Notes under the pieces: generated by a model
What the model was told of the DNA's origin: nothing
Seen by the model: the letters and a program-made list of their open reading frames with translations, nothing else
The model's database searches: none
Made by a program: the position numbers and the translations under genes
Origin: Acidobacteriota bacterium
GTDB taxonomy: Bacteria; Acidobacteriota; Thermoanaerobaculia; UBA5066
Assembly: GCA_029781975.1 (NCBI GenBank)
Contig: JAKOVQ010000010.1
Location: 170,375 to 234,374, forward strand
DNA: 64,000 nucleotides
Reading direction: 5' to 3'
Part shown: piece by piece, positions 1 to 64,000 of the stretch
How positions within the stretch are numbered: position 1 is the first letter of the stretch
How the letters are laid out: every line of letters starts with the position of its first letter

Positions 1-140
1 ACGGGAGCCTTCGGAAAGGCCGGGGCCGGCACCTTCGCCGGCTCCGGCCCGGCCTTCCCCCTCCCGCACGCGAGCGCGGCCAGGGCGAGCGCGAGGGGCG
101 CCGCGAGGGTCGAGGCGGAAGAGCGGCGGCGGGAGTCCAT
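1..140 (-). CDS. N-terminus of a lipoprotein, runs off the window edge
   Basis: ATG at 140 on the minus strand; reads MDSRRRSSASTLAAPLALALAALACGRGKAGPEPAK, a signal peptide with lipobox ALAC. Confidence 0.6.
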   Translation of the reverse strand, partial: MDSRRRSSASTLAAPLALALAALACGRGKAGPEPAKVPAPAFPKAP

Positions 141-180
141 CTCCGCGGTGACGTTAGCAGCCCTGGCCCCGGAAATGGAA

Positions 181-204
181 CGCCCCGGCCCGAGGGCCGG
201 GGCG
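181..204 (-). terminator. Perfect GC-rich hairpin downstream of the TonB receptor gene
   Basis: CGCCCCGGCCC-GA-GGGCCGGGGCG, 11-bp perfect arms, just after the stop at 227, followed on the minus strand by a T-rich stretch (TTCCATTTCC). Confidence 0.6.
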
Positions 205-226
205 TCGATCCCGGGAAGGCTCGGGG

Positions 227-3205
227 CTAGAAGCGGAGGCCGACCGACACCAGGAAGGTCCGCGGCTGCTGATACGCCGAGAAGTTCGCGGCCCTGCCGA
301 AGCTGGGACCCTTCTGCCAGTTGGCACCCAGGGCCGCACACGCCGAAGCGCTCGCACCCTGCGGGCACTCGACGAGGGCGGTCGAGGCGGTCGTGAAGGG
401 GTCGAACGCCGTGAGGCCGCGCCCGCTGTTCCTGGCCGTGTAGACGGTGGTGTTGAGGTTGAAGCCGTTCAGGTGCTCGGCCCCGAGGACGTTGAGGACC
501 TGCGGCTGGACGAAGAGCTCGACGGGGCCGAGCGGATACGAGTAGTTGAGGGCGAGGTCGAGCTGGTACCACGCCTCGGTCGTGAACTCGCCGCGGCCGC
601 CGAAGTAGTAGGTCTGGCTGGTCGGCGGTGTCGCGTAACCGGGGTTGGTGACGTAGTTGCTGACGTTGATGGACCCGGCGGCGCTGTAGGGCAGGCCGCT
701 GTTCGCCTGGAAGACGCCGCTGACGTTGACGTTCCCGAAGGCCTTCGGGACCGGGATGTCGTACGCACCCCAGACGCGGACCCGGTGCCGCTGGTCCTGC
801 GGGAGCTCGCCGACGGGAGAGCCCCAGCTCGCCCGGATGTACTCGGGGTAGTTGTTGAGGCCGCCCGTCACGGGGCCGCTGCCGGAGGTCTCGCCGATGA
901 GGTTGCCGTACGTGTGGGACCAGGTCCAGTTGCCGCCCAGGTTCAGGCCGTCGAAGGGCCTCCACCCGAACTGCAAGGCCAGACCGTAGTACTCACGCTT
1001 GTACTCGCTCCCCCCGTTCCGCGTGACGTGGACGTCGTAGGTGTTGCCCAGGGGGTCGTCCACCTGGCCCGTGGACATGTCGGTCAGGGTCTCGATGAAG
1101 CCGGCCCCCTTCCGGTAGGTCGCGTCCGCGCGGTAGGTGAGCCTGGACCCCACGTTGCCGGCGACACCGACCGAGAACTCGTCCGTGTGGGGCGACTGCA
1201 TCCCCGGAGCGATCTGCGTGTTCAGGCCCTGGTACCCCGCGGCGTAGAGCGTGTCCTGGTTCGCCGTCGGGAACATGTTGGCCTGGGTGATCCCCCACCA
1301 CCCGAAGAACTGCTTGAGGGCGGTGGCCATGTCGACGTACGGCCCGCTCCCGGTGTTGATTCCCGGGCCGTCGTAGAAGTAGTAGAAGTACGAGGGGTTT
1401 CCCGCCGAGGAGGCGCCGCCGGCGAAGTTCTCCTGGACGGCCGAGACGTAGCGGGCGTAGGAGGCGTTGAACCGGAGCTTCCCGCCGCCGGTCGGGTCGA
1501 CGGTCACGCCGAGACGCGGGCTCCAGGCGTCGTCGTCCTGCCTCAGGACCCCGGCCATGTCCTTGGCGCTGTTCTTGTCGTACCGAACGCCGAGGTTGAA
1601 GGAGATGCTGTTGTTGAGCTTCCAGGCGTCGTTCAGGAAGGCCGACTGCGTCTTCAGGTTCGACGGGATCGCCTGCGCGAAGATCGGCCAGTAGCCGAAG
1701 TAGGCGGCGCCGGGCGTGAAGACGGGGTAGACGGTCTGGCCCTGGATGATCGCCGCGTCGGCGGTGACGATGTACTGGCTGCCCGACTGGTAGTTGTTCG
1801 AGAGGTGGTGGCCGCGGAACTGGTCGTACCCGACGACGATGTTGTGGCTCCCCAGGGACGACGTCGAGAGGAAGTAGGTCCCCTTGAGGTAGAAGTCCTG
1901 GTTGTCACGCTTCTCGGCCGACCCCGGGCAGACCGCGCAGAAGATCGGCGAGTTGGCGACGGCAGCGCCGTTCGACGCGTCGAGGACGGGGGTCCCGCCG
2001 ACGAGGTCGGTGAACCGGCCGCCGGAGTTCTCGAAGGTGAAGTGCTTCTGGGAGTACTGCGCCTCCACGAAGAAGCTGCTCGTCAGGACGCCGTTGTAGT
2101 TCCCGACGAAGAAGTCGCTCGGGAGCTGCCGGTCGTAGAACTGGGCCAGGTCGTAGGCCGGGAGCGGGTTGAAGTAGTAGTTCCCCTGGTCCCGGGTCCA
2201 GTTCAGGTACGACGCCATGATCGTGTGGTTCTGGAACGGGGTGATCGTCAGCTTCCCCTCGTACCGCTTGTCCTCGTTCGTCTGGTTGACGGGGATCAGC
2301 GTCGACTGGGTGTTGGTGGTGTTGTCGGTCTTGCCGTAGCGGCCCGAGGCGAAGAACCAGACCCGGTCCTTCCAGATCGGCCCGCCGAACGTGGCCTCGT
2401 AGATCTCGTTGAGCTTCTGGGCGCCGTCCGTGCCGAGCGTCGGCGTGGCGGACCAGGCGGCGTTCGAGAAGTTCGTCCGGAAGGAGCCGCTGAAGCTGTT
2501 CCCTCCCGACTTCGTGATCGTGTTGACCACGCCGCCCGAGAAGCGCCCGAACTCGGCCGAGATCCCGCTCGTCGACGTCGTCGTCTCCTGGATCGCGTCC
2601 TCGACGAAGAGGTTGAGCGGCGTCCCGCGGATGTTGTCCTGGATGTTCGCGCCGTTCACGAGGAACAGGTTGTCGTACGACGTCCCGCCCGAGATCGTGA
2701 CGGCCCCGTTCGGACCATTCGTGTTCACGCTCGGCGCGAGCGTCACGGCGGAGAGAAGGGTCCGCCCCGTCGGCAGCTTGCTCAGCGTGTCGTTCGTCAT
2801 CGTCGTCGACGACTGTGTCGACTCGGAGATGTTCTCCGCCTGGGCGACGACCGTCGCCGCGGCCGTCACCGCCGCCATGCTCAGGGTGCCGTTGACGGTG
2901 TACGACTGGGCGGCCGCCAGGTCGATCTTCCTGACGACGGGCTGGAACCCGCTCAGCTCGAACTTCACGGTGTACGAGCCCGCCGGCAGCCCGACGAACG
3001 TGTAGTCCCCGTTCGTCGTCGTCACGCGGGTCCGGACGCCCTGGAGGCTCGGTGAGCTGATCGTCACGAGGACTCCCGGGAGCCCCACGCCTTCGTTGAT
3101 CGCCTTGCCCGACAGGGTGGCCGTCGGCACGCCCTGCGCCCACGCCTGAGCGGCTCCGAGAAGAGCCACGACGGCGAGGGCGAGCAGCAACCGCGCTTGC
3201 TTCAT
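227..3205 (-). CDS. TonB-dependent receptor, Oar-like, with N-terminal carboxypeptidase-regulatory-like domain
   Basis: Signal peptide MKQARLLLALAVVALLGAAQAWAQ, Ig-like CarboxypepD_reg region, plug (GGTSYDNLFLVNGANIQDN), beta-barrel repeats ending in SVGLRF; RBS GGAGGAGG before ATG 3205. Confidence 0.9.
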   Translation of the reverse strand: MKQARLLLALAVVALLGAAQAWAQGVPTATLSGKAINEGVGLPGVLVTISSPSLQGVRTRVTTTNGDYTFVGLPAGSYTVKFELSGFQPVVRKIDLAAAQSYTVNGTLSMAAVTAAATVVAQAENISESTQSSTTMTNDTLSKLPTGRTLLSAVTLAPSVNTNGPNGAVTISGGTSYDNLFLVNGANIQDNIRGTPLNLFVEDAIQETTTSTSGISAEFGRFSGGVVNTITKSGGNSFSGSFRTNFSNAAWSATPTLGTDGAQKLNEIYEATFGGPIWKDRVWFFASGRYGKTDNTTNTQSTLIPVNQTNEDKRYEGKLTITPFQNHTIMASYLNWTRDQGNYYFNPLPAYDLAQFYDRQLPSDFFVGNYNGVLTSSFFVEAQYSQKHFTFENSGGRFTDLVGGTPVLDASNGAAVANSPIFCAVCPGSAEKRDNQDFYLKGTYFLSTSSLGSHNIVVGYDQFRGHHLSNNYQSGSQYIVTADAAIIQGQTVYPVFTPGAAYFGYWPIFAQAIPSNLKTQSAFLNDAWKLNNSISFNLGVRYDKNSAKDMAGVLRQDDDAWSPRLGVTVDPTGGGKLRFNASYARYVSAVQENFAGGASSAGNPSYFYYFYDGPGINTGSGPYVDMATALKQFFGWWGITQANMFPTANQDTLYAAGYQGLNTQIAPGMQSPHTDEFSVGVAGNVGSRLTYRADATYRKGAGFIETLTDMSTGQVDDPLGNTYDVHVTRNGGSEYKREYYGLALQFGWRPFDGLNLGGNWTWSHTYGNLIGETSGSGPVTGGLNNYPEYIRASWGSPVGELPQDQRHRVRVWGAYDIPVPKAFGNVNVSGVFQANSGLPYSAAGSINVSNYVTNPGYATPPTSQTYYFGGRGEFTTEAWYQLDLALNYSYPLGPVELFVQPQVLNVLGAEHLNGFNLNTTVYTARNSGRGLTAFDPFTTASTALVECPQGASASACAALGANWQKGPSFGRAANFSAYQQPRTFLVSVGLRF

Positions 3206-3772
3206 CTGGTTTCCTCCTCCTTCGTTCTGGTGCCTGGGGTTCTTGATCATTCAGAAACAGCCGACGAGATTCCCGTGGAGAAGACAGAGCAACTGGAATC
3301 GACCTCGACACCCATCCGGGCCCGAGGCGGTTGAAGCGCGATCCTCCGACTCTTCAAGGCCTCCCCTTCGCCCTTGCCGTGGGAGTTGAATAGAGCACCG
3401 CCACACACCTTTGATCTGCAAGAAACAGACCGTTTCGGCACGAGCGTCGCCAAGGGGCTATGTCATTGTGTTCGAGGGACTTAACAACCGGAATGAGACC
3501 CGATTTGGCCCATGAGATCTAGAATTCCAGGCGCTTCTACGATTTCTTGGATTCACCGGATCCGATCAATTCTGATGCCACTTTCTCGCGAGGGCTCCAC
3601 GCGGCGCCGGCAGCGAAGCGACCTGCCCTCTCTCCCGCTTGCCGAGACACTGTCGTCGTCGGGACTCGACGTCGCGGGGCGGGCGCGGCGCGGTGTCGGA
3701 GCTCACCTCCCTTCCGCGGCCATCGGCCGCCTGCCCGGACCTGAGAGAATGCCGAGGCTCCGGAGGAGGGGG

Positions 3773-4651
3773 ATGGCACACGAGGAGAAGGTCCGGGCGG
3801 CGGCCGACGCGATCTCGAACGCTCACGGTCTCCTCGTCACCGCCGGCGCCGGGATGGGAGTCGATTCCGGCCTCCCGGACTTCCGGGGCCCGGAAGGGTT
3901 CTGGAGCGCGTATCCCCCGTTCCGGGCCCTGGGCCTCTGCTTCGAGGACCTCGCGAACCCGGCGTGGTTCCGGAGCGACCCCTCGCTCGCCTGGGGCTTC
4001 TACGGGCACCGGCTCAACCTCTACCGCTCGACCGAGCCCCACGCGGGATTCCGCCTCCTCCACGCCTGGGGCGAGAGGCTTCCCTCCGGTGCGTTCGTCT
4101 TCACGTCCAACGTCGACGGCCACTTCCAGCGCGCGGGGTTCGCCGATGAGCGGGTGGCCGAGTGCCACGGCTCCATCGGGTTCCTCCAGTGCCTGGCCGA
4201 CTGCGGCGCCGGGATCTTCCCGGCCGTCGGCGTGGAGGTCGCGGTCGACCCGGCCACCTTCCGGGCGTCGCCGCCGTTCCCGTCCTGCCCGCGCTGCGGC
4301 TCGCTGGCGCGCCCCAACATCCTGATGTTCGGCGACGGGGGCTGGGAGAGCGGACGGAGCGACGCCCAGGAGAGGCGGCTCGCCGCGTGGCTCGACGAGC
4401 TGCGCGGCCCCCTCGCCGTGGTCGAGTGCGGCGCCGGGACGGCCATCCCCACCGTGAGGAGGTTCGGGGAGCGGGTCGTCTTCGGGATGGGAGGGCTCCT
4501 CGTCAGGATCAACGCCCGCGAGGCTTCGCTCGGGCCCGCCGAGCGCTCCTTCGACGTCTCGCTCGGAAAGCGCGGCCGGGGGATCGGCCTGCCGATGGGG
4601 TCCCTGGACGCGCTGCGCGCCATCGACGGCGAGCTGAACCGGCTCTCCTGA
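3773..4651 (+). CDS. Sir2-family NAD-dependent protein deacylase (sirtuin)
   Basis: TAGAGMGVDSGLPDFRGPEGFW, TSNVDGHFQRAGF, ECHGSIGFLQC, CPRCGSLARPNILMFGD motifs; RBS GGAGGAGGGGG before ATG 3773. Confidence 0.9.
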   Translation: MAHEEKVRAAADAISNAHGLLVTAGAGMGVDSGLPDFRGPEGFWSAYPPFRALGLCFEDLANPAWFRSDPSLAWGFYGHRLNLYRSTEPHAGFRLLHAWGERLPSGAFVFTSNVDGHFQRAGFADERVAECHGSIGFLQCLADCGAGIFPAVGVEVAVDPATFRASPPFPSCPRCGSLARPNILMFGDGGWESGRSDAQERRLAAWLDELRGPLAVVECGAGTAIPTVRRFGERVVFGMGGLLVRINAREASLGPAERSFDVSLGKRGRGIGLPMGSLDALRAIDGELNRLS

Positions 4652-4743
4652 CAGACCCCCCGCTCGCGGTGACGCTCTCCCCGGGAGGGGCCGGGACGCC
4701 CTAAGATCGTTCGGAATCGAACGAAACGAGGAAGGAGCCTCGC

Positions 4744-7700
4744 ATGTCCCTCCCGTTCCCGTCGCCCCGCCGGCCGGTCCTCCTCTTCCTCGTCGTCGCC
4801 GCCCTCGGCGCTCCCCTCGCCCCGGAGGCCGCCTTCGCGTCCGAGGCCTCCGCGCGGCCGACCCGCTTCCTCACCGAGCCGGCGGTCTCCGCGGACCGGA
4901 TCGCCTTCGCCTACGCGAACGACGTCTGGACCGCCCGCCGCGACGGGACCGGCGTCGTCCGGATCACCTCCGGCCCCGGCGCCAAGGGCGACCCCGCCTT
5001 CTCCCCCGACGGCTCGCTCCTCGCCTTCAGCGGCGACCTGGACGGGAACGTCGACGTCTACGTCGTCCCGGCGACGGGGGGCGTCCCGCGCCGCCTGACG
5101 CACCACCCCGCGCCCGACCTCGTCCAGGGCTTCACCCCGGACGGGAAGGCCGTCCTCTTCACCTCGCCCCGCGAGGCGTTCAACAACCGGCACACGCAGC
5201 TCTTCACCGTGCCGGTCTCGGGGGGAGTCCCGGAGAAGCTGCCGATCCCGAACGCCGCCAGCGCCTCCTTCTCGCCCGACGGAAAGAAGATCGCCTACAA
5301 CCCCGTCGCCGCGCGGTTCCTCCAGTGGAAGGGGTACCGCGGCGGGACGGCCTCGCGGATCTGGCTCTACGACGTGGCGACGCACGCCGTCGAGGAGGTC
5401 CCCCGGCCCGAGGGGCGCTGCAACGACGCCGACCCGTTCTTCCTCGCCGGGAAGGTCTACTTCCGCTCCGACCGCGACGGCGAGCTGAACGTCTACTCCT
5501 TCGACCCGGCGACGAAGACGGTGACGGCGCTGACGCGGCACGCCGACTTCCCCGTCCTCCACGCGTCGGGGGGCGCGGGGACGATCGTCTACGAGCAGGC
5601 GGGGACCCTCCACCTCCTCGACCCGGCGTCTGGGAAGGTGTCGGACGTCCCGCTCACCGTCGCCGCCGACCTCCCCGAGACGCGCCCCCGCTGGGCGAAG
5701 GGGGCGAAGTGGGTCCGCGACGCGGCGCTCTCGCCGAGCGGGGCGCGGGTCCTCGTCGACTTCCGTGGCGAGATCGTCTCCGTCCCGGCCGAAAAGGGGG
5801 ACCCGAGGAACCTGACGAGCTCACCGGGCGTCCACGAGCGCTTCCCCGCCTGGTCTCCGGACGGGAAGAGGGTAGCCTGGTTCTCGGACGCCTCGGGGGA
5901 GTACCAGCTCGTCGTGGCGCCGGCCGACGGGAAGGGGCCGTCGCGGAGCTACCCGCTCGGCGGCGCCGGCTTCTACGACCGCCCGGCCTTCTCGCCGGAC
6001 GGGACGAAGCTGACGTTCACCGACAACTCCTGGAGCCTCTTCTTCATCGACCTGGCCACCGGCGCGGTGAAGAAGATCGCCCAGGAGCCGCTCTACGGTC
6101 CGGCGGGCACGAAGGGGATCCGCGGCGTCTTCTCGCCGGACTCGCGGTGGATCGCCTACACGGTCTCGACGCCCGCCTACGTCCAGACGCTCCACCTCTA
6201 CTCGGTCGAGAAGGACCGCTCGTACCGGATCACCGACGGGCTCTCGGACGTGAGCGACCCGGCGTTCGACGCGAGCGGGAAGTACCTCTACTTCCTCTCC
6301 TCGACGAACGCCGGACCGGTGCGCAACTGGTTCTCGCTCGAGAACCAGGACATGCGCGTGACGCGGACGATCTGGCTCGCCGTCCTCGCGAAGGGAGTCC
6401 CCTCGCCCCTCGCGAAGGAGAGCGACGAGGAGAAAGGGACGCCGCCGGAAGCCGCCGAGGCGGCGGAAGGCAAGGAAGGGAAGGAAGGCAAGGAAGGGAA
6501 GGACGCGAAGGGTGCCTCCGGAGACGAGGGCGACGCGGCGAAAAAGCCGGCAGCGAAGAAACCGGCGCCGAAGAAGCCGGTCGTCGTCGCCTTCGACCCG
6601 GACGGGATCGAGACGCGGATCGTCGACCTCCCCGTCAAGCCCGCCGGGATCTCGGGGCTCTCGGCAGGGGAGGCGGGGAAGGTCTACTACCTGAGGGAGG
6701 CCGACGGGAAGTCGGCGCTCGTCCGCTTCGACCTGAAGGAGCGGAAGGCCGAGACGCTCCTCCCCGAGGCCGACGACTTCGAGCTCTCGGCCGACGGGAA
6801 GAAGCTCCTCTACCGGCTGAAGGAGAGCCTGGCCGTCGTCTCGACGGCGAAGAAGGTCGAGCCGAACGACGGGAAGCTCAGGCTCGACGCGATCGCGGTC
6901 CGCGTCGACCCGCGCGCCGAGTGGGCGGAGATGTACCTCGACGCCTGGCGGATCAACCGCGACTACTTCTACGACCCGGGGATGCACGGCGTCGACTGGA
7001 AGGCGAAGCGCGAGAAGTACGCGGCCTTCCTCCCCGACCTCTCCTGCCGCGCCGACCTCAACCTCCTCGTCCAGTGGCTCTGCAGCGACCTCGGCGTGGG
7101 GCACCACCGCGTCTCGGGGGGCGACTCTGCCGCCGAGCCGCCGAAGGTCCCGGGGGGCCTCCTCGGCGCCGACCTCGAGGTGGCGAACGGGCGCTACCGG
7201 CTGAGGAAGGTCTTCGGCGGCCTCAACTGGAACCCCGAGCTCCGCGCGCCTCTCTCCGAGCCCGGGGTCGACGCGAAGGCGGGCGAGTACCTCCTGGCGG
7301 TGAACGGCGCCGACCTCGAGCCCCCCGAGAGCCTCTTCGCGCGGCTCGAGGGGACGGCCGGGAAGATCGTCTCCCTCACCCTCGGCCCGAGCCCGGACGG
7401 GAAGGGGTCGCGAACGGTGAACGTCGTCCCGGTGGAGTCGGAGCTGGCCCTGAGGAACCGCGACTGGGTCGAGGGGAACGTCCGGAAGGTCGACGCGGCT
7501 ACGGGAGGTCGCGTCGCGTACGTCTACGTGCCGAACACGTCGACGCTCGGGCACGAGTACTTCAAGCGCTACTTCTTTCCGCAGGCATGGAAGGACGCCG
7601 TCATCGTCGACGAGCGGTTCAACGCCGGCGGGAGCGTGGCCGACTACTACATCGACATCCTGAGAAGGCCGCGGATCGCGTACTGGGCGATGCGCTACGG

Positions 7701-8112
7701 CGCCGACATGAAGACGCCGAGCGCCTCGATCCAGGGGCCGAAGGCGATGATCATCGACGAGACGGCCGGCTCGGGGGGCGATCTCCTGCCGTGGATGTTC
7801 CGGAAGTTCCAGGTGGGCCCGCTGATCGGCAAGCGGACCTGGGGCGGCCTCGTCGGGATCCTCGGCTTCCCGGTCCTGATGGACGGCGGCTCCGTCACCG
7901 CCCCGAACCTGGCGTTCTGGACCCCCGAGGACGGCTTCGCGGTGGAGAACGTCGGCGTCCCGCCCGACGTGGACGTCGAGCAGACGCCCGCCGAGGTGAT
8001 CGCGGGCCACGACCCGCAGCTCGAGAAGGCGATCGAGGTGGTCCTCGAGGCGCTGAAGAGGAACCCGCCGGAGAAGCCGGTCCGCCCCCCGTACCCGAAG
8101 CGGGGCCATTGA
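4744..8112 (+). CDS. Tricorn protease homologue (S41 family) with N-terminal beta-propeller, core and PDZ-like regions
   Basis: Signal peptide, TolB/WD-type repeats (FSPDG...), C-terminal S41 region (DERFNAGGSVADYYIDIL, DETAGSGGDLLPWMFRK). Confidence 0.92.
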   Translation: MSLPFPSPRRPVLLFLVVAALGAPLAPEAAFASEASARPTRFLTEPAVSADRIAFAYANDVWTARRDGTGVVRITSGPGAKGDPAFSPDGSLLAFSGDLDGNVDVYVVPATGGVPRRLTHHPAPDLVQGFTPDGKAVLFTSPREAFNNRHTQLFTVPVSGGVPEKLPIPNAASASFSPDGKKIAYNPVAARFLQWKGYRGGTASRIWLYDVATHAVEEVPRPEGRCNDADPFFLAGKVYFRSDRDGELNVYSFDPATKTVTALTRHADFPVLHASGGAGTIVYEQAGTLHLLDPASGKVSDVPLTVAADLPETRPRWAKGAKWVRDAALSPSGARVLVDFRGEIVSVPAEKGDPRNLTSSPGVHERFPAWSPDGKRVAWFSDASGEYQLVVAPADGKGPSRSYPLGGAGFYDRPAFSPDGTKLTFTDNSWSLFFIDLATGAVKKIAQEPLYGPAGTKGIRGVFSPDSRWIAYTVSTPAYVQTLHLYSVEKDRSYRITDGLSDVSDPAFDASGKYLYFLSSTNAGPVRNWFSLENQDMRVTRTIWLAVLAKGVPSPLAKESDEEKGTPPEAAEAAEGKEGKEGKEGKDAKGASGDEGDAAKKPAAKKPAPKKPVVVAFDPDGIETRIVDLPVKPAGISGLSAGEAGKVYYLREADGKSALVRFDLKERKAETLLPEADDFELSADGKKLLYRLKESLAVVSTAKKVEPNDGKLRLDAIAVRVDPRAEWAEMYLDAWRINRDYFYDPGMHGVDWKAKREKYAAFLPDLSCRADLNLLVQWLCSDLGVGHHRVSGGDSAAEPPKVPGGLLGADLEVANGRYRLRKVFGGLNWNPELRAPLSEPGVDAKAGEYLLAVNGADLEPPESLFARLEGTAGKIVSLTLGPSPDGKGSRTVNVVPVESELALRNRDWVEGNVRKVDAATGGRVAYVYVPNTSTLGHEYFKRYFFPQAWKDAVIVDERFNAGGSVADYYIDILRRPRIAYWAMRYGADMKTPSASIQGPKAMIIDETAGSGGDLLPWMFRKFQVGPLIGKRTWGGLVGILGFPVLMDGGSVTAPNLAFWTPEDGFAVENVGVPPDVDVEQTPAEVIAGHDPQLEKAIEVVLEALKRNPPEKPVRPPYPKRGH
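6468..6504 (+). repeat. Low-complexity coding repeat (GKE)n inside the tricorn-like gene
   Basis: ggcaaggaagggaaggaaggcaaggaagggaagg encodes EGKEGKEGKEGKEGKD, followed by a KKPAAKKPAPKKP run. Confidence 0.7.
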
Positions 8113-8131
8113 AGCCCGGAGTTACCCGCAG

Positions 8132-8167
8132 GGGCGCTGCCGCTCTCCCCGGAGCGCGGCAGCGCCC
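8132..8167. terminator. Hairpin between two convergent genes, candidate bidirectional terminator
   Basis: GGGCGCTGCCGC ... GCGGCAGCGCCC, 12-bp perfect arms, between stops at 8112 (+) and 8179 (-). Confidence 0.65.
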
Positions 8168-8178
8168 GGCGCCCCGCG

Positions 8179-9369
8179 CTACTTCTTCCTCGGCTTCCTC
8201 GCCGGGTGCTTCAGCGCCTCGCGGAGGACCGACTCGACCTCCTTGTGGTCGTTGTCCTTCGCGAGCTTCAGGAGCTCCTTGCCGTCCCTCCTCACGTCGG
8301 CCCCGGCCGCGATCAGGGCCTTCACGATCTCCACGCTGCCGCGGAGGACCGCGACCTGGAGGGCCGTGCCGCCGCTCGGGGTGCGCGCGTTGACGTTCGC
8401 GCCGTGGGCGAGGAGGAGGTCGACCGCCCCCTTCTTCACCTGCTCGGCCGCGGCCATCAGCGGCGTGACCCGGTAGTCGTTCCCGACGTTCACGTCCGCG
8501 CCCGCCCCGATCAGGGCCTCGAGGAGGGCCGTGCCGGGCTTGTCGACGGCGGCGAGAGCGAGCGACTGGCCGTAGGGCCCCTTCTCGTTGGGGTTGGCGC
8601 CCGCCTGCAGGAGGATCTTCGCGACCTTCACGTCGTCCCGCTCCACCGCGGCGCGGATGGCGCTGCCGGACGGGTCGGACGCTCCCGCGGGCATCCCGGC
8701 GTCGAGGAAGAGCTGGACCGTCTCGGCATCCCCCTTCCGGACGGTGTCGAGGAAGGCGTTGGAGGTGAGCGGGAGCCCCTCGTCGGTCAGCTCCAGGCGC
8801 GCCCGCTCCTTCGGGGGGAGGTTCGGGTCGATCGGGCGCTCCGGCTTCTGCGGCGGGCGGTAGACGGGGGTCTGGAACTCGGCCTCGAAGCTGAAGGAGT
8901 TCCCCGCCTCCTTGTACTCGAGCCGCCCCGCCAGGGAGCCGGCGGGCGCGGGCTTCGGGGCGTAGCCGACCGCGGCCGTCACCTCGAGCCCGGCCGGGAG
9001 GTCCTCGTGGAAGAAGCCCGCCTTGAGCGGGATCCCCTGCGAGTCGAGCGTCACCTCGACCCCCCGGATCCCGGCGTTCGGGAGGCGGCGGAGGAGGTCG
9101 TCGAGGACCTCCACCGGCACCGGCCGCTCGGTGAGGAGGATGCGGGTCTGGTCCGACGTGGCCTTGCGCGGCCGGACGACGACGGCGTAGGCGTGCGAGA
9201 GCTGGACCGTCACCGGCCCCGCGAGGAGCGTCCCGGTCGCGGTCCCTCCGGCCTCGGGGCCCGGCGGGGGCGGGGCCGGCGCCGGAGGCGGGGCGGAGGC
9301 GCAGCCCGAGAGGAGCGCGGCGACGGCGAGAGCGGGAACGACGGCGGCGAGGGACGGCCGGAGCTTCAC
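8179..9369 (-). CDS. Ankyrin-repeat lipoprotein
   Basis: Lipobox LLSGCAS after signal peptide; C-terminal ankyrin repeats (GANVNARTPSGGTALQVAVLRGSVEIVKALIAAGADV). Confidence 0.85.
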   Translation of the reverse strand: MKLRPSLAAVVPALAVAALLSGCASAPPPAPAPPPPGPEAGGTATGTLLAGPVTVQLSHAYAVVVRPRKATSDQTRILLTERPVPVEVLDDLLRRLPNAGIRGVEVTLDSQGIPLKAGFFHEDLPAGLEVTAAVGYAPKPAPAGSLAGRLEYKEAGNSFSFEAEFQTPVYRPPQKPERPIDPNLPPKERARLELTDEGLPLTSNAFLDTVRKGDAETVQLFLDAGMPAGASDPSGSAIRAAVERDDVKVAKILLQAGANPNEKGPYGQSLALAAVDKPGTALLEALIGAGADVNVGNDYRVTPLMAAAEQVKKGAVDLLLAHGANVNARTPSGGTALQVAVLRGSVEIVKALIAAGADVRRDGKELLKLAKDNDHKEVESVLREALKHPARKPRKK

Positions 9370-9379
9370 GGCGCCCCCC

Positions 9380-10171
9380 TCACTTCGCCCCGGCGGCCTT
9401 CAGGAGCTTGATGATCTCCTCGAGGTCGCCGTTCCTGGCCAGCTTCAGGGGCGTCTCCCCCGACTTCGTCCGGGCGTTCGGGTTCGCCTTGAGCGAGAGG
9501 AGGAGCTTCACCATCCCCTCGTCCCCGGTCTGGATCGCCGACATCAGGGCCGTCTGGCCGACGTTCCCCGTCTTGCTGCCGTAGTTCACGTTCGAGCCGT
9601 GCGCGACGAGGGCGCGGACCGCCGGCTCGCTCTTGGCGGAGACCGCGAACATCAGCGGCGTCAGGCCGTACATCTCGGCGTTCGGGTCGGCCTTCGCCCC
9701 GGCGAGGAGCTCGATCATCCCGACGTTCCCCGCCGCGGCGGCCTTGTGGAGCGCCGTGAACTGGCGGGCGTCCTTGACGTTCACCTTCGCCCCCTTCGCG
9801 AGGAGCTTCTTCGCCAGCTCGAGGCGGTCGCGGTTCACGGCGTAGTGGAGGGGCGTCTCGCCGTTGTCGCTGTCCTTCGCGTTCACGTCCGCCCCGGCGG
9901 CGACGAGGACGTCGAAGATCTCGTCCTGCCCCTCCCAGCACGCCTTCATCAGCGGCGTGATCTTGTGCTCCCCGTACTCGATCCAGGTGTCCGCCTTGTT
10001 CCCGGCGGCGAGGAGCTCCTTCACCTTGTCGACGTCCCCCCGCTCGATCGCCACGGCGAACTGGGCGTCGACCGTCAGCTCGTCGGCGAGAAGCCGGGAG
10101 GAAGCCGGGTCCGGGGACGGGACGAGGGCCATTCCTCCGGCGAGGAGGAGTACCGCAGCGATTCGTCGCAT
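9380..10171 (-). CDS. Exported ankyrin-repeat protein
   Basis: Signal peptide; about six ankyrin repeats (AGADVNAKDSDNGETPLHYAVNRDRLELAKKLLAKGAKVNVKDARQFTALHKAA). Confidence 0.88.
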   Translation of the reverse strand: MRRIAAVLLLAGGMALVPSPDPASSRLLADELTVDAQFAVAIERGDVDKVKELLAAGNKADTWIEYGEHKITPLMKACWEGQDEIFDVLVAAGADVNAKDSDNGETPLHYAVNRDRLELAKKLLAKGAKVNVKDARQFTALHKAAAAGNVGMIELLAGAKADPNAEMYGLTPLMFAVSAKSEPAVRALVAHGSNVNYGSKTGNVGQTALMSAIQTGDEGMVKLLLSLKANPNARTKSGETPLKLARNGDLEEIIKLLKAAGAK

Positions 10172-10232
10172 GAACGACCTCCGTGCGCTCGGCGCGCCGC
10201 CTCAGGCTAGCAGATGCCGGAAGGGAAGGCTG

Positions 10233-10868
10233 TCAGGGGAAGCGAAAGAGCTCCGGCCACCACGCCTCGGCCCGCAGGTGGCGGAGGAGCTCCCCCGCGA
10301 GGGGGAGGAGCGCCCACCGGGCCGCCCGGCGGGCCTCGAGGGCGAGGCCGTCGAGCCTCACGGGGACGACGGCCGGCGACCGGAAGAGGGAGGGGCGCGG
10401 GACGAAGCGGGGGACCCGCCGGGCGTAGTCCTGCCAGGCGGCGCCGTGGCGCGCGGCGAGGAAGCGCTCCTCCGAGGGGACGGTGGCGCCCGCGTAGAGC
10501 GCCGCCGCGACAGCCACCGCCGCGGCGAAGGTGAGGCTGGGGAGGAAGAGGGCGACCGAGAGCGCCAGGAGGAAGGACCCGAGGTAGAGCGGGTTCCGGC
10601 AGACGGAGTAGGGCCCGTCGGTCACCAGCTCCGCGACCTTCCGCCCGCCAACGTAGAGGGTCGCCCAGAAGCGGAGGGCCGCGCCGGCGCCGAACGCGGC
10701 CCAGGCGAGGGCGCGGAACCCCAGCGCGGCGAGCGAGCCGTCGGGAAACGGGGGGGGCGACAGGAGCGCGAGGGCCCCCGCCGGGACGAGGAGGGCCGCC
10801 CCGAAGGCGGTCCTCAGGTCGAAGCCGCGCCCCTCGCGCGCCGGCCGGGGACCGGCCTCGTCAGCCAC
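10233..10868 (-). CDS. Isoprenylcysteine carboxyl methyltransferase-like membrane protein
   Basis: Multi-pass hydrophobic protein with GPYSVCRNPLYLGSFLLALSVALF and C-terminal EERFLAARHGAAWQDYARRVPRFVP signature. Confidence 0.85.
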   Translation of the reverse strand: MADEAGPRPAREGRGFDLRTAFGAALLVPAGALALLSPPPFPDGSLAALGFRALAWAAFGAGAALRFWATLYVGGRKVAELVTDGPYSVCRNPLYLGSFLLALSVALFLPSLTFAAAVAVAAALYAGATVPSEERFLAARHGAAWQDYARRVPRFVPRPSLFRSPAVVPVRLDGLALEARRAARWALLPLAGELLRHLRAEAWWPELFRFP

Positions 10869-11499
10869 GGGCCACCCGGGACGTCGCGGCGTGGAGGAGC
10901 CGCTCCCCGCCCCGGACGACCCCCTCGAACGGGAGCGGCGTCCGGAGGACCGCCTCGTCGCCCGGCGTCACGAGGTGCGGGGCGAGCCGCTCCTTCAGCC
11001 GGGCTGCGAAGCGGGCGTCGTAGCGCCCGGCGAGGGAGAGGAGGGGCCGCGCGGCCGGGAGGAGGAGCCGGGGGATCACGAACGAGGCCCCGAAGTCGAC
11101 GAGGGCGGCGTCCCCCTCGCCGGTCACGAGCGCGTTCCTCATCACGTCGCCGTGGAGGACCCCGCGCTCCCTCAGCCTCTCGAGGAGGGCGAGGAGGCTC
11201 GAGAAGAAGCGTTGCTCGAGCGCCCCGCGGGCCTCGGCCGCCGGGCGCGCGTCGAGGAGCGAGAGGACGAGCCCGTCCGGAAGCCGCCGCTCGAGGAGGC
11301 GGGGGACGCCGGCGACCCCGGCCAGCCGCCGGTAGGCGACCGCCTCGCGGTGGGCCATCAGGAAGCCGGCGGTCCACCGGAAGAGGCGGCTCGAGGCCGA
11401 GAAGTCCTTCTCCACGACCCGCTCCGCCCCCCGCGTCCCGACGCGGAGGGCCGCGCGACCCGCCCCCCCGCTCCTCGCGAACCCGAGCTGCTCCCCCAC
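10861..11499 (-). CDS. Small LPS-kinase/RIO-like protein kinase-fold protein
   Basis: LRERGVLHGDVMRNALV (HxDxxxxN-like catalytic loop) and ALVDFGAS (DFG); 8-nt overlap with the downstream methyltransferase gene. Confidence 0.75.
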   Translation of the reverse strand: MGEQLGFARSGGAGRAALRVGTRGAERVVEKDFSASSRLFRWTAGFLMAHREAVAYRRLAGVAGVPRLLERRLPDGLVLSLLDARPAAEARGALEQRFFSSLLALLERLRERGVLHGDVMRNALVTGEGDAALVDFGASFVIPRLLLPAARPLLSLAGRYDARFAARLKERLAPHLVTPGDEAVLRTPLPFEGVVRGGERLLHAATSRVARG

Positions 11500-11527
11500 G
11501 CCGGGCGAGGATAGCCCGCGCCGCCCC

Positions 11528-12553
11528 TCAGCCGACCGAGAGGAGCCCCGCGCGGACGGCGCCGAGGCCGACCGTGGCCACCGCGAGCCAGAGGAGGAGG
11601 CCCATCAGGAACGGGCGGAGGCCGACGGCACGGAGGGCCTCGCGGCTGAGCCCCGCGCCGATGAGGAAGAGCGTCAGGACGAGGAGCCGCCGGGCGCCGA
11701 ACGCGAGGGCGTGGCCGGCCCCCCGGAGGGCCGGCACCCACGTCACCAGGGCGGCCACGGCGAGGAAGCCGGCGATGAACCAGGGGCGCTTCGCGGGGAG
11801 GGCGTCGGGTGCGGCCCCCTTCCGCCGCGCGGCCAGCGCCCCGAGGACGAGCGTGAGCGGGACGATCCAGAGGGCGCGCGCGAGCTTCACGGTCGTCGCC
11901 ACCTCCAGAGCGCGACGGCCATACGCCATCCCCGCCCCGACCACGGAGCTGGTGTCGTGGATGGCGAGCGCCGACCAGAGGCCGAAGGCGTCCTGGCCGA
12001 GCCCGACCGCGTGGCCGAGCGGCGGGAAGAGGACGAGCGCCGCCGCGTTCAGGAGGAAGACCGTCGCCAGCGCCACGGAGACCTGGTGCTCGCGGGCGCG
12101 GATCACCGGGGCGGCCGCGGCGATGGCGCTGCCGCCGCAGACGGCCGTCCCCACCGCGATCAGGAGACCCGCGTCGCCGTCGACCCGGAGGACCCTGACG
12201 AGGAGCGCCCCGAGCGCGAGGACCAGCGCCAGGCTGACGGCGGTGTAGCCGAGGCCGTGAAGGCCCGCCCGCGCCACCGTCCTGAGGTCCATGTCGGCGC
12301 CGAGGCCCACCACCGCGAGCGGCAGGAGGAGGTGCGTGAGGGCGCGGGTCCTCTCCTGGAAGGGATTGCCGAGGAGGAGCGCGAGCGCGGCGCCCCCCAC
12401 CAGCGCGACCCCGGCGGGGGCGACGGGGCTCAGCGCAACGGCGCCGCCGAGGAGGAGGAGAAGGGTCGGCGCGAGGCGCGAGCGGGGATGGGAGAGGGGA
12501 CGGGAGAGAGGGCGGGAGTGGGGATGGGAGTCGGGGCGGGTGGTGTCGGGCAC
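11528..12553 (-). CDS. YeiH/UPF0324-family putative sulfate exporter
   Basis: About 10 TM helices; AVGTAVCGGSAIAAAAPVIRA and WSALAIHDTSSVVGAGMAYG family motifs. Confidence 0.88.
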   Translation of the reverse strand: MPDTTRPDSHPHSRPLSRPLSHPRSRLAPTLLLLLGGAVALSPVAPAGVALVGGAALALLLGNPFQERTRALTHLLLPLAVVGLGADMDLRTVARAGLHGLGYTAVSLALVLALGALLVRVLRVDGDAGLLIAVGTAVCGGSAIAAAAPVIRAREHQVSVALATVFLLNAAALVLFPPLGHAVGLGQDAFGLWSALAIHDTSSVVGAGMAYGRRALEVATTVKLARALWIVPLTLVLGALAARRKGAAPDALPAKRPWFIAGFLAVAALVTWVPALRGAGHALAFGARRLLVLTLFLIGAGLSREALRAVGLRPFLMGLLLWLAVATVGLGAVRAGLLSVG

Positions 12554-12633
12554 GGGCGGAAGGGTAGGGAATGGGGATCGCGGAAGCTAATACCAAATTA
12601 GAATCTTGCATCAGTTCCCGTGATGGAGCGCCC

Positions 12634-13548
12634 ATGGCACGAACCCCGACCGTCGACCCCCGCAAGCTCGAGACCTTCCTCGTCGTCGCGCAGGCAGGCC
12701 AGGTGTCGGCCGCGGCCCGCCTCCTCAACCTCTCGCAGCCGGCGGTCACGGCGCAGATCCGCCAGCTCGAGGCCGGGCTCGGCCGCCCGCTCTTCGTCCG
12801 CCACGCGGGCGGCGTCCGGCTGACCGAGGGAGGGCGCCTCCTCCTCGACTACGCCCGCAGGCTCCACTCCCTCCTCGAGGAGGCCGGCGAGCGCGTGGCC
12901 GGAGCGGCCCCTCCCCGCGGCTCGCTCGTCCTCGGAGCCAGCACGACCGCAGCCGCCTACGTCCTCCCCCCCGTCCTCCACTCCTTCCTCGGCGGCCACC
13001 GCCTGGCGGGGCTGAGGCTCGACGTGGGGAACACCGACGAGGTCCTCGACCGGGTGCGGCGCGGCCGGCTCCCCCTCGGCCTCGTCGAGGGGCTGACGCG
13101 GGCGCCGGGGCTCTCGCTCGAGCCCTACCTCGCCGACGAGCTGGTCGCGGTCCGCTCCGCTCACCCGCCGGCGAGCCTCGCCGCCGTCCGCTCCGCCCGG
13201 GACCTGGCGTCCGTGCCGCTCCTCTGGCGCGAGGCGGGATCGGGGACCCGCGCGGTCGTGGAGCGGGCCCTCCGCCGGGTCCACCCCGGTCTCGCCCCGC
13301 GCGACGGCGACCTGGTGCTCGGCGACACCGAGGCGATCAAGGCGTGCGCCGCCCTGGGGCTGGGGATCGGCTTCCTCTCGCGCTGGACCATTCAGTCCGA
13401 GCTGGGGAGGAACCTGCAGGTCGTCCCGCTCCCCGACCTCTCGATCCCGCGGACGTTCTCGTGGGCCCTCCCCTCCGGCGGCCTCTCGGGCCCCGCCGCC
13501 GCCTTCCTCCGCCACGCGCGGCTCCACCCGCCCGCTCTCAGGCGCTGA
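12634..13548 (+). CDS. LysR-family transcriptional regulator
   Basis: N-terminal HTH LETFLVVAQAGQVSAAARLLNLSQPAVTAQIRQLEAGLGRPLF; divergent from the YeiH-like gene. Confidence 0.93.
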   Translation: MARTPTVDPRKLETFLVVAQAGQVSAAARLLNLSQPAVTAQIRQLEAGLGRPLFVRHAGGVRLTEGGRLLLDYARRLHSLLEEAGERVAGAAPPRGSLVLGASTTAAAYVLPPVLHSFLGGHRLAGLRLDVGNTDEVLDRVRRGRLPLGLVEGLTRAPGLSLEPYLADELVAVRSAHPPASLAAVRSARDLASVPLLWREAGSGTRAVVERALRRVHPGLAPRDGDLVLGDTEAIKACAALGLGIGFLSRWTIQSELGRNLQVVPLPDLSIPRTFSWALPSGGLSGPAAAFLRHARLHPPALRR

Positions 13549-13574
13549 TCGGGCTTCGCGAGCCGGAGGTCCGC

Positions 13575-14432
13575 TCAGCGCGCTCGGGCCAGCTTCTCGA
13601 CCGCGACAGGGACCGCGGCGTCGAGGAGGTAGCCGGGAAAGCGGGCGCGGAGCGCGGCCTCGGCCGCCTCCGGCCCCCGTCCCTCGCGAGCCGCCCGGGC
13701 GACCGCGGTCTCCGCCGCCTCGAGCCACTCGAGCTGGGCCTCGACCACGTCGCGCCCCCCCGGTGCCCCGTGGCCGGGGACGAAGGTGGCGGCGCCGGAT
13801 GCGAGGAGGGCGGCGAGCGCGGCCTTCCAGCCGGCCACGTCACCGTCCTCGAGGTTCGCGTGGTAGCCGTGGAAGACGACGTCGCCCGTCGCGACGATCC
13901 CGAGGTCGGGGAGGAGGACGACGAGGTCGCCCGGCGTGTGGGCCGGGCCTGCGGGCCGGACCTCCACCCCGACCCCGCCCACGTCGAGCGAGCGAGCGCC
14001 CCCCGAACGGACGAGGAGGGTCGGCGCGACGGGCACGGCGTCGGCGAAGAGGAACGCGAGGGCCGGGTCCGATCGGCGCGCCTCGATCAGCGTCGCGTGC
14101 TCGGCCGCCATCCGCGCCGCCGCCGCCTCGTGCGCCACGAAGGCCGCCCCCTGCGCCGTGAAGACCGACGCCCCGAGGACGTGGTCCGTGTGGTGGTGCG
14201 TCGAGACGACCCAGGTCACCGGGCCGGCGGCGCGCGCCTCGACGAGCTCGGCGAGCCTGTGCGCCCAGGCCGGCGCGATGAACGGGTCGACCACGAGGAC
14301 CGCACCGTCGCCGAAGACGACCGTCGCGTTCGTGCCGTAGCTGGTCGCCGGCGTGTCGCCCCCGGGGCTGAAGACCGAGACCCGGCCGGAGAGCCGCACC
14401 TCGCGGAGGGGCGCGGAGAGGTCGTTGCTCAT
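13575..14432 (-). CDS. MBL-fold metallo-hydrolase
   Basis: STHHHTDHVLG (HxHxDH) motif, FVPGHGAPGG; start at MSNDLSAP, 14432. Confidence 0.9.
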   Translation of the reverse strand: MSNDLSAPLREVRLSGRVSVFSPGGDTPATSYGTNATVVFGDGAVLVVDPFIAPAWAHRLAELVEARAAGPVTWVVSTHHHTDHVLGASVFTAQGAAFVAHEAAAARMAAEHATLIEARRSDPALAFLFADAVPVAPTLLVRSGGARSLDVGGVGVEVRPAGPAHTPGDLVVLLPDLGIVATGDVVFHGYHANLEDGDVAGWKAALAALLASGAATFVPGHGAPGGRDVVEAQLEWLEAAETAVARAAREGRGPEAAEAALRARFPGYLLDAAVPVAVEKLARAR

Positions 14433-14520
14433 GCGAGGGGCGATGGTACGCCGCACCCGCCGGCGACCGGCGACCCCGGCCGGGCTGGAACGTCGGGCGG
14501 ACCGGAGGCATCCTCGCGCC

Positions 14521-15459
14521 ATGCGCAGGCTGGCCGTCGTCCACCACCGCCACCCCGAGTGGGTCGCCGCCATCCGGGAGGCCGAGCCGCGGCTCGACGT
14601 CCGTGGCTGGCACCCCGCGGAGCCCCTCGACGATCCCTGGCTCGCCGAGGCCGAGGCGCTCTTCGTCTGGAAGCTCCCGACGGGGCTGCTCGCGCGGATG
14701 CCCCGGCTCGGCTGGATCCAGTGCTCCGGGGCGGGCGTCGACCACCTCGTGGCCGACCCGTCGATCCCGGCCGAGGTCCCGATCACCCGCGCGGACGGGC
14801 AGTTCGGCTTCTGGATGGCGCGCTACGTCGTCTTCCACCTCCTCGCCGAGGCGCAGAGGCCCGAGGAGTGCGCGGCGGCCCAGCGGGAGCGGCGCTGGGA
14901 AGGCCGCCTCCTCCCCGAGGACCTCGGGGGGAAGCGCGCCCTCGTCTTCGGCCTCGGCCGGATCGGCCGCCAGATCGCGCGGGCCCTGCGCGAGCTCGGC
15001 CTCGAGGTCCACGGCTTCGTCCGCGACGCGCGTGGCGACCCGGAGTTCCCGCTCCACCCGGCCGCCGCGCTCGGGGAGTGGCTCCCCTCCGCCCGCCTCC
15101 TCGTCCTCTCCGCCCCGCTCACGGCCGCGACGCGCGGGGTGGTGGACGCCGGGCTCCTCGCCCGCGGCCACGCCGGCCTGACGCTGGTCAACGTCGCGCG
15201 CGGCAGACTCGTCGTCGAGGCGGACCTCGTGGCGGCGCTCGACGCCGGAAAGCTCCGCCGCGCCGTCCTCGACGTCTTCGCCCGCGAGCCCCTCCCCGCG
15301 GACTCGCCGCTCTGGAGCCACCCGCGGGTCGTGGTGACGCCCCACCACTCGGGGCCCTCCACGCCGCGCGCGATGGTCCCCGACATCCTCGACAACCTGA
15401 GGCGCTACGCCGACGGCCTCCCGGTCAGGGAGGCCGTCGACCGCTCGCGGGGCTACTGA
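14521..15459 (+). CDS. D-2-hydroxyacid dehydrogenase (NAD-binding)
   Basis: ALVFGLGRIGRQIARALRELGLEVHGF Rossmann motif; LVNVARGRLVVEADLVAALDAGKLRRAVLDVFAREPLP signature. Confidence 0.93.
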   Translation: MRRLAVVHHRHPEWVAAIREAEPRLDVRGWHPAEPLDDPWLAEAEALFVWKLPTGLLARMPRLGWIQCSGAGVDHLVADPSIPAEVPITRADGQFGFWMARYVVFHLLAEAQRPEECAAAQRERRWEGRLLPEDLGGKRALVFGLGRIGRQIARALRELGLEVHGFVRDARGDPEFPLHPAAALGEWLPSARLLVLSAPLTAATRGVVDAGLLARGHAGLTLVNVARGRLVVEADLVAALDAGKLRRAVLDVFAREPLPADSPLWSHPRVVVTPHHSGPSTPRAMVPDILDNLRRYADGLPVREAVDRSRGY

Positions 15460-15469
15460 GGCGGCGGCC

Positions 15470-17557
15470 TCAGCGCAGCATCATCCAGAGGTAGGCGTAC
15501 TGGAGCGCCGTGACCTTCGCCGTCTGCTTGTTGACGGCGCCGCTCCCGTGACCGCCCTCGGTGTTCTCGAAGTAGTAGACGGGGTGCCCCTGCGCCTCCA
15601 TCTTCGCGACCATCTTCCGCGCGTGGGCCGGGTGGACCCGGTCGTCGCGCGTGTTCGTCCAGTAGAAGGGCGTGGGGTACTTCACCTCCGGCTTCAGGAG
15701 CTCGTAGGGCGACCACGTCCTGATGTACGCCCAGTCCTCGGGCTTGTCCGGGTCGCCGTACTCGGCCATCCAGCTCGCGCCGGCGAGGAGGTGGCTGAAG
15801 CGGCGCATGTCGGCGAGCGGCACCTGCGCCACGACCGCGTGGAAGAGCTCCGGGTAGAGCGTGAAGGTCCCCCCGACGAGGAGGCCGCCCTGCGATCCCC
15901 CCATGATCCCGAGGTGGCGCGGCGAGGTGATCTTCCGCGCGATCAGGTCCCTCGCGACCGCGGCGAAGTCCTGGAAGTTCCTGATGTGATGCTGCTTGAC
16001 GGCCGCCTGGTGCCACGCGGGGCCGAACTCCCCGCCGCCGCGGATGTTCGCCTGGACGTACACCCCGCCACGGGCGAGCCAGGCCGCCCCGAGGGTGCCG
16101 CTGTACCGCGGCACCTCCGACACCTCGAAGCCGCCGTACCCGTAGAGGAGCGTCGGGGCATTCCCGTCCGCCTTGAAGCCCTTCGGCGTCACGACGAAGT
16201 ACGGGATCTTCGTGCCGTCCTCCGACGTCGCCTCGAGCTGCTCCGTCCTCATGCCGCCCGTGTCGAAGAAGGCCGGCATCGACTTGACCTTCGCGGGGGC
16301 GGCGCCGTCCTCGACGAGCCAGAGCGAGGAGGGGGTCGTGAAGTCCTGGTAGGTGAAGAAGAACGTCTCCGTCAGGTCGCTCGCCGCCGAGATCGACGCC
16401 GTCCCGTCCCCCGGCGTCGGGACCGGGGAGCGCTTCCACGCGGTCCCGTCGAGCGAGAGCGCGGTGATCCGGGTCCGGACGTTGTCGAGCGTCCGGACGA
16501 GGACGCGGTCGCGCGTCCTCTCGACGCTTGCCAGGGAGACGCGGTCGGTCGGCTCGAAGAGGACGTCCATCTTCCTGACGCCGCGCAGGAGGTCGTCCAC
16601 GGGAGTCGCGAGGAGGGAGCCCGCGCGGTAGGTCGTGCCGCCGACCGTCCAGTCGGTCCTCAGGGAGAAGACGAGCCGGTCGCGGAAGAAGCCGCGAGGC
16701 TGCGCGTCCTCGGGGATGTCCAGCCTGACGAGGCGGTCGCCCAGGACGAGGTACATCTCCTGCCGGTAGAAGGCGGGGACCCGCGTGACCACGTCGTACC
16801 GCCCGTCGCTCAGGATCTCGCTCGAGCCGCTCGAGGCGACGTCCCCGGCCTTCCCCTCGAAGACCGTCCGGGCCGCCGAGAGCGGCGTCCCCCGCTTCCA
16901 GAGCTTGACGACGCGCGGGTAGCCGGAGGAGGTGAGCGACCCGGGGCCGAAGTCGGTCCCGACCCAGAGGGTGTCGTCGTCGCGCCACGCGACGCTCGAC
17001 TTCGCCTCCGGGAGGGAGAAGCCCCCGGGGACGAACTCCTTCGTCCTCGTGTCGAACTCGCGCTCGACGGAGGCGTCCGAGCCCCCCGGCGAGAGGCTGA
17101 TCATGCAGCGGACGTAGCCGGGCGCCAGGCAGGTCGCGCCGTGGAAGACCCAGGCCTTCCCCTCCGCCTTCGCGAGCGCGTCGACGTCGAGGACGGTCTC
17201 CCACTTCGGGTCGGGCGTCCTGTACGAGGCGAGCGAGGTCCGGCGCCAGATGCCCCGCTCGTGCGCGTCGTCCCGCCAGAAGTTGTAGACGGTCTCGCCG
17301 AGGAGCTCGGGCGACGGGATCTTCTCCTTCGAGTCGAGGATCTGGAGCGTCCGCTCGTAGATCGGCCTGTACTCCTTGCGGGCCTCGAGCACCCGGGTCG
17401 TCTTCTCGTCGTGCTGCTTCACCCAGGCCATCGCCTTCTCGCCGTGGACGTCCTCGAGCCAGCGGAAGGGATCGTCCGGGGCTTGCTGCGCCGCCGCGGA
17501 TCCCGCGAGGAGAAGCGCCAGCGCCGCCGTGGACAGGGTGCCGAGTCGAGCCTTCAT
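15470..17557 (-). CDS. Prolyl oligopeptidase-family serine peptidase (S9)
   Basis: DDPFRWLEDVHGEKAMAWVKQHDEKT N-terminus; catalytic GIMGGSQGGLLVGG; signal peptide ending AQQAP. Confidence 0.95.
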   Translation of the reverse strand: MKARLGTLSTAALALLLAGSAAAQQAPDDPFRWLEDVHGEKAMAWVKQHDEKTTRVLEARKEYRPIYERTLQILDSKEKIPSPELLGETVYNFWRDDAHERGIWRRTSLASYRTPDPKWETVLDVDALAKAEGKAWVFHGATCLAPGYVRCMISLSPGGSDASVEREFDTRTKEFVPGGFSLPEAKSSVAWRDDDTLWVGTDFGPGSLTSSGYPRVVKLWKRGTPLSAARTVFEGKAGDVASSGSSEILSDGRYDVVTRVPAFYRQEMYLVLGDRLVRLDIPEDAQPRGFFRDRLVFSLRTDWTVGGTTYRAGSLLATPVDDLLRGVRKMDVLFEPTDRVSLASVERTRDRVLVRTLDNVRTRITALSLDGTAWKRSPVPTPGDGTASISAASDLTETFFFTYQDFTTPSSLWLVEDGAAPAKVKSMPAFFDTGGMRTEQLEATSEDGTKIPYFVVTPKGFKADGNAPTLLYGYGGFEVSEVPRYSGTLGAAWLARGGVYVQANIRGGGEFGPAWHQAAVKQHHIRNFQDFAAVARDLIARKITSPRHLGIMGGSQGGLLVGGTFTLYPELFHAVVAQVPLADMRRFSHLLAGASWMAEYGDPDKPEDWAYIRTWSPYELLKPEVKYPTPFYWTNTRDDRVHPAHARKMVAKMEAQGHPVYYFENTEGGHGSGAVNKQTAKVTALQYAYLWMMLR

Positions 17558-17639
17558 GCCCACCTCCGTTCGAGCTCCGATGATAGGTCCGGCCATGGTC
17601 CCCGCGCGCCCCGCGGGAGGGCCGGGCGCGGGGAGGCGC

Positions 17640-18296
17640 TCACCAGGGCATGCCGTAGAGCCCCTTGACGAGGATCCAGGCCGAGAGCCCCACCAGAAGC
17701 CCCCCGCTCGCCAGCCGGACGAGGAGCGGCCGGGTCCTGAGGACCGCCGTCTTCTCGCGGAAGAGCTGGGAGGCGTACGCCGCGACCAGCATCGGGAGGC
17801 CGAACCCCAGGCTGTAGAAGAGGAGCAGCGTCACGCCGTCGGCCAGCCTGGCCCGCGCCGCGACCATCCCCAGGATCGCGCTGAGGAACGGGCCGACGCA
17901 GGGGATCCAGACGAGGCCGAGCGAGGCCCCGAGGACCGCGCCCGAGAGGAGGCCTTTGCGCCGCTCGGCGGCGAGCCCCACCTGCAGGCGCTTGAAGGGG
18001 TTCACGTCCAGGAGGAGCAGGATGCCGATGACGCCGATGAGGATGGCGACCGGCTTCTCCAGGCGGACGAGAAGCGGTCCGACCACGGAGCCGAAGAGCG
18101 AGGAGAGGACCCCCATCAGGACGAAGGTGGACATCAGCCCGGCCACGATCGCGACCGGCCGGAGCCTGTGCTCTCCCGGCTGCCCGGCCATGACGATCGG
18201 CAGGACGGGGAGGACGCACGGGGAGGCGATGCTGAGGAGGCCCGCTCCGACGGCGAACAGCGCGTTCGCCAGGCTGAAGCCCGTCAGGCTGTCCAC
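17640..18296 (-). CDS. CcdA-family cytochrome c biogenesis / thiol-disulfide membrane protein
   Basis: LLSIASPCVLPVLPIV and LGLVWIPCVGPFLSAILG, both with the conserved Cys; about 6 TM helices. Confidence 0.9.
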   Translation of the reverse strand: MDSLTGFSLANALFAVGAGLLSIASPCVLPVLPIVMAGQPGEHRLRPVAIVAGLMSTFVLMGVLSSLFGSVVGPLLVRLEKPVAILIGVIGILLLLDVNPFKRLQVGLAAERRKGLLSGAVLGASLGLVWIPCVGPFLSAILGMVAARARLADGVTLLLFYSLGFGLPMLVAAYASQLFREKTAVLRTRPLLVRLASGGLLVGLSAWILVKGLYGMPW

Positions 18297-18311
18297 GCGG
18301 GGTCCCCCGGC

Positions 18312-18713
18312 TCAGCGAGCCGTCCCGGAACGGATGCCAGCCAGGATCGTATCGGCGGACTGGATGCCGGGGGAGTAGCGATGGAGCTCCCTGCCGTCGG
18401 CGCCGACGAGGAGGAGGCTCGGGAGCGAGCGGATGCCGTACCGGTAGAAGAGCTCCCGGTCGGCGGGATCGGTGGTCTTCACGTAGCGAAGGGTCGCCAG
18501 CGGCTCCCACCGGGCGCGGCTCTCGGTCAGGATCTGGTCCTGCATCTGGCAGGGGCGCCCGTCCGGGTTCATGAAGAAGAGCAGGGCGGGCTTCGGCGCG
18601 GGCGCGGCCTTCCCCCTGGCCGGCTGGTCCGCGGCCCGAAGGGAAGAGCCTCCTGCCGCAACGAGGGCGACCAGGAGGACCGGGAGGGCGACGGCTCGGA
18701 CGAGCGATCTCAC
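18312..18713 (-). CDS. Thioredoxin-fold protein (exported)
   Basis: GTG start at 18713 with AAGGAG RBS; LLFFMNPDGRPCQMQDQIL and GIRSLPSLLLVGADGREL; adjacent to CcdA. Confidence 0.8.
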   Translation of the reverse strand: MRSLVRAVALPVLLVALVAAGGSSLRAADQPARGKAAPAPKPALLFFMNPDGRPCQMQDQILTESRARWEPLATLRYVKTTDPADRELFYRYGIRSLPSLLLVGADGRELHRYSPGIQSADTILAGIRSGTAR

Positions 18714-18863
18714 GTGCAGGGCTCCTTCGGGGACCGCGTCGCGGCGGCCCCCGCGTTGGCGACCCGCGAGGATAGAGAGTTCGATCCGGGGGGGCAAGGG
18801 CCGGCCCGGCGACGACGGCGATCCCGTCCTCCCACGGTACGATCGGCCCGACGAGGAGATCCC

Positions 18864-20087
18864 ATGCCGCGTTCGAGCGCCGTCGCCTTCCTGCGGCCGG
18901 GCGTCCTGCTGGGCGTCCTGGCCCTCGCGTCCCCCGCCCCCGCGCAGCGGGACCGGCCCGCCGCCGCCCCCTCCGACCACGACCTCGTCCTCGAGTGCCG
19001 GGGAGCGCTCTGGAAAGCCACCTTCGACGACGCCACGGCCGCGGGGCTCGACCCCGGCGCCACCCCCGTCTCGTTCGACGGCGCGAAGGCGAAGGCGACG
19101 CGAGGGAACGGCGCCCTCACGGTCACCGGCACGGAGGAGTACCGCCCGACGTACAAGGCGCCGGCGTTCCCCGTTCGGTACACGTGCGTCGTCGACCTCG
19201 GCACGAAGGCGGTAAGGTCCGTGACGTACGCCGCCGTCGACGCGTCGGGCGCCCCGGTCGGACGGCCCCCGACCGAGATCGCCCGCGACGCGGTCCTCCT
19301 CGAGGCCTGCCGCGGGGAGCTCGACGGCGAGGTCCGTTCGGACGCGGTGGACCGCGGCGTCTCCACCGGGGGAAACGAGCTCCAGCCCGACGTCGCCTCG
19401 GTCACGAGGACGACGAAGGGGAAGGTCGTCGAGCTGTCCGGGACGGGCCGCGCCCGCCTGAGCAAGGACTACGAGTGGCAGCCGGTCACCTTCGGCTGCC
19501 GGTGGGACACGAAGAAGGAGGAGGTCACCAAGGTCTGGTACGAGCCCGTCGGCACCCGCCGCCTCGGGGTCCTCTCCCCCGACCGGCAGGCCGCGCTCGA
19601 CTCCTGCCGGTCCGCCGTCACCCGGGCCGTCTGGGACGACGCCGCGCGCCGCGGCTACCGCTGGCCGCGCGACGCGGTCGTCGTGGAGCTCGAGCGCCAC
19701 GGGGACTTCTCGGAGTCGGGCGGCGGGACGGAGGTGAAGGGCGAGGGGTGGTTCAAGTCGGACGTCAGCCAGTCCCAGCCGACCCCTATCACGTTCCGAT
19801 GCGTCTTCGGCGCCGGCCCGGGTGGCGCCGTCTCGGCAACCTTCGAGGCGAAGGAGACGGGGCGCACCCCTTCGGGCGAGATCGCGACCGGGAAGACCGG
19901 GACGCTCGTCTGCGAGTCGACCCGCGACGTCCAGAAGGTCTGCCCGGCGGGCATCCGCGGGAACGTGAAGGTCGTCCGACAGCTCGGTCCCGTTCCGTGC
20001 AAGGCGTACGAGAACTACATCTACAGCCTCTCGGGCATCACCGTCTGGGGAGGCTGCGCGGCCGAGTTCGAGTTCGACGCGAAGTGA
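18864..20087 (+). CDS. Exported hypothetical protein, Cys-containing
   Basis: Signal peptide MPRSSAVAFLRPGVLLGVLALASPAPAQ; internally repetitive blocks (LECRGALW / LEACRGELD / LDSCRSAV); RBS GAGGAGAT. Confidence 0.6.
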   Translation: MPRSSAVAFLRPGVLLGVLALASPAPAQRDRPAAAPSDHDLVLECRGALWKATFDDATAAGLDPGATPVSFDGAKAKATRGNGALTVTGTEEYRPTYKAPAFPVRYTCVVDLGTKAVRSVTYAAVDASGAPVGRPPTEIARDAVLLEACRGELDGEVRSDAVDRGVSTGGNELQPDVASVTRTTKGKVVELSGTGRARLSKDYEWQPVTFGCRWDTKKEEVTKVWYEPVGTRRLGVLSPDRQAALDSCRSAVTRAVWDDAARRGYRWPRDAVVVELERHGDFSESGGGTEVKGEGWFKSDVSQSQPTPITFRCVFGAGPGGAVSATFEAKETGRTPSGEIATGKTGTLVCESTRDVQKVCPAGIRGNVKVVRQLGPVPCKAYENYIYSLSGITVWGGCAAEFEFDAK

Positions 20088-20115
20088 CGGTCGCGGCGGC
20101 CGCGCCCGCGCGCCG

Positions 20116-21213
20116 TCAGGCCCCGACCTTCGGAGGGGGCCCGTAGAGGTAGGCGCCCGGGAAGGAGGGGTGATCGTCGAACGACCCCTCGCGGTCGGTC
20201 GGGCGACCGTCGACGGGAGCGAGGACGAGGTACCAGGCCCCCATCCCGGAGAGGTAGTGCATCTTCACGCCGTACACGGTCGGCCCGGTCTTCGTCGGCC
20301 TCTCGCCGAGCCGGCGCCGCGACTGCCGCTCCTCGACGAAGGCCACCGCGCGCTCCGGCTCGACGACGATGCGGTCCCCGTCGCGCCGCCAGCGGCCCGT
20401 CTCCTCGATCCCCGACAGCTCCTTCGGCCGGTCGTTCATCGACCAGACCTCGAGACGGTAGCGATAGCGTCCGTCCTCGCCGAACCGCCAGGTCCTCCGG
20501 ACGTAGCCCTGCCCCGACAGCTTCCGGACCTCCGGGAGCGAGAGGTTGAAGCCCCAGTGGGAGTAGTTGGCGATCGTCTTGTACCAGGTCTGGGCGGTGA
20601 GGGCGGGCGGGGCCCCCGCGTTCGCCGGCACCGCCGCATCGGGAGCCGGCCGGGACGGCGCGGCCGGGGCGGCGCGGCCCGCGTCCGCGGGGAGGAGCGG
20701 GACGAGGCTCGCGAGGAACGCGCGGACGCGGGCCTCGAAGAGGGCTCCGTCGTTCCAGAGGGCGACGGCCGTCATCCGCCGTCCGTGTCCGCTGAAGGTC
20801 ACCTGCCGGACCCGAAAGGTCCCGCTGGCGGCGTTCGTCTCCTCGCGCTCGGCCTCGAGCCGGGTCCAGCCGTTCGGCGCCGCGGTGCGAGAGGGTTCCG
20901 GCCACGGAGGATTGCTTCCGCGAGACCGTCCGATCCCCTCCCACTCGGCGACGAAGTCCCCGCGCGGGTCGCCGCCCCCCGCCACCGCGAGATAGAGCCC
21001 GAGCTGGCAGAACGAGCGGCCCGACACCGTCTGCCACGACCGCATCCCCTCCCCCTCCGTGAGCTGGCCCTCCGGCGGCGCGTAGCGCCAGAGGCCCCAC
21101 GTCGGTGCGGGCGTCGGCGACGCGCCCGGCGCCGAGCGGGCGGCGAGGGGGGCGAGAAGGGCGGCGACGGCGAGGGAGGCGAACCGGCGTGCAAACCGGG
21201 CGGAAAGACGCAT
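20116..21213 (-). CDS. Exported hypothetical protein
   Basis: Signal peptide MRLSARFARRFASLAVAALLAPLAARSAPG; soluble remainder, no family recognised. Confidence 0.6.
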   Translation of the reverse strand: MRLSARFARRFASLAVAALLAPLAARSAPGASPTPAPTWGLWRYAPPEGQLTEGEGMRSWQTVSGRSFCQLGLYLAVAGGGDPRGDFVAEWEGIGRSRGSNPPWPEPSRTAAPNGWTRLEAEREETNAASGTFRVRQVTFSGHGRRMTAVALWNDGALFEARVRAFLASLVPLLPADAGRAAPAAPSRPAPDAAVPANAGAPPALTAQTWYKTIANYSHWGFNLSLPEVRKLSGQGYVRRTWRFGEDGRYRYRLEVWSMNDRPKELSGIEETGRWRRDGDRIVVEPERAVAFVEERQSRRRLGERPTKTGPTVYGVKMHYLSGMGAWYLVLAPVDGRPTDREGSFDDHPSFPGAYLYGPPPKVGA

Positions 21214-21315
21214 GCGCGAGGATAGGAGGGTCCGATGCCGCCGGTAAAGCCGGGGAACGCCCGCCCGGGGAGGCCGCGCCGGGCCCGGCCCGACGCCCTC
21301 CCCGGGTCGACGGGA

Positions 21316-23085
21316 TCAGACCGCCAGCGTCCGCGCTCCCGCTGCGAGCGTCGCCTTCACCACCTCGACGACTTTCGCGGGCGGAACCCCTTCGGCCTTC
21401 TTCTCGCGCCGCGTCGAGACCTCCACGACCCCCTTCGCCAGCGCCTTGCCGCCGACGACGACGCGGACCGGGAAGCCGATCAGGTCGGCGTCCTTGAACT
21501 TCACTCCGGGGCGCTCGTCCCGGTCGTCGAAGAAGACCTCGACCCCGGCGGCCGAAAGGTCCGCGTAGAGCTTCTCCGCGGCGTCCAGGACCTCCTTGTC
21601 GCGCTGAAGGGCGAGGACGGCGCAGGCGTACGGCGCGAGGGGGACGGGCCAGACGATCCCGTCGTCGTCGTGGTTCTGCTCCACGGCCGCCGCGACCGTC
21701 CGGCCGATGCCGAGGCCGTAGCACCCCATGACGAGGGGGACCATCTTCTGCTGCGGGTCGGCGACCTCGCACTTCATCGAGACGGAGTACTTCGTCCCGA
21801 GCTTGAAGATGTGCCCCACCTCGATCCCGCGCTTGATCCTGAGGACCCCGGTGCCGGTCGGCGAGGGGTCGCCGTCGCGGGCCGTGGCCACCTCGACGAC
21901 GCCCGCCACCTTCACGTCGCGCCTCGGCGAGAAGCCGGAGTGGTGGAGGCCTTCGCGGTTGGCGCCGCACCAGACGTTGCGGGCGTTCTCCATCGACCGG
22001 TCGACGTAGACCGGCACCTCGGCCTGTCCCCTCGGCGGCTTCAGGCCGATGGGGCCGACGAAGCCGGGACGGCAGCCGGAGATCTCGGGGAGCTTCTCCT
22101 CGGCGACGAGCCTGGCGTGGACGGCGCCGAGCGCCTTCGGCAGCTTCACCTCGTTGACGTCGAGGTCGCCGCGGATCAGGACCGCGCAGACGAAGGCGCT
22201 CCCGTCCTCGCGGACGGCCTCGTAGAGCATCGTCTTGGTGATCCGGTCGACGGTGGTCCCGAGGTGCCTGGCCTGGTCCTCGCAGGTGATCAGGCCCGGC
22301 GTCGGCGAGTCGGCCTCGCCGAACGGCCTGGCGTCCTCGCCCGCCCACGGCTCGGGAAGGGGCGCGGTGACGGCCTTCTCGATGTTCGCGCCGTACTTCC
22401 CGTCCTCGGAGAAGACGAGGGCGTCCTCGCCCGTGTCGGCCACGACCATGAACTCCTCGGAGGCCGAGCCGCCGATGGCGCCCGAGTCGGCCTGGACCAG
22501 CGCGTACTCGAGGCCGCACCGCTCGAAGATGGCGCGGTACGCCTTCTCCATCTTCACGTAGTGGACGTCGAGCCCCTTCTGGTCGACGTCGAAGGAGTAG
22601 GCGTCCTTCATCAGGAACTCGCGCCCGCGCAGGAGGCCGAACCGGGGACGGATCTCGTCGCGGAACTTCGTCCGGATCTGGTAGAGGTTGAACGGGAGTT
22701 GGCGCCACGAGGTGACCGACCGGCGGACCATGTCGGTCACCGCCTCCTCGGCCGTCGGGGCGAGGGCGAACTCGGTCCCCTTCCGGTCCTCGAGGTGGCA
22801 GAGGATCCCCTCGTTCAGGTAGCGGTCCCACCGCCCCGACTCCACCCAGAGCTCCTTCGGCTGGGCGATCGGGAGCTCGACCTCGAGCGCCCCGGAGCGG
22901 TCCATCTCCTCCCTCACGATCTCGGTCATCTTCCGGAGGGAGCGCAGGCCGAGCGGCGTGAAGGAGTAGATGCCGGCGGCGACCTTCTGGAGCATCCCCG
23001 CCCGGGCCAGGAGCTTGTGGGAGACCACCTCGGCGTCGCCGGGGGCCTCGCGGAGGGTGACGAGGAAGTACTGGGACCAGCGCAT
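21316..23085 (-). CDS. proS: Proline--tRNA ligase
   Basis: MRWSQYFLVTLREAPGDAEVVSHKLLARAGMLQKVAAGIYSFTPLGLRSLRK class II aaRS; full-length bacterial-type sequence including editing-domain region. Confidence 0.97.
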   Translation of the reverse strand: MRWSQYFLVTLREAPGDAEVVSHKLLARAGMLQKVAAGIYSFTPLGLRSLRKMTEIVREEMDRSGALEVELPIAQPKELWVESGRWDRYLNEGILCHLEDRKGTEFALAPTAEEAVTDMVRRSVTSWRQLPFNLYQIRTKFRDEIRPRFGLLRGREFLMKDAYSFDVDQKGLDVHYVKMEKAYRAIFERCGLEYALVQADSGAIGGSASEEFMVVADTGEDALVFSEDGKYGANIEKAVTAPLPEPWAGEDARPFGEADSPTPGLITCEDQARHLGTTVDRITKTMLYEAVREDGSAFVCAVLIRGDLDVNEVKLPKALGAVHARLVAEEKLPEISGCRPGFVGPIGLKPPRGQAEVPVYVDRSMENARNVWCGANREGLHHSGFSPRRDVKVAGVVEVATARDGDPSPTGTGVLRIKRGIEVGHIFKLGTKYSVSMKCEVADPQQKMVPLVMGCYGLGIGRTVAAAVEQNHDDDGIVWPVPLAPYACAVLALQRDKEVLDAAEKLYADLSAAGVEVFFDDRDERPGVKFKDADLIGFPVRVVVGGKALAKGVVEVSTRREKKAEGVPPAKVVEVVKATLAAGARTLAV

Positions 23086-23087
23086 AG

Positions 23088-23456
23088 AAGGCGGAGGATA
23101 GCGCAGGCGGGGGGCTCCCCTCTCCGCGCCGCCCGGCCGACGCGAACGCCGTCGCGAGCGGCAAGGTCGATCTCGTCAACATCGGCGGCGGAACGGTGGG
23201 GCGGATCACCGCCCAGCCCGGCTGGCGCTGGTCGAAGGACGTCAGGCCGGTCGCGGGGACGGAGCGGTGCGAGGCGCCCCGCTTCCAGTACGTCCTCTCG
23301 GGGAAGATGCACGTCGTGATGAGCGACGGGACCGAGTTCGACGTGAAGCAGGGCGACGTGAACACGCTCGGGGCGGGGCACGACGCCTGGGTCGTCGGCG
23401 ACGAGACCGTGGTGGCAATCGACTGGTTCGGCGCGACGAACTACGCGAAGGGCTGA
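23088..23456 (+). pseudogene. Cupin-domain protein lacking a normal start (possibly N-terminally truncated)
   Basis: GKVDLVNIGGGTVGRITAQPGWRWSKDVRPVAGTERCEAPRFQYVLSGKMHVVMSDGTEFDVKQGDVNTLGAGHDAWVVGDE; no in-frame ATG/GTG/TTG between the stop at 23085-23087 and the GTG at 23196. Confidence 0.6.
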
Positions 23457-23461
23457 GAGGG

Positions 23462-24673
23462 CTACCCGCGCCCTCGGCCCCGGCGGAGCGCGCGCCAGGC
23501 CGCGGCGACGCCGGGGGCTTCGAGGACGAGACGGCGAAGCCTCCAGGTCGCGCTCGCGCGCATCCACCGAAGCTCCTCGTTGGCCGCCGCCAGCCCTCCG
23601 GACTCGATCGCGGCGATCCTCGCGCCGGCCGCCCGACGCTCCGCGTCGACGGCGGCGGTCGTCCAGCCCCGGGCCTGCAGGTGCATCCGGTCGAGCCATC
23701 GGAGGTAGCTCGCCGCGGCCCGCTCCTCCGCCTCGCGATCGGGGGGGCCGGCCGCGGCGTCCTCGGCCAGCGCCTCCTCGTAGACGGCGACGAGGCTCCC
23801 GACGATCGAGGCGAGGTCCGCGCTCTCGCGCGCGAGGCGCGACGCCTCCGCGGCGTCCGCCGCGTCGTACCGACCGACCTCGCCCGCCAGGACCTCCGGG
23901 GAGACCGGCCGATCCAGCGTCCGGATCCCGAGGTTCCGCGCGCGCAGGGCCGCGAACTCGCGGGCCGTCACCATCGGCCCCGATCCGGTGGCGTCGCACA
24001 GCACCACCGCGGCCCCGGACACCAGCGCCTCGAGCGCCGACCGCGCCTTCGCGAAGACGACGTGGGCCCCGGCCAGGAGCTCCTCCGGCCGCTCCTCCAC
24101 GCGGCCGACGCCGGCCCCGACGACGGTCAGCCTCAGGCCGGTCCGCGCGCAGGCCTCCCTCACGGCAGGGAGGTGCGTCGTCTCGCCGGCGTAGTTGCTC
24201 AGGAGGAGCGCCTCGGTCGGCCGGGGCGGGAGCGGCGCGCGGGGAGGGAAACGCCGGAGGTCGACGGGATTGAGGACGACCCGGACCCTCTCCGGCGGGA
24301 TCCCCTCCTCGGAGACGAGGCGGTCCCTCACGGTCTCGTCCACCGCGACGTAGCGCCGGAGGCGCGGGAAGCGGGGAGGGTGGGCCTCCCACGCGGACCA
24401 GGCGTGGCAGACGTGGAGGCCGACCGCCCGCGGGAAGCGGAGGAGGGCCGTCATCACCTCGGCGTGGTGGTTCCCGTGGACGAAGTCGGGCGGGGCCCCG
24501 AGGGCGTCGAGGTCCGTCGCGACGGGGATCGTCGCCCGCCCGAGGTCGGCGGCGGCGAGTCCTCGCTCGGGGCTGTAGACGATCGGCTCGTGGCCGGCCC
24601 GCAGGAGCCCGACGGCCACGTCGCGGACGTAGGACTGGGCGCCGCTCCTCCGCGCGAGGGTGTCGCAGGTCAC
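23462..24673 (-). CDS. Glycosyltransferase (GT-B, GT4-like)
   Basis: ARRSGAQSYVRDVAVGLLRAGHEPIVYSPERG; C-terminal LVSGAAVVLCDATGSGPMVTAREFAALR. Confidence 0.75.
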   Translation of the reverse strand: MTCDTLARRSGAQSYVRDVAVGLLRAGHEPIVYSPERGLAAADLGRATIPVATDLDALGAPPDFVHGNHHAEVMTALLRFPRAVGLHVCHAWSAWEAHPPRFPRLRRYVAVDETVRDRLVSEEGIPPERVRVVLNPVDLRRFPPRAPLPPRPTEALLLSNYAGETTHLPAVREACARTGLRLTVVGAGVGRVEERPEELLAGAHVVFAKARSALEALVSGAAVVLCDATGSGPMVTAREFAALRARNLGIRTLDRPVSPEVLAGEVGRYDAADAAEASRLARESADLASIVGSLVAVYEEALAEDAAAGPPDREAEERAAASYLRWLDRMHLQARGWTTAAVDAERRAAGARIAAIESGGLAAANEELRWMRASATWRLRRLVLEAPGVAAAWRALRRGRGRG

Positions 24674-24707
24674 GAGGACGCGCAGGCGGCCACCTCCGGC
24701 GCCGGGG

Positions 24708-25535
24708 TCAGCCCAGCGGATCGGCCCCGTCGGGGACGCGCGCGGCCGCGAGGGCGGCCTCCTCCGCGTCGGCCCGAAGGGCCCGTGCCAGCGGCTCGAC
24801 GTGCCGCAGGAAGCGGAGGACCTCCCGGTACGCGCCCTCCGCCACGCGGCGCTCGCCGTGCGTCTCGTAGAACGGGGGCGAGCCGATCCGCCCGCTCAGG
24901 TCGAAGCCGTAGCGGACGGGGAGGAGAGTCTCCGTCCGGAACGCCTCCACGCCCCAGCGATCGATCGTCGACTCCACGTCGGCCGACAGCTCCTCGTAGC
25001 CGCGCGCGTCGGCGAGCTTCCGCGTCAGCTCCGCGTCGTCGAGGAAGAGGGTCACCGCGTCGGGCTCCCCGGCCGCCGCCGGAGCGGGGGGACCGTCGAG
25101 GAGGAACTCGTAGCTCGCCACCGCCTGCCCCGCGGCACGCCGCCGCGCGACCGCCGCGTTGACGAGGAGGCGGCAGACGTCGTGCGCCGGGTTGAAGCCC
25201 TCCGCGGCGTCGGCCGCCACCGCCGCGGCGCCCGACGCTTCGATCGCGGCGGCGATCTCGGCCGCGAGACGGAGGAACGGCCCGTGGTCGCCCGAGAGGA
25301 GCGCCGCGTAGAGGGCCGCGTCGTGCATCCGACCGAAGACGGGGCCCGGCTGGGCGCCGGCCCCCTCGACGATCGAGAGGGACCGGCCGACGCGGGAGCG
25401 GCCGGTGCGCCCCGAGCCGTCGGTCAGGACGAGGACCGTCGGCCGGAGGCGCCCGAGGAGCCCGTGGACCCGCAGCTCGTGCCCCGGGTGGGCCATCACG
25501 AGGAGCAGGGATCCGTCGACGAAGCGGGCCGGCAT
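24708..25535 (-). CDS. PIG-L-like deacetylase-family protein with variant motif
   Basis: LLLVMAHPGHELRVHG at the position of the canonical AHPDDE; FNPAHDVC His motif. Confidence 0.65.
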   Translation of the reverse strand: MPARFVDGSLLLVMAHPGHELRVHGLLGRLRPTVLVLTDGSGRTGRSRVGRSLSIVEGAGAQPGPVFGRMHDAALYAALLSGDHGPFLRLAAEIAAAIEASGAAAVAADAAEGFNPAHDVCRLLVNAAVARRRAAGQAVASYEFLLDGPPAPAAAGEPDAVTLFLDDAELTRKLADARGYEELSADVESTIDRWGVEAFRTETLLPVRYGFDLSGRIGSPPFYETHGERRVAEGAYREVLRFLRHVEPLARALRADAEEAALAAARVPDGADPLG

Positions 25536-25649
25536 GCGCGGAAGATAGCGCGCAAACGCGCTCGGGGCGAGGAAATCCGCGTCCCGAGCGGCCCGGGGAC
25601 CTTCGCCCTATCATCCCGGGCCGGGGCGAGCCCCCCGGAGGAGCCCACC

Positions 25650-27596
25650 ATGAGCCGATTCGCCGCGCCGCTCTTCGCCGCGCTTCTCGTCGCCGCCGGC
25701 CCCGTCCGCGCCGCCGCCACTGCCACTGCCACCGCCGCTGCCGAGCCCGACCGTGCCGAGACGCTCCGGTCCGCGTACACCAAGTACGAATACCGGATCC
25801 GGATGCGCGACGGCGCGCGCCTCTTCACCGCGGTCTACGTCCCGAAGGACGCGGCGCCCACCCCGTTCCGCGCCGGCGCCGCTCCCCGCCCCGGCGAGGG
25901 AGCCCGTTACCCGATCCTGATGACGCGGACCCCCTACTCGTGCGCGCCCTACGGACCGGACCGCTACCCGAAGGCGATCGGCCCTTCGAAGGGGTTCGAG
26001 GACGAGAGGTTCGTCTTCGTCTGCCAGGACGTCCGCGGCCGGTTCCAGTCCGAGGGGACGTGGGAGGAGGTGCGGCCGATCCTCGACGCGAAGGGGCCGA
26101 AGGACGCCGACGAGTCGACCGACGCGTGGGACACGGTCGACTGGCTGGTGAAGAACGTCCCCGGGACGAACGGCCGCGCGGGGATCTGGGGGATCAGCTA
26201 CCCCGGCTTCTACGCGGCGTGCGCCGCCGTCGACGCCCACCCGGCGCTCGTCGCCGTCTCGCCCCAGGCGCCGATCGCCGACTGGTTCGAGGGGGACGAC
26301 TTCCACAGGAACGGCGCCTTCTGGCTCCCGCACGCCTTCAACTTCTACTCGGTGTTCGGCAAGCTCCCGGCCGGGGCGAAGAAGTGGCCCGAGAGGTTCG
26401 ACCCCGGGACCCACGACGGCTACCGCTACTTCCTCTCGATCCCCCCCCTCTCCGAGGTGAACGCGAAGCTCTGGGAGGGGAAGGTCGCCTTCTGGGACGA
26501 GGTCGTCAAGCACGACACCGACGACTCCTTCTGGAAGGCGCGCGACCTCCGCCCGCACCTGAAGGCCGTCCACACCTCCGTCCTCACGGTAGGCGGGTGG
26601 TTCGACGCCGAGGACCTCTTCGGCGCCCTCTCCGTCTACCGCTCCATCGAGAGGACGAGCCCCGGCGCCTGGAACGCCCTCGTCATGGGCCCGTGGTCTC
26701 ACGGCGGCTGGGGGCGGAGCGAGGGCGACCGGCTCGGCATCGCCACCTTCGGGGACAAGACCGCCCCCTGGTTCCGCGAGAAGGTCGAGCTCCCCTTCTT
26801 CGTGTCGCTCCTGAAGGACGGCGCCGCGCCGAAGCTTCCCGAGGCGACCGTCTTCGAGACCGGGACGAACGTCTGGCGGCGCCTCGACCGCTGGCCCCCC
26901 GCGAACGCCGTCGCCCGCTCGCTCTACCTCGGCGCCCGCGGCGCGCTCACGTGGGAGAAGCCCGCGGAGACGGGCGACGCCTTCGACGAGTGGGTGAGCG
27001 ACCCCGGCCGCCCCGTCCCGTTCATCGACTGGATCGACATCGGGATGCCGAAGGAGTACATGACCGCCGACCAGCGCTTCGCCTCGCGCCGGCCGGACGT
27101 GATGGTCTACGAGACGCCCGTCCTCGAGGACGACGTCACCCTGGCCGGCCCGCTGAAGGCGCACCTCGAGGTCTCCACGACAGGGACGGACTCCGACTTC
27201 GTCGTCAAGCTGATCGACGTCTGGCCCGACGACCTCCCCACCCCCGACCCGAACCCCTCCGGCTTCGTCCCGGGCGGCGCGCAGCAGATGGTCCGCGGCA
27301 ACGTCATCCGCGGGAAGTTCCGGAGGAGCCTGGAGAAGCCCGAGCCCTTCACCCCCGGGAAGCCCGACGTCGTCGACCTCTCCCTCCCCGACGTCTTTCA
27401 CACCTTCCGCAGCGGCCACCGGATCATGGTCCAGGTCCAGAGCAGCTGGTTCCCTCTCGTCGACCGCAACCCGCAGCAGTTCATGAACGTCTTCGAGGCG
27501 AAGCCGGGCGACTACCGGAAGGCCACCCAGCGCCTCTACCACGACGCCTCGCACGCCTCGCGGCTGGAGGTGCTGGTGGTCCCGCAGGGGAGGTGA
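25650..27596 (+). CDS. CocE/NonD-family hydrolase (X-Pro dipeptidyl-peptidase-like)
   Basis: YRIRMRDGARLFTAVYVPKD; RAGIWGISYPGFYAA nucleophile elbow; C-terminal jelly-roll. Confidence 0.93.
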   Translation: MSRFAAPLFAALLVAAGPVRAAATATATAAAEPDRAETLRSAYTKYEYRIRMRDGARLFTAVYVPKDAAPTPFRAGAAPRPGEGARYPILMTRTPYSCAPYGPDRYPKAIGPSKGFEDERFVFVCQDVRGRFQSEGTWEEVRPILDAKGPKDADESTDAWDTVDWLVKNVPGTNGRAGIWGISYPGFYAACAAVDAHPALVAVSPQAPIADWFEGDDFHRNGAFWLPHAFNFYSVFGKLPAGAKKWPERFDPGTHDGYRYFLSIPPLSEVNAKLWEGKVAFWDEVVKHDTDDSFWKARDLRPHLKAVHTSVLTVGGWFDAEDLFGALSVYRSIERTSPGAWNALVMGPWSHGGWGRSEGDRLGIATFGDKTAPWFREKVELPFFVSLLKDGAAPKLPEATVFETGTNVWRRLDRWPPANAVARSLYLGARGALTWEKPAETGDAFDEWVSDPGRPVPFIDWIDIGMPKEYMTADQRFASRRPDVMVYETPVLEDDVTLAGPLKAHLEVSTTGTDSDFVVKLIDVWPDDLPTPDPNPSGFVPGGAQQMVRGNVIRGKFRRSLEKPEPFTPGKPDVVDLSLPDVFHTFRSGHRIMVQVQSSWFPLVDRNPQQFMNVFEAKPGDYRKATQRLYHDASHASRLEVLVVPQGR

Positions 27597-27701
27597 CGGC
27601 GGGCAGCGGGGTGAACCCGTTCTGCCTCTCGTGCGTCCGCGTCCGTTCCGGCCCCGAGCTCCTCGCGTACGGGGCCCGAATTCGCATGCCCTGAACGCGA
27701 T

Positions 27702-28601
27702 TCACGTGGGGCTTCCGGAGCCGGAGGGAGCTGGGGTCCCAGGGGCCGGCGTCGACTGCGTCGCCTGCGTCGGCTCCGCCGCCGACAGCTCCACGCGCCC
27801 CCCCGTCGCCAGGTCGTCGAACGCGAGGAAGACCGCCCGAAGCCTGAGCCCCTCGCGGTTCTTGTTCCCCGAGCCGTAGCGCGGGTCGCCGAGGACGGGG
27901 TGACCGATCGACTCGAGGTGGCGGCGGATCTGGTGCTGCCGGCCGGTCTCGATCGTCACGTCGAGAGTCGTGGTATCCGCGTCGGGGTCGTAGGCGACGA
28001 CGCGCCAGCGGGTGGCGGCGCTCTTGCCGTCGAGCGGCGTCTCGATCGTCCCGTCCGTCCCGTAGGCTGCCGCCACGTCGCCGAGGACCTCGGCGCGGTA
28101 GCGCTTCTCGACGCGGTTCTCGTGGAAGAGCTTCGAGAGGGCCGCGGCGGTCGGCGCGTCGTGCGCGACGAGCATCACCCCCTCGGCCTCCCGGTCGAGG
28201 CGGTGGACGAGGAAAGCGGGACGGTCGAGCCGGAGCTCGACCTGCCGGAGGAGCGAGGCGTGGTCGCCGAACGGCGTCCCCTGCGAGAGGAGGCCCGCGG
28301 GCTTCACCCAGGCCGACCAGCGGGTCGCGTCCCTCACGAGGCGCGGCTCCGGGGGGACGAGCGCAAGGAGGTCGGTGTCGTAGTGGAGCTCGAGGACGTC
28401 GCCGAGGCGGACGGCCGCCTTCACGCGCCTCAGCCGATGGGCCCCCTTGCCGCCGCGGGAGACCTGGACCGCCCCCTTGGCCATGGCGTCCTTCACCGCC
28501 CCCTTCGAGAGGCCCGAGGCGAGGGCAAGGCATGCCGCGGCCTCGGGGGGATCGGTCCTCAGGACGGCGTGGCGGAGCGAGAAGCGGCGGGGAGGGGTCA
28601 C
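27702..28601 (-). CDS. RluA-family pseudouridine synthase
   Basis: FLVHRLDREAEGVMLVAHD catalytic motif; ETGRQHQIRRHLESIGHPVLGDPRYG; GTG start at 28601. Confidence 0.9.
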   Translation of the reverse strand: MTPPRRFSLRHAVLRTDPPEAAACLALASGLSKGAVKDAMAKGAVQVSRGGKGAHRLRRVKAAVRLGDVLELHYDTDLLALVPPEPRLVRDATRWSAWVKPAGLLSQGTPFGDHASLLRQVELRLDRPAFLVHRLDREAEGVMLVAHDAPTAAALSKLFHENRVEKRYRAEVLGDVAAAYGTDGTIETPLDGKSAATRWRVVAYDPDADTTTLDVTIETGRQHQIRRHLESIGHPVLGDPRYGSGNKNREGLRLRAVFLAFDDLATGGRVELSAAEPTQATQSTPAPGTPAPSGSGSPT

Positions 28602-28872
28602 GGACGGACGATAGCGCCTCCGGAGAGCCCGAACGGAGCTGCGGGGGCCGGACGATGCCGAGGGGCGACGCGAGAAGGGGGCCTCCTCGGGGCGTTGCCC
28701 GTGTAACCGGCCGTCGCGGCCCGGCATCCAACCGTCGCCCCAGGAACGACCGGCCCCTCCGGGCCGCCCCGAGGATGAGCATGAACGCCCCCGGCGTCCC
28801 GACGCCCCGTCCTTCGCCCGCCTTCGCCGCCCGGAGCGCCGCCATCAGCCCGGGAACGGTGCGGATCGCGCG

Positions 28873-29658
28873 ATGAGCCGGGCCTTTCGCGACCACCTCC
28901 CCGAAGGGCTCGCCGAGGCGCTGGGACTGGGGCTCTTCATGGTCTCGGCCTGCCTCTTCGCCGTCCTCCTCGAGGGGTCGGGCTCGGCGCTCAAGGCCTC
29001 CCTTCCCGCACCGTTCGTCCGGCGCGCCCTGATGGGCCTGGCGATGGGCGGGACGGCCGTCGGGCTGATCTGCTCCCCGTGGGGACAGAGGTCCGGGGCG
29101 CACCTGAACCCGGCGGTGACGCTGGCCTTCCTGAGGCTCGGAAAGGTGCGGTGGGAGGACGCGGCGCTCTACGTCGGATGGCAGGCCGTCGGCGGGGCCG
29201 CCGGGGTCGGCGCCGCCGCGCTCCTCCTCGGCCCCGCACGCCTCTCCGACCCGGGCGTCGGGTGGGTGGCGACGCTCCCGGGCGCGGCCGGGGTCCCGGG
29301 CGCGTTCGGCGGCGAGGCGCTCATCTCGTTCCTCCTCGTGTCGACGGTCCTCGCCGTCTCCAGCCACCCGCGCGGAGCGCGCCTCACGCCGTGGGTCGCG
29401 GGGGCCCTCGTCGCGCTCTTCATCACCTTCGAGGCCCCCCTCTCGGGGATGTCCATGAACCCGGCCCGGAGCCTCGCCTCGGCGCTCTTCGCGGGCCGGT
29501 GGGACGCCTTCTGGCTCTACGTCGCCGCGCCCCTCCTCGGGACGCTCGCGGCCGCCGAGCTCCACCTCCGCGCCCGCGGCGCCTCGAGCGTCTGGTGCGC
29601 CAAGCTCCACCACCGGAACGCCCGCCGCTGCATCTTCCTCTGCGCGGTGCCGGGCTGA
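28873..29658 (+). CDS. Aquaporin / MIP family channel
   Basis: Two NPA motifs (GAHLNPAVTLAF, GMSMNPARSLASALF); C-terminal Cys/His-rich tail CAKLHHRNARRCIFLC. Confidence 0.92.
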   Translation: MSRAFRDHLPEGLAEALGLGLFMVSACLFAVLLEGSGSALKASLPAPFVRRALMGLAMGGTAVGLICSPWGQRSGAHLNPAVTLAFLRLGKVRWEDAALYVGWQAVGGAAGVGAAALLLGPARLSDPGVGWVATLPGAAGVPGAFGGEALISFLLVSTVLAVSSHPRGARLTPWVAGALVALFITFEAPLSGMSMNPARSLASALFAGRWDAFWLYVAAPLLGTLAAAELHLRARGASSVWCAKLHHRNARRCIFLCAVPG

Positions 29659-29711
29659 CGACCCGAAGCGAACGCCCCGGCGCACGACGCCGACGGCGGC
29701 AGGAGACGCAC

Positions 29712-31274
29712 ATGACGAGGTACGACGTGATCATCATCGGGAGCGGCGCCGGGGGCGGGACGCTCGCCTGGAAGCTCGCCCCGTCGGGCAGGAAGGTCCT
29801 CCTCCTCGAGAGGGGGGGCTACGTCCCCCGCGAGCGCGAGAACTGGGACAGCAAGGCGGTCAACGTCGACGGGCGCTACGCGGCGAAGGAGGTCTGGAAG
29901 GACCGCGACGGGAAGGACCTCCACCCCCACACGAACTACTTCGTCGGCGGGAACACGAAGTTCTACGGCGCCGCCCTCTTCCGCCTGAGGAAGGAGGACT
30001 TCGGCGAGCTTCGCCACCACGGCGGCGTCTCCCCCGCCTGGCCCATCTCCTACGACGACCTGGAGCCCTACTACGCCGAGGCCGAGCGGCTCTACGCCGT
30101 TCACGGCGAGCGGGGCGCCGACCCCACGGAAGCCTGGTCGAGCTCCCCCTACCCGCACCCGGCCGTTTCGCACGAGCCCCGGATCCAGCAGCTCCACGAC
30201 GACCTCGCGGCGATGGGGCACAAGCCGTTCCACGTCCCGCTCGGCATCCGCCTCGACGAGGCGAGCCCGCGGAAGAGCGCCTGCATCCGCTGCGCGACGT
30301 GCGACGGCTTCCCCTGCCTCGTCCAGGCGAAGTCCGACGCGCAGGTGATGGCGGTGGACCCCGCGCTCGAGCACCCGAACGTCACCCTCCTGACCGGCGC
30401 GAAGGTCGAGAGGCTGGAGACCGACGCCTCGGGCCGGAGCGTCACGAAGGTCCACGTGACGCGCGACGGGGAGGCCGAGGTCTTCGAGGCCGACGTCGTC
30501 GTCGTGTCGGCCGGCGCGATCAACTCCGCGGCCCTCCTTCTCCGGTCGGCCAGCGACCGGCACCCGGCCGGCCTCGCCAACGGCTCGGGGGTCGTCGGCC
30601 GGCACTACATGGGGCACGTCAACTCGGTCCTGATGGCGATCAGCAGGTGCCCGAACCCGACCGTCTTCCAGAAGACGCTCGCGCTGAACGACTTCTACTT
30701 CGGCGAGGAGGGGTTCCCCTACCCGATGGGGCACATCTCCTTCGTCGGGAAGCTCGACGCCGCGGCCCTCTCCGCGGGCGCCCCGCCGCTGACGCCGGGC
30801 TTCACGCTCGAGGCGATGGCCCGCCACTCGCTCGACTTCTGGCTGACGTCCGAGGACCTCCCCGACCCCGAGAACCGCGTGACCGTCGACCGCGACGGCC
30901 GGATCGTCCTCGCCTACCGGCCGAACAACGAGGAGGGCCACCGGCGGCTGATCGCCCGGCTGAAGGAGCTGATGAAGAGGCAGTCGGCGTGCGCCGTCCA
31001 CGGGCACGAGTGCCACGTCGGCCTCCTCGCTCGGCCGCTCTTCGTCGGCGAGCGGATCCCCCTGGCCGGCGTCGCCCACCAGAACGGGACGATCCGGTTC
31101 GGCCGCGACCCGAGGACCTCCGCCCTGGACACCACGTGCCGCGCCCACGAGGTCGACAACCTCTACGTCGTCGACGGGAGCTTCTTCCCCTCCAGCGCGG
31201 CAGTGAACCCCGCGCTCACCATCATGGCCAACGCGCTCCGCGTGGGCGACCACCTCCTCGAGAGGCTCCGGTGA
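29712..31274 (+). CDS. GMC-family oxidoreductase
   Basis: [36 protein letters not shown] motif; C-terminal [32 protein letters not shown]. Confidence 0.93.
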
Positions 31275-32377
31275 GGGGCCCCGCCGGCCGCCTCGCCGAC
31301 GCGCGACCCGGCACGCGCCTCCTGCCGGCCCTCCTCGCGGCCGCCGGTCTCCTCCTGCTTTCGGCGAGCGCGCGCGGGGCGGCGCCTCCCGCCGCGTCCC
31401 GGCCGACCGCGGGAGGCTCGGCGAGCGGGGCGGTCCGGGACGCCGCCGCCGTCACCGCCGTGGCCGGCGTCACGCTGTCGGTCTCCGACCTCGACCGCTC
31501 CGTCGCCTTCTACGAGGAGGTCCTCGGCTTCCGCGAGGTGGCGGAGGACGAGCGCGAGGGAGAGGCCCTGGAACGGCTCCAGGGGGTCTTCCCCGGCCAC
31601 GTCGTCACCGCCCGGCTCGCCCTCGGCAGCGAGGAGATCGAGCTCGCGCAGTGGCTCGCGCCGCGCGGCCGGGCCATCCCCGAAGGCGCCCGGAGCGACG
31701 ACCGGTCGTTCCAGCACCTCGCGATCGTCGTCTCGGACATGGACCGCGCCTACGCGCGCCTGCGCGAGCGGCGCGTCGCGCACGCCTCGTCGTCGCCGCA
31801 GACGCTCCCCTCCTGGAACCCGAACGCGGGAGGGATCCGCGCGTTCTACTTCCGCGACCCCGACGGCCACCCGCTCGAGGTGATCTGGTACCCGCCCGGG
31901 AAGGGAGACCCGCGCTGGCAGGCGCGGGACCGCCTCTTCCTCGGGATCGACCACACCGCGATCACCGTCGCCGACACCGACGCCTCCCTCCGCTTCTGGC
32001 GCGACGCGCTCGGGATGCGGGTGGCGGGGGAGAGCGACAACTCGGGAGTCGAGCAGGAGCGGCTCAACGCCGTCTTCGGCGCGCACCTCCGGATCACCGC
32101 CCTGCGATCCGGGTCGGGGATCGGCGTCGAGCTCCTCGAGTACCTCACGCCGCGGACCGGCCGCCCGTATCCCGCCGACGCGAACGCGAGCGACCTCGTC
32201 TTCACCGAGACCCGGGCGCGCGTCGCGTCGGCCACCGAGGCCGAACGGTCGCTCCGGGCCGCCCGCGCCGCGTTCGTCTCGCCCGCGGTCCAGCCCGCGC
32301 CCCGCCGCGACGGCGGCGAGGGGAGGGCCCTCCTCGTCCGCGACCCCGACGGCCACGCCGTCCTCCTCTTCGACTGA
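31271..32377 (+). CDS. Exported protein with two VOC (glyoxalase-like) domains
   Basis: Signal peptide, then [23 protein letters not shown] and [32 protein letters not shown] overlap with GMC stop. Confidence 0.85.
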
Positions 32378-32394
32378 GCCCGCCGGAGGAACCG

Positions 32395-35253
32395 ATGCCC
32401 GACGTCCGCCCGTCCCGAAGGACCGTCCCGACCGCCAGCGCCGGTCCGGCCCCGACCGGCCCCGGCGCCGAGAGGCTCCGCCTCGCCCAGTCGCGCGACC
32501 GCCGCGTCCACTGGAAGCGGTGGGGCCCCTACCTCTCCGAGCGGCAGTGGGGGACCGTGCGCGAGGACTACAGCGCGACCGGCTCGGCCTGGGACTCCTT
32601 CCCGCACGACCACGCCCGCTCCCGCGCCTACCGGTGGGGCGAGGACGGCCTGATGGGGATCTCCGACCGGAGGCAGACGCTTTGCTTCGCTCTCGCGCTC
32701 TGGAACGGACGCGACCCGATCCTGAAGGAGCGGCTCTTCGGCCTGACGGGGAGCGAGGGGAACCACGGCGAGGACGTCAAGGAGCAGTACTACTACCTCG
32801 ACTCGACGCCGACCCACTCGTTCATGCGGTTCCTCTACAAGTACCCCCAGCGCGCCTACCCCTACGCCGCGCTCCTGGAGGGGAACCGGGCGCGCTCGCG
32901 CCGGGAGCCGGAGCTCGAGCTGATCGACACCGGCGCCTTCGACGACGACCGCTACTGGGACGTCTTCGTCGAGTACGCCAAGGGGACGTCCGAGGACCTC
33001 CTGATCCGGATCCGGGCGGTCAACCGCGGCCCGGAGGCGGCGACGCTCCACCTCCTCCCGACCCTCTGGTACCGGAACACCTGGAGCTGGGGGCTCGACG
33101 CCCGGCGGCCGCGGATCCGTGCCGCGACCGACGGGGACCGAACCGACGGGGCCCGGGTCCTCCAGACCGACCACCCGCTCTACGGGCGGCGGTGGCTCCT
33201 GGCCGGCGGTGACGCCGAGCTCCTCTTCACCGAGAACGAGACGAACGGCGAGCGTCTGTGGGGCGTCCCCAACGACTCGCCGCACGTGAAGGACGCCTTC
33301 CACGAGCGGGTCGTGGGCGGCCGCCGCGAGGCGGTCAATCCCGCGGAGGTCGGCTCGAAGGCGGCGGCGTGGACCGTCGCCACCGTCGCCCCGGGCGCGA
33401 CGTTCGAGATGCGCCTGAGGCTCACCGACCGGCTCCCGGCGGGCGGCGAGCGCGCCGGCGTGCTCGGAGCGGACTTCGAAGCCGTCTTCGCGGCGCGGGA
33501 GCGGGAGGCGGACGAGTTCTACGCGGCCCTCCAGCCCGCAGGCCTCTCCGACGACGCCCGGAGCGTCCAGCGGCAGGCGTTCGCCGGCCTCCTCCTCTCG
33601 AAGCAGACCTACGGCTACGACGTCTCGCGCTGGCTCAAGGGGGACCCGGAGGGACCGGAGCCGCCGCGCGAGCGGCTCCGCGGCCGGAACGCGGACTGGG
33701 GCCACCTCTACAACGCGGACGTCCTCTCGATGCCCGACAAGTGGGAGTACCCGTGGTTCGCGGCGTGGGACCTGGCGTTCCACGCGGTGCCGCTCGCCCT
33801 GGTCGACCCGGAGTTCGCCAAGGAGCAGCTCGTCCTCCTCCTGCGCGAGTGGTACATGCACCCGAACGGCCAGATCCCCGCCTACGAGTGGGCCTTCGGC
33901 GACGTGAACCCGCCCGTCCACGCCTGGGCGGCCTGGCGCGTCTACAAGATCGAGAAGAAGGAGACCGGGACGGGGGACCGCCGCTTCCTCGAGCGGGTCT
34001 TCCAGAAGCTCCTCCTCAACTTCACCTGGTGGGTCAACCGGAAGGACGCCGAGGGGAAGAACGTCTTCCAGGGGGGCTTCCTCGGCCTCGACAACATCGG
34101 CGTCTTCGACCGGAGCGCGACGCTCCCGACGGGCGGCCACCTCGAGCAGTCGGACGCGACGAGCTGGATGGGGATGTACTGCCTGAACATGCTCACGATC
34201 GCGCTCGAGCTCGCGAAGGAGAGCCCCGCGTACGAGGACATGGCCTCGAAGTTCTTCGAGCACTTCGTCTACATCTGCCGCGCCATGGCGAACCTCGGCG
34301 GCGAGGGGATCGAGCTCTGGAACCGCGAGGACGGCTTCTACTACGACGTCCTCCACCTTCCCGACGGGACGAGGTTCCCCCTGAAGGTCCGGTCGATGGT
34401 CGGGCTCATCCCTCTGTTCGCCGTCGAGACGCTCGACTCCGAGGTCGTTGACCGCCTCCCCGGCTTCAAGCGGCGGATGCAGTGGTTCCTCGACAACCGC
34501 CCCGAGCTCGGGGCCCACGTCGAGACGCGGACCGACCCGGGGGGGCGGATCCCGCGCTTCCTCTCGCTCGTGAGCAAGGACCGGCTCCGCTCCGTCCTCC
34601 GCTACATGCTGGACGAGGAGGAGTTCCTCTCGCCGCACGGCATCCGGGCCGTCTCGCGCTTCCACCGCGACCACCCGTACGTCCTCCGGGTCGACGGGAT
34701 GGAGCACCGGGTGGACTACGAGCCGGCCGAGTCGTCGACCTTCCTCTTCGGCGGCAACTCGAACTGGCGCGGGCCGGTCTGGTTCCCCGTGAACTACCTC
34801 CTCGTCGAGTCGCTCCAGAAGTTCCACCACTTCCTGGGCGATTCGTACCGCGTCGAGGCGCCGTCGGGCTCGGGCCGCCAGGCGACGCTCGCCGAGGTCG
34901 CCACCGACCTCTCTCGACGCCTCGTCTCGGCCTTCCTCCGGGGCCCCGACGGCCGCCGCCCCGTCTTCGGCGGCCAGCCGAGGCTGCAGGGAGACCCCCA
35001 CTTCCGCGACCACGTCCTCTTCTACGAGTACCTCCACGGGGACGACGGCGCCGGGATCGGCGCGAGCCACCAGACGGGGTGGACCGCCCTGGTCGCCAAG
35101 CTGATCCAGCAGAGCGGCGCCGGGATGGACGAAGCGCCGCCCGACGGGCAGGAGGAGGAGCCGGAGGCGGCCGCGCTCAGCGCGTCCCCGGGGCCCCTCT
35201 CTCCTCCGGCTCGTCCGGCCGGCCCGGGTGAACGCAGAAGCACGACGAGGTGA
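32395..35253 (+). CDS. Large glucosidase (GH63-like family)
   Basis: [93 protein letters not shown]. Confidence 0.85.
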
Positions 35254-36937
35254 GGTCGATCTCCGCCCGCGTCCACGCCTTCGCGAACCGCCCGTTCACC
35301 TTCCCTGCCTCCGCCTTCTTCCCCTGCTGCCCGAGCGCCTGCGCCAGACCCCAGAGCGACCAGCCGTTTCCCGGGTAGCGGACCAGGTCCTCCCTGTAGA
35401 CCGCTTCGGCCTCGGCCGGCCGTCGGGTGGCGAGGAGGACCGCGCCGAGGGCGTGACGCGACGGGGTGGTCCAGGCGGGCGGCTCGTCGTACTTGAGCGC
35501 GTCCTCGAGCCGGACCGCCTCCGCCAGCTTCGCCGTGGCCGTCCCGTACTCCTTCTTTCGGTAGGCGATCTCGCCGTCGAGATAGGGGATCGCCACCGCG
35601 AGGACGGCCGCCGCCTGGTTCGAGCCCCAGTAGAAGTCCTCCGGTACCTTCCGGAGCGCCGCGGCGAACGCCTCCCGTTCCTCCTCTGCGGCCGCCACGT
35701 CGCCCAAGGCGGCGTGGGCGATCCCGCGGAGGAAGAGGTGGAACGCCGTCGAGACCGGAAGGTCGGCGGGCGGCGCCTTCGCCGCGAGGATCTCCTTCCA
35801 CTTCCCGAACCGCTTGAGCGCGTCGCCCGCGACGGTCAGGTACGCGTCGGCGAAGGCGGCGTTCTCCCGGACGAAGGCGGGGTCGAGCCCGGCGACGACC
35901 TCGCGGGTCCGGGCGAGGGCGACGCTCTCGCGCCCCTCCATCATGGCCGTGTAGGCGAGGAAGTGGCGGTTGTGCGCCATGTACAGGCGGTAGAAGCCGA
36001 TCTCCCCCGCTCGCTCGCGATAACGCTCGTCGGCGGCGACCGCCTTCTCGTTCGCGTCGGCCGCCTCCCTCCAGCGCCCCGTCCTCACGTCGATGTGGGA
36101 GGGCATGTGGACCAAGTGGCTCGCGTCCGGGACGAGCCCGCGGAGCGCGTCCGCGGCGGAGGCGGCTCTCTCCGGGCGGGGAGACGCCTCGAGCGCGTGG
36201 ATCGTCAGGTGAAGAGCCCCGGGATGCCGCGGCGAGAGCTTCCGGGCGGCCTCGAGCGCCGCGAGGACCGTCTCCGTCCCCGGCTGCGGCTTGCCGTCGC
36301 GCGTCCACTGGTCCCACGGCCGGGTGTCCATCAGCGCCTCGGCGGTGAGGGTCGCCACGTCGGCGTCGTCGGAGAAGCGCGCGCGGACCTTCTCCATCGC
36401 CGCGGCGTAGGCCGCGTCCAGCGGGGACCGGTCCGCGGGCTGGGGCCAGGCGTAGCGCGAGCCGAGAGCCTCGATGAGGGCACGCTCGACGTCGCTCGCC
36501 CCCGGGGCGAGCTCGCGCGCGCGTCCGAGCGCCTCCCACGCCTCCTTCGCGTGCACCTCGTCGACGACGGGGTTGTTGATGTGGGGGCCGTTGATCAGCG
36601 CGACCCCCCACCACGCCATAGCCAGCGACGGGTCGAGCCGGGTCGCCTCGCGGAACGCCTTCCGGGCCTCGTCGTGGTTGAACGCGTAGGCCCAGGCGAG
36701 CCCCTGGTCGAAAGCCTTCTGGGCGGCGGGGACCTTCGTGGAGACCGGCCGCGTGTAGGGCCCGAGGTCGAACGGGCGCCTCACGGCCCCGGACTCTCCG
36801 GGCGCTGGGCCGTCCGCACCGGAAGGCGAGGCGGCCCGGGCCCGCGCCGCGAAGCTCGAGACGAGAGAGAGCGAGAGGAGGCCGTGGACGACGAAGGACA
36901 CGGCCCTTCCCCGGAAGGGTGTCGCGAACCGGTGCAT
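35177..36937 (-). CDS. Exported tetratricopeptide-repeat protein
   Basis: Signal peptide [70 protein letters not shown]. Confidence 0.85.
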
Positions 36938-37020
36938 GGGCAACTCCTGGTGAGATGGTATCTCAGACCGTGGCCATGCCCCGCTTCGCCCGCTCGAGGG
37001 CCGAGCCGCGTCCTCCTCGC

Positions 37021-38517
37021 CTACCGGCCGCCCGCTTCCGGCAGGCTCCGGATCCCCCTGACGAGGTGGACGACCGCCGCGGGCGAGGCGGCCAGGACCA
37101 CGACGACGACCCGGACGAGCGGGGGGACGCTCCCCGCGCGGACGAGGAGCGCGGCCGCCGCCACGGCCGGAGCGGCCGTCGCCGCGATTTCCGCGAGGGC
37201 CCGAAGCTCCAGCGTCGCGCGCCGCGGCGCCTCTCCCAGCCGGGCCCATCCCGCAAACGAGCGGACGGCGAGCCCGGCTCCCGAGGCGACCGCCGCTCCC
37301 GCGACGCCCCACCGGGGGACGAGCACGAGGAGGAGCGCGGCCGTCAGGGCCGTTCCCGCCAGGCCGAGGCTCAGCACCGTGCCGGGACGGTCGCGGGCGA
37401 CCAGGAGCTCGTCCGTGTACCCGAGGAGGGCCGGCACGAGGAGGGAGGCGGCCAGGACGCGAAGGGGAGTGGCCGCGTCCGCGTGGGCGGGACCGAAGGC
37501 GAGGAGGACGACGTCGCTCGCGCGGAAGAGGCACGGGGCGAGGGGGAGCCAGAGGAACGAGAAGGTCAGGCTGCGCGCCTTCCCGTAGATCGCCGCCAGC
37601 TCCGCCTCCTCGCCGCGCTCGACGGCGGAGGCGGCGAGCGGCAGGAAGAGGTGCGCCGCCGCGTCCTCGATCATCCCGAGGACGCGGCCCACGCTCTGCG
37701 CGAGGCCGTAGGTCCCGACGACGGCCAGCGGGGCGACGAGCCCGAGGAGGAGCATGTCGAGCCAGGTCCGGATCTGCTCGACCAGGGCCAGCCCGCCGAA
37801 GGGGGGGAGCGAGGCCACGAGCTCGCGGTCCGCCCCCCCGGCTCCCCGCCTCAGCCATCCGCGCCGGAGGGCGTAGGCGACGAAGAGCGCCTCGCCGACG
37901 AGCGATCCGAGCGCCCACCCCAGGGCGAAGGAGAGGAGCCCCCCGGAGACGCCCGCCGCGACGGCGACGCCGGCGAGCCGGAGGAGGCCCCCGCCCGCGT
38001 CCCGCCAGACCGCCCGGCCCCGCGTGTCGTGGCGTCCCTGCGAGATGCCCCAGACCGCGTTCCCCACGGCGAGACCGAGGATCACGGGCGAGAGGACGGG
38101 GAGCAGGGAGACGGGGACCTTCCCGATCAGACCGAGGGCGGGGGCCAGCGCGACGAGCGCGCCGCCGACGCAGCCCGCGAGGACGGCGATTCCGACGGCC
38201 GTGCGTGCGGTCCGGAGCGCGTCGCTCGAGCGGCCGCCCGCCACCGCGCTCGCGATCCGCCTCCCCGCCGCCATCCGGAGCCCGAGCGACGCGGCTCCGC
38301 CCGCGAACGAGACGACCGAGATCCCGAGGAGGAGGGCCCCGAGCGCGTCCGGGCCGAGGGAGCGCGCCATGACGACCCGCGCCCCGAGGCTCGACGCGAG
38401 CGTGGCTGCGGACCCGACGAGGACCGCGACCGTCGAGCCCGAGAGACGGCGGTCCGTCCGCTCGGACCACCCCCCCTCGCCTCGCGGTCGCGGCGCTTCG
38501 CCCCCTCCCTCGCTCAC
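37021..38517 (-). CDS. Polysaccharide flippase / MATE-like membrane protein
   Basis: Many TM helices; [42 protein letters not shown]-terminal signature; GTG start at 38517. Confidence 0.8.
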
Positions 38518-38728
38518 CGTCCTCCGCTTCCGCGCTCCGCCCGGCGGGCCCGCCTTCGGGCGGCCGGCGGTCGCCGGACGGGCGCTCGCCGATTCTAGGC
38601 GCGGACCGGCCGGCGCGGCCTCCTCCGGGCCGGACCGGGCGCGGCGCCCGAAACCGCCGCCGCCGGACCGGCATCTGAAGGGACGTCCCGAGAGGACCCG
38701 CGCCAGCGGAAAGCTCATCGGAGGAACG

Positions 38729-39913
38729 ATGAAAGCGATCGCCGTCTTCCCCGGCAAGCCGGGCTCCGTCCACCTCGCCGACCTCCCCGCCCCCTCGCTC
38801 GACGAGGTTCCGGACGGCTGCGGCGTCCTCGTGAAGGTCCTGCGCGTCGGGGTCGACGGGACCGACAAGGAGATCGACGCCGCCGAGTACGGCGCCGCGC
38901 CGGACGGGTTCGACTACCTCGTCCTCGGGCACGAAGGGTTCGGCCGGGTCCTGGCCGTCGGCCCGAACGTGACGGGCCTCGCCCCCGGCGACTACGTCGT
39001 CGCGACGGTCCGCCGTCCCGGGACGTCGATCTACGACCGGATCGGGATGCAGGACATGACGACCGACGACGCCTATTTCGAGCGCGGCATCAGCCGGCGG
39101 CACGGCTTCCTCACCGAACGCTACGTCGAGGACGCGCAGTTCGTCGTCCGCGTGCCGGCCGCCCTGAAGCGGGTGGGGGTCCTCCTCGAGCCGACGACGG
39201 TCGTCGAGAAGGGGATCCGGCAGGCGTTCGAGGTCCAGCGGCGCCTGAGAATCTGGCAGCCGGGGAAGGCCGCCGTCATGGGGGCCGGCACCGTCGGCCT
39301 CCTCGCGGCGATGGCGCTGCGGCTCCGGGGCCTCGACGTGACCGTCTTCGCGCGGAAGAAGGCTCCCACCCTCAACTCGGAGCTCGTCGAGGCGCTCGGC
39401 GCCCGGTACGTTTCGACGTCCGAGGTCCCCGTCGCGGAAGGCACCGCCCGGCTCGGCCCGTTCGACCTCGTCTTCGAGGCGACCGGCTCGTCGAGCGTGG
39501 TGTTCGACTCGATGGAGGCGCTCGCGAAGAACGGCGTCCTCGTCCTCTCCTCCGTCACGGGCGGCGACCGCCGCCTCGAGGTCCCCGCCGACCGGATCAA
39601 CCTCGGCTTCGTCCTGGGGAACAAGGCGATGGTGGGGACGGTCAACGCGGCGCGCGAGGACTTCGAGGCCGGCGCGCGCGACCTCGGTCTCGCCTCGCTC
39701 GAGTGGCCCGGTTGGCTCGAGAGGCTCCTGACGCATCCCGTTAAGGGGCTCGAGAGCTGGCGCGAGCTGTTCGACACGCTCACGGGCGCCACGGGAGCCA
39801 TCAAGGTCTTCTGCGAGGTGGCCCCCCTCGACGAGCCGCCGGGCTCGACGGCCGGCGGGGCGGCCGGTGCGGCCGTCGGGGAAGCGCGCGAGGCCCTGGA
39901 GGTCCCGGCGTGA
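38729..39913 (+). CDS. Glucose 1-dehydrogenase-like medium-chain dehydrogenase
   Basis: [83 protein letters not shown]. Confidence 0.9.
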
Positions 39914-41244
39914 CCCGCGTCCTGATCCTCGGAGGCGGGTTCGCGGGGGTCGCGGCGGCGCTCGCGCTCGAGAAGGAGATGGAGGGGAGGGACGACCTCC
40001 AGGTGACGCTCGTCTCGAAGGAGAACTTCGTCTGCTTCACGCCGATGCTCCACGAGGTGGCGGCGTCGGACCTCGACCTCACGCACATCGTGAACCCGGT
40101 CAGGAAGCTCCTCCGGCGGGTCGACTTCGTCCACGCCGACGTCGTCTCGGTCGACGTGGAGCGGAGGGAAGCCGTCGTCTCCCACGGGAGCGACGGCCAC
40201 ACCCACACCCTGGCCGCGGACCACCTCGTCCTGGCCCTCGGGTCGGTGACGAACTTCTTCGGCATCCCAGGCCTGGCCGAGCGGGCGATGACGATGAAGA
40301 CGCTGGGGGACGCCATCGCCCTCAGGAGCCGCCTCATCGAGCTCCTCGAGGAGGCCGGGACCGAGTGCGCCGCCGGGGAGCGCCACCCGCTGATGACGAT
40401 CGTCGTCGCGGGGGGCGGCTTCGCCGGGGTGGAGACCGTCGCGGGGATCAACGACTTCGTCCGCGGCTCGCTCCGGTACTACCGCCAGATCCCGGCCGAC
40501 GCGGTCCGGATGGTCCTCGTCCACCCGGGGAAGGTCCTCCTCCCCGAGCTCGACGAGAGGCTCGGCCGCTACGCCGCCCGCAAGCTGGCGGATCAGGGGG
40601 TCGACGTGAGGCTCGAGGCGCGCGTGGCCCGTCTGACCGAGGAGGGGGTCGTCCTGGCGGACGGGAGCCGGATCCCGGCGCGGACCCTCATCTGGACCGC
40701 CGGCACCTCGGCCCACCCGATGCTCGCCAGCCTGCCGTGCGCGACGGAGAGGGGACGCGTGAAGGTGGACGAGACGCTCCAGGTCCCCGGGTTCCCCGGC
40801 GTCTGGGCGCTCGGCGACGCCGCGGTGGTGCCGAACGTCGAGACCGGCAAGCCCCACCCCCCCACCGCGCAGCACGCCCTCCGCGAGGGGCGCGCCCTGG
40901 CCCGCAACGTCGCCGCCGTCGCCCGCGGCGGGACGCCGAAGCCGTTCCGCTTCAGGACGCTCGGCCAGCTCGCCTCGCTCGGCCGCCGGACGGGGGTCGC
41001 CAGCGTCTTCGGCGTCAGCTTCTCCGGCTTCCTCGCCTGGTGGATGTGGCGGACGATCTACCTCGCCAAGCTCCCGCGCCTGGAGAAGAAGGTCCGGGTG
41101 GCCATCGACTGGACCCTCGACCTCCTCTTCACGAAGGACCTCGTCCACCTGAACACCGCGGCCGGTGGCGCTGCGGCGGCCCGCGGGGCGTCCGGTGCCC
41201 CCGCCCTCGCGCCGGCCGCCGCCCCTCCCCGACCGGCGGCGTGA
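39910..41244 (+). CDS. Type II NADH dehydrogenase-like FAD oxidoreductase
   Basis: [72 protein letters not shown]. Confidence 0.92.
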
Positions 41245-41449
41245 CCGCGAAACCCCGCTGGGCCGGCGGCATCGAAGGGTCGATGAGAGCGACGCCCCCC
41301 CTCAGGCCGTCACCCCCGCGCGGCGTTCCCGCCGCGGGGAGAGGGTGAGCCGGGTGGTCGCGGTCCCGGCGGCTTCCGGGTACGGTTTCCAGGGCCTCCA
41401 CGCGACGGTCAGCTGGGCGCTCTGCGCGTTCCTGTCGGCGCTCGAGCCG

Positions 41450-42094
41450 ATGCTAGGCTCTCGTCGCCTGACCGAGAGCTCGACCCCCTCCCCGTCCGAC
41501 GCGGGTGCCCCGCCCGACGAGAGCGCGCTCGTGGCCCGTCTCCGCGGCGGCGAGGAGGAGGCCTTCGCGCTCCTCGTCCGAGCCCACGGCGGCCGCCTCC
41601 TGGCGACCGCGCGGCGCTTCTTCGGCTGCGAGGACGACGCGCGCGACGCCGTCCAGGACGCCTTCCTCTCCGCTCACCAGGCGCTCGCGGCCTTCCAGGG
41701 CCAGGCGCGCCTGTCGACGTGGCTCCACCGGATCCTCGTCAACTGCTGCCTCATGAAGCTCCGGAGCCGGCGGCGGAGGCCGGAGGAGTCCCTCGAGGGG
41801 CTTCTTCCCGTCTTCGACGAGACCGGTCACGAGGCCCGCCCGTCCCGGCCCTGGGAGCCGCTCGAGGACGAGATGGCCCGGCGACAGGCGTGCGCCCTCG
41901 TCCGGTCGCTCATCGGGCAGCTGCCCGAGAGCTATCGCACGGTCCTCCTCCTGCGCGACATCGAGGAGCTCGACACGGCCCAGGCCGCGGAGCTCCTCGG
42001 AATCTCCGAGAACGCCGTCAAGATCCGCCTCCACCGGGCGCGGCAGGCCCTGAGGGCGCTGCTCGACCCGCACCGGAAGGGACTCCCGTCATGA
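41450..42094 (+). CDS. ECF-type RNA polymerase sigma factor
   Basis: FFGCEDDARDAVQDAFLSAHQALAAFQGQARLSTWLHRILVNCCLMKLR (sigma-2) and LPESYRTVLLLRDIEELDTAQAAELLGISENAVKIRLHRARQALR (sigma-4). Confidence 0.94.
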   Translation: MLGSRRLTESSTPSPSDAGAPPDESALVARLRGGEEEAFALLVRAHGGRLLATARRFFGCEDDARDAVQDAFLSAHQALAAFQGQARLSTWLHRILVNCCLMKLRSRRRRPEESLEGLLPVFDETGHEARPSRPWEPLEDEMARRQACALVRSLIGQLPESYRTVLLLRDIEELDTAQAAELLGISENAVKIRLHRARQALRALLDPHRKGLPS

Positions 42095-42351
42095 CCCGCT
42101 GGATCACCTGCCGCGAGCTGATCGACTTCCTCTGGCGCTACCTCGAGGGCGAGGTGAGCGAGGAGGAGCGGCTCGAGTTCGAGTACCACCTCGCGCGGTG
42201 CCCCACGTGCGTGGCCTACATGAACTCCTACAAGGAGACGGTCTCCCTCGGCCGCGCGGCGTTCGAGGACCTGGAGGCGCCCGCGCCGCCCGAGGTCCCG
42301 GAGGACCTCGTCGCCGCGATCCTCACGGCGCGGCGGAGCCTTCCGGGCTGA
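42091..42351 (+). CDS. Zinc-finger (zf-HC2-like) anti-sigma factor
   Basis: CRELIDFLWRYLEGEVSEEERLEFEYHLARCPTCVAYMNSYKETV; ATGA overlap with sigma stop. Confidence 0.88.
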   Translation: MTRWITCRELIDFLWRYLEGEVSEEERLEFEYHLARCPTCVAYMNSYKETVSLGRAAFEDLEAPAPPEVPEDLVAAILTARRSLPG

Positions 42352-42398
42352 GGGCCGGACGGTCCCGCCCCGGGGCACGGCCCGGGGTCGGCCGCCCC

Positions 42399-42734
42399 TC
42401 AGCGGGCGTCCGTCCCCGGCGCGGCGACCGCCCCGGCGCCCGCCTCGTCCGCCCGCTCGACTCGCCAGGTGGCGAGGAAGGCCGGCCCGTCCCACGCCAC
42501 CACGGTCGCGCGGTCCCCGGCCGCCAGCCGGATGGCCGCCGCTCGGGCGCCCGACGGCGTCTCGTAGGCGTAGGCCTCCTCCCCTCCGATCGCGACGACG
42601 GTCTGTCCCGGCTCGGGCGTCAGGAAGAAGAGGTCCCAGCCCGGGATCGCCACGTGCCGGATCCCCGGGTACGCAGCCGCGGCGTGTCGCGTCATCAGGT
42701 TCCGGCTCGCGGTGAGCGTCTCGACGGTCGTCAC
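42399..42734 (-). CDS. Hypothetical protein (about 111 aa)
   Basis: Coding-like codon use; YPGIRHVAIPGWDLFFLTPEPGQTVVAIGGEEAYAYETPSG; GTG 42734 or ATG at MTRHAAAAYPG. Confidence 0.55.
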   Translation of the reverse strand: MTTVETLTASRNLMTRHAAAAYPGIRHVAIPGWDLFFLTPEPGQTVVAIGGEEAYAYETPSGARAAAIRLAAGDRATVVAWDGPAFLATWRVERADEAGAGAVAAPGTDAR

Positions 42735-42904
42735 GGCTGGCGGCTCGGACCGAGTATCGCGCGGTCGATTCGCCGACGCGATCGGCGCGGGCCCGGACGG
42801 CCACGGAAACGGATCGGGGGCCGCGGCATCCAAGCGACGGCGCGGCCGAGACCTGCGGGCGACCCTCACGGCCGGCGCCTCGACATCGGAGAAAGGACGG
42901 CCCC

Positions 42905-42973
42905 ATGGAGCGCAACGCCACCCGCCTGTCATTCGTGTCTGCGATCGTCCCCGCCGCGGGGATCCGGCCGTGA
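42905..42973 (+). CDS. 22-aa mini-ORF overlapping the MNIO start codon
   Basis: GGAGAAAGGA RBS-like sequence then ATG at 42905; MERNATRLSFVSAIVPAAGIRP; stop TGA 42971-42973 overlaps GTG 42970 (GTGA). Confidence 0.5.
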   Translation: MERNATRLSFVSAIVPAAGIRP

Positions 42974-43860
42974 CGGCTCTCCCCCCCGGCTCCTGCGGCC
43001 TGGCGTTCCGGAGGGAGCACGCGGACGACGTCCTGGCCGGCGGCCACGGCGTCCCTTTCTTCGAGCTGATCACGGAGAGCTGCATGGGAGAGGGCGGGCG
43101 CCCGACCTTCTTCCTCGACCGGATCGCCCGGGACACCCCCGTCGCGCTCCACGGGGTCTCGCTCTCGGTCGGCTCGGCCGAGCCGCCGAGCCGGACCTAC
43201 CTGAGGAAGCTGAAGGAGCTGGTCCGGCGGGTGGAGCCGGCGGTCGTGTCGGACCACCTCTGCTTCTCCTCCCTCGGCGGCCGCTCGAGCCACGCCCTCC
43301 TGCCGCTGCCGTTCACCGAGGAGGCCGTCCGCGTCGTCGCGCGCAAGGTCCGGCTCGTCCAGGACCTCCTCGGCCGCCGGATCCTCCTCGAGAACGTCTC
43401 GAGCTACCTGCGGCACGCCGTCGCCGAGCTGACCGAGCCCGAGTTCGTCTCGGCCGTCCTCGAGGAGGCGGACTGCGGGCTCCTGCTCGACGTCAACAAC
43501 CTCTACGTCAACTGCCGCAACCACGGCCTCTCGCCGTTCGAGTACCTCGACGCGATCCCCCCGTCGCGCGTCGAGCTGATCCACCTGGCGGGACACGAGG
43601 ACCACGGCGACTTCGTCGTCGACACCCACGACCGCGACGTCGCCGAGCCCGTCTGGTGGATCTACCGTCTCGCGCTCCGCCGCTTCGGGCCGGTCCCGTC
43701 GGTCCTCGAGCGGGACGGCCGGATCCCCCCGTTCGAGCGGCTCGCCCGGGAGGCCCGGCGCGCGGAGGCGATCGCCCGGCGCGAGGCCGCGGGCGGGTGC
43801 GTCGGCCGCGCGGCGCTCGGGGGCGCCGTCCCCGGAGGGGTAGATGAGATGTGGTTCTGA
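42970..43860 (+). CDS. MNIO family (DUF692) multinuclear non-haem iron oxidative enzyme, BufB-like
   Basis: GLAFRREHADDVL, FFELITESCM, VALHGVSLSVGS, VSDHLCFSS, LLENVSSYL, LLLDVNNLYVN, LIHLAGHED, DTHDRDV motifs. Confidence 0.9.
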   Translation: MTALPPGSCGLAFRREHADDVLAGGHGVPFFELITESCMGEGGRPTFFLDRIARDTPVALHGVSLSVGSAEPPSRTYLRKLKELVRRVEPAVVSDHLCFSSLGGRSSHALLPLPFTEEAVRVVARKVRLVQDLLGRRILLENVSSYLRHAVAELTEPEFVSAVLEEADCGLLLDVNNLYVNCRNHGLSPFEYLDAIPPSRVELIHLAGHEDHGDFVVDTHDRDVAEPVWWIYRLALRRFGPVPSVLERDGRIPPFERLAREARRAEAIARREAAGGCVGRAALGGAVPGGVDEMWF

Positions 43861-44674
43861 GGCCCTGAAGCGGGCCCAGCGCGCCTTCCTCGACGACCTC
43901 GAGGCCGAGGACGGCGGGGACCCGGCCGAGAGGGTCCTCCGCTTCGACTCTCCCCCGCGCGGGACGGTCGAGGAGCGGTGGCACGTCTACGCCCACGGCC
44001 ACCGGAGGAGGATCGTCGACCTCATGCGCCAGGAGTACCCCGCCGTCCTCCGCGTCCTGGGCCGCGAGGCGTTCGACGCGGTGGCTGGGCGCTACCTCGC
44101 GGCCCGTCCCCCCGCGGGCCCCGGCACTGGCGACTCGGGGGACGGGCTCGGCGACTTCCTCGCGACCCACCCGCTCTCCCGCGGCCTGCCGTTCCTCGCC
44201 GACCTGGCTCGTCTCGAGCGGGCCGTCTCCGAGGCCTTCGTCGCGGGCGACGCCGAGCCGTTCCGCTGGGCCGACCTCGCACGGCTCGGGCGCGACGCGG
44301 CCCTCGCCGCCCGGCTCGCGCTCGTCCCCGGCGCCCGGGTCATCCGCTCGCCCTGGCCGGTCCTCGACATCTGGGAAAGCCGCTTCCTTCCCCCGGAGGA
44401 GGTCGCGGTGGAGCTCGAGGGGCGGCCCGCCGTCGTCCTGGTCCGCCGCCAGGGCTTCCGCGTCCGCGCCACCCGCCTCGAGCCGGACGTCGCCGAGCTC
44501 GCCGAGGCCCTGGCCGCTCCGTCCGCCTCCGGCGGCGGAGCGACCCTCGGGCGCCTGGCTTCCCCGGCCGCCCGGACCGGCTCCCCCGCCTCCGGCCCCT
44601 TCGTCGAGGCCCTGCGGGAGCTCCTCTCCCTCGACGTCGTCACCCGGGTGGACGAGAGAATGGAGACGCGATGA
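43844..44674 (+). CDS. DUF2063 (putative DNA-binding / MNIO partner, BufC-like) protein
   Basis: LKRAQRAFLDDL...VEERWHVYAHGHRRRIVDLMRQEYPAVLRVLGREAFDAVAGRYLAARPP; FLATHPLSRGLPFLADLARLERAVSEAF; overlaps the MNIO gene. Confidence 0.85.
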   Translation: MRCGSEALKRAQRAFLDDLEAEDGGDPAERVLRFDSPPRGTVEERWHVYAHGHRRRIVDLMRQEYPAVLRVLGREAFDAVAGRYLAARPPAGPGTGDSGDGLGDFLATHPLSRGLPFLADLARLERAVSEAFVAGDAEPFRWADLARLGRDAALAARLALVPGARVIRSPWPVLDIWESRFLPPEEVAVELEGRPAVVLVRRQGFRVRATRLEPDVAELAEALAAPSASGGGATLGRLASPAARTGSPASGPFVEALRELLSLDVVTRVDERMETR

Positions 44675-46620
44675 ACGAAGCCGATCCCCTCTTCGAGAGC
44701 GAATGGCTGGAAACCGACGGCCTCGGCGGCTACGCCTCGTCCACCGTCCCCGGCCGCAACGCCCGCCGGTACCACGGCCTCCTCGTCGCCGCGACCGACC
44801 CGCCCGCCGGACGGAGCGTCCTCCTCTCGAAGCTCGAGGAGACCCTCGTCGTCGCCGGGGTCCGGTACGACCTCTCCGTCAACCGCTACCCCGGCGCCCT
44901 CCACCCGCGCGGAGACCGGCTCCTCGAGAGCTTCTCACCCGAGCCGTACCCGACGTGGACCTACGAGGCTGCGGGGGTGCGGCTCCGGAAGACGCTCTTC
45001 GTCGTCCACGGGGAGACCACGGCGGTCGTCTCGTGGGAGGCATTGAACGCTCCGCCCGGCCCCCTCCTGCTCGAGGTCCGGCCGCTCGTGGCCCTCCGCG
45101 ACCACCACGCCCTCCGCCGCGAGGAAAGGGGTTGGGACGCGGGGACGACGTCGGGCGACGGCGTCGTCACGGTCCGTCCCGTGGCGGGCCTCCCGCCGCT
45201 CCGCCTCTTCCACGACGCCGCGAGCGTCCGCCTCGACGGCGTCTGGTACCGGAGCTTCGAGCTCGACCGCGAGCGGGAGCGCGGGTTCGACTTCGTCGAG
45301 GACCTCTTCTCCCCCGCGACCCTGACCTTCGACCTCGCGGCGGCCCCGACCGCCACCGTCGTCGCCACGACCGGCGAGCGCCGCGCCGCCGAGGCCGCGT
45401 CCCTGCGCCGGCGCGAGGAGGAGCGGCGGAAGGAGGTCGCCGGGGAGCCCGGCTCCCCCCGCCTCCTCCGCGCGCTCCGTTCCGCCGCGGACCGGTTCCT
45501 CGTGAGGCGAGGGGAGGGATGGACCGTGATCGCCGGCTACCCCTGGTTCACCGACTGGGGACGCGACACGATGATCTCGCTCCCCGGCCTCGCGCTCGCC
45601 ACCGGCCGGCTCGAGGTCGCGCGGTCGGTCCTGTCGACGTTCGCGCGCTTCGTCGACCGCGGGATGGTGCCGAACCGCTTCCCCGACCACGGGGAGCCGC
45701 CCGAGTACAACACCGTCGACGGGACCCTCTGGTTCGTCGAGGCGGCCCGCGCCTACCTGGCGGCCTCCGGCGACGAGGCGTTCGCCGCCGAGCTCTACCC
45801 GCTCCTCCTCGAGGTCGTCGAGGAGCACCTGCGCGGGACGCGCTTCGGCATCCGCGCGGACGACGACGGGCTCCTCCTGGCGGGCGAGCCTGGAGTCCAG
45901 CTGACCTGGATGGACGCGAAGGTGGGAGACCACGTCGTCACGCCGCGGCACGGCAAGCCCGTCGAGGTCCAGGCGCTCTGGCACAACGCCCTCCGCTCGG
46001 TCGCCGCGCTCGCGCGCGACCTCGGCGACGGGTGGCAGCAGCGCCGGCTGACGGCCCTGGCCGACCGCGCCGCCGCGGCCTTCTCCGCGCTCTTCTGGAG
46101 CCCGGCGCGCGGGCACCTCGTCGACGTCGTCGGTCGCGACGGCTCAACCGACCCATCCCTCCGCCCGAACCAGCTCCTCGCCCTCTCCCTGCCGTACCCG
46201 CTCGTCGAAGGAGAGCGGGCCGAGAGCGTCCTGGCCGCGGTCGAGCGGCACCTCCTGACCCCCTTCGGCCTCCGGACGCTCGCCCCCTCGGACCCTGCCT
46301 ACCGCGGCCGCTACGAAGGCGGGCCCGAGGCGCGCGACGGCGCCTACCACCAGGGGACGGTCTGGCCCTGGCTGATGGGTCCGCTCGTCGACGCCCACCT
46401 CGCGGTCCGCGGCGACTCCCCGGAGACGCGGTGGCGCGCCGCCGTCTGGCTCCGTCCCCTCTGCGAGCACCTCCTCGGGCCGGGGCTCGGAGAGCTCCCC
46501 GAGGTCTACGACGGCGACCCTCCGCAGCGGGCGACCGGGTGCGTCGCCCAGGCGTGGAGCGTCGCCGAGGTCCTCCGGGCCGTCCTTCGCCTCGGGCTCG
46601 CGCGGGGGGGCGAAGCCTAG
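44671..46620 (+). CDS. Amylo-alpha-1,6-glucosidase / glycogen debranching enzyme
   Basis: EWLETDGLGGYASSTVPGRNARRYHGLLVAA; GYPWFTDWGRDTMISLPGLALATGR; QLTWMDAKVGDHVVTPRHGKPVEVQALWHNAL; DGAYHQGTVWPWLMGPLVDA; ATGA overlap. Confidence 0.95.
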   Translation: MNEADPLFESEWLETDGLGGYASSTVPGRNARRYHGLLVAATDPPAGRSVLLSKLEETLVVAGVRYDLSVNRYPGALHPRGDRLLESFSPEPYPTWTYEAAGVRLRKTLFVVHGETTAVVSWEALNAPPGPLLLEVRPLVALRDHHALRREERGWDAGTTSGDGVVTVRPVAGLPPLRLFHDAASVRLDGVWYRSFELDRERERGFDFVEDLFSPATLTFDLAAAPTATVVATTGERRAAEAASLRRREEERRKEVAGEPGSPRLLRALRSAADRFLVRRGEGWTVIAGYPWFTDWGRDTMISLPGLALATGRLEVARSVLSTFARFVDRGMVPNRFPDHGEPPEYNTVDGTLWFVEAARAYLAASGDEAFAAELYPLLLEVVEEHLRGTRFGIRADDDGLLLAGEPGVQLTWMDAKVGDHVVTPRHGKPVEVQALWHNALRSVAALARDLGDGWQQRRLTALADRAAAAFSALFWSPARGHLVDVVGRDGSTDPSLRPNQLLALSLPYPLVEGERAESVLAAVERHLLTPFGLRTLAPSDPAYRGRYEGGPEARDGAYHQGTVWPWLMGPLVDAHLAVRGDSPETRWRAAVWLRPLCEHLLGPGLGELPEVYDGDPPQRATGCVAQAWSVAEVLRAVLRLGLARGGEA

Positions 46621-48398
46621 CCGCGCGGGAGAAGGAAGGGCGCGACGGTCCCGGCGAGGAGCGCCGCCTGGGGCCCGGTGACGATCCCCCCCGCCAGCTG
46701 CCCGCGGATCGCGGCCGCCCCGCGGCTCCTGAGCCACTCGACCTGCGCGACGGAGTCGACGTCGACGGCCGTCACCGGGAGCCCGAGAGCGCGCGCGAAG
46801 GAGAGGATCGCCGCGACGAGGAGCTCCTCGCGGCCGTTCCCTCCGAGGCGCGCCGTGAGGCTCGGGTCGAGGACGAGGTCGTCGACCCCGGAATCGAGGA
46901 TCTCGGCGGGGTCGAGGCCTCCCCGGCCGAAGCGGACGAGGGAGAGCCGGACGCCGAGCCGCGCGACCCGGCCGGCGGCGCTCGTCCCCGCGCGCGGCAG
47001 GGCCGGCTCCTCGACGGCGAGCCGGAGGAGCGACGGCCGCAGGGAGCTCGCGGTGAGCGCCTCCGAGACGACGTCGGCGAAGGCCGGGTCGGCGAGGGCG
47101 GCCGCGGGCACCGGGGCCCGCAGCCAGACGGCGTCCGCCACCCGGCCGGGCGGGTTCCACGCCGACGCCTGCCGGCACGCCTCGGCCAGGATCCATCGCG
47201 TGATCGGCAGCGCCTGGCCGCTCGCCTCGGCGAGCGGGAGCCACTCGTCGGCCGGGAGGAGCCCTTTCGACGGGTGCCGCCACCTCGGGACCGCGCAGAA
47301 GCCGGCGACGCGCCCCGTCACCAGCGAGACGGCGGGCTCGAACACGAGCTCGAGCTGGCCGAGGGAGAGCGCCGCGCGGAGACCCGCCTCGAGCTCGAGG
47401 CGCGCGACCGCCCGGAAGTGGACCCCCACGTCGAAGAGGGCGGTCCCCCCTCCCCCCTCCCGGCGGGCCCGGTCGCGCGCGGCCATCGCGTCGGCGAGGA
47501 GGGCGGAGGCATCCCCGTACCCGCCCCCCAGCGTGGCGATCCCGGCGCTCGGCGCGAGGCCCTCCGATCCCGCGACCGCGAACGGCAAGCGAAGCCTCTC
47601 GAGGGCCCGCTCGGCGACCCGGAGCGCGTCCTCCGGCTCCCGCACCTCCGTCAGGAGGAGCGCGAAGCCGTCCGGGAGCCGCGCGAGGGTGTCGGTGGGA
47701 CGGACGAGGGCCGCGAGCCGCCGGCTCGCCTCGCGCACGACCTCGTCGACCCCCGCGGGCCCCGACCGGCGCTCCAGGGAGTCGAGCCCCTCGAGGCCGA
47801 TCGCGACGAGCGCCGTCGTCGAGCCGGGCGTCCGTCGCGCCCGGGCGAGGTTCTGGCCGATCCGGTCGAGGAGGAGGGCGCAGGTCGGGAGCGCCGTGAG
47901 GGGATCGGAGAGGGAGGCCGTCCGGAGCCCCTCCTCCTGCCTCCGCCGCTCGGTGACGTCGACCTGCGTCCCCCAGACCCTCACCAGGCACCCGTCGCGA
48001 ACGACGCCGAACCCGCTGTTGAGGAAATGGCGCACGTCCCCGGTGAGGCCGCTCTCCACCGTCTCGACCCCGTCCGCGCGGTACCCGTTCGCGATGAACG
48101 CCGCCTGGGCCTCCAGGTTCGCCGGGTCGGTGTCGGTCCCGTGGAGCTCGAGGACGCGCTTCCCGACGAGGGCCGTGGCGCCGGGAAGGCCGTACATCCG
48201 GGCCATCACGTCGTTGGCCTCGGCCACGACCGCGTTGCGGTAGAAGAGGCGGACCTGCTCGTCGAGCGGAAGGTCGACGGGGACCGGGGTCGTCATCTCC
48301 ACCCTGTAGATCCCGTCCGACGTCCCGTCGAGGTACGAGCGGTAGCGCTCCGTCACCTCCTCGAGCTCCCGGCGCAGCCTCTCGGCCTCTCCAGCCAC
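46617..48398 (-). CDS. PAS-GGDEF-EAL-type protein with degenerate catalytic motifs
   Basis: PAS-like region (RSYLDGTSDGIYRVEM...VDVTERRRQEEGLRTASLSDPLTALPT), GGDEF-like region with LPDGF, EAL-like region FEPAVSLVTGRVAGFCAVPRWRHPSKG; start approximate (ORF open to 48509). Confidence 0.75.
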   Translation of the reverse strand: MAGEAERLRRELEEVTERYRSYLDGTSDGIYRVEMTTPVPVDLPLDEQVRLFYRNAVVAEANDVMARMYGLPGATALVGKRVLELHGTDTDPANLEAQAAFIANGYRADGVETVESGLTGDVRHFLNSGFGVVRDGCLVRVWGTQVDVTERRRQEEGLRTASLSDPLTALPTCALLLDRIGQNLARARRTPGSTTALVAIGLEGLDSLERRSGPAGVDEVVREASRRLAALVRPTDTLARLPDGFALLLTEVREPEDALRVAERALERLRLPFAVAGSEGLAPSAGIATLGGGYGDASALLADAMAARDRARREGGGGTALFDVGVHFRAVARLELEAGLRAALSLGQLELVFEPAVSLVTGRVAGFCAVPRWRHPSKGLLPADEWLPLAEASGQALPITRWILAEACRQASAWNPPGRVADAVWLRAPVPAAALADPAFADVVSEALTASSLRPSLLRLAVEEPALPRAGTSAAGRVARLGVRLSLVRFGRGGLDPAEILDSGVDDLVLDPSLTARLGGNGREELLVAAILSFARALGLPVTAVDVDSVAQVEWLRSRGAAAIRGQLAGGIVTGPQAALLAGTVAPFLLPRG

Positions 48399-48613
48399 CG
48401 CCTCGTCCCTCCGCGCAAATCCACGGACGCCTGCGCGGCCCGCGGACACCCCCGGCCGCGCGCGTCGCGTCCGGATTCTATTCGGAACGGGCGGCGGGGA
48501 TCGCACCACCGCTCGGCCTCCGTCGGGCCGCCGGGCGGCCCCGGCCTCCCGCGACGGCGGACGGCGCCCCCCGTCGCTTGGAGATCCGCCGAACGCTGCC
48601 GGAGAATCGGCCC

Positions 48614-49006
48614 ATGCGCCTGCCGTCCCGCCTCCTCGCCGCCGTCGCCGTGGCCACAGCCCTCGCCCCCTCCCTCGCCTGCACGTGCCCCTGGGCCGAC
48701 GTCAGCGTCTGGCTCGTCACCGACGCCCTCGAGGGGAAGACGATGCGCGCCAAGCCCAAGGACGAGGTCCTCGTCGACGTCCCGGCGGGTTCGGCGGGCC
48801 AGCGCTGGGAGGTGGTCGAGGTCGACGCGCACGTCCTCGAGCGGACCGGCCCGCCCGAGGAGGCGCCCGGGAAGCCCGGCGTGGTGCGAATCCCCTTCAA
48901 GGCGCTGAAGCCGGGCGAGACGACCCTCGTCCTCGGCCTCCACGACCGGAAGGAGAAGGGCGCCCCACCCGTCCGGACCTTCCGGGTCACCGTCCAGGTC
49001 TACTGA
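48614..49006 (+). CDS. Chagasin/I42-like protease-inhibitor-family lipoprotein (tentative)
   Basis: Signal peptide with Cys (PSLACTCP); PAGSAGQRWEVVEVD...RIPFKALKPGETTLVLGLHDRKEKGAPPVRTFRVTVQVY resembles the I42 GxxW and terminal strands. Confidence 0.55.
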   Translation: MRLPSRLLAAVAVATALAPSLACTCPWADVSVWLVTDALEGKTMRAKPKDEVLVDVPAGSAGQRWEVVEVDAHVLERTGPPEEAPGKPGVVRIPFKALKPGETTLVLGLHDRKEKGAPPVRTFRVTVQVY

Positions 49007-49051
49007 CGAGGGCTCCGCGGACTCCGCCGACTCTGCGGAAGCCCCGCCGCC

Positions 49052-49858
49052 TCAGGACCCGGCGTCCCGGATCGCCCGCTCGGCGATCGCGTCGATCAGC
49101 CCCGGGGCCGCCATCCTGACCCACCGCCCCGCCTTCCCGCGGAACGACAACACGAGGAGCCTCTTGCGGCGCTCCATCCCGTCGGCGATCCGTCGGGCGC
49201 ACGCGGCGGCGCTCATCACCTTCCCCTCCCCGAACGCCGTCCGGCCGTGCGGCCGGCCGTCGGGCCCGGCGGCCCTCACGTGGATCGCGGTCTCGACGAA
49301 GTCCGGGGCGACCATCGTCACGCTCACCCCGGTGCCGCGGAGCTCCACCCGGAGCGAGTCGAAGAAGCCGAACTGGGCGTGCTTGCTGGCGGCGTAGCCC
49401 GTCCGCGTCGGGACGCCTGTGAGGCCCGAGAGGCTGGAGACGGCGACGATCCGGCCGCGCGCCCTCTTGAGGTGCGGCAGCGCGAAGTAGGTCGGGTAGA
49501 CGGACCCGAGGTAGTTCACGCGCATCAGCCGCTCGAAGATCCCGAGGTCCGTCACCTCGTCGAAGCGGGCGATCATGTCGATCCCGGCGTCTAGGACCAG
49601 CGCGTCGATCGCCCCGAACCGGTCGACCGCCGCGGCGACGAGCGCGCGGCACGCCTCGGGTTCGGAGATGTCCGTCGGGACGGCGAGCGCCTCGGCGCCC
49701 CGCGCCCGGCAGGCGGCGGCCGCGCCGTCGAGCGCACCTGCGTCCCGGGCGGCGAGGACGACCTTCGCCCCGCGCTCGGCCAGGAGCGCCACCAGCGCCC
49801 GGCCGATCCCCTGCGAGGCCCCCGTGACGACGACGACCTTCCCCGCGAGCTCGGACAC
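49052..49858 (-). CDS. SDR-family NAD(P)-dependent oxidoreductase
   Basis: VVVVTGASQGIGRALVALLAERGAKVVLAARD; VSSLSGLTGVPTRTGYAASKHAQFGFFDSLR. Confidence 0.94.
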   Translation of the reverse strand: MSELAGKVVVVTGASQGIGRALVALLAERGAKVVLAARDAGALDGAAAACRARGAEALAVPTDISEPEACRALVAAAVDRFGAIDALVLDAGIDMIARFDEVTDLGIFERLMRVNYLGSVYPTYFALPHLKRARGRIVAVSSLSGLTGVPTRTGYAASKHAQFGFFDSLRVELRGTGVSVTMVAPDFVETAIHVRAAGPDGRPHGRTAFGEGKVMSAAACARRIADGMERRKRLLVLSFRGKAGRWVRMAAPGLIDAIAERAIRDAGS

Positions 49859-49890
49859 GTTTCAGCCCTCCGCGGCCGGGCCGGCCGCCG

Positions 49891-50400
49891 TCACTGCGGG
49901 TGGAAGCGCTCCTCCTCGAGGTTGAGGTAGAGCGCCGAGACGAACCCGTCGAAGTCCGGCGCGAGCGTCACGAGGGCGCTCTGGAGGACGCCGGTCCACT
50001 GAGGGAGCCCCTCGATGAAGGCGACGACGCGGCCGTACCCCTCGGGCGAGAGGTCGAGGTAGACGACCGAGGCCCCGCCGTCCGTCGCGAACGGGAGGAG
50101 GTGCCGCCCCGCCCCGCGCAGGCGCCTCTCCGCCTCGATCTCGTGCAGGAGCTTGCCGTGCGCCGGGACGCCCGGAAGCGGCCGCCGCGTGGAGAGGACC
50201 GACCAGAAGACCATCCGGAGGACGCCGTCGCCCGCGGGGACGTCGAAGGAGTAGTCGAGGCGGCCGCCGTTCGCGGTAGCGAGGAACTCCACGAAGGGGC
50301 CGGGGAGCCGCGCCCCCACCGCCTCCTCCACCGCCGCGAGCTCCTCGGCCGTCGGCGGGTCGAGCGGGTCCTCGATCTCGAGGTGGCGAAAGCGCGTCAA
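49891..50400 (-). CDS. SMI1/KNR4-family protein
   Basis: LDPPTAEELAAVEEAVGARLPGPFVEFLATANGGRL N-terminal SUKH-type signature. Confidence 0.8.
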   Translation of the reverse strand: MTRFRHLEIEDPLDPPTAEELAAVEEAVGARLPGPFVEFLATANGGRLDYSFDVPAGDGVLRMVFWSVLSTRRPLPGVPAHGKLLHEIEAERRLRGAGRHLLPFATDGGASVVYLDLSPEGYGRVVAFIEGLPQWTGVLQSALVTLAPDFDGFVSALYLNLEEERFHPQ

Positions 50401-50486
50401 GGCCGGCTGATCCTAGCCCCGTCGCGCCTCGGTCCGAAGGAGGGAAGGGGGGACCCCCACGTTTCCGGCAGGGCCCGGGACGCGCG

Positions 50487-51656
50487 TCAGCGGACGCCGT
50501 CGAGGAACGTCCGGAGCTCCTCCACGGGGATGGCGAAGTTGAGCCCCTCCGACCCCTTGACCTTGAGGACGTTCACGCCGACGACCTCCCCGCGCGCGTT
50601 CAGGAGCGGCCCGCCGCTGCTCCCCGGGTTGATCGCGGCGTCGTGCTGGAGCAGGCGCAGGTCGCCGAACCTCCGCGGGCCGTCCGAGCTCAGGATTCCC
50701 CTCGAGAGGCTCGCCGCGAGCTTCGGCCCGGCCGGCGACCCGAGGGCGAAGACCGCGTCACCCATCCGGAGGTCCGACCTCGGCGCCAGCGGCGCGACGG
50801 CCACCGGCGGGTCGACGTAGGCCTGGAGCATGGCCAGGTCGAGCTCCTCGTCGCGGGCCACGATCCGCGCGTCGATGGGGTCCTCGCGCCCCGGGAGGAG
50901 AACCTGCTGGTAGTCGGTCCGCCGGACGACGTGCTCGTTCGTCACGAGGCGGCCCCTGCGATCCACGAAGAAGCCGGTTCCCGTCGCGTAGCCTTTCTCG
51001 AACGAGAGCTTCCCGACCACCGTGACGACGGCTGCCTTCACCCGCTCGAACGGGTCGCCAGCGGGGGCAGCCGAAGGGGTTGCCGCCGGCCCGAGGAGCC
51101 GCGTCATCCGCTTCTCCGTGATCTCCCGCTGGGCCGCGCTCGCGCGCTCCGACTCCTGCGCCACGCGCCGCGCCTCGACGAGGCGGACGAGGACGACGGC
51201 ACCCAGCAGCAGGGCTGTCGCCGCACCGAGAGCGGGGTAGAGCCATCTCCGGCCCCCGGCGGCCCGGACCCGAGGCGCGGGGGGCGCGGCTCGGCGGGCC
51301 GCGGCGGCCGGCGCGCTCACCCCTCGGGCCGCCTCCGGGGCGGAGACGTAGCCCGCCACGAACCGGACCGGGCCGACCGAGACGGCCGTCCCCGGCTCCA
51401 GGACGACTCGCGAGACCCTCTCTCCGTTCGTCTCGAGGAGGGCGCCCTCGAGGGCGGCGAGGACCCACGGGGCACCAGGCTCCCGCCTGGCCTCGGCGTG
51501 CTCCGGGAGGACTCCCGGCACCGGGGGAAGCACGATGGCGTCCCGTCGCCACGCGCTGCCGACCCTCAGCCCCTCGTGCAGCGCCAGGCTCCTCGAGGCG
51601 CCCGTGGCCGGGTCGATCCAGCTGAGGCCGAGGGTGCTGCCGGGTGCGGGGCTCAC
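50487..51656 (-). CDS. Membrane-anchored trypsin-like S1C protease with N-terminal FHA-like region
   Basis: C-terminal GTGFFVDRRGRLVTNEHVV, DLAMLQ, INPGSSGGPLLNARGEVVGVN; TM helix LYPALGAATALLLGAVVLV; FHA-like N-terminus; GTGA overlap at 51653-51656. Confidence 0.85.
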   Translation of the reverse strand: MSPAPGSTLGLSWIDPATGASRSLALHEGLRVGSAWRRDAIVLPPVPGVLPEHAEARREPGAPWVLAALEGALLETNGERVSRVVLEPGTAVSVGPVRFVAGYVSAPEAARGVSAPAAAARRAAPPAPRVRAAGGRRWLYPALGAATALLLGAVVLVRLVEARRVAQESERASAAQREITEKRMTRLLGPAATPSAAPAGDPFERVKAAVVTVVGKLSFEKGYATGTGFFVDRRGRLVTNEHVVRRTDYQQVLLPGREDPIDARIVARDEELDLAMLQAYVDPPVAVAPLAPRSDLRMGDAVFALGSPAGPKLAASLSRGILSSDGPRRFGDLRLLQHDAAINPGSSGGPLLNARGEVVGVNVLKVKGSEGLNFAIPVEELRTFLDGVR

Positions 51657-52516
51657 CGCCGCGGTTTCCCCGGGGGCGTCGCGGGGGCCGGGGTCGCCCC
51701 GGCCCGCCCCGGCTCCCTCCCGGCCGAGAGCGGGGGGTGTGCCCGCTCCTCGGCAACGCCGCCGACGTCCCCGATCAGGGCGATCATCCGCTCGGCGCTC
51801 CTGGCGAAGTCGCAGGAGACCTGGATCGTCAGGCCGGCCTTGTCGCCCGGCGCGAGCTCCGAGGGGACGAGCGAGTGGACCTGCTCGCGCTTCACCCTCG
51901 ACGTGAGACCTCCCAGCAGGATGTAAGCCCTCAGCTGGCTGAGCTTCTTGTCCGAGGTGTTCTTCACGCTCGCCGCGAGCTCCGCGCGCGCGTCGGGACA
52001 GCCGGAGAAGTCGGCTACGAACTGCTCGATGGTGACGAGCTTCGCGACCGAGGAGGCGCCGAAGTACGAGTCCTTCGGGCGAACCTCGAGCGTCTTCCCG
52101 CTGGCGGTCTTCAGCTTCCCCTCCGAGGAGCTGGCGTCGACCGCCTTGTCGCCGTCGACCGTCAGGCCGCGGGCCAGGCCGGAGACCCCCTGGCCCGGCC
52201 GCGCCGCGGGGGGGGCGGCGGCGGCTGGCGTGGGGGTCCCCGTCTGCCGGTTGGCCTCGGCGGTCGCCTTCCAGTCGACCCGCGCGGACGGCACGCTCGT
52301 GAGGGTCCCCGACGGGGCGAGCCGGACGTGGAGGAGCCTCGCCTGCGTCGGCGCCGGCGTCCCCTCCACGCGGAGACGGCTCCCGTCGGTCAGGACGAGG
52401 ACGCTCGTGGAGTCCGCCGGAGCGCGGCGCGCGACGGCCCCCGCCAGGCCGAGGAGAATCAGGAGGAGAAGGAGAGAGGATCCCCGCGAGGCGAGGACCC
52501 GTTTGAGCTCCATCAT
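51653..52516 (-). CDS. Exported hypothetical protein
   Basis: N-terminal hydrophobic segment GSSLLLLLILLGLAGAVARR; then soluble region with CPDARAELAASVKNTSDKKLSQLRAYILLGG. Confidence 0.6.
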   Translation of the reverse strand: MMELKRVLASRGSSLLLLLILLGLAGAVARRAPADSTSVLVLTDGSRLRVEGTPAPTQARLLHVRLAPSGTLTSVPSARVDWKATAEANRQTGTPTPAAAAPPAARPGQGVSGLARGLTVDGDKAVDASSSEGKLKTASGKTLEVRPKDSYFGASSVAKLVTIEQFVADFSGCPDARAELAASVKNTSDKKLSQLRAYILLGGLTSRVKREQVHSLVPSELAPGDKAGLTIQVSCDFARSAERMIALIGDVGGVAEERAHPPLSAGREPGRAGATPAPATPPGKPRR

Positions 52517-52634
52517 GGGACGACCTCCCGGCACGCGGATTCAGTGGAGACCCGGGTCGAGCCACCGGCTGCGCAAGAGGTGATTCTAGGCCCGAAATCG
52601 GCCTCCCGCCATCGAGAAGACGCGGGTCAGCAGG

Positions 52635-55600
52635 TCAGAGCGTCCCCTTCACGTATTCGAGGTTCGTCATCGCCACCAGGTAGTCGCGCTGGGCCTTCGC
52701 GAGGTTCCCGGCCGCCTGGCGCGCGTTGAGGAGCGCGTCGTCGACGTCCAGGCGTGTCTTCACGCCGAACTCCAGCCCCTTCTCCGACATCTCGAGGAGG
52801 CGCCTGGCCTGCTCGACGTTCCCCGAGAGGGCGCGGACGATCTCCTCGGCGACGCGGACCGCGTCGACGGCCGTCCGCGCCTCCACGACGACGCCGTCGC
52901 GGGCCTGCGCGTGGTCGAGCTCGGCACGCGCCAGGTCGCTCTTCGCCTGGAGGACGCGGCCACGGGTGGCCAGGCCGTCGAAGAAAGGGAACGAGAGGTA
53001 GACGCCGGCCGCCCAGACCTTGCCGTTCGAGGCGAGCGGGCCCGCCTCGAACCACTTCCAGCCGGCGTTCGCGCGGAGGTCGAGGCGCGGCTTGTCGTCG
53101 GCGTTCCGGATCTTCACGAGCTCGCCGTAGATCGAGACGTTGCGGGAGAGCCCCTTCAGGTCGGGCCGCCTCTCGAGCGCCTCCTCGACCACCGCGGGGT
53201 AGGGCGGCGGGTCGGACAGCTCCGCCTCGAGCGTCCCGGTCACGTCGAGGTCGGTCCCCTCCTCGGCCAGGACGAGCCGGAGGCGGTCGAGCGCCTGGAC
53301 GACGAGGTTCGCCGCCCGGATCACCTCGGGCTTCTGGTTCTCCCGCGCGACCCGCGCCGCCAGGACGTCGTAGTCGGTCGCGGTCCCGAGCCCGTACCGC
53401 TTCTCGGCCTCCGTCAGCTGCCGCTCGCGCTGCGCGAGCGTCGCCTTCGCGATCTCCTCGAGCCGGCGGGCGAGGAGGACGTCGTAGAACGCCTCCGTGA
53501 CGTCGCGGACGGCGGCCTGCCGGTAGTGATCGAGCTGGTCGTCCGCCGCCGCGATGCCGTGCTTGGCCCCCCGGATCGCCGCCCCGACCTGCCCCCAGGT
53601 GAAGAGCGTCTGGCTGAGCGTCAGGTCCGCGGTCTTCGTCGTCTGCCCTGCCGGGAAGAAGTCGCCGAAGATCGCCTGGAAGCTCCCGTCCCAGCTCCGC
53701 CCGTACGAGGCGTTCGCCCCGACGTGCGGGAAGGCGGCGGCCCGCTCCTCGACGTACTTCCCCTTCACCCAGTCCTGGTACGCGCGGGCCTTCCGGACGT
53801 CGCGGTTCTTCTCCTCGGCGATCCGGACGGCGTCCGCGAGGGTGAGGACGCGCTTCGTGGGGGCGGCTGCGGCCGCCGTGGGGGCCGCTTCCTGCGCGGC
53901 TCGCGCGGGCGTTCCCTCGGGCGCCTCCGCGCCCGCCGGCGGCGCTGGGGCGAGGAGGAGGGCGGCGAGGAGGGCCGAGGCGACCCCGCCGCCGGCACGT
54001 GCGGCCGCGGAGGCGCCGTCCGGGGCCTCCGGAGCCGCGTGGGGTGCGTGCGCGTCGGTCTCGAGCGCGTTCGCCTTCAGCCACCTCCGGTGGAGCCAGG
54101 CGGCGAAGTCGTCGAGGAGGGTGTAGACGACCGGGACGACGAGGAGCGTCAGGACGGTCGACGTGACGAGCCCGCCGATGACGGCGCGGGCCATCGGCGC
54201 CCGCATCTCGGCGCCCTGCCCGATCGCGAGGGCGAGCGGGACCATCCCGAAGATCATCGCGAGCGTCGTCATCATGATGGGGCGGAGCCGCGTCCGGCCC
54301 GCGACGATGAGCGCCTCCCGCCGCTCCATCCCCTGCCGCCTGAGGACCTTCGTGTAGTCGACGAGGAGGATCGCGTTCTTCGTGACGAGGCCCATCAGGA
54401 GGATGAGTCCGATGAGCGACATGATGTTCACGGTGTCGCCCGTCAGGACGAGCATCCCCGCCATCCCGACGATGGAGAGCGGCAGCGAGAGCATGATCGC
54501 GAGCGGGTCGATGAACGACTCGAACTGCGCCGCGAGGATCAGGTAGACGAAGAGGATGGCGAGGAGGAGCGCCTCGGCCATGTAGCCGAAGCTCTCCTCC
54601 ATCCGCTCCGCCTCGCCCGGGAAGACGACGCGGTAGCCCGGCGCCATCTGGATCTTCGACGCCGCCTCGCGGATCCTCTGCGCCGCCGTCCCGAGAGGAA
54701 GGCCGTCGAGGTTCGCGGAGAGGACGACCTCGCGGGAGAGGTCGCGCCGCGAGATCTCCGAGGGGGTCGTGGCGCGGCGGGCCCTCACGAGCTCGGCCAG
54801 CGGGACGAGCGCGTTCCCGCCGCCCGCCTTGGGGACGGCGATCCTCAGGTCGCCCACCTGGGCGATGTCCTCGCGCATGTCGAGCGGGAGGCGGACGCGG
54901 ACGTCCACGGCCTCCCCCTCGTCGTCCTCGAACGTCGTCACCGCCTGGCCGCCGACGAGCGCGCCGACCGTCCGCGCGATGGCCGGCGTCGCCAGGCCCG
55001 CGTCCGCGGCGCGCTCGCGCTGGACTTCCAGCCGGTACTCCGGGAGGTCGAGCTCCAGCGTCACCTCCAGGTCGACGATCCCCGGGATCCGGTACGCCGC
55101 CTCCTTCAGCTCGGCCGCGTACTTCTTCAGGAGGGGGATCTCCTCGCCGCGGATCGAGACCATGAGCGGCTTCTCGGCGAACTCGTCCGACTGCATCTCG
55201 ACCGACGGGATGATCCCGGGGATCCCCTCGATCAGCTTCCGCGCCTCGGCCGCGAGGACGGAGGCGTGCTTCGCCCGCTCCTTCCGGTCCTTGAGCTTCA
55301 CGTAGACGCGCGCGTCCCGCACCGTCCCGGTGTCCCCCGCCCCGATCGAGGCGTAGGTGTGCTGGATCTCGGGCATCCTCTTCAGCGCCGCCAGCACCTT
55401 CTCCATCCTCCCGAGCGTCTCCTGGAAGGAGGCGTCGGGGGCGGTCTTGAACCTGATCTGGAACTCCCCCTGGTCGGCGTTGACCATGAACTCCGACTGG
55501 AGCGACCCGAAGATGCCGAGGCCGGCGACGAACGCCGCGACCGCGGCGGCCAGGACCGTCTTCCGGTGGTCGAGCGCCCAGGCGATCAGCCCCTTGTAGC

Positions 55601-57155
55601 GGTCGGCCGTCCGGTCGAACCACCCGTTGAAACGGTCGAGGACCCGCGCCACCGCGTGGCGCTTCCCGGTCCTCTCCACGTCGGGGTCGACCCAGCGCGA
55701 GGAGAGCATCGGGTCGAGCGTGAACGAGACGAAGAGCGAGACGAGGACGGCGAAGGCGACCGTCATCCCGAACTGGAAGAAGAACCGGCCGATGATCCCC
55801 TTCATGAAGGCGACGGGGACGAAGACGGCCACGATCGACGCGCTCGTCGCCAGGACGGCGAGGCCGATCTCGGCAGTCCCGTTCCGGGCCGCGGTCATGT
55901 GGTCCTCGCCGTGCTCGAGGTGCCTCACGATGTTCTCCCGGACGACGATGGCGTCGTCGATCAGGAGGCCGATCGCGAGGGAGAGGGCCATCAGGGTCAT
56001 GACGTTCAGCGTCATGCCGAGGAAGTACATGGCGATGAACGAGGAGATGACCGAGATCGGGAGCGTGAGCCCCGTGATCACCGTCGAGCGCCAGGAGTTG
56101 AGGAAGCAGAAGACGATGAGGACGGTCAGGAAGGCCCCGAGGACGAGGGTGTTCGTCACGTCGTGGACCGAATCCTTGATCATCACCGAGCCGTCCCTCA
56201 CGAGCTGGATCTCGACCGACGGCGGGAGCTCCTGGCGCAGCTTCTCGATCTCGCGATTCACCTCGTCGACGACGCCGACGGTGTTCGCCTTCGACTGCTT
56301 GTAGACGTCGATCGCGACCGCGGGGACGCCGTTGACGAGGGCGATGGAGCGCTGTTCCTCGGCTCCGTCCACCACGTCCGCCACCTCGCCGAGCGTCACC
56401 GGGACCTCGCCCCGCCGCGCGACGACCATCGACGAGAAGCCCGAGACCTCGAGCGGCTTCCCCGAGACGCGGACCGGCAGCTCCTGGCCTCCCCTGTTGA
56501 GGCGGCCGAGCGGGGTGTTGACGTTCTCGCCCGAGAGGCCGCCGATCAGCTCGTCGACCCCCATCCCGAGCGCCTCGAGACGGGCCGGGTCGACGTGGAC
56601 GTTCACCTCGCGCTTCGTGTCGCCCACCAGCTCGACCTTTCCGACCCCGGGGAGGTTCTCGAGGCGCCGCTTCACCTTCCGGTCGACGAGGGTCGTCAGC
56701 TCGCGCGGCGTCATCTGCTCCGACCTGACGGCGAGCGAGACGATGGCCATCCCGCCGATGTCGAGCTTCTGGATGACCGGCTCCTCGATCCCCTGCGGCA
56801 GCTCGTTGCGGATCGCCGCGATCTTGGCGCGGGCGTCCTGGGCCGCGTCGTTGATCTTCACCTCGAGGTTGAACTCGACGATGACCGTCGAGAGCCCCTC
56901 GCGCGACGTGGAGATCACGTGCTTGACCCCCGAGATCGGGTTGACCGCCTGCTCGAGCTTCTTCGTCACCTCGCGCTCGACCGTCTCCGGCGAGGCGCCC
57001 GGGAACTGGGTGACGATCGAGAGGACCGGGATCTCGACGTCGGGAAACATGTCGATGGCGAGCCTTCGGTACGAGAAGACCCCGAGGGTCACCAGCGCCA
57101 GCATCAGGACCGTCGCGAAGACGGGCCGCTTGATGGAGAGGTTCGACAGGAACAC
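52635..57155 (-). CDS. RND efflux permease (HAE1/AcrB-like) fused in one ORF to a TolC-like outer-membrane factor
   Basis: N-terminal MFLSNLSIKRPVFATVLMLALVTLGVFSYRRLAIDMFPDVEIPVLSIVTQFPGASPETVE ... VVPVVYTLLDDFAAWLHRRWLKAN, then linker with ASALLAALLLAPAPPAGAEA, then LTLADAVRIAEEKNRDVRKARAY ... TolC repeats to EYVKGTL. Confidence 0.9.
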   Translation of the reverse strand: MFLSNLSIKRPVFATVLMLALVTLGVFSYRRLAIDMFPDVEIPVLSIVTQFPGASPETVEREVTKKLEQAVNPISGVKHVISTSREGLSTVIVEFNLEVKINDAAQDARAKIAAIRNELPQGIEEPVIQKLDIGGMAIVSLAVRSEQMTPRELTTLVDRKVKRRLENLPGVGKVELVGDTKREVNVHVDPARLEALGMGVDELIGGLSGENVNTPLGRLNRGGQELPVRVSGKPLEVSGFSSMVVARRGEVPVTLGEVADVVDGAEEQRSIALVNGVPAVAIDVYKQSKANTVGVVDEVNREIEKLRQELPPSVEIQLVRDGSVMIKDSVHDVTNTLVLGAFLTVLIVFCFLNSWRSTVITGLTLPISVISSFIAMYFLGMTLNVMTLMALSLAIGLLIDDAIVVRENIVRHLEHGEDHMTAARNGTAEIGLAVLATSASIVAVFVPVAFMKGIIGRFFFQFGMTVAFAVLVSLFVSFTLDPMLSSRWVDPDVERTGKRHAVARVLDRFNGWFDRTADRYKGLIAWALDHRKTVLAAAVAAFVAGLGIFGSLQSEFMVNADQGEFQIRFKTAPDASFQETLGRMEKVLAALKRMPEIQHTYASIGAGDTGTVRDARVYVKLKDRKERAKHASVLAAEARKLIEGIPGIIPSVEMQSDEFAEKPLMVSIRGEEIPLLKKYAAELKEAAYRIPGIVDLEVTLELDLPEYRLEVQRERAADAGLATPAIARTVGALVGGQAVTTFEDDEGEAVDVRVRLPLDMREDIAQVGDLRIAVPKAGGGNALVPLAELVRARRATTPSEISRRDLSREVVLSANLDGLPLGTAAQRIREAASKIQMAPGYRVVFPGEAERMEESFGYMAEALLLAILFVYLILAAQFESFIDPLAIMLSLPLSIVGMAGMLVLTGDTVNIMSLIGLILLMGLVTKNAILLVDYTKVLRRQGMERREALIVAGRTRLRPIMMTTLAMIFGMVPLALAIGQGAEMRAPMARAVIGGLVTSTVLTLLVVPVVYTLLDDFAAWLHRRWLKANALETDAHAPHAAPEAPDGASAAARAGGGVASALLAALLLAPAPPAGAEAPEGTPARAAQEAAPTAAAAAPTKRVLTLADAVRIAEEKNRDVRKARAYQDWVKGKYVEERAAAFPHVGANASYGRSWDGSFQAIFGDFFPAGQTTKTADLTLSQTLFTWGQVGAAIRGAKHGIAAADDQLDHYRQAAVRDVTEAFYDVLLARRLEEIAKATLAQRERQLTEAEKRYGLGTATDYDVLAARVARENQKPEVIRAANLVVQALDRLRLVLAEEGTDLDVTGTLEAELSDPPPYPAVVEEALERRPDLKGLSRNVSIYGELVKIRNADDKPRLDLRANAGWKWFEAGPLASNGKVWAAGVYLSFPFFDGLATRGRVLQAKSDLARAELDHAQARDGVVVEARTAVDAVRVAEEIVRALSGNVEQARRLLEMSEKGLEFGVKTRLDVDDALLNARQAAGNLAKAQRDYLVAMTNLEYVKGTL

Positions 57156-57158
57156 GGC

Positions 57159-58298
57159 TCAGGCCTCCGGCGCGCCCGTCCGGACCCGGTCCCCGTCCCG
57201 CAGGCTGAACCCCCCGCGCGTCACGACCACGTCGCCCGCCGCGAGCCCTTCCACCACCTCGACCCGATCGCCCGGGGCGGCCCCGGTCCGGATCGTCCGC
57301 CGCTTCACGACGTCCCCGTCGACGACGAAGACCGCCGCGAGGTTCCGGGCGGTGTCCCACGTCTGGAGCGCGCCCCGCGGGACGGAGAGGACCCCGGCCC
57401 GGCGGCCCGTGACGATCCGCCCCTTCACGAAGAGGCCGCTCTTGAGCGCCTCGTCGGGGTTCGGGACCTCGGCCCGGATCCTGAGCGCCCGGCTCCCCTC
57501 CTCCGTCGCGGGGTTGATGTACGAGATCCGCCCCTGGAACTCCCGTCCCGGGAGGGCGTCGGTCGTGAAGGCGAGGGGCTGTCCGACCTTGACCGAGGCG
57601 AGCCGGGTCGAGGGGACCGTGGCCGTCAGCTCCAGCGTCCGGTTGTCGACGATCCGGAAGATCGGCGCCGGGTTCCCCATGTTCTCGACGTAGTCGCCGA
57701 CGTTGGCCGACCGCCTCGAGACGACGCCGTCGATCGGGGCGAGGAGGACGGCCTTGTGGAGACGGGTCTCGGCCGCCCAGAGCTGGGCCTTCGCCGCCTC
57801 CAGCGACGCCGCCGCGGCCTCGCGCACCGTCCGGGCCTCGTCGAGCCCCTGCTGCGTCGCGAGCCCCGCCTCCTTCATCTTCTCCGTCCGCGAAAGCTCG
57901 CGCGCCGCGCGCGCCGCCGCGACCTGGGCCTGGAGGAGCGCGGCGCGGGCCGCCTGGTTCTGCGCGTCGGCCTCGCGCGTGTCGAGGCGGGCGAGCGGCG
58001 TCCCCTTCGTCACGCGGACCCACTCGGTCACGAAGACCTCGGCGATCGTGCCGCTGTACTCGCTCTTGACGTCCACCTCGTTCTTGGCGGCGAGGGTCCC
58101 GACGACGTCGATCGACTCCTCGAGGTCGGCAGCCGCCACCTGCGCCGTGTCGACGGCGACGGGCGGGCGGCCGGCCCCGGCTCCCGCCTTCCCGTTCGCC
58201 GACCGGGAGCAGCCGGACAAGGGGGGCAGGCCCAGCAGGGCGAGGGCCAGGAGGGCGGAGGCGAAGCGGGCGGGACGGACCGTTCCGGGCTGGGTCAT
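57159..58298 (-). CDS. RND efflux periplasmic adaptor (membrane fusion lipoprotein)
   Basis: Lipobox PLSGCSR; VVGTLAAKNEVDVKSEYSGTIAEVFVTEWVRVTKGTPLARLDTREADAQNQ and LLAPIDGVVSRRSANVGDYV lipoyl halves. Confidence 0.93.
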   Translation of the reverse strand: MTQPGTVRPARFASALLALALLGLPPLSGCSRSANGKAGAGAGRPPVAVDTAQVAAADLEESIDVVGTLAAKNEVDVKSEYSGTIAEVFVTEWVRVTKGTPLARLDTREADAQNQAARAALLQAQVAAARAARELSRTEKMKEAGLATQQGLDEARTVREAAAASLEAAKAQLWAAETRLHKAVLLAPIDGVVSRRSANVGDYVENMGNPAPIFRIVDNRTLELTATVPSTRLASVKVGQPLAFTTDALPGREFQGRISYINPATEEGSRALRIRAEVPNPDEALKSGLFVKGRIVTGRRAGVLSVPRGALQTWDTARNLAAVFVVDGDVVKRRTIRTGAAPGDRVEVVEGLAAGDVVVTRGGFSLRDGDRVRTGAPEA

Positions 58299-58915
58299 CG
58301 TGCGGACTCCTGGTTCGGGGCGGCCGGAGCGGACACGCCCTTGAAGACGGCATCGAGCACCTGCAGGAACTCGGGCTTCCCGACGCCGAGCTCCGGGTGG
58401 GCGAGGGTGAGGTCCATCGCGAACGAGAGGACCGCCATGAGGGCCATCACCGTGGGTTGCGGGTCGCTCCCCCGGATCTCGCCGGTGGCGATCCCCTCCG
58501 CGACGATCCCCCGGACGATCTCGGTCAGCCGGATGTGGAAGGTCTCGAAGTCGAACGCGGGGGCTCCCTGAGCGGGCCCCCAGAAGACCGAGTTGAGGAA
58601 CCGGACCGTCGCCATGTGCCCCTCGAAGACCTCGTAGATCCGGAGGAAGAGCGTCTCGATCCGCTGTCGGACGGGCCCGGCGGAGAGCGACCTGGTGTCG
58701 AACGTCTCGTCCACCACCTTCAGGATCTTGTCGAGGATCGCGAGGTAGATCCCCTCCTTGCTCTTGAAGTGGTAGTAGAGCGCCGGCTTGGTCACGCCGG
58801 CCGCCTCGACGATCTCCCTCACGGAGGTCGCGGCATACCCGCGGGTCGTGAAGAGCTCCGTCGCTGCCGACATAAGTCGTTCTCGGACGGTGTTTTCCAT
58901 GGAAACGTCGGACAT
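58295..58915 (-). CDS. TetR/AcrR-family transcriptional regulator
   Basis: RERLMSAATELFTTRGYAATSVREIVEAAGVTKPALYYHFKSKEGIYLAIL; ATGA overlap with adaptor start; start assigned at MSDVS (ATG 58948 also possible). Confidence 0.92.
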   Translation of the reverse strand: MSDVSMENTVRERLMSAATELFTTRGYAATSVREIVEAAGVTKPALYYHFKSKEGIYLAILDKILKVVDETFDTRSLSAGPVRQRIETLFLRIYEVFEGHMATVRFLNSVFWGPAQGAPAFDFETFHIRLTEIVRGIVAEGIATGEIRGSDPQPTVMALMAVLSFAMDLTLAHPELGVGKPEFLQVLDAVFKGVSAPAAPNQESAR

Positions 58916-58953
58916 GGGAGGAAGTCTCACAGCCAGCTTGTTCCACACGGGAA

Positions 58954-58971
58954 CTACCGACCGGTAGGTAA
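58954..58971. promoter_or_regulatory. Candidate TetR operator upstream of the efflux operon
   Basis: CTACCGACCGGTAGGTAA, centred on palindrome ACCGGT, directly upstream of the tetR start region. Confidence 0.5.
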
Positions 58972-59163
58972 TCTAGAAGGCGATTGCCCTCTTGTCAAGG
59001 GCCGACGAGAACGCGACACCTCCTGACGGCGAGGCTCCTCCTCGGCGTCGTAGCCCGGGCGGGTACGGCGGGTGTTGGGGTCGGTGACCTCGGGCGAGAG
59101 CGGCGAAATGACGGATCACGGATCGCGGACCTTGTATCTTGATCTCGATGTGACCGAGACGAA

Positions 59164-59206
59164 GCGGCCGTAGCCGCAGCAGTAGTTTCTTTTGCTTCTT
59201 TTCTTT
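59164..59206 (+). terminator. Possible plus-strand hairpin plus pyrimidine tract
   Basis: GCGGC-CGTA-GCCGC followed by AGCAGTAGTTTCTTTTGCTTCTTTTCTTT. Confidence 0.3.
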
Positions 59207-59516
59207 GTGGAATTCACACAGCACGGTGGATTCCCCACAGGAGTCGATCCGCATGCGCATCGTGGTTCGCCGAGAAGGCGTACCCTCTGCCCTCGGACGG
59301 TTCATCGTCAGTGAGGGACTCTCGAAGATCACCCGTGTCCGGGGCCGGCAGGCCGTTCAGACCACGGTCGTGAAGACCGAGGGTCAGCAGGGGTCGCCGG
59401 CCTCGCACGTCCCAAGAGCCCGAACGGTTGCCCAGGGGGTGAGCCCGCATCAGGCAAGGATGGGCGGTGGGGGACGGGACCGGGACCTTCGCGCACGCCC
59501 TCCGAGGGAGGATGCG

Positions 59517-60473
59517 GTGCAGGAAGGCGAGATCAACGTCGGCGTGGATGTCTCCAAGGAGAAACTCGACGTCCACGTCAGGCCGCTCGGGGAACGATTC
59601 ACGGTCGACAACGACGCCAAGGGGCACGCCCGCCTCGTCAAACGGCTGCGCGGTCGCCCGATCATGCGGATCGTGCTGGAGGCCACCGGAGGCTACGAGG
59701 CGTCGGCGGTCCTGGCGCTCGGCCAGGCGGGGCTCCCTGCTTGTGTCGTCAATCCGCGCCAGGTCCACGACTTCAAGAAGAGCACCGGCCAGCTCGCCAA
59801 GACGGATGTCATCGACGCCGAGGTGCTCTCTCACTTCGGCGAGGCCATCCGCCCCGACGTTCGGCCGCTGCCCGACGAAACCGCGCTCGAGCTCTCCGCT
59901 CTCGTGGCGCGCCGGCGTCAGCTCGTCGAGATGAGGACGGCCGAGCTGAACCGGCTCGAGAAGAACCCCAAGCGGGCGATCGCCCGCGGGCTTCGTCGCC
60001 ATGTCGACTGGCTCGAGAAGGAGATCCGGCAGGTCGAGGAAGATCTGGACAAGATGATCAAGGGGAGCCCCTTGATGTCGGAGAAGTCGGGACGTCTCCA
60101 GACGACACCCGGCGTGGGTCCTGTTCTCTCTCGCTCCCTCCTCGCCGATCTCCCCGAGCTCGGCACGCTCAACCGCAAGGAGGTCGCCGCTCTCGTCGAT
60201 GTGGCCCCGTTCAACGACGACAGCGGCAAGAGGGTCAAAGACGGCAATCGTCACATCCGGGGCGGTCGCGCCAACGTTCGGTGTGTGCTCTACATGGGCG
60301 CCAGCAGCGCGGCCCGCCACAACCCCGTGATCCGAGCTCTCTACAACCGCCTCCTCGAAGGCGGCAAGAAGAAGAAGGTCGCCCTCGTCGCCTGCATGAG
60401 GAAACTCCTGACGATCCTCAACGCGATGATCCGCACCGGTTCCGACTGGGATCCCAACTTCGCCATCGCGTGA
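59517..60473 (+). CDS. IS110-family transposase (DEDD RuvC-like N-terminus, Tnp20 C-terminus)
   Basis: NVGVDVSKEKLDVHVRP, RIVLEATGGYEASAVLALGQAGLPACVVNPRQVHDFKKSTGQLAKTDVIDAEVL, LQTTPGVGPVLSRSLLADLPELGTLNRKEVAALVDVAPFNDDSGKRVKDGNRHIRGGRANVRCVLYMGA; GTG start at 59517. Confidence 0.93.
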   Translation: MQEGEINVGVDVSKEKLDVHVRPLGERFTVDNDAKGHARLVKRLRGRPIMRIVLEATGGYEASAVLALGQAGLPACVVNPRQVHDFKKSTGQLAKTDVIDAEVLSHFGEAIRPDVRPLPDETALELSALVARRRQLVEMRTAELNRLEKNPKRAIARGLRRHVDWLEKEIRQVEEDLDKMIKGSPLMSEKSGRLQTTPGVGPVLSRSLLADLPELGTLNRKEVAALVDVAPFNDDSGKRVKDGNRHIRGGRANVRCVLYMGASSAARHNPVIRALYNRLLEGGKKKKVALVACMRKLLTILNAMIRTGSDWDPNFAIA

Positions 60474-60558
60474 GAGACGGAGGACGTTCATCGTGAAGAT
60501 TCCTCACCGCCCCCCTTGACTTCCATCACGGCTGACCCCGAGCGCCTCGTTCACCCGC

Positions 60559-61059
60559 CTACTTCCCCGAAGGCCATTCCAGCTTCCGAAAAAGTTCTTG
60601 AGCGAAAACGACACTGGTGGGATTTGCATCGCACGCGATCAACCTCCCACAGGTCCACTGGCGTGGCGGCGTCTCTTTCCGAACGGTGATCAACAGCCGC
60701 TCGCCGATCCGCGGCGGATCAGACCCCCCGAACGGAGTGCCTGGCTGGTAGACCTGCAGGACGAGTCGGCTCTCAGGAACCGCGCCCCCGAACTGGGCCA
60801 GCACCGATACTTCGAGAAGGGGAAGGGGAACGCAGTCGATACCGAAGCACTTGTCGACGCCGACATCGAGGTCGAGCACCTCAGCGAGCACCACAAAGCT
60901 CTCGGGTGAACGCGTGTAGTCAGGGAGCTTGAGGGGCGGGCGGTTTACTTGCGGTGGCAATTCAACAGGAGGAGATGCCCACGCGACCCCCCCGTATGCA
61001 ACGAGCGAGAAGAGGAGCACAGTACATCGCATCACTTTGAGCACCTTGTGGCACCTCAT
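60559..61059 (-). CDS. Small exported protein overlapping the RHS stop codon; candidate immunity protein
   Basis: ATG at 61059 overlaps RHS stop (ATGA); signal peptide CTVLLFSLVAYGGVAWASPP; mature ESFVVLAEVLDLDVGVDKCFGIDCVPLPLLEVSVLAQFGG. Confidence 0.65.
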   Translation of the reverse strand: MRCHKVLKVMRCTVLLFSLVAYGGVAWASPPVELPPQVNRPPLKLPDYTRSPESFVVLAEVLDLDVGVDKCFGIDCVPLPLLEVSVLAQFGGAVPESRLVLQVYQPGTPFGGSDPPRIGERLLITVRKETPPRQWTCGRLIACDANPTSVVFAQELFRKLEWPSGK

Positions 61060-64000
61060 CTTGGTTCTGCGCCCATCGCTGGTACGGATGGGTCGATGTA
61101 GGGGCTGCGGTTTGTCGTGACAAGGGCGGACGTGATCGCGTCCGCAATTGGCATTTCAGGATCGCGCTGAAGTTCCAGTGCGAGCCTCGCCGCGAACGTG
61201 ATGAGGCGCACCGTATCTTCGTCTCCCGGAACGACAGCACCGGGAAGCGAGTAAAGGGAGGGGAACCGGGTGATTCCCTTCGTTCTGCATCCGATTAGGG
61301 ACAGTGACTTCACCCTTAGGTTGACTCCATGTCCGCCGAGGAAGAAGTAGTTCTCTTGGTTAAGCGTGTCCATGTCACCAATAAGGAAATCCTCGCTCCC
61401 ATCCGCAAGCCCGACGCTGTGCCCCACGAGAATCACGTGGTCGCCAGGGCCCACGATGCGAGGAATGTCCCCGGGCCGGAATTCGCCTGCCCGCACATAG
61501 CCGACGCCTGCCCTGCAAAGCAACAGCGCTAGCGATTGTTCGAGCTTGGCATTGTAGTGTCCTTCGGGGAATGAGTTGAATACGTACACCGCAAGACCGG
61601 AGGGATCCGAGAAGTTCAAGGGACTCACGCGGGCGTAGAAGTACCCATTCTTGCTAGGAACGAGGTCCTCGGAAACAAACCGCCCCACGCCTGGCTGATA
61701 GAACCTCGCGCGGTAAGACAGCAGCCCCGCCTCGCCGACCTCCCTCCCCGTGTACGTGAAGGGGTGGGTCCTCGTCCCGGCCTCCGCCTTCACGCTCCCC
61801 CACGCATCGAAGACCACCGAGTGCGTTACCGCTCCTGACGCGTCGTTCGTCGCGACCACGCTCCCGAGCCCGTCGACGTCCAGGTAGCTCACAGCGCCGC
61901 CCCGGTTCATCGCCAGCGGCTCGTCGATCCCCGGCCCGTTCAGGAAGTAGGAGGTGCTCGAGTTGCTCGTCTCCCCGATGAGGTTCAGCCCGTCGTAGAG
62001 GTAGGTCGTCGTCACTCCCCCCACCGTCTTGCTCGTCCGTCTCCCCTGGTAGTCGTAGGTGTAGGCGGCGCTCTCGGATCCGCTTATCGTCTGCAGCCGG
62101 TTCTCCGGGTCGTACCCGAAGGTGAAGCTCCCCCCCGGCCCCTGCCGTGAGGTGGTGTTCCCCGCCGGGTCGGTGCCGTACGCGTTCACGCCGTCGCTCT
62201 CCAGCCGCTGGCCGTTCAGGGGGTTGCCCGGAGCCTTCAGGTAGCTGTACGTCTGCACGCTCGCGTCGATCCCCTGCGTCACCCGGTTACCGATGGCGTC
62301 GTAGGCCCAAGTATGGACTTGGCCGTTGAAGGGAGCCGCCGCCGGGTACTCCGCTCGGGTGAGCTGGTAGAGCGGGTCGTAGCCGTAGCGGGTGAGGGCG
62401 TTGGCGAGGCCCAGGGAGGGGAGCGTCGTCGTCTGGCTCGTCCTCTGCCCCAGGAGGGTCGGCTTGCCCGAGAGGTCGAGGTCGTAGCCGTAGGAGAACG
62501 CCGCGAGGGTCGTCGCGCCGAGGGCGTTCGTCAGGCTCGTCAGCCTCCCCTGGTCGTCGTAGGCGTAGCTCCGCGTCTGGCCGTTCGGGAAGGTGAGGGT
62601 GTCGTACTGGCCGCGCGGGGTGTAGGTCCAGGTGAAGGGGCCGGGGACGGGGCTCCAGCTGGCGGTGTGGAGGCTCCCGTCAGGGTTGTAGGCGTAGGTC
62701 GTCGTCGGCCCGGAGGAGATCTCGAGGGTCTCCACCCGGTCGTCGGGGGTGTAGGCGTACGACACCGTCCCGCGGCTCGCCTGGACGGAGCTCGTGAGGC
62801 GGTAGCGGTCGTCGTAGCCGAAGGTGTGGGTCTCCGGCGGAGAGACGGTCGTGTCGGCCACGGTGGTGAGCTTCTGGCCCTGGTAGGTGTAGGTGATGGT
62901 GCCGCCGGTGGAGTAGCTCTTCGTCTTCAGCCGCTTCAGGGGGTCGTAGCCGTAGGTGACGGTCGTCCCCCGCCGGTCGGTCTTGGTCTTCAGGAGCCCG
63001 TCGCCCTGGTAGGTGTAGGACGCCTGGCCGCCGTCGGGGAAGGTGGTGGCGTCGAGGCGGCCGGAGGGGTCGTAGTGGTAGGAGGTGACGTTGCCGTTGG
63101 GGTCGGTGATGGAGGTGAGGAAGCGGGCGGTGTACTGGTAGACGGTGGCTCCACCCGCCGCGTCCTCCGACCTTCGCAGCCGCCCCTCGGCGTCGTAGCC
63201 GAGGCGGGTGAGGCGGCCGTTGGGGTCGGTGATCTCCGTGAAGAGGAGGCCGCTCGACGATTCGAAGTGGTCGTAGGAGTAGGTGGTGGCGAAGGTCCGG
63301 CCCTCCACCGGGGGGAGGGTGACGGTGAGGACACGGCCGGGGGCGTCGTAGGTGTACGACGTCTCCTTCCCCTCCGGGTCAGTCACCCTGGTGACGCGGC
63401 CCAGGGGGTCGTGGTCGTAGCGGGTGACAGGGCGCGCGCCCGAGCCGGCCGGCCCGGTCACCGTCTCGAGGTTGCCGGCAGGGTCGTAGCCGTAGTCGGT
63501 CACGGCGCCGCCCGCGGTCGTCTGGCGGGTGACACGCCCCGCGGAGTCGTACTCGTACTGGCTGACGGCGTCCGTGGCCGTGCCGTCGGTCGCCACGCGG
63601 TAGACCGTCCGGAGGCTCCCCGGCCTCGTGGAGCCGGCCGGGTAGTAGTCGTAGGACCAGGCTTGCCAGTCGGGGTTCCGGACGTTCGTGGCGGGGTCCT
63701 TCGGGGTCACGCTGACGACTCTGTCCGGGAAGTCGGGGTCGTAGGCGTAGTCGTAGCGGACCGGGACGCTCCCCTGGGCGTCACGAGTTGCCGAGAGGAC
63801 CCTCCCCTTCCCGTCGTAGGTGTACTGCGAGGTCACGCCGGTCTGGTCGACCGTCTGGATCGGGTGGCCGTTCTCGTCGTAGGCGGTCGAGCCCGACGTG
63901 CCGCCGGGGTCGCTCCGGTCGGTGATCAGCCCGGACCCGGCGTCGAAGGTGTAGATGCTCTGGTGGCCGCCGGAGTCGCTCTTGGCGCTGTGGGTCGCGT
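61056..64000 (-). CDS. RHS-repeat protein with RHS core and variable C-terminal tip, 5' end beyond window
   Basis: Many YD repeats (YTYDGKGRVLSATRD, YGYDPAGNLETVTGP...); core end GREVGEAGLLSYRARFYQPGVGRFVSEDLVPSKNGYFYARVSPLNFSDPSGL; frame open to 64000. Confidence 0.95.
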   Translation of the reverse strand, partial: ATHSAKSDSGGHQSIYTFDAGSGLITDRSDPGGTSGSTAYDENGHPIQTVDQTGVTSQYTYDGKGRVLSATRDAQGSVPVRYDYAYDPDFPDRVVSVTPKDPATNVRNPDWQAWSYDYYPAGSTRPGSLRTVYRVATDGTATDAVSQYEYDSAGRVTRQTTAGGAVTDYGYDPAGNLETVTGPAGSGARPVTRYDHDPLGRVTRVTDPEGKETSYTYDAPGRVLTVTLPPVEGRTFATTYSYDHFESSSGLLFTEITDPNGRLTRLGYDAEGRLRRSEDAAGGATVYQYTARFLTSITDPNGNVTSYHYDPSGRLDATTFPDGGQASYTYQGDGLLKTKTDRRGTTVTYGYDPLKRLKTKSYSTGGTITYTYQGQKLTTVADTTVSPPETHTFGYDDRYRLTSSVQASRGTVSYAYTPDDRVETLEISSGPTTTYAYNPDGSLHTASWSPVPGPFTWTYTPRGQYDTLTFPNGQTRSYAYDDQGRLTSLTNALGATTLAAFSYGYDLDLSGKPTLLGQRTSQTTTLPSLGLANALTRYGYDPLYQLTRAEYPAAAPFNGQVHTWAYDAIGNRVTQGIDASVQTYSYLKAPGNPLNGQRLESDGVNAYGTDPAGNTTSRQGPGGSFTFGYDPENRLQTISGSESAAYTYDYQGRRTSKTVGGVTTTYLYDGLNLIGETSNSSTSYFLNGPGIDEPLAMNRGGAVSYLDVDGLGSVVATNDASGAVTHSVVFDAWGSVKAEAGTRTHPFTYTGREVGEAGLLSYRARFYQPGVGRFVSEDLVPSKNGYFYARVSPLNFSDPSGLAVYVFNSFPEGHYNAKLEQSLALLLCRAGVGYVRAGEFRPGDIPRIVGPGDHVILVGHSVGLADGSEDFLIGDMDTLNQENYFFLGGHGVNLRVKSLSLIGCRTKGITRFPSLYSLPGAVVPGDEDTVRLITFAARLALELQRDPEMPIADAITSALVTTNRSPYIDPSVPAMGAEPR

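Follow-up and report, generated by a model that had tools for sequence, protein, structure and literature searches.

The window (the whole stretch of 64,000 nucleotides that was analysed) carries on its reverse strand a tight operon, in which the genes for a TetR-family regulator, a periplasmic adaptor and an RND permease fused to an outer-membrane factor (OMF) follow one another in this order. The fusion gene (52635..57155, −) is read from 57155 to 52635 as one frame of 1506 codons, with a GTG start, a GGAGG ahead of it and, according to the open reading frame listing and its translation, no internal stop. The adaptor gene (57159..58298, −; RND_mfp), whose product has a lipobox-like LSGC near the N-terminus, stops 3 bases ahead of the GTG of the fusion, and its own ATG overlaps the stop codon of tetR (ATGA). 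The tetR gene (58295..58948, −; TetR_N, 5e-20) has an uncertain start, and near its 5' end lies a sigma-70-like promoter match, TTGACA-17-TAGATT (58970..58998, −), which is a consensus match only, with 10 of 12 matches. Both the adaptor and the TetR gene had been claimed upstream of the fusion in the initial annotation, and both were found. In all relatives checked the adaptor gene comes before that of the permease, and most of the loci with a long enough flank have tetR ahead as well. Just upstream of tetR, and divergent from the pump operon, is an IS110-family transposase gene (59205-60473, +; DEDD_Tnp_IS110, Transposase_20), which is adjoined by a stretch of lower GC. The same end of the window encodes a 926-aa RHS/YD-repeat-like protein (61056-63836, −), which has an RHS-core-like end and a tail distinct from it. 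Behind it comes a small ORF (60559-61059, −) whose start resembles a signal peptide, and these two might represent a polymorphic effector with its partner. At 10001-12000 there is a strong AT skew (0.338) at 77% GC, unlike the remaining window.

The permease domain (residues 4-1014; 54114..57146, −) is complete and of the HAE1/MdtB-like type, since the Pfam profile ACR_tran is matched over nearly its whole length (positions 2-1020 of 1021, 902 bits, E 5.6e-271). Among the solved structures the top phmmer match was MdtB (9lyq, 5.4e-148). The proton-relay residues, Asp-Asp in TM4 and Lys in TM10, are present within LAIGLLIDDAIVV and GLVTKNAILLVDY, as located by eye from the sequence and not by structural alignment. 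Because its scores stay under the curated NCBIfam cut-offs (863.7 bits against 1250 for RND_permease_2, with the MdtB and MdtC models also below), the permease is a member of the RND family and not a named equivalog. The predicted mature OMF (residues 1077-1506; 52638..53927, −) contains two OEP repeats found as Pfam profile matches, repeat 1 at 53274..53840 (−) and repeat 2 at 52644..53192 (−; residues 1322-1504), which together span the C-terminal ~400 residues. When residues 969–1506 were modelled with AF2, the OMF showed a complete TolC topology with pLDDT mostly above 90, and Foldseek matched this model to TolC (E 6e-25, TMt ~0.7-0.8), the top solved matches being the TolC proteins of E. 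coli and Klebsiella. The OMF part is a complete TolC-type outer-membrane factor. The single-frame fusion of two complete proteins that had been described at the outset was borne out in this way, and it joins two ordinary members of known families in one gene. A second OEP pair is present in the same genome (G000:C24:540391-541578), inside an open frame of 1179 aa.

The junction (53847..54068, −) runs from the end of HRRWLKANAL in the cytoplasmic permease tail through a signal-peptide-like segment and an Ala/Pro spacer. From the last permease TM segment to the OMF homology the linker measures ~85-86 codons, and in agreement with what had been claimed for it, no in-frame ATG, GTG or TTG was found. 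Its GC content is ~82% in the window, and 57% of shuffles of the window linker are stop-free; furthermore, a GC-rich antisense shadow ORF of 1886 aa (52911-58571, +) overlaps the pump operon. The open frame alone is therefore weak evidence in this genome. A stop-free linker is not improbable at this GC, as would suit an artefact in which two genes are joined by an error of sequencing or assembly, or by a frame that is open by chance in a GC-rich genome. Since open frames tell little at such GC, a comparison with relatives was required.

Orthologs were collected from a contig scan and from searches of related genomes, most of them metagenome-assembled genomes (MAGs), and in each of them the permease and the OMF were located by separate mapping, with a check of the frame between them. 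Fourteen distinct Acidobacteriota orthologs are fused in frame, namely the window, L031, L032, L033, L034, L036, L052, L066, L067, L068, L069, L070, L073 and L075, where L068 is counted as fused with its OMF cut by the contig end. Three more fusions were found, two in Thermodesulfobacteriota (L051 in G196 and L148 in G255) and one in a distant member of the Acidobacteriota with 41% permease identity (L117 in G159). The search for RND-TolC fusions in relatives, which the initial annotation had proposed, thus turned up 16 further genomes with this in-frame join. Within the window's own family, every ortholog with an assembled junction is fused (7/7; window, L031, L032, L033, L036, L052, L068). 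The fused linkers that were measured (n=15) show 14 distinct lengths, from 38 up to 86 codons, and each of them keeps the frame without a stop. The domains evolve more slowly than the linker, in which second codon positions change least in 6/6 pairs compared, as in coding DNA. In L051, where the linker GC is 0.47, the fused OMF frame has 1469 aa against mostly 437-522 aa in other OMF frames, and in L148, with a locus GC of 0.61, it has 1490 aa against mostly 459-543 aa; frames of such outlying length indicate that these two fusions are not explained by the open frames of GC-rich DNA. The same in-frame join is seen in independent MAGs with permease identities of 62-87% and in lower-GC genomes (locus GC 0.54 and 0.61), and the window offers no start codon for a separate OMF. 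The conservation of the in-frame join is a strong argument against a sequencing artefact, and on this ground a chance open frame or assembly error was rejected as an extremely improbable origin of the fusion. Two outcomes had been named at the start as speaking against a real fusion, a frameshift in the linker and a split arrangement in all relatives. The same in-frame join in other genomes argues against the former, and the 14 fused Acidobacteriota orthologs, window included, are at odds with the latter.

The signal-peptide-like stretch that had been claimed in the linker is present as AARAGGGVASALLAALLLAPAPPAGA (residues ~1051-1076; 53928..54005, −), with a predicted signal peptidase I (SPase I) cut at A1076|E1077 (window 53928/53927), after PPAGA. 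On a rule-based SPase I score, which is a crude home-made rule set and not SignalP, this segment scores 12.1, a value reached by 1 of 300 shuffles. By the same crude score, an h-region with an SPase-I-like site occurs in 17/17 fused linkers (scores 9.9-14.2), and the signal peptides of the separate orthologous OMFs score 8.9-14.1; for L031 and L075, 22 and 21 of 300 composition shuffles match their score (~7%). Behind TM12 the chain first has a basic tail, which reads HRRWLKAN in the window and fits the cytoplasmic C-terminus of RND permeases; the hydrophobic core follows, and after it the AxA-like site. The basic charge directly ahead of the window's hydrophobic core is weak. AF2 places a short helix at residues 1054-1068 of the linker, with flanks of low pLDDT. 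The segment identified by this score ahead of the OMF sits internally and not at the N-terminus of the precursor. In addition, the genome holds two Peptidase_S26 genes, which are candidates for LepB.

In more than 20 other relatives the permease gene ends in a stop codon and the OMF has a start of its own. These split orthologous operons (L037-L049, L053, L055, L056, L091-L099) likewise encode an adaptor, a permease and an OMF, in unchanged order, at ~65-74% permease identity and with an OMF that begins with a signal peptide, but they differ from the fused ones in the stop codon and the separate OMF start, which mostly overlap by 4 bases (ATGA/TTGA-type) with the OMF in another frame. Such overlapping starts would suit a model in which translation mainly begins anew inside the linker to give a separate OMF, the read-through frame being incidental or minor. 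So would the in-frame ATG that L031, L066, L067, L069, L070 and L073 carry ahead of the signal core, and a separately started OMF is possible in relatives with such an internal ATG. However, the linkers of the window and L052 are free of ATG, GTG and TTG, and in L033, L036 and L068 these codons are missing from the part upstream of the core. The sole near-cognate codon in the window's linker is a single CTG that has a GGAGG only 3 bases in front of it, and the frame has been kept through many indels. Overall, we regard internal initiation as the main source of the OMF as unlikely.

Placing the fused and split states on the permease tree takes four to five changes at the least, and when the 12 core fused Acidobacteriota rows were held together on this tree, a single fused clade was rejected by the AU test (p ≈ 8e-5). 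A single origin of the fusions was discarded on the basis of these 12 rows, in a test that does not separate gain, loss and transfer. The AU rejection and the multiple changes of state point to fusion and separation having interconverted or having been moved by transfer. The fusion is likely to have originated where stop and start overlap by 4 bases: an indel of one base there would be enough to shift the frame and join the two genes, and the signal peptide of the OMF would have been kept inside the chain.

These features make it probable that the fusion is a polyprotein, the precursor of two pump subunits, which would be cleaved by signal peptidase I at the internal signal peptide. From the sequence we infer the topology, the cleavage, the 1:1 supply and the pump function as follows. 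The RND part would be inserted co-translationally with its 12 TM helices and would leave its C-terminus, the HRRWLKAN tail, in the cytoplasm. The hydrophobic linker segment would then act as an internal N-in/C-out signal peptide that starts the export of the OMF chain, and LepB would cut at the predicted site, so that the permease would retain a short thirteenth hydrophobic segment. The freed OMF would reach the outer membrane and trimerise there, and together with the permease and the lipoprotein-type adaptor encoded just upstream it would form a tripartite pump under the control of TetR. RND permeases and OMFs both act as trimers, so one precursor would give the ratio needed by the pump, and a 1:1 supply would fit the 3:3 ratio of such assemblies.

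The initial annotation had offered a membrane-spanning linker as the alternative to a cut polyprotein. The chain would then stay uncut, with the linker as TM13 and each OMF protomer tethered to a permease protomer in a covalent two-membrane pump. The linker core is hydrophobic enough for the membrane in all fused relatives and is given a helix by AF2, as such a tether would demand, but the spacer between the predicted cut and the OMF has 3-8 aa in L067, L036, L052, L034 and L051 and would span at most ~10-30 Å. Helix H1 of the OMF is part of the equatorial belt halfway along the ~100 Å α-barrel, ~50 Å above the barrel tip (PMC8277102). The tip itself is above the periplasmic domain of the permease; the spacer being short against the height of H1, the tether would not be expected to bridge the distance when the pump is assembled normally. 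Furthermore, an SPase-I-like site of the kind seen after the core in all fused linkers would normally be cut when LepB is present. Because this site occurs in every fused relative and some spacers have 3-8 residues, the cleaved polyprotein is the favoured one of the two alternatives, whereas we hold the uncut tether to be very unlikely. With somewhat less assurance, we favour the broader view that this polyprotein has evolved recurrently, and that, by means of an internal SPase-cleaved signal peptide, the RND motor may hard-wire both the 1:1 supply and the co-translational export of its own channel, which might be dedicated to this pump.

Two proteins for different membranes are encoded here as one chain, in an arrangement that is conserved in a clade and recurs in other lineages. 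Three questions can be put to this natural test case: does a signal peptide still function behind 12 TM helices, can the export of an outer-membrane protein be strictly co-translational, and is there selection for a fixed ratio of motor to channel? In addition, gene callers and domain tables may misjudge pump parts in these phyla, for example as a "missing OMF" or a "giant permease".

Among the known systems, MexAB-OprM, MdtABC-TolC and AcrAB-TolC are built from the same three families (HAE1-type permease, periplasmic adaptor and TolC-type OMF). Their components are encoded by separate genes, whereas in the present locus a single frame covers the permease, an internal signal-peptide-like segment and the OMF, and the operon in the window also includes a TetR regulator. 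Both protein families are well known, and it is the polyprotein organisation that is unusual. A report of an RND-OMF fusion was not found in the literature searched, a coverage outside which most subscription journals lie. A paper on the Q-rule of Bacteroidetes, which came up in this literature, is unrelated. In the Hymenobacter and Parabacteroides plasmid operons inspected, the permease and the OMF are split, with no fusion, and the adjacent permease-OMF pairs with both parts annotated among the matches listed from the plasmid collection are two genes. The CusA/CzcA–TolC fusions of Bacteroidota, of ~1450 aa, have an RND permease N-terminal to the OMF. They belong to the heavy-metal (HME) RND family and to another phylum, whereas the permease described here is HAE1-type. 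The closest known organisation is that of the rhizobial FbcH cytochrome b/c1 precursor, in which one chain, cut by signal peptidase, comprises a multi-TM inner-membrane protein, an internal signal sequence and, behind it, the partner that is exported. The cleavage of FbcH was shown experimentally, and its exported part remains at the inner membrane. The proteins of the two systems are unrelated and the cleavage of the fusion is predicted from sequence, but a signal-peptide-like segment with a cleavage motif lies between two proteins, as in FbcH, in each of the 17 linkers by our crude score.
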